32,313 bases of DNA from Bacteroidia bacterium. GTDB lineage: Bacteria > Bacteroidota > Bacteroidia > SpSt-205. Positions 1 to 32,313 of the stretch are shown here, in pieces (within the stretch, counting starts at the first letter, position 1; every line of letters begins with the position of its first letter). The notes beneath the pieces are model-generated. The model was not told the DNA's origin and did not search any database. It was given only the letters and a program-made list of their open reading frames with translations. Both the position numbers and the translations under genes were made by a program. The stretch covers positions 100,167-132,479 of the forward strand of contig JANXAJ010000001.1 in assembly GCA_025062295.1 (NCBI GenBank). Reading direction: 5' to 3'.

Positions 1-102
1 CATCATCCCCACACACCCCCATAGATGCACAGCTCAAAGATAGCGGTCAAGCGTTTTTGTCTTGAATACTGACACTCTGTCTTTGGCGTAGCTTTTGCAC
101 AC

Positions 103-110
103 TTTTTTTG
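103..110 (+). promoter_or_regulatory. putative -7 promoter element of clpB (one mismatch)
   Basis: TTTTTTTG differs from TAnnTTTG only at the second base and ends 4 nt before the clpB ATG, the same spacing as the exact elements elsewhere in the window. An alternative, TAGCTTTTG at 89-97, has a three-base spacer and lies 17 nt upstream. No Shine-Dalgarno sequence precedes the ATG. Confidence 0.4.
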
Positions 111-114
111 CTGT

Positions 115-2730
115 ATGAAGTGGGACCAATTCACCATTCGAGCGCAGGAAGCGCTTCAACATGCAGTTGAAATAGCGCAGGGACATGCTCATAGCACGGT
201 GGAAAGCGGGCACTTACTCTTGTCTTTGCTTGAAAAGGATGAGGCTCTGACGCCGTACCTTCTGCAGAAGCTCGGTGCCAATCAAGCTTATATCCTTCAG
301 CAAGCTCAGAAGTGGTTGAGTGATCAGCCTCGTCTTACTGGACCTGCAGGAGTGCCCGGGATTGGACCCTCCCTGAACGAGGCACTTCAGAAAGCTCTAA
401 CCTCAGCCGCTCGGATGAAAGATTCTTATGCTAGTGTTGAACACCTCTGGTTGGGCCTTGCTGAGGGGAAGGATGCGATTGGACGCCTCCTCAAGGATCA
501 AGGGGTCAGCCCTAGTGCCTTGGAGAAAGTCATCATAGAGCTCAGACGCGGTCGGCGCGTGACGGATCCCTCTGCTGAGGAGAAATTCAATGCTCTTCAG
601 CGCTATGCGGTGGACCTAACTGACTTAGCTCGTAAAGGAAAGTTGGACCCTGTCATCGGACGAGATGAGGAGATCCGGCGAACCCTTCAGATCTTAGCTC
701 GCCGCACTAAAAATAATCCTGTTCTCATAGGACACCCTGGCGTGGGGAAAACTGCGATTGTGGAGGGGATTGCCCAGCGTATTGCTCTCGGTGACGTGCC
801 AGAGAACCTTAAGAACAAGCGGATTTTCGCCCTTGATATGGCAGCTCTCTTAGCAGGTGCCATGTACAGAGGTCAGTTTGAAGAGCGGCTCAAAGCTGTC
901 GTCCAAGAAGTGGTTCAGTCAGAGGGCGAAATAATGCTTTTTATTGATGAGCTTCATAATCTGATTGGAGCGGGGCGGGCGGAAGGAGCGATGGATGCTG
1001 GAAATATCCTCAAGCCAGCCCTTGCCCGAGGGGAGCTCCGAGTGATTGGAGCCACGACTTTAGATGAGTATCAGAAGTACATAGAAAAAGACAAGGCCCT
1101 GGAGCGTCGGTTTCAACCAGTGTATGTAGATGAGCCGACCGTAGAGGAGACCATCTCTATCTTACGGGGACTCAAGGAGCGTTACGAAGTTCATCATGGG
1201 ATTCGCATCACTGATGAAGCGATTGTAGCAGCTGCTGAGCTGTCTCATCGGTATATCTCTGACCGTTTCTTGCCAGATAAAGCAATAGACCTTATTGATG
1301 AAGCGGCTGCTCGGCTTCGGCTGGCGATTGATTCTCTTCCAGAACCCTTGGATGAGCTTGAGCGTCGCATTCGCCAGCTTGAAGTGGAGCGAGAAGCCCT
1401 CAAAATAGAAAAAGATGAGCGGAAAGTCTCAGACTTGACTCGTCAATTAGACGAACTTTACAAGAAGCGACGGGACTTGCGTGCTCAATGGGAGGCTGAA
1501 AAATCGTTACTGGCTGACATTCGCTCCACTCGCGAAGAAATAGAGCAATTGCGCATTGAGGCTGAGTATGCAGAGCGAAACATGGACTGGGGTAAGGCGG
1601 CCGAGATTCGGTATGGTCGTATCCCCGCCTCAGAGAAAAAGATAGAAGAGCTTTCACAGCAGCTCAATACGCTGGCTCAGCAAGGGCAGCGTCTCTTGCG
1701 AGAAGAGGTTACAGCAGAAGATATCGCTAATGTCGTGAGCCGCTGGACAGGGATTCCCGTCTCAAAGATGCTTCAAGCCGAACGGGAAAAACTCCTCAAC
1801 TTGGAGGCGCTCTTACATGAGCGAGTGGTTGGACAAGAGGAAGCTATTCGGGCAGTAGCCCATGCCATCCGGCGCAGCCGAGCGGGCATCCAAGACCCTA
1901 ATCGTCCTATCGGCTCTTTCCTCTTTATCGGTCCTACAGGAGTGGGTAAAACCGAGCTTGCTAAAGCCCTTGCCGAAGCTCTCTTCAACTCCGAACAGGC
2001 GATGGTGCGCATAGATATGTCTGAATACCAAGAAAAGCACTCTGTGAGTCGCCTCATCGGTGCCCCCCCAGGTTACGTAGGCTACGAGGAAGGTGGACAG
2101 CTTACTGAAGCCATCCGTCGTCGTCCTTACAGCGTCATTCTCTTGGACGAAATAGAAAAAGCTCATCCCGATGTCTTCAATATCCTCTTGCAAGTCTTAG
2201 ATGACGGTCGCCTTACCGACAGTAAGGGAAGAGTCGTCAATTTCAAAAATACAATCGTTATCATGACTTCAAATCTCGGCGCTCACCTCATCATGGAGCG
2301 ATTAGCAGAGACTTCCCTTCATCAAAAAGAGGCTATGATGGAGCGATTGCGAGGAGAGATCCTTGAGCTGCTCAAGCGTAGCCTTCGGCCTGAATTTCTG
2401 AACCGGATAGATGAAATCGTTCTATTTGAACCGCTTACTCCAGAGCTTCTGCGTCAGATCGTGATACTTCAGCTCAAGCAAGTTCGCCGCCGCTTAGAGG
2501 AGCAAAATGTACTGTTAGAATGGGAAAGTGATGTAGTGGATTATTTAGCAGAAGTTGGCTATGATGTTCAATTTGGGGCTCGTCCGCTCAAGCGCACCAT
2601 TCAGCAGCTGATCCTAAATCCTTTGGCTGAAAAACTTCTCAAAGGGGAGATTCCTACTGGTGGGGGAGTGTTCCTGCGCCAGGTGGGAGGAGTGGTTTTC
2701 TTCACCTCAATTAGTCCTGTGGAGGCATAA
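115..2730 (+). CDS. clpB: ATP-dependent chaperone ClpB (disaggregase)
   Basis: Hexameric AAA+ disaggregase that pulls polypeptides out of cytoplasmic aggregates together with DnaK. Seen in the 871-residue product: an N-terminal Clp repeat domain (about 1-145); NBD1 with Walker A GHPGVGKT at 206-213 and Walker B LFIDE at 275-279; a long coiled-coil middle domain (about 400-540) that separates ClpB from ClpA/ClpX; NBD2 with Walker A GPTGVGKT at 606-613 and Walker B ILLDE at 675-679; and a C-terminal D2-small domain. Length and domain order are normal for ClpB. One oddity is His207 in the first P-loop, where most family members have Glu (GEPGVGKT). The ATG is preceded by a T-rich promoter-like 8-mer at 4 nt. 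It converges on the tamL-like gene with a 23-bp gap. Confidence 0.96.
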
Positions 2731-2753
2731 GGGCTGTTTTGTAACTCCTCATT

Positions 2754-5153
2754 TTAGAATGGATGTCCGACTGCAAATATGTATTGGCTGCGAGTCCCTC
2801 CGATTGGAAACTGACGAAAGATCCAGCCTGTTCCTGGATCAAATAGTTGCTGAGCAATATCTACCCGAATCACCAGAACGGAGAAGTCCCAGCGCAATCC
2901 CACTCCACCTGCTACGCCAGGGAGGGGGTTATAGCGAAGCAGTCCTCTTCTGTCTTCAAATAGGGTAGAGGTGAGAAACCATACATTCCCCACATCTAAG
3001 AAAGTGGCTATTTGGATTCCACGATAGAGGTGCTGTCGGAGTTCGGTATTCACTTCAAGGAGGAAAGCCCCCCCTGGGATGAGAAAAAGATTCTGAGGGA
3101 AGGTATAGCTGCCAGGTCCTAAGGCCCCAAACTGCCAAGCTCGCATGCTATTGGGTCCGCCTACAAAAAAGCGATTTTCAAAGGGGAGGTCTAAGGTATA
3201 ATACAGTCCCTGGCCCCAGCCGAGCCGTCCTCGCAGGTAAAGCTGCTGATTTGGACTGAGGAGCATCTGTCGCCATCGCCCCTCACTCAAGAGTCGGACA
3301 AATACTCCATACCGAAAACGGTTCAAAAAAAGATTGTCCCGATAGGTGCTATCTATCTGAGGTAGAGCTAAAGCCAAGAAATGTTCTGCTAAAAAGGGTA
3401 CCCATCCTCCTAATTCTATGAGTAGGGAAGAGAAGTCCCCTGATCCTCGGCTGCTGGAAAAGTAATTCCGATGGGTGGAGACTTGCCAGGCTGTGATTTG
3501 AGTGAGACGGGGCAGGTAGTCTCGCAGAATGAGGCTGCGAACAAGGGGAGAGAGTCCTTCTATTTGGGCTTCAAAGGCAGCGGAAAAGCGGCTTTCAACA
3601 AGGGTTAGACCTAAGGGTGTCCAGAGCTGTTCCTCTTGGCGCTTGTCTTGGAAGAGATAGCGGGTTTGACGACTCCAGCTAAGATTGGCGTATCGGCGAG
3701 AGAAGTCCATCTGGCGAATATCCTGATAGGAGAGGAGGAGATTATGCTGTTGTTGAGAGAGGGTAAAGGGGAGGGGGCGGGGTCTGGCTTCCCTCAGGTA
3801 GAAGGTATGTTCAGGGAAGGTAAAGCTTAGCTCCCCAACCACATTGTAGAGGGGAAGAGGAGGCTCGTTGGGTTGTCGCCGAAAATAGCTTAATGCAAAT
3901 TGAGCTCGTCCGCGACAAGCCCATCCCCGACGAAGGAGCGAGAGATGGGCTAATCGGGCATTGATACTAGCGCCAGGTAGCGGTAAGCTCCCTACTAAGG
4001 GTTGGGTAGATTGAAAGCCCTCTATACCAATTCCCACATCTAAAGGGGGACGCAGGACGACATCATATCGCACATGCAGAGTCTCCCCTTCACTGGGGAG
4101 AAGGGACGGACCTACCCACTGGACTGTTTCTATGCCTTGAAGGGAACGCTGAGAGGTAGAGATAGCTTTCTGGTCGTAATAAAGCCCTTGGGGATAGTAT
4201 AATCGCCCAATCAGGACTCTTCCATCTAAGATGGCGTCAGCTCGGGGCTCTGTACGCAGGCGGACTGAGCCAAAGTTTCGTTCCTGAGTCGATTCTGCAT
4301 CAGGGGTATGCATTACCACCTCTATTCTCCCATGGACATACCGTTTAGCTTCCTCTGTTAGGACGAGGCGCACCACGCAGGTGGGTTTGTCTGCCAAGCC
4401 ACTTCCTCTCCACCGGCGAAGAAAGCTGCGCGGACGCTCTATAAGCCTTCCCTCCTGAGTCGTGTCTACCTCCCACACGAGAGCACTGAGAGGGAGTCCG
4501 TGATAACCTTGGGCTAAAAAAAGGGCATGGAGCTCCTCTCTCAGAGGATCAAGGCGCTGCAAGCGGTAGGGCTCACCGACTGGTAGGAGTTGGTGTCGTA
4601 GATAGGCTTCAGCTAAGCTCACTAGGACCGAATCTTCACCCGTTACATCTAACTCTCGGATATACCACCGAGGTCCTGGACGAATACGGTAGATGACTTG
4701 GGCTTCTCCCTCCCTAAGCGGGCGAACCTGTGGCTGAATCGCTACTCTAAAGTATCCTTCCTGAATATAAGCCTCTTCCAAAAGGGCTACATCTTTCTCT
4801 ATATCTCGTTGAGAGAGGAGGGCGGGCGGTTCACCCAGTTTGTTTTGCAGGGCTTGACTGAAGGCATAGAGGTAGTATCGTAGTTTGGGGATTCGGCGCA
4901 GGGTTTGCCAGGGCTGACTTTGGCTCTTCTCAAGGAGAGTGCCTGCCCAGTAGAGCTGAAGAGCAACTCGCATGCCCATCATACGGCTATTGCTGCGGAC
5001 GTAAAGGGGTGGAACTTCCGGGAGCACATGCCCTCGCAGAATTGGCTCTCGGGCTATGAGCTGCTCCCCTGGTGGTATAAAGCGAAGGGGAGAGCATCCA
5101 CTTCCTAGTAAGCTACTGCTCAAAAGCCACAGCGCGCCCCGCCGGCTGCGCAT
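2754..5153 (-). CDS. BamA/TamA-family outer-membrane lipoprotein (TamL-like)
   Basis: Predicted 16-strand outer-membrane beta-barrel of the Omp85 superfamily. The 799-residue product starts with a signal peptide ending in LLGSGC, a lipobox-like site that would place Cys20 as the lipidated residue, followed by SPLRFIPPGEQL. A Cys followed soon after by a PxGE motif is typical of Bacteroidota TamL lipoproteins, which partner TamB. POTRA-like segments fill the N-terminal half (for example around GPRWYIRELDVTG). The barrel half has the family's FVGGPNSMRAW and LGPGSY motifs and ends in Phe, as outer-membrane proteins usually do. The ATG lies inside pyrC (41-bp overlap); the purine run AAGGAAGG 4 nt upstream is the only Shine-Dalgarno-like site I noticed. 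Last gene of queA-pyrC-tamL. No tamB is in the window, so the TamL assignment rests on sequence style alone. Confidence 0.85.
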   Translation of the reverse strand: MRSRRGALWLLSSSLLGSGCSPLRFIPPGEQLIAREPILRGHVLPEVPPLYVRSNSRMMGMRVALQLYWAGTLLEKSQSQPWQTLRRIPKLRYYLYAFSQALQNKLGEPPALLSQRDIEKDVALLEEAYIQEGYFRVAIQPQVRPLREGEAQVIYRIRPGPRWYIRELDVTGEDSVLVSLAEAYLRHQLLPVGEPYRLQRLDPLREELHALFLAQGYHGLPLSALVWEVDTTQEGRLIERPRSFLRRWRGSGLADKPTCVVRLVLTEEAKRYVHGRIEVVMHTPDAESTQERNFGSVRLRTEPRADAILDGRVLIGRLYYPQGLYYDQKAISTSQRSLQGIETVQWVGPSLLPSEGETLHVRYDVVLRPPLDVGIGIEGFQSTQPLVGSLPLPGASINARLAHLSLLRRGWACRGRAQFALSYFRRQPNEPPLPLYNVVGELSFTFPEHTFYLREARPRPLPFTLSQQQHNLLLSYQDIRQMDFSRRYANLSWSRQTRYLFQDKRQEEQLWTPLGLTLVESRFSAAFEAQIEGLSPLVRSLILRDYLPRLTQITAWQVSTHRNYFSSSRGSGDFSSLLIELGGWVPFLAEHFLALALPQIDSTYRDNLFLNRFRYGVFVRLLSEGRWRQMLLSPNQQLYLRGRLGWGQGLYYTLDLPFENRFFVGGPNSMRAWQFGALGPGSYTFPQNLFLIPGGAFLLEVNTELRQHLYRGIQIATFLDVGNVWFLTSTLFEDRRGLLRYNPLPGVAGGVGLRWDFSVLVIRVDIAQQLFDPGTGWIFRQFPIGGTRSQYIFAVGHPF

Positions 5154-6444
5154 AAAACCTTCCTTGATAAAAGCTCAAGACCCCATTGACCCAGACAGCT
5201 TCTACCCTCCCTTCCAAAGGCATGCCAAAGAGAGGACTCCAAGCCACTCGGCTATAGTGCAAGGGAGAACGAGGGGGGGGCACGCAAGTCTGACCCATGG
5301 GCTGGAAAAGAACCGCATCTGCCCAATTTCCTTCTTGTAGTCCTCCTCGCTCCTGAATCTTCCAGAGCCGAACCGGTGCATACACCATTTTCTCTATCCA
5401 GAAGCTGAGAGAGAGCCCCCTTGCGCGCCCAAGGGTCCAAAGCCAGGGCAGAAGCGCTCCATGGAGGGGAATTCCACTGGGAGCTTCAGCATACGGACGA
5501 ACTTTTTCTGTCCAGAGGTGAGGAGCATGGTCTGTACCTATAACCTCCAGGGTGCCCTCTATAATCCCCTGCCAGAGTGCCTCCTGATCAGCTGCTGATT
5601 TGAGAGAGGGATTGCATTTGAGGAAGTTCCTGTATTGAGGGAAGTCCTCTGCGCTCCACTGGAGATAAGTCGGACAAGTCTCTGCGGAGACATAAGGTGG
5701 GCGTTCTCTCAGCAGCTTGACTTCCTCAGCAGTAGTAATATGCAGAATGTGAATAGGAATAGAAGTACGTCGGGCCTCGCTTAGAAGCCATCTGGTACTT
5801 TCTATGCATGCCTCGGGGGGGCGCATGCGAGTATGAAGGTCAGGAATCTGTTCCCAGTCTGCTCCAGTCCATGTCTTCTGAGCTTGCTGAATGAGACTTT
5901 CTTTTTCACTGTGAAAAACCAGCCGAACGGGGCTCTCCTGCAGCAGATGCCGCACTACTTTTTCATCTGTGACTAAGAGCTCTCCTGTGGAGGAAGCTAA
6001 AAATACTTTGACCCCTGGTACTTGGAGGGGAGAAAGCCGTTTGATTTCTTCTATATTAGCTTCTGTTGCGCCGAAATAAAAGGCGTAGTTTGTCCAGCTT
6101 CTGAAGGCGGCGCGCTTCATTTTTTCTTCCCATTGGGTGATTGTCGTGGTGGGGGGCATGGTATTCGGCATGTCAAAAGCGGTAGTTACTCCTCCCGCCA
6201 GAGCGGCCCGACTTTCAGTGTAGAAGGTGCCTTTCTGAGAAAAACCTAAATCCCGAAAATGAACATGGGTATCAATCAGTCCGGGAAGAAGGTAGGCACC
6301 CTGAGCACTTAGCGAGGCTCCTGCAGCTCTCTCTGGAATGCGTCCAAAAGCTGCCCATCGCCCATCCTTAATCCATGCGTCACCTTCTTTTTCACCGGAG
6401 GGCAGGCAGAGCCGAGCATCCCGTATAATCCAATTCATCGCCAT
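5113..6444 (-). CDS. pyrC: dihydroorotase
   Basis: Zinc amidohydrolase that cyclises N-carbamoyl-L-aspartate to dihydroorotate, the third step of de novo pyrimidine synthesis. The 443-residue product has the metal-binding HVH at 60-62 followed by Arg64, the MPNT motif near 92-95, a lysine in PGVKVF (Lys146) at the position normally carboxylated to bridge the metals, and the distal GTDHAPH motif carrying the catalytic Asp. Length fits class I (PyrC-type, about 420-450 residues). The first motif reads HVHFRDLG rather than the usual HxHxREPG. The start overlaps the end of queA by 10 bp and the end overlaps tamL by 41 bp, so it is operon-internal, and no TAnnTTTG element precedes it. An in-frame ATG two codons downstream is an alternative start. 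A run of eight G (top strand) at 5273-5280 lies in the C-terminal part. Confidence 0.93.
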   Translation of the reverse strand: MAMNWIIRDARLCLPSGEKEGDAWIKDGRWAAFGRIPERAAGASLSAQGAYLLPGLIDTHVHFRDLGFSQKGTFYTESRAALAGGVTTAFDMPNTMPPTTTITQWEEKMKRAAFRSWTNYAFYFGATEANIEEIKRLSPLQVPGVKVFLASSTGELLVTDEKVVRHLLQESPVRLVFHSEKESLIQQAQKTWTGADWEQIPDLHTRMRPPEACIESTRWLLSEARRTSIPIHILHITTAEEVKLLRERPPYVSAETCPTYLQWSAEDFPQYRNFLKCNPSLKSAADQEALWQGIIEGTLEVIGTDHAPHLWTEKVRPYAEAPSGIPLHGALLPWLWTLGRARGLSLSFWIEKMVYAPVRLWKIQERGGLQEGNWADAVLFQPMGQTCVPPPRSPLHYSRVAWSPLFGMPLEGRVEAVWVNGVLSFYQGRFYAQPAGRAVAFEQ

Positions 6445-7559
6445 AAAAGGGAAGTATCTCCATAGCTTAGAAACCGAAATCCATTCTCTAAGGCGTAGGT
6501 ATAGACTCGCTCAATATCAGCTCGCCCAATAAAAGCTTGAACAAGCGCTAGTAGGGTGCTGCCAGGCAAGTGAAAGTTTGTGATGAGTCCATCGGTGAGT
6601 TGAAATGGATAGCCGGGAAGGATGTAGAGTGCGGTAGAGCCTTGAAGGGAGGGAGGAAGGGCGGAAAGGGCTTCGTGTGGGGGAAGGGTAGGGAGCATCT
6701 GCTGCCAGCAAAGGGGGGGTAGCTCAGTCATCATTATGCCGGCAGCACAGGAGAGCCCAAGCCAGTACAAGCTCTCTATGAGTCGAAGGGTAGTTGTACC
6801 TACGCAGACCACCGGTCCTTCTCCGCTTCGGAGAGCTTCAAGACTCGCCTCAGAGATAGAAAACTTCTCTGCGTGCATTGGATGTTTCTCTGGCTGGTCA
6901 GGGGTCTGAAGAGGAAGAAAAGTGCCTACCCCTACATGGAGGGTTACAGGATAGGTACGAATCCCTTTTGCTTTGAGGCGCTCCCATACCTCTTGAGTGA
7001 AGTGAAGTCCAGCCGTGGGTGCTGCCACAGAGCCAGGATGCTGAGCATAAATCGTCTGGTAGCGTTCTCGGTCTTGAGCCTCCACTTCTCGCCGAAGGTA
7101 AGGTGGGAGAGGCAGGCTTCCAAACGCCTCTATCACTTCTAAAGCAGCTCTCTCTGAAGGCGACCACATCGCTTGCACGAGACCTTGCCGCTCGTCCGCT
7201 TGATGAAGCCACTCAAGGGTGAGTCGCGCCTCTTTTCCCTCCCATTCCAGCCTTCCTTTCCGTCGCCAGAAACGAGCCGGCCGATAAAGCCCTTTCCACA
7301 CTTGAGGAGAACCGCTCATCCAGCTTCCTTCTACAATCTCAGTCAGCAGGAACTCCCGAGAGCCCTTCCTAAAGCGAGCTGGAATCACTTGAGTATCATT
7401 GTAAAAGAGGCGAGTGGATTCAGGCAGAACCTCAGCCAAGTGCAGAAAAATAGTCTCTGTTATTTCTCCTTTTTGATAGACTAATAGTCGAGCCTCATGG
7501 CGAATAGGAAGCGGATACTGAGCGATTCGGTCAGGGGGAAGCTCGTAGGACCACAGCAC
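6435..7559 (-). CDS. queA: S-adenosylmethionine:tRNA ribosyltransferase-isomerase QueA
   Basis: Transfers and isomerises the ribosyl group of SAM onto 7-aminomethyl-7-deazaguanine in tRNA to give epoxyqueuosine, the penultimate step of queuosine synthesis. The 374-residue product has the family's N-terminal YELPPDRIAQYP, the LFYNDTQVIPARF block, VAAPTAGLHFT, and the C-terminal ITNFHLPGSTLLALVQAF. Length and motifs are complete. The start is GTG at 7557-7559: it gives the expected N-terminus and sits 4 nt from an exact TAACTTTG promoter element. First gene of queA-pyrC-tamL and divergent from argS, with only 28 bp between the two start codons. Confidence 0.95.
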   Translation of the reverse strand: MLWSYELPPDRIAQYPLPIRHEARLLVYQKGEITETIFLHLAEVLPESTRLFYNDTQVIPARFRKGSREFLLTEIVEGSWMSGSPQVWKGLYRPARFWRRKGRLEWEGKEARLTLEWLHQADERQGLVQAMWSPSERAALEVIEAFGSLPLPPYLRREVEAQDRERYQTIYAQHPGSVAAPTAGLHFTQEVWERLKAKGIRTYPVTLHVGVGTFLPLQTPDQPEKHPMHAEKFSISEASLEALRSGEGPVVCVGTTTLRLIESLYWLGLSCAAGIMMTELPPLCWQQMLPTLPPHEALSALPPSLQGSTALYILPGYPFQLTDGLITNFHLPGSTLLALVQAFIGRADIERVYTYALENGFRFLSYGDTSLLWR

Positions 7560-7563
7560 TTCC

Positions 7564-7571
7564 CAAAGTTA
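7564..7571 (-). promoter_or_regulatory. -7 promoter element of queA operon
   Basis: The bottom strand reads TAACTTTG, an exact TAnnTTTG, then GGAA and the GTG start. In Bacteroidota the -7 element is followed by the transcription start after a few bases, so this mRNA is predicted to begin at or next to the GTG. Only 5 bp separate it from the oppositely oriented argS element. Confidence 0.6.
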
Positions 7572-7576
7572 GCGCC

Positions 7577-7584
7577 TACCTTTG
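7577..7584 (+). promoter_or_regulatory. -7 promoter element of argS
   Basis: TACCTTTG, exact TAnnTTTG, ends 3 nt before the argS ATG. The TTG within it is in frame with argS and can be misread as a start codon. No convincing TTTG appears at the -33 distance. Confidence 0.6.
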
Positions 7585-7587
7585 CGT

Positions 7588-9342
7588 ATGCCTTTCTGGC
7601 ACGCTCTTCTTGCTGAGTGGAGGGAGGCTTGGCAAGATGCCAATCTTCCCGAAATACCCCGTATCACCTTCACTCCCCCTGACCAGAGAGGAACTCTTAC
7701 CCTGAATATCTTCCCTCTTCTCAAGGCTTTCAAAGGAGATGCAAGTCAGGCGGCAGCTGCAGTTTTGCATCCTCTCAGGGAGGTTACCCATGTAGAAGTA
7801 ATCAAAGGGTTTGTAAATGTATCACTGAGCTCTGCGTTCTGGACGCAGTTTCTAAGGGAAGCCCTTGAGTCTCCAAGAGAGGGCTACACACATCTTTCTC
7901 TTGCCTCTGATCAGCATCTTATGATAGAGTATCCTTCTCCTAATACTAATAAGCCCCTTCATCTGGGACATCTTCGGAATCTTTGCTTAGGCGAGGCGGT
8001 GAGTCGGCTCTGGGAGCGCATAGGAGCTCGGGTAGTGCGGGTGAATTTAGTAAATGATCGCGGGATTCACATCAGCAAATCCATGCTTGGCTGGAGAAAA
8101 TTTTTCGCTCCTCAAACGCCTGCTTCTGTAGGAAAGAAGGGCGATCATTTCGTAGGAGACTGCTATGTTGCTTTTGAGAAGGCTTACAAGGCGCAAGTAG
8201 ATGCCCTCGTAGCTGCCGGTATGAAGGAGTCTGAGGCCCAAGTCCAAGCGCCTCTTTTTCAGGAAGCTCAAGCTCTCCTACGCCAATGGGAAGCAGGTGA
8301 TGAAGAGACACTCGCCCTCTGGCGTCAGATGAATGAGTGGGTATATGAGGGATTTGAGCAGACTTTTCAAAGGCTGGGCATCCGATTTGACCGAGTTTAT
8401 TATGAGTCGCAGACTTACCTTCTGGGGAAAGCGATTGTGGAAGAGGGGCTTGAGCGAAGGCTCTTTTATCGAGAGGAGGATGGGTCAGTCTGGGCAGACT
8501 TGACAGCGGAGGGGCTGGGGCGAAAGCTCCTCCTGCGGCGTGACGGCACTTCGGTATATATCACTCAAGACCTAGGAACAGCCGACCTCAAGTTTAGAGA
8601 CTATCCAACCCTCACTCGCAGTGTATATGTAATTGGAAATGAGCAAGATCATCACATGCGACTTTTATGTGCTCTCCTCAAGCGTTTGGGGCGCCCGTGG
8701 GCAGAGAAAATCTATCATCTCTCTTACGGCATGGTAGAGCTTCCGACAGGACGCATGAAGACGCGGGAGGGCACCGTGGTGGATGCAGATGAGCTCTTAG
8801 ATGAGATGTATCAGCGGGCGTATGAGCTCACAGATGCCGCTCTTCCTGAGAAGGAACGAGCCGCAATCGCTGAAGCTGTCGGACAGGGTGCCCTCCGATT
8901 TTATCTCTTGCGAACTGACCCAAAGAAGAATATCATTTTTGATCCTGCCGAATCCATAGACCTTAAGGGTTTTACAGGTCCTTTTCTGCAGTATGGATAT
9001 GTACGGGCTCTTCGTCTATTGGAGAAGGCTTCCGAGCGGGGGCTTGTCCCTCTTCCAACCGAGCCTCCTGAGCACTTAGAAGCAGCGGAGCTTTCGCTCC
9101 TTCAGCAGCTATTCGCTCTTCCCGCGATCTTAGAGAGTAGTGCAATGGGGTTTGATCCCGCAATAGCAGCCCATTACGGCTATGAACTCACTCGTCGTTT
9201 TAACGAAGTGTATCAGACGCTTCCTGTGCTGCAGGCTGAATCTGTGCTTCGGCAGTTTCGGCTGGCATTGGTGGGAGTCTATCACCACGCTATTCGGGCT
9301 CTCTTAGAAGTCTTGGCGATTCCCTTTCCCGCTCGCATGTGA
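7588..9342 (+). CDS. argS: arginyl-tRNA synthetase
   Basis: Class I aminoacyl-tRNA synthetase that charges tRNA-Arg. The 584-residue product has an N-terminal additional domain (about 1-105), the HIGH signature as HLGH at 125-128 within NTNKPLHLGHLRN, the VNLVNDRGIHISKSM block, a KMSKS-equivalent loop MKTREGTVV as usual in ArgRS, and a C-terminal DALR anticodon-binding helical domain from about residue 465 (QYGYVRALRLLEKA). I chose ATG at 7588 rather than the in-frame TTG at 7582 because that TTG is part of the TACCTTTG promoter element. Divergent from queA; purF follows after 21 bp and has its own element, so it can be transcribed separately. Confidence 0.96.
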   Translation: MPFWHALLAEWREAWQDANLPEIPRITFTPPDQRGTLTLNIFPLLKAFKGDASQAAAAVLHPLREVTHVEVIKGFVNVSLSSAFWTQFLREALESPREGYTHLSLASDQHLMIEYPSPNTNKPLHLGHLRNLCLGEAVSRLWERIGARVVRVNLVNDRGIHISKSMLGWRKFFAPQTPASVGKKGDHFVGDCYVAFEKAYKAQVDALVAAGMKESEAQVQAPLFQEAQALLRQWEAGDEETLALWRQMNEWVYEGFEQTFQRLGIRFDRVYYESQTYLLGKAIVEEGLERRLFYREEDGSVWADLTAEGLGRKLLLRRDGTSVYITQDLGTADLKFRDYPTLTRSVYVIGNEQDHHMRLLCALLKRLGRPWAEKIYHLSYGMVELPTGRMKTREGTVVDADELLDEMYQRAYELTDAALPEKERAAIAEAVGQGALRFYLLRTDPKKNIIFDPAESIDLKGFTGPFLQYGYVRALRLLEKASERGLVPLPTEPPEHLEAAELSLLQQLFALPAILESSAMGFDPAIAAHYGYELTRRFNEVYQTLPVLQAESVLRQFRLALVGVYHHAIRALLEVLAIPFPARM

Positions 9343-9351
9343 GCGGCTCAT

Positions 9352-9359
9352 TACCTTTG
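9352..9359 (+). promoter_or_regulatory. -7 promoter element of purF-murQ
   Basis: TACCTTTG, identical to the argS element, lies in the 21-bp argS-purF gap and ends 4 nt before the purF ATG. This suggests that purF-murQ has a leaderless transcript separate from argS read-through. Confidence 0.55.
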
Positions 9360-9363
9360 TTTT

Positions 9364-11226
9364 ATGTGTGGGGTCGTCTGGCTGCGCTTGCTCAAACCCT
9401 TAGAGGCTTACCCCACACCTGTTTGGGGGCTAGAAAAGGTTCTTCTCCTCGTTCAGAAACAGCGAAATCGGGGACAGGATGGAGCAGGACTCCTTACTTA
9501 TAAAGCCCATGTTCCTGTCGGAAAGCCGTACTTCTATACCAAGAAACTTACTAAACCTACCCCTCCTTGGCGCTTTCTCATAGAAGCAGTCTGGTCTGAA
9601 TGGGAAGCCTGGCAAAAAAGTGGGACCTCACCTTTGGAATTTCCTTTTGCCGGAGAAGGATATCTTGCTCATCTTCGCTATGGGACCTTCAGTGGATACG
9701 GACTAGAAGATACGCATCCTGTAGTTCGGCAAAATAGCTGGCCCTCTCGCAGTCTCGCTATCGCCGGAAACTTCAATCTGACAAATGCCGAGGAGCTTTT
9801 TCAGAGGCTTGTAGAGATGGGGCAGCATCCCCTCCATCGGGGTGATACATATACGATAGTTGAACGGATGGGGCACTTTTTGGATGAATTTGTGGAGCAG
9901 CTATACCAAGAAGCAAAATCAAAGGGACTCTCTAAGGTAGATGCGACGGACTACATTCGGCAGCGATTTTCAGTGAAGGAATGGCTTGAGCGGAGTGCTC
10001 GTCGGTGGGACGGCGGCTATGTGATTGCGGGCTGGTTAGGTACAGGTTGGGGATTTGTAATGAGAGACCCCTGCGGTATTCGTCCAGCGTATTATCTGGT
10101 AACAGAGGAGGCACTGGCAGTAGCCTCTGAAGCCGCTGCCCTTCATAATGTTTTTTCCGTTCCTCCAGAGAAGGTGCAAGAGCTACCCCCAGCCCATGCG
10201 CTCATTGTCTCACCGGAAGGGCAGTGGACTGTAGAACGCTTCACCGAGCCTGCTCCTCGTCCTCTTCGCTGTAGTTTTGAGCGCATTTACTTTTCTCGGG
10301 GCAATTCACCCCACATCTACACTGAGCGAAAGAGCTTGGGTGCTCTCTTAGCTCACGAAATCGCAAAAGTCTTGGATTACACTTTTGATCGAGTGATTTT
10401 TACATATATCCCGAATACATCCCAATCTGCTTTCTGGGGACTCCTCAAAGAGTTAGAAAATATCCTCATTCTCCAGCAGTTTCGTCAAATCCAATCTCGG
10501 CAGCTCTCCGAAGAGGAGCTTCGGGAGCTTCTTCAGCAGCGAATCCGCGCTGAATATCTGGTGTGGAAAGATACTCAGAGCCGTACCTTCATCTCCTCGC
10601 CGAACCTGCGTAAAGCGATGTCTCGTCATGTGTATGATGTGATTTATAACGTTGTCCAGCCTTCAAAAGATATTCTTGTTTGTTTAGATGACTCAATTGT
10701 AAGAGGTACGACCTTGCGAGAGACGCTCCTTAACACCCTTGGAAAGCTCCGACCAGCCCGTCTTATTATCGCCTCTTCCGCCCCTCAGATTCGGTATCCT
10801 GACTTTTACGGGATAGATATGGCCTCTCTCCACGAGCTTATCGCTTTTCAAGCCGCAGTAGCCCTCTTGAAAGAGTATAACCTTACAGAGGTTTTAGATC
10901 ACACCTATGCCTTATGTCAGCGGGCATATGGGAGTGAAGACTTTTATCGCAATAACTATGTCAAAGCGATATATGCGCCTTTCACCGAGGCGCAAATTGC
11001 AGGCAAGATAGCAGAGCTGGTCCGACCAGTAGACTTTCAAGTTCCCCTCACGATTGTCTATCAACCTGTTGAGAACCTCCCGAAAGCCCTACCTCATCAT
11101 CGGGGGGACTGGTACTTCACAGGTAACTACCCGACGCCCGGAGGCTACAAACAGGTCAATTTGTCTTTTATGCAGTTTTATGAGGGAAAGGTTCAACGGC
11201 GAGCGTACGAAACTGCTTCCTCATGA
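9364..11226 (+). CDS. purF: amidophosphoribosyltransferase, long Bacteroidota form
   Basis: Catalyses the committed step of purine synthesis: glutamine plus PRPP to phosphoribosylamine. The product begins MCGVV, so Cys2 would be the N-terminal nucleophile after Met removal. The glutaminase half has NRGQDGAG, HLRYGT and GNFNLTN (about 36-140). The transferase half has the PRPP loop as LVCLDDSIVRGTT. At 620 residues it is clearly longer than the roughly 470-510 usual for PurF: extra sequence sits between the glutaminase and PRPP loop (including the charged stretch around RQLSEEELRELLQQR) and at the C-terminus. From memory such long versions occur in Bacteroidota, so this looks like a lineage form and not an error. 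The stop overlaps the murQ start in ATGA, which implies translational coupling. Confidence 0.88.
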   Translation: MCGVVWLRLLKPLEAYPTPVWGLEKVLLLVQKQRNRGQDGAGLLTYKAHVPVGKPYFYTKKLTKPTPPWRFLIEAVWSEWEAWQKSGTSPLEFPFAGEGYLAHLRYGTFSGYGLEDTHPVVRQNSWPSRSLAIAGNFNLTNAEELFQRLVEMGQHPLHRGDTYTIVERMGHFLDEFVEQLYQEAKSKGLSKVDATDYIRQRFSVKEWLERSARRWDGGYVIAGWLGTGWGFVMRDPCGIRPAYYLVTEEALAVASEAAALHNVFSVPPEKVQELPPAHALIVSPEGQWTVERFTEPAPRPLRCSFERIYFSRGNSPHIYTERKSLGALLAHEIAKVLDYTFDRVIFTYIPNTSQSAFWGLLKELENILILQQFRQIQSRQLSEEELRELLQQRIRAEYLVWKDTQSRTFISSPNLRKAMSRHVYDVIYNVVQPSKDILVCLDDSIVRGTTLRETLLNTLGKLRPARLIIASSAPQIRYPDFYGIDMASLHELIAFQAAVALLKEYNLTEVLDHTYALCQRAYGSEDFYRNNYVKAIYAPFTEAQIAGKIAELVRPVDFQVPLTIVYQPVENLPKALPHHRGDWYFTGNYPTPGGYKQVNLSFMQFYEGKVQRRAYETASS

Positions 11227-12059
11227 GCCGCTGGATTACGGAGGAAGACTCGGGCTACGGTGCGATTGAGAAGTGGGACACCCAAGCACTTTTAGAGGTA
11301 ATGCATCAAGAGGACAAAAAGGCAGTTGAAGCCGTTGGAGCAGCCCTTCCTCAAATTGCAGCATTTGTAGATGCTCTTGTTGAGCGTCTACAAGCTGGCG
11401 GACGCCTCATGTATGTGGGAGCGGGAACAAGTGGACGACTCGGTGTATTAGATTCGGCTGAATGCTTGCCGACCTTTGGGACACAGCAAGTGATAGGATT
11501 GATTGCAGGGGGGGATGCGGCGCTCCGAGCTCCAGTAGAAGCCGCCGAAGATGATGAAGAAGCAGCTTGCCAGCAGCTTAGGCAGCAAGGTCTCTCCCAA
11601 AAAGATGCTGTTTTCGGTATCAGTGCCAGCGGACGAACGCCCTATGTCCTCTCAGCTATGCGCTACGCTCGCTCAGTCGGTGCTCTTACAGGGGCTTTCA
11701 CCGCTAATCCAGACACCCCCTTAGAGAGATTGGTAGAATATCCTATCGTCGTTCTGACTGGACCAGAGGTTCTCACAGGCAGCACCCGCCTCAAAGCAGG
11801 CACTGCCACAAAGCTGGTGCTGAATATGATTAGTACGGCTGCTTTTGCTCGCATGGGAAGGGTTCAAGGAGGCCGCATGATAGACCTACAACTTGTGAGT
11901 CAAAAACTTCGCAGTCGTGCCTTACGCTATCTCCAAGAAGCAACTTCCCTCTCCCAAGAAGAGGCAGAAGCCCTCCTGAGAGAAACGGGCAGCTTGCGAA
12001 TAGCTCTACAAAAGGCTAAGGACCAACGCTCTGTCGCAGCTCATTCTGATTCTGAATAA
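11223..12059 (+). CDS. murQ: N-acetylmuramic acid 6-phosphate etherase
   Basis: SIS-domain lyase that cleaves the D-lactyl ether of MurNAc-6-phosphate to GlcNAc-6-phosphate and lactate during peptidoglycan recycling. The 278-residue product has the sugar-phosphate motif VGAGTSGRLGVLDSAECLPTFGT, in which the Glu of AEC matches the catalytic Glu of E. coli MurQ, then AAEDDEEAA with the second conserved acidic patch, and GISASGRTPYVLSAM. It is about 20 residues shorter than typical MurQ at the C-terminus. The start codon overlaps the purF stop (ATGA). The last 44 bp overlap the 3' end of the convergent dockerin-protein gene. No anhydro-MurNAc kinase gene is nearby. Confidence 0.94.
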   Translation: MSRWITEEDSGYGAIEKWDTQALLEVMHQEDKKAVEAVGAALPQIAAFVDALVERLQAGGRLMYVGAGTSGRLGVLDSAECLPTFGTQQVIGLIAGGDAALRAPVEAAEDDEEAACQQLRQQGLSQKDAVFGISASGRTPYVLSAMRYARSVGALTGAFTANPDTPLERLVEYPIVVLTGPEVLTGSTRLKAGTATKLVLNMISTAAFARMGRVQGGRMIDLQLVSQKLRSRALRYLQEATSLSQEEAEALLRETGSLRIALQKAKDQRSVAAHSDSE

Positions 12060-15000
12060 GAAGAAGGGCATCTGCTGCATTCACATAGCCGTCGCTATCT
12101 ATGTCTGCCCAGGAAAAGCCGCTTGTAATGCCATTCCGAGGTAGGAGGTATTCCCAATCCGCCGCATTGATGATGCCTGAATCATAATGCGGACCCGGAA
12201 TAAAATTATTTGCCACATCTACACAGTTGCCTCCCCATGCTGCCGCTCTTATTCGGGGAGGGGATACGCTCTCATCCAAGAGAAGAGTATAATGAAGACC
12301 AGGAATGCCCTGTAAGAGAGAAGGGTCTGTAAGGTCTAAACTATCAGCACTCCCGCTTCCTCGGGCAGGAAGAGCAAAGGAAGAAGTATAGAGGGGAAGG
12401 TGATTCGGTGTACGGATAACAAAGTATTTCTGAGCATCGGGATCGCAGCGGCAGAAGTGAATCGTATCGTTATTGTATAAGGGACTCCCAATGAATCCAA
12501 GGGGAGCTGCATAGAAGAATACATGTCCAGTCGTATCTATCAGACCATAGGCGCTGTCTACGAGCGCATGTGTAGAGGCATCATAGACTTCTATCCGAAC
12601 AATCTGTGTCCATTGAGGGTCGCATATTTCAGGGGCGGGATTGAGAGAGCACAGAGAGGAGGAGATAGGCCAGCCTAAGGGATTCCAAGAAAAGGATAGG
12701 GAGTCCCAATCAGGACGAGGGAGCCGCCAGAGAGAGTCTGCAGAAACATCATCTCGCTGCTCATTGTAGAGAGCTATCTGAGCTCGTGAAAGGAAAGGAT
12801 GGGCTCTCATAAGGGCTGATGAGGAAGCCGAGGAAATCCAAGGACCTTCTATTGCTAAGCGCAAACGCAGTCGGTGCCCTCTGCGCACGCGGATAGGGTA
12901 GCGACCAGCTCCTATTACATATCTCCTCCATCGTTCACTCCGAAGCCCAATTACAAGCGTGTCATCGCCTGCTGTCTGCGCATACCAGCGGTGCGTCGAG
13001 TAATCCCCAAAGGAAGAGTAGCTTACTCGCGCTAATTTCCCTTCCTCACTCCGCAAATAATAAAGAATGTGATGAAGGACGCACTCATCGCTTACTCCAG
13101 CTCCTCCTAAAGTAGTGTGAGTTTTAGTATTGAAGTACATCCCCTCACACACGCTATCAGGTACAGTCGTTTCTTCCATGGCTAAAAAGGGGAAAGTATA
13201 ACTGCCGTACCAGAGAGACTTTCCCCTAAAAGTCGTAACACACGACGAAGTCTGAATTGCAAAGCGGGTAGAGTCTGAGGGAAGGGTTAAGAAGAGTGTA
13301 TCTCCTCTTGCAGGGTAGTAAAAGGCACCCTGTATGTCTGTGATCGTTCCTTCAGCTCGCAAAGTGTCTTGGTCTAAATAAAGAAGGGCAGGCAAAGCTA
13401 TAAATATACCCTCAGGCAAAGTTGCTCCCTTATAAACGATTGCCCCACTTCGGAGAATCGTATATGGGAAGGGATTATAAGGCATCTGAACGAGATCACT
13501 CAATCCAGCTGCACAGCATGTTACCGACGAACACTGAAGGACTGTGTCTGGAGCATCTTGGCCAAAGGCGTACCACAAAAGGTATAACTCCCAAGTGCTG
13601 GGATCACGCGCCTGGAAGTAAAGTCCGCGCGCAGGTACGCGAGCAAAGAGAGGCTGGTGGCATTCTGCAGAAAAGAAAGTATCTATTGTTTGCACCTCAT
13701 AATTTCCAAAGAATACATCGCTTGGCCAGGCCTTTCGTAAGAAGGAGACAGGTCCGCTGCAGCCAGAGTTGATGTATTCAAACCAATAGAGGGTATCTCC
13801 GTCGCTTGTAAAGTGAGAAGGCGGTTGAGCAATAAAAGCTGCTGTATGCACTCCATCAACGGGGCAGTTAGTGGGAGAGTGCCCACCCCCAGCTACAATT
13901 AGGATACTATCCCTCTCAGGGGCGATGCGTACAAGCACCCAATGCTCAGTTCCTGCATGCCGAACAAAACCCATAAGAGTGCCTTTTTCGGTGCAGGCAA
14001 ATCGCTCCCGCCTCTCTACCCATCTCTGATGAGAACCTAAAGGATAACCGACAGGAAGGGAGGGATCAGCTGCTAATCCATCTTCTCTCCACAGACGGAG
14101 CTCCCTATCCTGAGTGGGATCCGTTGGGTGAATGCGCCAGAGACGATCACCTTTAGAGTCACCCCATAAACATCCTCGAACAGGATCAAAGAAGAGAGCA
14201 TTTCCCCGATGGCTCGGGTCAGACACAGAATAGTTCCATCCTCTGAGCCGTTCTACAAGGCCTGTTTGAAAGTCAAACCTATGAAGGAAGTAATCATCAA
14301 GAAGAGTGTCCAAGAAATAAAGGCATTCTTTCCCTCCAGCACTACCCTCCCAAGGCTGATAGATAAGGCTGCGAATCTCATTTAGTCGTCGCTCTAATCT
14401 CCAGAAAGAGGAGGATTGAGAAGGGTCTGAAGCAAAAGGGGTATCCCCGCTCTCGCTCCCTATAAACCGCGTCACTATGCGGTTCCAGCGTAGCGCTCCA
14501 GTCCGCTGAAGATAAGGTATAGTCGTACCATTTATACTCAAAACTATAGGTGTTCCTTCTATCTCTACGAACCGGTTTCCTACGGCTGGACTTCGCATAG
14601 CCAAGAGGTAGTCCGAAAACCCTCGCCCGGGAAAGATTAGAGGAAATTGTTGAGTTAGAGTTCCTTCGTGGTTGAGGGTGAAACTGTTGGACTGAATATA
14701 AGACCATGTATGTTTGGCCTCATAGGAGTATCGGAAATCCATTGGAATCCATATCAGCTCAATAGGAGTCGCCTCTGACCACGTGCCAGTAATCTCAAGC
14801 CACTTCTCACCAACCGTGTCAGGAGAGCATCTTGACGGGGGTGACGGATTGAAGGGGATTTCTCTAAAGCGATAGAGGTCAAGTCGTCCTATCCAGAGGC
14901 GAGGGGGAGAAGCTGCGCTTGTAGCAAGGCGAATCGTATCTGCGCGTCCATCAGGCCAGCGAGGCTCAATCAGTATGCTATCCCTTGCCCACCCATAAAG

Positions 15001-16623
15001 ATAGAACTGGGGTAGTGAAGGATGAATGCCCATACCTGCACACACCACGAGGTGGTGAGGCACTCGAGTAGAAAGGCTCGGAATCGGTTTATAGCCAGAG
15101 TAAGTCCATGTTGCAGAGGAGGCTATCCATTTCATCCCTAAAACGAAACCCATTGTCTCGCCGATGGAAGAGCCAGGGAGAGATACATTTGAACTTCCAT
15201 CAGGTCCGAATCCCTGTATTATCCAGCTTGAGCCTTTCAGGGTGCCGCTTAGGTAAAGATGTATTTCAGAGAGATTCCCCGACATAGGGTCAAACCTCGG
15301 CTCTGCTACTAAGCTGCTCACATTCAAGAAAGGAAGAGGCGTACTGGTAATCGCCTGCCGTTGTGAAAATGAAGGAAGATGTACTCTGCCTACGATTAGC
15401 TTTGGCTCTGGAGTATAGGGTATTACTCTGGTCGGTCCCCACCTATAGTACGCCGTATCAGCTACTGCGTAGAAAAGGTGTTGATTAGAAAAAATAACTT
15501 GGTAGTGAGGGGGTGGAGGGGCGTTCGGGGCGGAACTCCAAAAAGAAAGCGTGCCGTAGCTCCATATTTGGAGATCTGATCCCCTTATAAGGAAAATCTC
15601 AAGACCTGGACTGTTTATTCCTGAGACGAAGGAGGAGCCTGAAAGATCCCCAACGCGCCTATACTGATAATTGTCTCTCGGTGCGTCTCGCATACCTACG
15701 AGCCAACCGACTCTTGTTCCATCAAAGGCAAAGAGGGCACGTCCATAGCAATTGGGACGGGGATTCCCCGCTATACCTTGAACGCCTGCTCCTGCTTCTA
15801 CTTCTAATGAGCTAGCATCCATGCGCAAGAGCATCGCCTGATAGAAATCCCCTAATAATGAAAACAATCCTTGCCAGTCTAAACCAAAAGTAAAAGAGCT
15901 CGGAAGCAGATAAGTCCCCCCGCCGAACAGAGCCTGGGTGCGTACGGAGCCGCTCACCCAAAGTTTGCCCCCATGGAGAAGAAGGTTGAAAAAGTTCGCT
16001 TCAAAATTAGAGGGGTTGCACGTACCAGCTCCACTTGAGCCACAGCCTAATCGCTGAACAGCCAATTGTGTGAGTACATTCACTCCTACCTTGAATTTGA
16101 GAATAAAGGAAGCCTGATAGGAAGGAATAGTTGAGGATAAATTCAGTGTGGCGGAAATGCTGCTGGAGACAAACCTCCCTTGAAGATTATCACCGAGAAT
16201 GTTTTGACTCCGGCCATGAAAGAGGACATATATTGTGTGGTCCTGTGAGACTAAAAGGTCTACGCCCCTCAAACGAGTTCCTCCGCCATTTTCTCCGTAT
16301 AGGTGAAGCGCCCAGAGGAACGCTCCATCGCTTCGCCGGTAGCCAGCAATATATGTAGTGATATCACCTCCATTCGTCACCGATAGGGTGATAGAAGAGT
16401 TTGGAAGGGAGAGCGCATCCCCTCCATTCACATGAGAAGCAGTGCCGAGGAGATAGACAGTATCTCCCACGACGACCACTTTTCCTACGATAGAACCGTG
16501 TGAAAGTGTGCCCGAGTAGCTCCATCCCTCCCGAGGAGAGGCGTTACCTGCAATAGCATGATGATGCCAGTGCCACACGCTTGAGGTTTGCCCCCAAATC
16601 AAAGCAAGCCATACTCCATACAT
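12016..16623 (-). CDS. large secreted protein with C-terminal dockerin-like repeats, function unknown
   Basis: About 1535 residues with no stop, probably exported. The N-terminus (MYGVWLALIWGQTSS) is hydrophobic and signal-like. The body is rich in Trp, Tyr, Ser and Gly in short beta-strand-like stretches (for example VVVVGDTVYLLGTAS) and recalls beta-propeller-like extracellular proteins, but I recognise no enzyme. The C-terminus has two Ca-loop repeats: a degenerate DSGIINAADWEYL and a canonical DIDSDGYVNAADALLL, the dockerin type I pattern (Asp/Asn at 1, 3, 5, Gly at 6, Asp at 12). The reading frame runs back into the tRNA-Cys, so the farthest start (16734) cannot be right. Candidates are ATG at 16621-16623 or GTG at 16630-16632; the GTG sits 5 nt after TATATTCG. 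It converges on murQ with a 44-bp overlap. I saw no type IX secretion C-terminal signal. Confidence 0.75.
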   Translation of the reverse strand: MYGVWLALIWGQTSSVWHWHHHAIAGNASPREGWSYSGTLSHGSIVGKVVVVGDTVYLLGTASHVNGGDALSLPNSSITLSVTNGGDITTYIAGYRRSDGAFLWALHLYGENGGGTRLRGVDLLVSQDHTIYVLFHGRSQNILGDNLQGRFVSSSISATLNLSSTIPSYQASFILKFKVGVNVLTQLAVQRLGCGSSGAGTCNPSNFEANFFNLLLHGGKLWVSGSVRTQALFGGGTYLLPSSFTFGLDWQGLFSLLGDFYQAMLLRMDASSLEVEAGAGVQGIAGNPRPNCYGRALFAFDGTRVGWLVGMRDAPRDNYQYRRVGDLSGSSFVSGINSPGLEIFLIRGSDLQIWSYGTLSFWSSAPNAPPPPHYQVIFSNQHLFYAVADTAYYRWGPTRVIPYTPEPKLIVGRVHLPSFSQRQAITSTPLPFLNVSSLVAEPRFDPMSGNLSEIHLYLSGTLKGSSWIIQGFGPDGSSNVSLPGSSIGETMGFVLGMKWIASSATWTYSGYKPIPSLSTRVPHHLVVCAGMGIHPSLPQFYLYGWARDSILIEPRWPDGRADTIRLATSAASPPRLWIGRLDLYRFREIPFNPSPPSRCSPDTVGEKWLEITGTWSEATPIELIWIPMDFRYSYEAKHTWSYIQSNSFTLNHEGTLTQQFPLIFPGRGFSDYLLAMRSPAVGNRFVEIEGTPIVLSINGTTIPYLQRTGALRWNRIVTRFIGSESGDTPFASDPSQSSSFWRLERRLNEIRSLIYQPWEGSAGGKECLYFLDTLLDDYFLHRFDFQTGLVERLRGWNYSVSDPSHRGNALFFDPVRGCLWGDSKGDRLWRIHPTDPTQDRELRLWREDGLAADPSLPVGYPLGSHQRWVERRERFACTEKGTLMGFVRHAGTEHWVLVRIAPERDSILIVAGGGHSPTNCPVDGVHTAAFIAQPPSHFTSDGDTLYWFEYINSGCSGPVSFLRKAWPSDVFFGNYEVQTIDTFFSAECHQPLFARVPARGLYFQARDPSTWELYLLWYAFGQDAPDTVLQCSSVTCCAAGLSDLVQMPYNPFPYTILRSGAIVYKGATLPEGIFIALPALLYLDQDTLRAEGTITDIQGAFYYPARGDTLFLTLPSDSTRFAIQTSSCVTTFRGKSLWYGSYTFPFLAMEETTVPDSVCEGMYFNTKTHTTLGGAGVSDECVLHHILYYLRSEEGKLARVSYSSFGDYSTHRWYAQTAGDDTLVIGLRSERWRRYVIGAGRYPIRVRRGHRLRLRLAIEGPWISSASSSALMRAHPFLSRAQIALYNEQRDDVSADSLWRLPRPDWDSLSFSWNPLGWPISSSLCSLNPAPEICDPQWTQIVRIEVYDASTHALVDSAYGLIDTTGHVFFYAAPLGFIGSPLYNNDTIHFCRCDPDAQKYFVIRTPNHLPLYTSSFALPARGSGSADSLDLTDPSLLQGIPGLHYTLLLDESVSPPRIRAAAWGGNCVDVANNFIPGPHYDSGIINAADWEYLLPRNGITSGFSWADIDSDGYVNAADALLLIQNQNELRQSVGP

Positions 16624-16637
16624 CCACTGCACATAGG

Positions 16638-16645
16638 CGAATATA
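16638..16645 (-). promoter_or_regulatory. possible -7 element of the dockerin-protein gene
   Basis: The bottom strand reads TATATTCG, one mismatch from TAnnTTTG. It is 5 nt before an in-frame GTG (16630-16632) and 14 nt before the in-frame ATG. Weaker than the other elements; it would favour the GTG start. Confidence 0.3.
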
Positions 16646-16704
16646 AGCAGAAAGCAGCTTACTCGTAGGTAATCCTTGCAGAGAGCAAGTAACCTTTTAT
16701 TGAG

Positions 16705-16775
16705 AGGCGACGGGGAGATTCGAACTCCCGTCAAGGGTTTTGCAGACCCGTGCCTAACCGCTCGGCCACGTCGCC
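16705..16775 (-). tRNA. tRNA-Cys (GCA)
   Basis: Read on the bottom strand: acceptor GGCGACG pairs perfectly with CGTCGCC, the D arm is GCCGAGCGGTTAGGC, the anticodon loop is CTGCAAA with anticodon GCA, and the T arm is GGGAG-TTCGAAT-CTCCC. The discriminator base is U, a known identity element for cysteinyl-tRNA synthetase. CCA is not encoded. The outermost anticodon-stem pair (C-U) is mismatched. It lies between the M23 peptidase and dockerin-protein genes, same strand, with its own upstream promoter-like element. Confidence 0.95.
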
Positions 16776-16783
16776 AGAGGAGG

Positions 16784-16791
16784 CAAATATA
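16784..16791 (-). promoter_or_regulatory. -7 promoter element of tRNA-Cys
   Basis: The bottom strand reads TATATTTG, exact TAnnTTTG, ending 8 nt before the mature tRNA 5' end. It sits in the 29-bp space between the M23 stop and the tRNA. Predicted primary transcripts would have only a few extra 5' nucleotides. Confidence 0.55.
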
Positions 16792-16798
16792 CGATACT

Positions 16799-17503
16799 TT
16801 ACTCGTATGCCAGCAGCTTGAGGGGATCTATAGGCATCCCCCCCAGCCAAGTCTCAATGTGAAGATGAGGAGCGGTAGAGTAGACACCAAGTCCGCCTGC
16901 AAGCGCTATTACATCACCTGCTCGCACCTTTTCTCCGACCTGCCGAAGCAGTCGGCTATTGTGCTTATAGATAGAGAGAAGTCCATTTGGGTGCTGAAGA
17001 GCTATTACGTATCCTGTCTCGTAGGAGTATTCGGCGAAGATGACAGTTCCCTCGGCAATCGCCAAAATCGGCTCCCCAACTCCACAGCTAATATCTACGC
17101 CCCAATGGGCTTTGCTGGGCTGAAATCGGCGAGATATTTGCCCCTCTATCGGTAAGATGTACTGTCCAGATTGAAGGGTAGGAAGGAGGGGAAGGCTCAC
17201 AGCCTGAGGAGCTGCACGCATGACCGATTCTATATGACGCAGCTCCTCTATCATCTGCATGTGCTGAGAGAATTTCTGCTCAAGCTGACGCACTCGGTCT
17301 AAAAGTTGATTGTACTTTTCCTTGAAGCTGCGAGTTGGATATCCGGGTATGGTGTATTTGAGTGGCGTATAAGCAAATAAAATCCATAGAAAAGTCAAAA
17401 ATACAGCTGCTAAAATCATCCATCCCCATGTTGGCAAGCGTAGCTCTCGGCGGAAGGTCCCTTCACCCCCTATCCAAATCAGACGATACTGCTGATGCCA
17501 CAT
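16799..17503 (-). CDS. membrane-anchored M23 (LytM-type) peptidase
   Basis: Predicted zinc endopeptidase or regulator acting on peptidoglycan in the periplasm. In 234 residues: a basic N-terminus, one membrane segment at about 27-46 (WGWMILAAVFLTFLWILFAY), a coiled-coil stretch (about 60-95), then an M23 domain with HWGVD (His133, Asp137), His181 and HLH at 213-215. All usual metal and catalytic positions are present, so it is probably an active enzyme and not an EnvC-like degenerate form. The ATG follows an exact TAGTTTTG element by 4 nt. The tRNA-Cys gene lies 23 bp downstream. No ftsEX or amidase gene adjoins it, so its exact cell-wall role is open. Confidence 0.9.
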   Translation of the reverse strand: MWHQQYRLIWIGGEGTFRRELRLPTWGWMILAAVFLTFLWILFAYTPLKYTIPGYPTRSFKEKYNQLLDRVRQLEQKFSQHMQMIEELRHIESVMRAAPQAVSLPLLPTLQSGQYILPIEGQISRRFQPSKAHWGVDISCGVGEPILAIAEGTVIFAEYSYETGYVIALQHPNGLLSIYKHNSRLLRQVGEKVRAGDVIALAGGLGVYSTAPHLHIETWLGGMPIDPLKLLAYE

Positions 17504-17507
17504 GTCT

Positions 17508-17515
17508 CAAAACTA
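17508..17515 (-). promoter_or_regulatory. -7 promoter element of the M23 peptidase gene
   Basis: The bottom strand reads TAGTTTTG, exact TAnnTTTG, followed by AGAC and the ATG. Predicted leaderless. Confidence 0.6.
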
Positions 17516-18018
17516 CGAATCATCTGTAGGCATCTCTCGGAAGACCTTAGGCAATCTGAAGCGATTCAATCATGCAGTCGGCTATATCAAACTAAGCACT
17601 GTGGAGGCGATAAATTATTGATGCTGCAGACCGAGAAGCCGACCTTGGGTGGCACAAGATGAATATGACCTTGCCGTACTCTATGCATGCTCGGGAGCAC
17701 TTTAGCTTGGGAAAAAGAGAGATGGCTCTACTTGAGGGCACCCCAAGAGGACCTGATATCACTCCAAATGAGGTAGTTTCCACTTCATTGAGGACCTTTT
17801 ACCTTAGGGAGATATAAAAGGGAATTTCAGCCTTGTAGTGAGAAAATGTGTTCCTACTTCACGAGAAGAGGGAGCATGAGAAGAATCTTTCTTCCATGGA
17901 GTGCAGCTGCATGGGAAAAATCTCTTGTTATTTCAAGGATAGGGGCTTGAAGAGTTCTGACTTTTGAGTGCGAGGTATTAGTACTACAATCAAGTGCTGC
18001 GAGAAAAGGAAGATAATT
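17516..18018 (+). other. 503-bp gap without a convincing gene
   Basis: No recognisable gene between the M23 and pdhB promoters. The top strand holds two short frames: 17502-17621 (39 codons from an ATG that overlaps the M23 start codon) and 17659-17817 (52 codons, MNMTLPYSMHAREHF..., open for 15 further codons upstream without a start). Neither has a promoter-like element or a family I recognise. They may be remnants of a decayed gene or chance. I see no RNA gene or strong hairpin. Confidence 0.4.
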
Positions 18019-18026
18019 TATCTTTG
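18019..18026 (+). promoter_or_regulatory. -7 promoter element of pdhB
   Basis: TATCTTTG, exact TAnnTTTG, ends 5 nt before the GTG start at 18032. It supports GTG over the ATG three codons later. Confidence 0.6.
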
Positions 18027-18031
18027 CCTCT

Positions 18032-19015
18032 GTGGCTATCATGCAGTTTCGGGAGGCGCTTCGGGCTGCTCTTCGGGAAGAGATGCAGCGGGATCCCCGA
18101 GTCTTCCTCATGGGAGAGGAAGTCGGAGAGTACAATGGCGCTTACAAGGTGAGCGAAGGTCTCTTGGCAGAATTCGGTTCTAAGAGAGTGATAGATACCC
18201 CTATTTCTGAGCTGGGTTTTGCTGCAATCGGCGTTGGTGCTGCGATGGTAGGTCTGCGTCCTGTGATTGAATTCATGACATTCAATTTTGCTCTCTTAGC
18301 TATTGATCAAGTCGTCAATCATGCAGCTAAAATGCTTCATATGAGTGGTGGTCAATTCGGGGTTCCGATAGTTTTTCGAGGACCTAGCGGTTCTGCCGGG
18401 CAGCTTGCTCAACAGCACTCTCAGTCCTTTGAGAATTGGTATGCGAATGTTCCAGGACTTAAGGTAGTTTCTCCCAGCACTCCCCGGGATGCCAAGGGAC
18501 TTCTGAAGAGCGCTATCCGCGATGATGATCCTGTCTTAGTCATGGAATCTGAGCTCATGTATGGGATGAAAGGAGAAGTGCCTGATGATCCAGAGTTCCT
18601 TATTCCGATTGGCCAGGCGGATATCAAGCGAAAGGGAACAGACGTAACGATTGTGTCTTTCGGTAAAATGGTTCATGTAGCTCTGGAAGCGGCTCGTGAG
18701 TTAGAGAAGGATGGGCTCTCAGCGGAGGTGATAGATCTGCGAAGTCTGCGCCCGATAGATTATGAGACCGTGATTCGGTCGGTTCAGCGGACGAATCGGC
18801 TGGTTGTCGTGGAGGAATCGTGGCCGCTGGGCGGTATAGCAGCGGAGGTGGCTTTCATGGTGCAGCGACAGGCTTTTGATTTTTTAGATGCACCGATTGT
18901 TCGTATCACAGCAGCGGATAGTCCGATGGCTTACGCTCCTACTCTCGTGGAGGCCTACCTCCCTAACCCTCAGAAGGTGATAGAGGCGGCAAAGTATGTA
19001 GCCTACCGGCTTTGA
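18032..19015 (+). CDS. pdhB: pyruvate dehydrogenase E1 component, beta subunit
   Basis: Beta subunit of the thiamine-diphosphate-dependent E1 that decarboxylates pyruvate and acetylates the lipoyl E2. The 327-residue product has the typical N-terminus MAIMQFREALRAALREEM, GEEVGEYNGAYKVSEGL with the ThDP-contacting Glu, the GLRPVIEFMTFNF block, FRGPSGSAGQLAQQHSQSFE, and the C-terminal transketolase domain (EVIDLRSLRPID, VVVEESWPLGGIAAEV). The pyruvate assignment over branched-chain E1 rests on overall resemblance. The GTG start gives the family N-terminus and lies 5 nt from TATCTTTG. The alpha subunit is not adjacent. The last 53 bp overlap the convergent SpoU-methyltransferase gene. Confidence 0.9.
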   Translation: MAIMQFREALRAALREEMQRDPRVFLMGEEVGEYNGAYKVSEGLLAEFGSKRVIDTPISELGFAAIGVGAAMVGLRPVIEFMTFNFALLAIDQVVNHAAKMLHMSGGQFGVPIVFRGPSGSAGQLAQQHSQSFENWYANVPGLKVVSPSTPRDAKGLLKSAIRDDDPVLVMESELMYGMKGEVPDDPEFLIPIGQADIKRKGTDVTIVSFGKMVHVALEAARELEKDGLSAEVIDLRSLRPIDYETVIRSVQRTNRLVVVEESWPLGGIAAEVAFMVQRQAFDFLDAPIVRITAADSPMAYAPTLVEAYLPNPQKVIEAAKYVAYRL

Positions 19016-19751
19016 TTTCACGCTGAAGGTAGAGTAGAAGAGTCGCAGCTATTGCTACATTCAGAGACTCTGCCTGACAAGTCGGGGAAGGAGGGATAGA
19101 GACGCGCTGCCAGTGGGCAGGAGCTTGGCTCACGCCGCGAGCTTCACTTCCGATGTACAAGCTATCATATTTCTCCCAGTCTATTTGATGGGCAGGTGTG
19201 CCATCTACTGCGGCTACTACACATCGTCCCTCATAGCCACTTAGCAAGAGAGACCACTCCTGAATACGCTCTACTCGCAAGCGAAAGAGACTTCCCATGC
19301 TGGCTCGCACTACTTTTGGGTGGAAAGGATCCACGCTCTCAGGCGATAGCCATAAATGGTGATATCCGAACCATTCCATGGAACGCAAAAGGGTTCCCAA
19401 ATTCCCTGGATCTTGAATCCCTTCTCCCAGCAGAGCAGGGGGATAGGGGGGGAAAGAGTGTAAGGGAGGCTGGATCAAGATAGCTACTACTCCTTCGGGT
19501 GTTTCTTGCCCACTAATCCGCTCTATTTGCCAGCGAGGAAGAGGATGGAGCTTGTCTCGTAGCTCTGTGGGGAGATCAGGGGGGGGAAGGGACTGATCGT
19601 ATAGGATCGCGTGGAATCGGGACGCGGGCAGACTGTAAAGGGCTTCCTTCAAGAGCTTTCTGCCCGGCGCTATAAAAAGCTTCGCCTCTCGGCGATGTCT
19701 GCTCTCGTGTAGTCGACGATAATACTCAGGTGGATGAGGTAGGGGACGCAC
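18963..19751 (-). CDS. SpoU/TrmH-family rRNA or tRNA 2'-O-methyltransferase
   Basis: SPOUT-fold methyltransferase that puts a 2'-O-methyl group on RNA ribose using SAM. The 262-residue product has a short N-terminal substrate-binding domain (about 1-95) and the three family motifs: motif 1 in IQDPGNLGTLLRS, motif 2 IGSEARGVS, and motif 3 ending in AESLNVAIAATLLLY, which form the trefoil knot. It resembles RlmB/YsgA-type enzymes, but the target nucleotide cannot be told. GTG start at 19751, inside the DUF349 gene (26-bp overlap), so co-transcribed with it; no TAnnTTTG precedes it. The 3' end overlaps pdhB by 53 bp. Confidence 0.9.
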   Translation of the reverse strand: MRPLPHPPEYYRRLHESRHRREAKLFIAPGRKLLKEALYSLPASRFHAILYDQSLPPPDLPTELRDKLHPLPRWQIERISGQETPEGVVAILIQPPLHSFPPYPPALLGEGIQDPGNLGTLLRSMEWFGYHHLWLSPESVDPFHPKVVRASMGSLFRLRVERIQEWSLLLSGYEGRCVVAAVDGTPAHQIDWEKYDSLYIGSEARGVSQAPAHWQRVSIPPSPTCQAESLNVAIAATLLLYLQREIKAGRLHTLPPLSPSEG

Positions 19752-21585
19752 TCGCTGATTGCAGACGCTGCTGCAAACGCCTGATCATCTCTTGCATGCG
19801 AGCAATTTGCACCTGAGTATCTGCTATCTTACTCTCTATTTCCTTCCGCAGGGCTTCACTGCCTTTGCCCCGAGAGAGTAGGGTAATGGTGTTTTGGTAT
19901 CCTCGGAGATCCTGCTTATGCTTATTTACTTGCGCTCGAAGGGAATCAATACTTTTACGAATCTGCTCTGGGGATTGGTTGGAGATTTGGGCTACCATGA
20001 GCGCTTCTTGGAAGGTAGCTTCATCTACTCCTGAATTTGTTAGGAAACGCTGAATCGCCTGACGCTGGCGATTCAAAAGCCGCTCCCGATGAGAAGGAGC
20101 TACTTCGCCTGCTTGTTCATACTCTAAAAGCTTAGCTATGAAGGCGTCTAATTTATCGGGAGTCGCTTGTTCGCCCAATTCATCCATTTGGTTGAGCAGG
20201 TGGATGCGCTTCTCAAGGTTATCAGAGAGTTTCTGCAGGTAGGCTTTCTGAGAGGATTGAAGCTGTTCTCTTAGGGCTTTGAGCTGGTCAGCTACTGCAG
20301 CGATAGAAGGTTCTTTCAGCAGGCGATGGGCCCGACGCCGCCAAGGCCCTATCTGAGCTCTATAGAATTGGACTGCGTCAAGAATGTTACTCTTGAGGCG
20401 CTTCTGAACCTCCTTGATAATCTGCTGCCCCATCTCAGAGATACGCGCAATCTGCCGACGGCGATATTCTTCGCTGAAGCTTTCAGATTTCTCATTGAAA
20501 ATATCTAACAATTCGCTGAATTGCTGATTCAGAGGGGCATAAAACTTTCTCACTTCCTTTGAGTCATCTTGAGCCAATGACTTTTCAGTCAGTGAGCGCC
20601 AATCTCGTACATATTGACGAATTTGTCGGTTAACCTGTTTCCACTCTTCCAATGAACTAAAAGACTTTTCAACTAAGGGGCGGAGAAGTTCTATGATTTG
20701 ACGCTTGCGGCGGAAGGTCTCTTGGAGGATAGGATTTTTCTGAATGCGCTGATAAGCTTGTGAGCGAAAAAGGGTATATTGTTCTCGGAATTCGGCGATA
20801 AGTTGGCGATAGCGTTGAGTGAGCTCGCGCTCTTGCCGATTGCGCAGGCGAGGGAGAGACTGCCATTCACTCTGGAGAAGAGCGAGACGATCTCTCTGCT
20901 GCTGCCAAAACTCAAATGTAGTCTGGGCTCCTTCGGGAGGAAAGAGTCGCTCAATTTCGGTCAGAATCTGGGCTCGGCGTTGGAAAAGGGCGTTTCGTTC
21001 CCCCTCAAAAATATCCTTATAGGGCGCATAGAGTGCTTCAAACTGTCTAAGGAAGTCTAAGAGAGGACGCTCTAACTCTTTACGATCTGCTGGCAAGAGT
21101 TCGGTCCGAAGGCGAAGCCATTCTCGGCGGATGTGCCGTACTCGTGGATAAGCGTCTAATTGCTCGTTGAGAACAATATCTTTCAGTTCCGCCAGAAAGC
21201 CACGAACTTTCTCAGCATTTTCTTTACATCGCTGTTCGTAAGCTTTCCGAATCTCTTCAAACTGGATAACAGCATCCTCAAAGCGCCGCTGAAACCCTTC
21301 TAAGCGGGGTATGTCTTCTTTTGGATGGGATCGCCACTCGGGCAAACTTTGATTGACATATCGCTTGAAAGCCTGAACCAGGACATTGAAGGTACGGCGG
21401 TAGGGCAGCCTAGCCAGATACTCCATCAGTAAGGTAACCTCCGAAAGATGAGGACGCCAATCTAATAGCTTGCGTTTGAGGCTCTCAGAGGATTCATCCA
21501 AGAGGTCTTGAAGGGTTTTTCTTAGGTGCTCTTCAGGAAAAGAGACCTCAGCATCCGATCTTTCAGGCGTATGAGGCTCTGCCAT
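19726..21585 (-). CDS. DUF349 repeat protein, coiled-coil rich
   Basis: Function unknown. The 619-residue product is almost entirely alpha-helical, highly charged and rich in Arg, Gln, Glu and Leu. I see about four degenerate repeats of roughly 75-85 residues, each with a conserved Trp (EW, W, DW) and a long pair of helices, the pattern of DUF349; this fits the 600-plus-residue DUF349 proteins of Bacteroidota. The C-terminal 120 residues look like a coiled coil ending in a Ser/Pro tail. No signal peptide. I chose ATG at 21583-21585 (MAEPHTPER): the 11-codon extension upstream reads across an exact TACCTTTG promoter element. Divergent from usp; co-transcribed with the methyltransferase, which makes a role in RNA or ribosome biology possible but unproven. 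Confidence 0.8.
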   Translation of the reverse strand: MAEPHTPERSDAEVSFPEEHLRKTLQDLLDESSESLKRKLLDWRPHLSEVTLLMEYLARLPYRRTFNVLVQAFKRYVNQSLPEWRSHPKEDIPRLEGFQRRFEDAVIQFEEIRKAYEQRCKENAEKVRGFLAELKDIVLNEQLDAYPRVRHIRREWLRLRTELLPADRKELERPLLDFLRQFEALYAPYKDIFEGERNALFQRRAQILTEIERLFPPEGAQTTFEFWQQQRDRLALLQSEWQSLPRLRNRQERELTQRYRQLIAEFREQYTLFRSQAYQRIQKNPILQETFRRKRQIIELLRPLVEKSFSSLEEWKQVNRQIRQYVRDWRSLTEKSLAQDDSKEVRKFYAPLNQQFSELLDIFNEKSESFSEEYRRRQIARISEMGQQIIKEVQKRLKSNILDAVQFYRAQIGPWRRRAHRLLKEPSIAAVADQLKALREQLQSSQKAYLQKLSDNLEKRIHLLNQMDELGEQATPDKLDAFIAKLLEYEQAGEVAPSHRERLLNRQRQAIQRFLTNSGVDEATFQEALMVAQISNQSPEQIRKSIDSLRAQVNKHKQDLRGYQNTITLLSRGKGSEALRKEIESKIADTQVQIARMQEMIRRLQQRLQSASASPTSST

Positions 21586-21595
21586 ATAGCTCAGA

Positions 21596-21603
21596 CAAAG
21601 GTA
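21596..21603 (-). promoter_or_regulatory. -7 promoter element of the DUF349-SpoU operon
   Basis: The bottom strand reads TACCTTTG, exact TAnnTTTG, 10 nt before the ATG. This is the longest gap among the protein genes here, so a leader of a few nucleotides is expected. Confidence 0.5.
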
Positions 21604-21617
21604 CAATGAAAAGGGCA

Positions 21618-21625
21618 TACTTTTG
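21618..21625 (+). promoter_or_regulatory. -7 promoter element of usp
   Basis: TACTTTTG, exact TAnnTTTG, ends 5 nt before the ATG at 21631. The two divergent elements are 14 bp apart. Confidence 0.6.
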
Positions 21626-21630
21626 TAGAT

Positions 21631-22446
21631 ATGGGGAATCTCCTTGCTAGCATAGACTATAGTCCGGCTTCCATTCGGGCATTAGAAGCTAGCCTTCGTT
21701 TGCGCCAGTTGACTGGAGACCGAGTGGTGCTCTATCATGCTTACCAATTGCCTAAGGGACTTCCTTTTCTTTCAGCTCATGTCATAGAGGGTATGGAAGT
21801 AGAAGCTCAGCGGGCTGCTCAGGAGCGTCTTCGCCGCTTTCTCAGCGAAACTTTGCCTCCAACAGAGGCGCGCCGGATACGGATTATCATCCAGCGAGAG
21901 TTTCTGACGGAGGGACTCAGCCAGCAGCTTCGGGCAAGGAGATATTCCCTTTTAGCGCTGGGAGCTCGGGGGGAGAGCACCGAGGATGGAGAACGCATAG
22001 GCTTCCATGCCCGTCATTTCGTATATCACTCTTCTGTGCCACTTCTCCTTACTTTTCCGAAGACAGAGGTTCGTTGGCAGCGGCTTCTTTTTGCTTACGA
22101 ACCTACATTTCGCTCTTCGGTGGGCCTTCGTACGCTGCGCCAGATCATCCAGAAACTTTCCCTTCCTGTGGTAGGTCTTCCCCTTCTCAAAATGAACCCT
22201 ACTGCAGACCGCTTTCACAAAAGTATTCTCAAGGCAACCCGCGCCTCCCACTATCAGCCTCTTAGGTGGGAAGGCTCTCACTTAGTTCGACTCCTTATCC
22301 AAGCAGCTCGCTCCTATCAAGCTGATGTTATTGGGTTTTATGCTCACCCTCAGGAGGTCATCACAGGTATGCAGGCTTTGTCAGAAGCTGAGTTAGAGGA
22401 AGGGGCCGGTTGGCTGTTCTTCCCCCCCCTCTCAGACGAAGGATAA
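21631..22446 (+). CDS. tandem-domain universal stress protein
   Basis: UspA-superfamily protein with two Rossmann-like Usp domains in 271 residues: domain 1 about 1-140 (LLASIDYSPASIRALEASLRL) and a more degenerate domain 2 about 145-265 (RLLFAYEPTFRSSVGLRTL). Tandem Usp proteins of this size are common in Bacteroidota. The ATP motif Gx2Gx9G(S/T) is present in domain 1 as G111-AR-G114-nine residues-G124, but Phe125 replaces Ser/Thr, so nucleotide binding is uncertain. No membrane segment. Divergent from the DUF349 operon, with a promoter element 5 nt before the ATG. A run of eight C lies at 22422-22429 near the C-terminus. Confidence 0.87.
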   Translation: MGNLLASIDYSPASIRALEASLRLRQLTGDRVVLYHAYQLPKGLPFLSAHVIEGMEVEAQRAAQERLRRFLSETLPPTEARRIRIIIQREFLTEGLSQQLRARRYSLLALGARGESTEDGERIGFHARHFVYHSSVPLLLTFPKTEVRWQRLLFAYEPTFRSSVGLRTLRQIIQKLSLPVVGLPLLKMNPTADRFHKSILKATRASHYQPLRWEGSHLVRLLIQAARSYQADVIGFYAHPQEVITGMQALSEAELEEGAGWLFFPPLSDEG

Positions 22447-22463
22447 AAAGTCTCAAAGGAAGA

Positions 22464-22480
22464 TCAGCTCTACAAGCTGG
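22464..22480. terminator. weak hairpin between convergent usp and glycosyltransferase genes
   Basis: CAGCT-ctaca-AGCTG forms a 5-bp stem extended by one T-G pair, in the 76-bp space between two convergent genes. No T-run follows, so it is at best a weak terminator candidate. Confidence 0.2.
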
Positions 22481-22522
22481 AGTTACCTTCACTCTGTAGG
22501 TTCCCAAGTCGCATTTGCTACT

Positions 22523-23980
22523 TTAGGGGGGTGTTTGAACCGACTCTCCCTTATAGGTGGGCTTCTCTTTGCCGCGAATCCAAGTCCATAGGTAGATATT
22601 CTTCCCAAATCTCTCTATCCGAATAGGATAAAAGTCCTCCGACAGAATGTCCTGCAACATACCCTCTGGAAAAAGGCTACAATAGTTCATCTCAAGCCAC
22701 CAAATGGTATCTGCTGCCTGTATCTCGCAGGGTGGGAGGTCAGCGTACGCTGAAGCACCGGTTATGCGATAGTAGAGCCTCATCTCAGCCGAAAGGCGAT
22801 CAAATAAGTTTTGAGAGGAGAGGTCTCGGATAGGATGAGAAAAATAATAAGCCCAATCCCATGCACACCAGCTTGGAGAGACAATAAGCCACAGATGGGA
22901 GGGCTTTTTCTGTACTCGCAGAGATAATTCTCGGTAGAAGGGCATCATCCCAGAGGGTGTGGGTGTCCAACTCAGCATCCATGTAGGTAAGAATGCTCCT
23001 ACCATCCCAAGCCGAATCCACTTAGGCATCAGAAAAAAACTCGTGCCTAATGCCCAATAATACCCCATAGCCGCAGGTATAAGATACCGATCTTGCCATA
23101 CCCTTAGAAAAATCCCTAAAAACCAGAGTGGTAAATAAATCCCCAGAAAAGCAAAATAGGGGTATATCCAATCTTCTTTCTGACTTTTTCTGGCTTTCCA
23201 TGCTAAAAATAACCCGATTAGTAGAATTCCTGCCCCTATCACAGTAGGGACGGGTTGATTGGAGAAACGCCAGAGGAGGTTATATAATCCTTCTAAAGAA
23301 AGCTCAAGTGCCTTAGGTTCGCTCTGAGGATAAGAAATGAGTCGTTCAATTAGGATCACTGCTTGCATGCTGAAGCCCAATGAAAGAATTGCAAGAGAGT
23401 AAAGAGACCTGGATAAGCGCTCAGGCTGAGTCAAGAGAAGGTAGAAGATCTGTACAACTGCGACAGAAAGACCCATGTAATGAGTAAAGAAGAGCCCTGC
23501 TAATGAGGCAGCCCAGAGGAAAAAACCTTGATTAGTGGCTTTCCAACGGAGAAAAGCCAGATGAGAAAGAGTCGTGAGGAAGGCTAAAAGAGCATAGGCT
23601 CGTGCTTCTCGCCCTACCGATTGCCCGAAAGAAGAAAATATCCAAAGGCTTGCACTTAGCCATCCTACCCACATTTTTCCTGTCCTTGCCCCGAGTAGGA
23701 ATAGTCCTACAGCTGCCCCCGCACTCAATAAAGCAGATAAACTCCGAATAGAGCGTACATCGTCGCCCCATCCCTTCTCCCAAAAGTGTAGAAGCAGCTC
23801 CCATAGCGGTGGATTGTTTCCTTCATATAGATGGGTAACTATCTGAGAGGGAGATAAATGCGATACAAGCCAGCTAAAAATCTCATCGCTCCAAAGAGGA
23901 AATGCTTCTATTTTGTAGAAGCGAATGGCAATCGCTAGGGCGAAAACACATAATGCATGAAGACCTCTCTTCATCTCCAC
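22523..23980 (-). CDS. GT-C fold membrane glycosyltransferase (GT39/ArnT-like)
   Basis: Integral inner-membrane enzyme predicted to transfer sugars from polyprenyl-phosphate donors. The 485-residue product has an N-terminal membrane segment followed by FPLWSDEIFSWL, the acidic (DE) motif in the first periplasmic loop typical of the GT-C/ArnT/PMT superfamily, then GNNPPLWELLLHFW and VGREARAYALLAFL, also characteristic. About ten hydrophobic helices follow up to residue 350, then a soluble C-terminal domain of about 130 residues. The acceptor (lipid A, protein, polysaccharide) cannot be told. Start GTG 23978-23980 or ATG two codons later. This is the one unit-initial gene without a TAnnTTTG near its start. 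Convergent with usp, divergent from the beta-barrel gene. Confidence 0.83.
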   Translation of the reverse strand: MEMKRGLHALCVFALAIAIRFYKIEAFPLWSDEIFSWLVSHLSPSQIVTHLYEGNNPPLWELLLHFWEKGWGDDVRSIRSLSALLSAGAAVGLFLLGARTGKMWVGWLSASLWIFSSFGQSVGREARAYALLAFLTTLSHLAFLRWKATNQGFFLWAASLAGLFFTHYMGLSVAVVQIFYLLLTQPERLSRSLYSLAILSLGFSMQAVILIERLISYPQSEPKALELSLEGLYNLLWRFSNQPVPTVIGAGILLIGLFLAWKARKSQKEDWIYPYFAFLGIYLPLWFLGIFLRVWQDRYLIPAAMGYYWALGTSFFLMPKWIRLGMVGAFLPTWMLSWTPTPSGMMPFYRELSLRVQKKPSHLWLIVSPSWCAWDWAYYFSHPIRDLSSQNLFDRLSAEMRLYYRITGASAYADLPPCEIQAADTIWWLEMNYCSLFPEGMLQDILSEDFYPIRIERFGKNIYLWTWIRGKEKPTYKGESVQTPP

Positions 23981-24001
23981 GAAGTAAAAATCAAGTCCAT
24001 C

Positions 24002-24021
24002 AAAAACCCGCTGAGGGTCTT
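24002..24021 (-). promoter_or_regulatory. hairpin followed by T-run upstream of the glycosyltransferase
   Basis: On the bottom strand, ACCC-TCAGC-GGGT with flanking A/G-T pairs gives a stem of up to 7 bp, and the 3' arm runs into TTTTT. It lies 21 bp before the GTG. This could be a leader terminator or attenuator for the only gene here that lacks a start-proximal promoter, or chance. Confidence 0.25.
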
Positions 24022-24084
24022 CACTGATCTGTAGTTTTAGGCCTCCTTTATGGAGAACTGCCCATCAGGCTTTAGAAGTTGTCT

Positions 24085-24092
24085 TATCTTTC
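24085..24092 (+). promoter_or_regulatory. -7 promoter element of the beta-barrel gene (one mismatch)
   Basis: TATCTTTC differs from TAnnTTTG only in the last base and ends 4 nt before the ATG at 24097. Confidence 0.45.
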
Positions 24093-24096
24093 GGGC

Positions 24097-24783
24097 ATGT
24101 TTCGCACCCTTGTCGGCTTATCTCTTCTGTGGGCACAAATAGAGAGCCCAAAAGGCTTCGTAGGCGGCTTGATTGGAGCGGCTGCCCCCATCGGTCCTAT
24201 GCAAGGAAGCACTAGAACTTATCCTACTCATGGATATGCTCAACCGGGCTTTTGTTTTGGTCTTCAGGGCCAGATTTTTCTGATGCCTTATCTGAGTCTG
24301 AGTGCGAGCGTCTCTCAACGCTTTCTGAGTTTGAATGCAGATGAGTTAGAAGAAAATTTCAGGCTTTTCCCTCAAGAGACTGATATTGATAAGAATCCAG
24401 GGATTTCCCATACTGCTTTCGGCTTGGGGATCGGCACAGGGGTAAAGGTGGATTGGGTGTCTTTGTATGTGCCACTCCAAATAGCGATCGGTCTCTATGC
24501 TGCGCCTGAGATAGAGGGTCGAAGAGGACCCGCAGAATGGTGGACTCAATCGCGTTTCTCAACCCTGCAAGCAGGCGTACTTACTGGGTTCATCGCAAAC
24601 TTTGAAGTTTCTGAAAAAGTATCTGTAGGCGTTGCTCTTCTTTTTGGTAGTCTGCGGTCTGGAGAGCAAGAGTTTAGACGAGAGCGGTATAATAGGGGGA
24701 CAATTGATAGAATATATTCTTACCGCTCTGGGGTGCCGACTGATCTTGCGGAAGCAGGTCTTGTATTGGGTGTATTCCTGTAG
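24097..24783 (+). CDS. small outer-membrane beta-barrel protein, function unknown
   Basis: Exported 228-residue protein. A signal peptide (MFRTLVGLSLLWAQ) is followed by alternating hydrophobic and polar strands with aromatic girdle residues (FCFGLQGQIFLMPYLSLSASVSQRFL, FGLGIGTGVKVDWVSLYVPLQIAIGLY, VSVGVALLFGSLRSG), consistent with an 8-10-stranded barrel of the OMP_b-brl type. It ends GLVLGVFL with a terminal hydrophobic strand. I recognise no specific family. I chose ATG at 24097 because an upstream in-frame TTG (24079) would translate through the promoter element and spoil the signal peptide. Converges on the SDR gene with a 17-bp gap. Confidence 0.75.
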   Translation: MFRTLVGLSLLWAQIESPKGFVGGLIGAAAPIGPMQGSTRTYPTHGYAQPGFCFGLQGQIFLMPYLSLSASVSQRFLSLNADELEENFRLFPQETDIDKNPGISHTAFGLGIGTGVKVDWVSLYVPLQIAIGLYAAPEIEGRRGPAEWWTQSRFSTLQAGVLTGFIANFEVSEKVSVGVALLFGSLRSGEQEFRRERYNRGTIDRIYSYRSGVPTDLAEAGLVLGVFL

Positions 24784-24801
24784 AGAAAGTACGCCTTCTC
24801 T
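24782..24801. terminator. possible bidirectional terminator hairpin
   Basis: AGAGAA-8 nt-TTCTCT is a perfect 6-bp inverted repeat exactly between the convergent beta-barrel and SDR genes, overlapping the first base of the SDR stop. A/T-rich stem, no long T-run; weak. Confidence 0.3.
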
Positions 24802-25580
24802 TAGGTGCTTTGCCGAGAGAAATATCGGTAAATCAGAATATCCAGGAGGCGAGGAAAGAGCCGATTGAGCCACACAGTAAGTCTGCCCTGAGTGGTAAGG
24901 AGAAGGTAGCTTTTGCGGCGCATCATCGCTGCAAAGATGGCGGAGGCGACGGTTTCTGGTGTCATGAGCTGCTCTTCTGGCAGGGGGGTCTCGCCGTGCG
25001 GATGACCATAAGCATCTAAAGCTTTGTATCGGATCTCACTGCGGGTAAAGCCTGGAGCCGCAATGAGGACACTTACGCCACTCCCATATAGCTCTACTCG
25101 GAGCGCCTCTAAGAATCCATTTAGTGCAAACTTAGAAGCGCTGTAGCCGCTACGACCCGGAAGTCCTCGGAATCCTGCAATAGAGGAGACACCTACGATC
25201 CATCCCCGCTGAGCCCGAATGGCAGGAATGGCCGCTTTGATTGCATGTACGGCTCCCCAAAAATTGACTTCCATGACGGTGCGAAGGACCTCTATAGAGA
25301 CCTCTTCCACTCGGGCTCGATGCGAAATGCCAGCATTGGCGATGAGGGCATCTAAGCGTCCGAAAGTGGAGAGGGCTAAATCAACCGCTTTTTCGCACAC
25401 TTCATATTGCCGAACATCGCCCACATGAGGAAGGAGCCGAGAAGGCGCCAGCTTCGCTAAGGCTTGCAATCGGTCTTCTCGTCGGGCTTGAGCAATAACG
25501 CCCCATCCTTTCTCCAGAAAAAGACGGGCTAGAGCTTCTCCTATTCCCGACGAAGCCCCTGTAATCCATACCACTCTCAT
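24801..25580 (-). CDS. short-chain dehydrogenase/reductase
   Basis: Classical SDR, cytosolic NAD(P)(H)-dependent oxidoreductase. In 259 residues: the cofactor motif TGASSGIG at 7-14, NAG at 82-84, a catalytic Ser in GVSSIAG (132-133) and YSASK at 146-150, all intact. The Arg pair after strand 2 (QARRED, 31-36) suggests NADP preference. The C-terminal extension with hydrophobic and basic residues ([21 protein letters not shown]) resembles membrane-associated DHRS7-like SDRs. Substrate unknown. The ATG is 4 nt from an exact TACATTTG element. Divergent from lepA. Confidence 0.92.
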
Positions 25581-25584
25581 CCCT

Positions 25585-25592
25585 CAAATGTA
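25585..25592 (-). promoter_or_regulatory. -7 promoter element of the SDR gene
   Basis: The bottom strand reads TACATTTG, exact TAnnTTTG, then AGGG and the ATG. Predicted leaderless. Confidence 0.6.
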
Positions 25593-25630
25593 GAATCCAA
25601 ACAGAGAATTCATCTAACAAGAGCAAATGG

Positions 25631-25638
25631 TATCTTTG
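25631..25638 (+). promoter_or_regulatory. -7 promoter element of the lepA operon
   Basis: TATCTTTG, identical to the pdhB element, ends 7 nt before the lepA ATG. It is 38 bp from the divergent SDR element. Confidence 0.55.
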
Positions 25639-25645
25639 CTCAGAC

Positions 25646-27427
25646 ATGGAGGCAAGCTCCATTCGGAATTTCTGCATTATTGCCCACATAGACCATGGCA
25701 AAAGCACGCTTGCGGATCGCCTCTTAGAATACACTGGGACTCTTTCCAGCCGTGAAATGATGGATCAAGTGTTAGACAGCATGGATTTAGAACGGGAGAA
25801 AGGGATCACTATCAAAAGTCACCCTATTCAAATGCGCTACCAGGGCTATATCTTGAATCTGATTGATACGCCGGGGCATGTAGATTTTTCATACGAGGTA
25901 TCTCGGGCAATTGCTGCCTGCGAGGGAGCCCTCCTTGTTATAGATGCCAGCCAAGGAATCCAAGCCCAAACTTTGGCGAATCTCTACCTTGCGTTAGAGC
26001 AGGATCTGGAGATCATTCCTGTCTTGAATAAGATAGACCTGCCTGCGGCTCGTCCTGAGGAGGTGCGTGAGCAGGTGGTAGAACTTCTGGGCTGTAAGCC
26101 AGAGGAAGTGCTTCTTGCCAGTGCAAAGGAGGGGATCGGGATAGAAGCCATTTTAGATGCGATCATTCAGCGAATTCCGCCGCCTCCAGATAAACGAGAA
26201 GCCCCTCTGCGGGCTCTTATATTTGATTCGCAATTTGATCCCTATCGGGGGGCTATTGCCTATGTGCGGCTCAAAGAGGGGGAACTACGAGCCGGGATGC
26301 GTATTCGTCTCATGGCTACAGGGGCAGAATATGTCGTCGAGGAGGTCGGAATCTTTCGACTCAAACGAGAGGCTACGGAGGTGCTTCCCTGCGGTTCTGT
26401 GGGATATGTGATTGCGAATATCAAAAACATTCGGGAAATCAAGGTAGGAGACACTATTACGGAGGTTCAGCATCCAGCGGTTGAACCCCTGAAAGGCTTT
26501 CGTGAGATGAAGCCAATGGTCTTTGCAGGATTCTACCCGATTGATTCCAATAAGTTTGGTGAGCTGCGGGAAGCGCTGGAAAAACTTCGCCTCAATGATG
26601 CGGCCATTCAGTTTGAGCCTGAAACCTCAGCTGCTCTTGGGTTTGGTTTTCGGGTCGGCTTCTTAGGGCTTCTTCATATGGAGATTGTTCAGGAACGGCT
26701 TTCTCGCGAGTTTGGAATGGAAGTCTTAGCTACGGTTCCAAATGTGGTGTATCATGCTTATCTCCGCACAGGCGAGATGGTAATCATCACTAATCCTGCT
26801 CATATGCCAGACCCTGCGAAACTGGACCGTTTAGAAGAGCCTTATGTGCGAGTTCAGATTATTACAGATAGCGCCTATATTGGACCTCTAATAGAGCTGT
26901 GCATAAGTCGCCGAGGTAGTTTCAAAAGTCAGACCTATCTATCTGCTACTCGCGTAGAATTGATATTTGAGATGCCCCTGGCAGAGGTGATTTTTGATTT
27001 CTATGATCGGCTCAAATCTCTTTCTCGGGGCTACGCCTCTCTGGATTATGAGCTAATTGGCTATCGGACAAGTGATCTTGTTCGGATGGATATTTTGCTC
27101 AATGGAGATCGGGTCGATGCTCTAAGCTGCATTATTCACCGGGAAAAGGCATATGACTGGGGTCGGCGTCTTTGCCAGAAACTCAAAGAACTCATTCCCC
27201 GACAGCAGTTTGAGGTAGCGATTCAAGCGGCTATCTATGGGCGAGTGATAGCGAGAGAGACTATCAAAGCTTTACGGAAGGATGTTACTGCCAAGTGCTA
27301 CGGTGGTGATATTACTCGCAAACGCAAGCTCTTGGAGCGCCAGAAAGAGGGCAAAAAGCGAATGCGTCAGTTGGGTACCATAGAGGTGCCTCAAGAGGCT
27401 TTCATTGCTGTGCTAAAACTTGACTAA
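25646..27427 (+). CDS. lepA: elongation factor 4 (LepA)
   Basis: Ribosome-dependent translational GTPase that acts in initiation or biogenesis and back-translocation under stress. The 593-residue product has G1 AHIDHGKST at 13-21, G3 DTPGHVDF, G4 NKID, domain II, the EF-G-like domains III and V, and the LepA-specific C-terminal domain including [23 protein letters not shown]. Full length and intact. First gene of a tight four-gene operon: the next ATG begins one base after its stop. Confidence 0.97.
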
Positions 27428-27428
27428 A

Positions 27429-27977
27429 ATGGACTATAAGACGAGCCTCCACAAGCTGACCGATGAGTATCAGCGGGAACGACGCCGCCCTATTGGTCAG
27501 GCAGCGATGGAGATTCTGATACAGGTATTTCCGGCAGTTCTCGTAGCTCAGGCTGATGGCTTTACGGATACTTCAGAGGTGCAGCGCTTAGAGGAAATCT
27601 TGGCATTCCTCTGTAGGGAGCAGGGGGTGTCTTTGCAGGAACTGGACTGGACTGCAGAATTGCGCTACTTAGCCATAGATGCGGACTTTTGGCGAGCTGC
27701 TTTTCTGAGCACTCTCCGAGCTTTCCTTCAAGAAAAGCCAGAGCGTTACAAGCAGCAGGTAGAGTTTTTATATGCTACTGCTGCTGCTAGTACGGGAGAT
27801 GTGGTGCGCAATCTTCTACTGCGGCTTCGGCGGCAGGACCTTTTGAATCAAGAGCCTCTTCATCTCATCTCCGAAAAGGAGCGAATGGAGATAGAGCGGC
27901 TTGTACAAGAGCTTGGGATTGACACAGTTCCTGAAGCGCTAAGCTACCTTTACTCTCTCCTTGAAAAGCATGGCTAA
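27429..27977 (+). CDS. TerB-like all-alpha protein, function unknown
   Basis: A 182-residue helical protein. The segment AVLVAQADGFTDTSEVQRLEEIL (starting about residue 35) resembles the first helices of the TerB/DjlA-like fold, whose hallmark is a hydrophobic-Ala-x-ADG-x-hydrophobic pattern followed by an acidic helix. The rest is charged helix with no other motif. No signal peptide. I chose the ATG one base after the lepA stop; an in-frame TTG at 27420 inside lepA is less likely. Its end overlaps the ppx/gppA start by 8 bp. The TerB resemblance is by eye only. Confidence 0.65.
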   Translation: MDYKTSLHKLTDEYQRERRRPIGQAAMEILIQVFPAVLVAQADGFTDTSEVQRLEEILAFLCREQGVSLQELDWTAELRYLAIDADFWRAAFLSTLRAFLQEKPERYKQQVEFLYATAAASTGDVVRNLLLRLRRQDLLNQEPLHLISEKERMEIERLVQELGIDTVPEALSYLYSLLEKHG

Positions 27978-29541
27978 AAAAGTAGCGGCATTTGACTTAG
28001 GGACAAATTCCTTTCATCTCTTAGTGGCGCTTATAGATGAGGAGCGTCAGGAAGTTCGGCTGGAGCGTCGTCGGCGAGAGTTTGTCTTTTTGGGGCGAGA
28101 GATGAAGGGGGAGCCGCCCGTTTTTTCAGAGGTTGGAATGGAGCGGGCGATGGAGACCCTGCGTCACCTCGTGAAAGAGGCTCAACAAGCAGGAAGTGAG
28201 CATTTCGTGGTTTGTGCCACCGAGGCTTTCCGACGAGCTCAAAATGCTTCCCTCTTTATAGAGGCAGTCCGACATGAGCTCGGATTAGAAGTTCGGATTC
28301 TCACTGGCGCAGAGGAAGCTCGCCTTATTCACGAGGGTGTGAGAGCAGGCCTGCCACTGCCAGAGGCAGCTTACTTAGTCATGGATATTGGAGGGGGATC
28401 CGTTGAATTTATTTGGGGAGAAAAAGGAGAGATTCGTTACCTTTTCAGCGTACCCCTGGGGGTTACAGCCCTTTTTCAGCGCTTCCCAGAACCTGATCCT
28501 CTCTCCCCAGCAGTAGTAGAGGCGATTCAAAAGCTGATACGAAAAACTCTGGAACCCCATCTTTCCGCTCTCCCTCAAGAAACAATTCATCATTTGATAG
28601 GGACTTCTGGTACCTTCAAGACACTGGGACGCCTCATCGCTCATCATGCAGGGGATAGCACGGCTGCCCAAACGATTCATGGCTATCGCTTTGGGCCTAT
28701 GCTTTTCTATCCTATCTATCAAAAACTTCTTACAGTTCCCCTCACTGGGCGCCTCCAACTCCGAGGCATGCAAGCGGAAAGGGCTCCTTACCTTCCTTAT
28801 GGGGCTCTTTTAGTTCAGGAAATCCTCCATACCTTTCCAATTCAGAATATTACTATTAGCGAGTATGCGCTGAGAGAAGGGATTATTTATGATTATGCTC
28901 GTCATCTCTTTGAGGTCTTTCCTTTAGAGGAAAAGCCTCTGCGTGAGCGAAGTGTGCAGATGCTGGGTCAGAAATACCAACTGCCTGAGATGCATGCATA
29001 CCTTACTCGCCTCTGGGCAGAGAGGCTCTTTGATATTTTCAAGCCCCTTCATCACTTGGGGGCCCTTGAGCGCGAATGGCTCGGTTATGCTGCTTACCTC
29101 CATGATATTGGGCATTTTATCAATCCAAGCGGACATCACAAACATGGATTATACATCCTCCTCAACAGCTCTATGCCAGGCTTTTCACCTGAGGAGCTTC
29201 TTATCATAGCGAACTTAGTCCGATATCATAGGAAAAGCCTGCCCTCTTCCGAACATTTTCACTATAGTGCCCTTCCGAGGAGTCAGAAAAAAGTGATAGG
29301 GCTTTTATCTCCTCTTCTCAGACTTGCCGACCTTTTTGCTAAGTTTCTTCAACATGAGCCAAGACGGGTCTCTGCTCAATGGAGTGAGATTCAGGTGGAA
29401 ATCAGTGTGGATACGTCAGATGGGGGAGCGGGGCGGCATTTGCCTGCTATCTATGCTGGGGTGCAAGACTTTTTTGAGCGCAGCTATAATCGACAGCTGG
29501 TCATATGCCTTTCCTGGCAGCCGGTCTTTTCCTCTTCCTGA
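27970..29541 (+). CDS. Ppx/GppA exopolyphosphatase / pppGpp phosphohydrolase with HD domain
   Basis: Hydrolyses terminal phosphates of polyphosphate or the gamma phosphate of pppGpp. The 523-residue product has two ASKHA lobes starting FDLGTNSFHLLVA (about 8-20), ATEAFR, GAEEARLIHEGV, the nucleotide-loop motif VMDIGGGSVEF, and the second phosphate motif IGTSGTFKTLGRLI. The C-terminal HD-like domain carries the intact pair in AAYLHDIGHFI and downstream His residues (HHKHG, RYHRK), as in the long Ppx/GppA type. ATG 27970 overlaps the preceding gene by 8 bp. An in-frame TTG at 27961 is an alternative. Sequence alone does not separate Ppx from GppA. Confidence 0.92.
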   Translation: MAKKVAAFDLGTNSFHLLVALIDEERQEVRLERRRREFVFLGREMKGEPPVFSEVGMERAMETLRHLVKEAQQAGSEHFVVCATEAFRRAQNASLFIEAVRHELGLEVRILTGAEEARLIHEGVRAGLPLPEAAYLVMDIGGGSVEFIWGEKGEIRYLFSVPLGVTALFQRFPEPDPLSPAVVEAIQKLIRKTLEPHLSALPQETIHHLIGTSGTFKTLGRLIAHHAGDSTAAQTIHGYRFGPMLFYPIYQKLLTVPLTGRLQLRGMQAERAPYLPYGALLVQEILHTFPIQNITISEYALREGIIYDYARHLFEVFPLEEKPLRERSVQMLGQKYQLPEMHAYLTRLWAERLFDIFKPLHHLGALEREWLGYAAYLHDIGHFINPSGHHKHGLYILLNSSMPGFSPEELLIIANLVRYHRKSLPSSEHFHYSALPRSQKKVIGLLSPLLRLADLFAKFLQHEPRRVSAQWSEIQVEISVDTSDGGAGRHLPAIYAGVQDFFERSYNRQLVICLSWQPVFSSS

Positions 29542-30947
29542 AGTGGGCATGCGCGCAGGGAGCTCAGCCAAAGCTGCATACTTTACCTGAGCTTCGTACT
29601 AAAGCCCCAACTGTTTGGATAGGATTAGCTTGGCGCCACTTTCCCTATCAATGGGAGATAGGTGAGGTGGTAACTCGGATGATCTGCTTAGAAGCTCAGA
29701 AACCGCCTTTTTCTTATTGGGCGGAAAGTTTAGGCATTTTTCTCTCTAAATGGAGCGGTCCGATAGGCGCTGCTCTTTCTTTGAGAGTGCCTCGGTCAGC
29801 CCTTATCCCTGCGATTGAGTGGCTGTATGAGCTTTTAGCGCACTTTCCACAGACGCCTTCCCTCACTTGGTTCCTTGCTCTCCGAGCATACCAACGAGAA
29901 TGGGAAGGCTTTTCTTTAGAAAAAGAGCTCTTTTGGAGGGTCTGTTATCCAAATCAGCGACCTATGGATTTTTCTTGGGAAGACCTTGCTTTGTATGTAA
30001 ATCGTTACTTAGCTCCAGAGTCCCTTCATTTAGTAGTAGGGGCAGAGCTTTCCTTTCGTGAGCGTGTGCGCCTGAGTCGCTCACTCTTTCGCTCTCGTAT
30101 GTCGTTTATTCAGGGTACCCCTCCATTACCACCTTCTGCTTCCTCTCCCGACACGGTGGATACAAACTTGTGGGCTTATCCAGCGTATGCTACCCTGCTA
30201 TTGCCTCTGTCCTCTTCTTGGGCAGAAAAGATTGCATATATCGGAGCCTTTCTGAACCGATGGCATTATGAAGCTCCTCCCCTCCGCTGGCAGGGGCGCT
30301 TCTGGGGCGATTCTGCCTATCTCCTTCAAGCTCGCTTAGATAGAGCGAGTTACATTTTTCTCCGCACCCTTGAGTTCCTCGCTCCTCGGGATAGTATTGA
30401 GCTTCAGGCATGGCAATCTGCTTACAAGTTATTCTGCGCTTCTATGAGAGCTGCCCCTGAGCTCTTTTTGGATATATGGATTCCTTTTGTCCTGCGGGGT
30501 GATACGATAAACCTCTCTGACACTCTGCCTACTGCGGTATGGCAGAGAGGGTGGAAATTTAGAGCCCACGGGATTTGGCTGGTGAATGAGTGGATAGAGA
30601 TAGAAGAGGAGAGGTCCTCTGAGGATTCCCTTCCAATACTTCCTTCCTCTGAGCAAGAGAAAATTTCTCCTCCTGATTTTTTATGGGAGGGGCGTGGGTC
30701 TCCTCCGCTAAGGGAATGGGCAGCAGCTTTGCGCCTTTTTTGGGAGCGAGAGGAAAGGTTAGTGCCCTGCGACCTGATTGGGTACTATAGGCGTCGAAAA
30801 GACCAGAGAGCCCTCATCAAACGCCTTCATGACCTGAGAAAAACGATGATTCAACTGTATGGTGTGCCTCCGCAGGCTCTGCGTGTAATGATAGATTTGC
30901 GTCAGCCGGACTTTTCCCCTCACTCCATCCGACTCAAATGCTACTGA
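29505..30947 (+). CDS. exported degenerate M16 (insulinase-like) protein with OmpA-like tail
   Basis: Periplasmic, 480 residues. A signal peptide (MPFLAAGLFLFLKWACAQ) is followed by a fold pattern like M16 peptidases: VWIGLAWRH..., a domain ending YVNRYLAPESLHLVVGAEL, which matches the family's conserved 'P-x-N/S-hydrophobic-VVG' strand. The catalytic HxxEH is absent, so it should be an inactive subunit; M16 proteins in bacteria often pair active and inactive chains. The last 64 residues (CDLIGYYRRRKDQ..., LRKTMIQLYGVPPQALRVMI) resemble the OmpA peptidoglycan-binding fold, where similar spacing of Gly-Tyr, an LSxxRA helix and GVxxxR occurs, but key residues differ. The ATG is within ppx/gppA (37-bp overlap). 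No active M16 partner lies in the window. Confidence 0.6.
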   Translation: MPFLAAGLFLFLKWACAQGAQPKLHTLPELRTKAPTVWIGLAWRHFPYQWEIGEVVTRMICLEAQKPPFSYWAESLGIFLSKWSGPIGAALSLRVPRSALIPAIEWLYELLAHFPQTPSLTWFLALRAYQREWEGFSLEKELFWRVCYPNQRPMDFSWEDLALYVNRYLAPESLHLVVGAELSFRERVRLSRSLFRSRMSFIQGTPPLPPSASSPDTVDTNLWAYPAYATLLLPLSSSWAEKIAYIGAFLNRWHYEAPPLRWQGRFWGDSAYLLQARLDRASYIFLRTLEFLAPRDSIELQAWQSAYKLFCASMRAAPELFLDIWIPFVLRGDTINLSDTLPTAVWQRGWKFRAHGIWLVNEWIEIEEERSSEDSLPILPSSEQEKISPPDFLWEGRGSPPLREWAAALRLFWEREERLVPCDLIGYYRRRKDQRALIKRLHDLRKTMIQLYGVPPQALRVMIDLRQPDFSPHSIRLKCY

Positions 30948-31443
30948 GAGTCCCTGGTTAGCCAGACCTGGAAGCTGCGTGAAAATCGCATGGGAGAAGA
31001 TTTCGTATCGCCGCAGAATCTCCTAAGGTCAGGATGCTCTTGCGCATACTCCTGCAGCGACTGCAGTCAGGTGGCTCAGCTGGTGACATCCTTTCGTAAC
31101 TCTCTATGGGCTCTAATCACTTCTGCTTAATCTTCCAAATTATAAACTCAATCACCCCCCGCAATAGCTAATAGAAACCTCCGTCAAACCTATTAGATGT
31201 AAAAATGAGTATCTGGATGGCTTTCCCTCCGGGCAAGTTAGGCTTTGAGGTCTACCATTTCGCACCGATGCAGCTCTCGGAAGGCTGTCATCTCTTGCCA
31301 ATACCGCTCTTTGAAGGCAGTGAGTTCAGTTTTTAGCTGAATCAGCTACTCTCTCTGCCAAAGTGTGAAGGTATAAGCTGACTTGTGCGCTCTTGTACTC
31401 AAGGTTACCCTGCTAAGAGGAGAAATATGCGTTGCACTTTACC
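30948..31443 (+). other. 496-bp gap with a possible gene remnant
   Basis: No intact gene between the M16-like stop and the TPR-protein promoter. No RNA gene recognised. The right-hand 200 bp of the bottom strand looks like decayed coding sequence (listed separately). The left part has only short frames in both directions and a 4-bp hairpin (CTGG-TTAG-CCAG) just after the M16-like stop. Confidence 0.45.
31238..31438 (-). pseudogene. possible remnant of a small coiled-coil protein
   Basis: One bottom-strand frame reads ...AHKSAYTFTLWQRE, TAG, then LIQLKTELTAFKERYWQEM and TAFRELHRCEMVDLKA, TAA. The composition is protein-like (amphipathic, Glu/Lys/Arg/Leu rich with aromatic residues). Both stops are one substitution from sense codons (TGG or CAG to TAG; CAA, GAA or AAA to TAA). 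The stretch between them is 36 codons. No start codon or promoter element. Could be chance; I cannot name a family. Confidence 0.3.
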
Positions 31444-31451
31444 TACTTTTG
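31444..31451 (+). promoter_or_regulatory. -7 promoter element of the TPR-protein gene
   Basis: TACTTTTG, identical to the usp element, ends 4 nt before the ATG at 31456. Predicted leaderless. Confidence 0.6.
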
Positions 31452-31455
31452 AGCT

Positions 31456-32313
31456 ATGAGACGATGGACTTTTATCCTACTTCTTTCTCTTGTATTTGCC
31501 CAGCTGCTCCGCCAGAGAGCCGATAGCCTTCTTAGGCAAGGGCGATATGCCTCTGCGCTCATGCTTTATGACTCACTCCTGCGCACGCAACCGATGCCCG
31601 ATACTCTGCGATTGGAGATCTATCTCAAAGGTGCCGAAGCGTGGAATGGGGTGAATAAGCCCCAAGAAGCTCTCTCATGGATAGCCCCTGCAGAGTTGCT
31701 GGCGCTGCGGCTGCGAGACACCCTCCGCTATGCAGAGCTGCTGGGCTGGAGGGGAATGTACCACCGTCAGCGCCGAGCCTATGCAGAGGCGGAGGCGGTG
31801 CTTCAGCAGGCTATCCGCCTGGTAGAGGAGAGCGGAGCGCAGGAGAGCCTGCTGTATGCAGCGCTATGGAGGCGTTGGGGTACCATAGCCTATGAACAAG
31901 GGAAATATGAGATAGCGGTGGAGCGTTATCGCCGAGGGGTTCAGGTACTGAAGGGGCTGGGGCTGGTGGAGCATCCCGACTATACCCGCATGCTGAATAA
32001 CTTGGCGAATGTGTATTATGCTCAAGGTCGGTATGGGGAAGCGGAGGCGCTATATTTGGAGGTGAAGGCGATACAGGCGAGGGTGCTGGGCACGGAGCAT
32101 CCCGACTATGCCCGCACGCTAAACAACTTAGCGCTCCTGTATTACAATCAAGGTCGGTATGGGGAAGCGGAGGCGCTATATTTGGAGGTGAAGGCGATAC
32201 AGGCGAGGATGCTGAGTACCGATCATCCTGACTATGCTAGTACGCTAAACAACTTAGCGCTCTTGTATTACAATCAAGGTCGGTATGGGGAGGCGGAGGC
32301 GTTGTATTTGGAG
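31456..32313 (+). CDS. exported TPR-repeat protein (kinesin-light-chain type), 5' part only
   Basis: Open from ATG 31456 to the window edge: 286 codons, incomplete at the 3' end. A signal-like N-terminus (MRRWTFILLLSLVFAQ) precedes irregular TPR helices (GRYASALMLYDSLL, AYAEAEAVLQQAIRL, GKYEIAVERYRRGV). From residue 172 come 42-residue TPR units of the kinesin-light-chain type (EHPDYARTLNNLALLYYNQG, RYGEAEALYLEVKAIQAR). Such arrays mediate protein binding and in bacteria often precede CHAT, kinase or cyclase domains, but here the C-terminus is missing. The repeat part uses GCG for Ala and GAG for Glu more uniformly than neighbouring genes. The ATG is 4 nt from an exact promoter element. Confidence 0.85.
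   Translation, partial: MRRWTFILLLSLVFAQLLRQRADSLLRQGRYASALMLYDSLLRTQPMPDTLRLEIYLKGAEAWNGVNKPQEALSWIAPAELLALRLRDTLRYAELLGWRGMYHRQRRAYAEAEAVLQQAIRLVEESGAQESLLYAALWRRWGTIAYEQGKYEIAVERYRRGVQVLKGLGLVEHPDYTRMLNNLANVYYAQGRYGEAEALYLEVKAIQARVLGTEHPDYARTLNNLALLYYNQGRYGEAEALYLEVKAIQARMLSTDHPDYASTLNNLALLYYNQGRYGEAEALYLE
31969..32313 (+). repeat. 126-bp tandem coding repeats (TPR units)
   Basis: Units start at 31969, 32095 and 32221, exactly 126 bp (42 codons) apart; the third is cut by the window edge. Units 2 and 3 are nearly identical in DNA over most of their length (for example CTAAACAACTTAGCGCTC), unit 1 less so, which points to recent duplication or gene conversion. More copies probably follow. 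Confidence 0.9.

Follow-up and report, generated by a model that had tools for sequence, protein, structure and literature searches.

The queA/argS junction poses the question of whether two divergent promoters set almost back to back form a regulatory device, or whether their crowding is a by-product of how promoters are placed in this lineage. The junction lies in the window, the whole 32,313-nucleotide stretch analysed, whose numbering is used below unless a contig or locus is named, and the genome that carries it (G000) is a 2.05 Mb Bacteroidia genome.

Layout of the queA/argS junction

The features of the locus are as follows.

2754-5153, minus strand: tamL-like outer-membrane assembly gene, third in the run headed by queA
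5113-6444, minus strand: dihydroorotase gene, second in that run
6435-7559, minus strand: QueA-family gene, 374 aa (NCBIfam TIGR00113, E 5e-79, 265.7 bits, slightly below the 267.45 cut-off)
7557-7559, minus strand: GTG start codon of queA and predicted mRNA 5' end; GTG or ATG at the same codon in relatives
7564-7571, minus strand: queA -7 element TAACTTTG (top-strand letters CAAAGTTA), with 4 nt from the G of TTTG to the GTG
7572-7576, no strand: spacer GCGCC between the elements, 5 bp, length not conserved
7577-7584, plus strand: argS -7 element TACCTTTG, with 3 nt from the G of TTTG to the ATG
7588-7590, plus strand: ATG start codon of argS and predicted mRNA 5' end, invariant among relatives
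7588-9342, plus strand: argS, arginyl-tRNA synthetase, 584 aa (NCBIfam TIGR00456, E 1e-107, above the cut-off)

As read from the sequence, 28 bp lie between the two start codons, and the first-pass annotation, which had reported two exact -7 elements 5 bp apart in this start-to-start region, was correct to the base. Its proposal that both mRNAs begin at their start codons also agrees with our reading, in which the element-to-start gaps of 4 and 3 nt predict leaderless queA and argS mRNAs, and in both directions the promoter regions beyond about -29 do fall inside the coding sequence of the opposite gene, as it had stated. The left-hand genes, on the other hand, do not form the tRNA-modification operon that it had named, the actual run being queA, dihydroorotase and tamL-like.

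The motif TAnnTTTG occurs 34 times in the window against 13.7 expected, a count matched in none of 100 shuffles. No further exact copy was found upstream of argS on the plus strand within the window, nor upstream of queA on the minus strand over 5.8 kb, and by inspection the -33 TTTG element is absent from both promoters. A second QueA-family gene in the same genome (C12:35133-36404, equivalent to L085:15133-16404) is 27% identical to the window queA, and neither of the two reaches the curated QueA cut-off. Beyond the argS stop codon, a purF-like gene (ATG at 9364) has its own TACCTTTG at 9352-9359, 4 nt 5' of its start and just 9 bp past that stop codon.

Conservation of the elements and drift of their spacing

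Eight genomes of the family hold the divergent queA-argS pair, with the window's own genome counted and one belonging to another genus. All eight have an exact queA element and seven an exact argS element, the exception being G009, which carries CAAATTTG with one mismatch; these relatives are kin, so that such conservation counts are not independent. Between the elements lie 5, 6, 6, 10, 16, 16 and 3 bp in the seven, and 24 in G009. An alignment of the junction across relatives, which the first-pass annotation had suggested, thus bears out the elements and not their spacing.

In the congeners G002 and G008 queA and argS are unlinked, and both promoters are intact: argS has an exact TACCTTTG or TAACTTTG 3-4 nt before its start codon, and queA an exact TAACTTTG or TACCTTTG 4 nt before its own. 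The 3-nt distance at argS is retained in G002, G003 and G005. Judged by this conservation in noncoding DNA, both are true promoter elements, and since neither gene loses its element on separation from the other, the elements belong to the genes and not to the pairing. Their autonomy in G002 and G008, together with the drift of spacing, argues that the 5-bp distance is not under selection. Nor is this distance special within the genome, where other pairs stand 2, 4 and 5 bp apart and the elements of one pair overlap; the importance that had been attached to it is not supported, given a range of 3-24 bp in relatives and the commonness of tight pairs in the genome.

The -7 element and start codons across the genus

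The gap statistics for G000 cover 1.39 Mb of the genome, sampled in stretches, with 1056 ORFs. Measured between -7 element and in-frame start, gaps peak at 4 nt (96 ORFs) and 5 nt (53), while 228 of the 1056 have gaps of 3-9 nt and nine a gap of exactly 3 nt; gene calls were ORF-based with the start chosen by motif proximity, so that exact gap counts are slightly inflated, by an amount bounded by control distances and reversed motifs. At 3 nt, argS falls one below the usual 4-5, and a start exactly at the A of its ATG needs slightly short spacing. The distribution is similar in two congeners, G006 and G004 (the public Bacteroidia MAGs KatS3mg025 and SKYB87), and the peak at 4-5 nt is absent from six other Bacteroidia sampled. 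With one mismatch allowed, an element at 3-9 nt precedes 63% of first genes in G000, 84% in G006 and 68% in G004, as compared with 11%, 3% and 18% at control distances for the same genes; the six other Bacteroidia have 12-29% at 3-9 nt and 12-22% at the control distance.

Among genes whose upstream neighbour is divergent, 41.5% have the element at the start; for codirectional genes that overlap or lie close (<=15 bp) the share is 8.5% (Fisher p 5e-36). Being frequent before divergent starts and rare inside operons, the element marks promoters rather than translation, and because start sites in F. johnsoniae, whose -33 box is weak and hard to see, lie 4-5 nt past the -7 element (PMC6847099), the genes concerned are predicted to be leaderless or nearly so. 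Taken over 337 promoters, the genus shows no TTG/TTTG peak near -33; positions -20 to -17 form an AT-rich stretch. The 16S 3' end was not found in the stretches sampled.

Back-to-back pairs, with 0-30 bp between elements, number 50 in the whole G000 genome, where the reversed control pattern gives 4; in the 11 other family genomes searched the corresponding counts are 31-72 and 0-4. In most other Bacteroidia the excess is small or lacking. Outside the family an excess was seen in G051 (143 vs 23), G059 (105 vs 43), G044 (60 vs 17) and G055 (35 vs 8), whose lineages could be further leaderless-rich ones. Among the 177 divergent pairs in the 1.39 Mb sampled from G000, an exact element stands at each start in 37, and in 18 of these the elements are at most 30 bp apart. 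When ten further tight pairs were examined, their partners proved mostly functionally unrelated (topoisomerase/response regulator, RuvX/thiolase, GAPDH/HemS and PurE-like/FtsX, for instance).

The spacing shows no helical phasing, there being no 10.5-bp periodicity among 367 pairs from seven genomes. A preference for 14 bp appeared in four genomes and again in three others (12 vs 4.7 expected, p 0.003), which we do not claim, several of the pairs looking orthologous. The window itself has CAAAGGTA and TACTTTTG back to back at 21596-21625 with 14 bp between them, serving genes at 19726-21618 and 21631-22446, the former of which probably has its true start at an internal ATG near 21585; G006 and G002 have similar pairs, also with 14 bp, that look orthologous, and the spacing may have been kept here. 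A third pair in the window, between a short-chain dehydrogenase-like and a lepA-like gene, has exact -7 elements at both starts (25585-25592 and 25631-25638), 38 bp apart.

The tightest arrangement is that of dusB and cysS, another tRNA-modification/tRNA-synthetase pair, in which a single palindrome, CAAATATATTTG, contains both -7 elements and the divergent starts are 20-21 bp apart.

C2:25362/25383 (L069:4325-5362 and 5383-6858; also L277, L278 and L280), minus and plus strands: dusB/cysS in G000

Sharing of CAAATATATTTG is kept in four species (G000, G002, G003 and G005); in other congeners with the pair cysS, and usually dusB, is on a separate element.

Two probably autonomous promoters and the alternatives

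We consider it very probable that the junction holds two autonomous promoters back to back, with their crowding a side effect of leaderless promoters and genome compactness. Each promoter would be read by the primary Bacteroidota sigma factor and be set almost wholly by its own TAnnTTTG, with no detectable -33 box; transcription would begin at the start codon, or within a base or so of it, giving leaderless queA and argS mRNAs, and, to judge from footprint size, one RNA polymerase at a time would occupy the site. The habits of the lineage, -7 elements placed at a short and constant distance from the start (mostly 4-5 nt) and a compact genome, would be such that divergent genes need only about 28 bp between their starts. 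The overlap would then have no regulatory role. The drift of spacing, the autonomy of the elements and the unrelated partners elsewhere make this by-product account the best supported; counted against it is that most of the family retains the pair together with both elements, a pattern that selection on the pairing could produce as well.

The first-pass annotation had held that two polymerases cannot bind together and that the two genes would therefore compete directly. Simultaneous binding is indeed sterically implausible from the polymerase footprint, and every spacing up to 24 bp is probably too short for two enzymes, but direct competition as a function is unsupported. That the overlap was selected as a device, polymerase competition coupling queA and argS expression inversely, would fit the retention of the gene pair with both elements in eight family genomes, as well as dusB/cysS, where a second tRNA-modification/synthetase pair is tighter still. 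However, a spacing that drifts, genes that come apart in G002 and G008 with their promoters intact, and an arrangement that is common and mostly joins unrelated partners all speak against such a device, and five sterically exclusive bidirectional promoters of E. coli show no competition at basal activity and do so only when one side is strongly activated (PMC12825309); we therefore regard it as unlikely.

Two further readings deny one or both elements their role. If only one promoter worked, or one gene were read from a distant start, the other element would be a chance or relic match, and the single mismatch in the argS element of G009 and the position of the argS gap at the short edge of the distribution would be accounted for; this is quite improbable, as there is no alternative exact TAnnTTTG within kilobases upstream of either gene on its strand in the window, and conservation of the two 8-mers in noncoding DNA extends to genomes where the genes have separated. 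If TAnnTTTG served the translation of leadered mRNAs and were not part of a promoter, its fixed distance from start codons genome-wide might be explained in a phylum mostly without Shine-Dalgarno sites (PMC6847099), but the motif is about five-fold rarer before operon-internal genes and is identical to the -7 consensus obtained for the phylum by start-site mapping, which leaves this reading very improbable indeed.

The two elements agree with known Bacteroidota sigma-ABfr-type promoters in their exact TAnnTTTG (TAHHTTTG), with non-G at -10 and -9, and in having no clear -33 box, as in F. johnsoniae, the -33 box not being a strict requirement; they differ in lying 3-4 nt from the start codon, with no 5' leader predicted. 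The bidirectional promoters described by Warman, Grainger and colleagues in E. coli and other prokaryotes likewise have divergent starts too close for two polymerases and are a compact source of two mRNAs, but in them a single symmetric -10 element serves both directions and the starts are commonly 10-23 bp apart, whereas queA/argS has two separate asymmetric -7 elements and predicted starts about 29 bp apart. Although its workings are somewhat similar, queA/argS is not a bidirectional promoter by the published definition, no core element being shared; in dusB/cysS of four species one core element is common to both directions. In the leaderless genes of Actinobacteria, Deinococcus-Thermus and archaea the promoter core likewise stands a short, constant way from the start codon, and this in a large share of first genes; the difference is that the core element here is the Bacteroidota -7.

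Leaders reported elsewhere in the phylum are longer, with a median of 32 nt in B. thetaiotaomicron (3.7% of leaders <10 nt; PMC7366714) and of 24 nt in F. psychrophilum (5.5% leaderless mRNAs; PMC9723704). A 2011 survey for TATAAT-like signals covered 37 Bacteroidetes/Chlorobi genomes and detected leaderless genes in 1 (PMC3160421). In the library searched, we met with no description of a leaderless-rich Bacteroidota lineage and no mention of KatS3mg025, which is weak evidence of novelty. The genus probably makes perhaps half or more of its first-gene mRNAs leaderless, or nearly so, from -7-only promoters, and as a result has many divergent genes crowded onto -7 elements that exclude one another and are sometimes shared as palindromes.

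The queA/argS locus is best taken as a tidy example and not a device, and the genus-wide pattern is of more interest, since leaderless mRNAs are reported to be rare (about 4-5%) in Bacteroides and Flavobacterium. If true, the pattern would make the genus an exception within its phylum and a natural test of how translation starts in bacteria without Shine-Dalgarno sites, and the lineage would show a route to leaderless initiation in a phylum that abandoned Shine-Dalgarno initiation. The 31-72 cases per genome of divergent promoters that can probably not both be occupied, the conserved palindromic one included, would also allow tests of whether exclusion has a regulatory effect.
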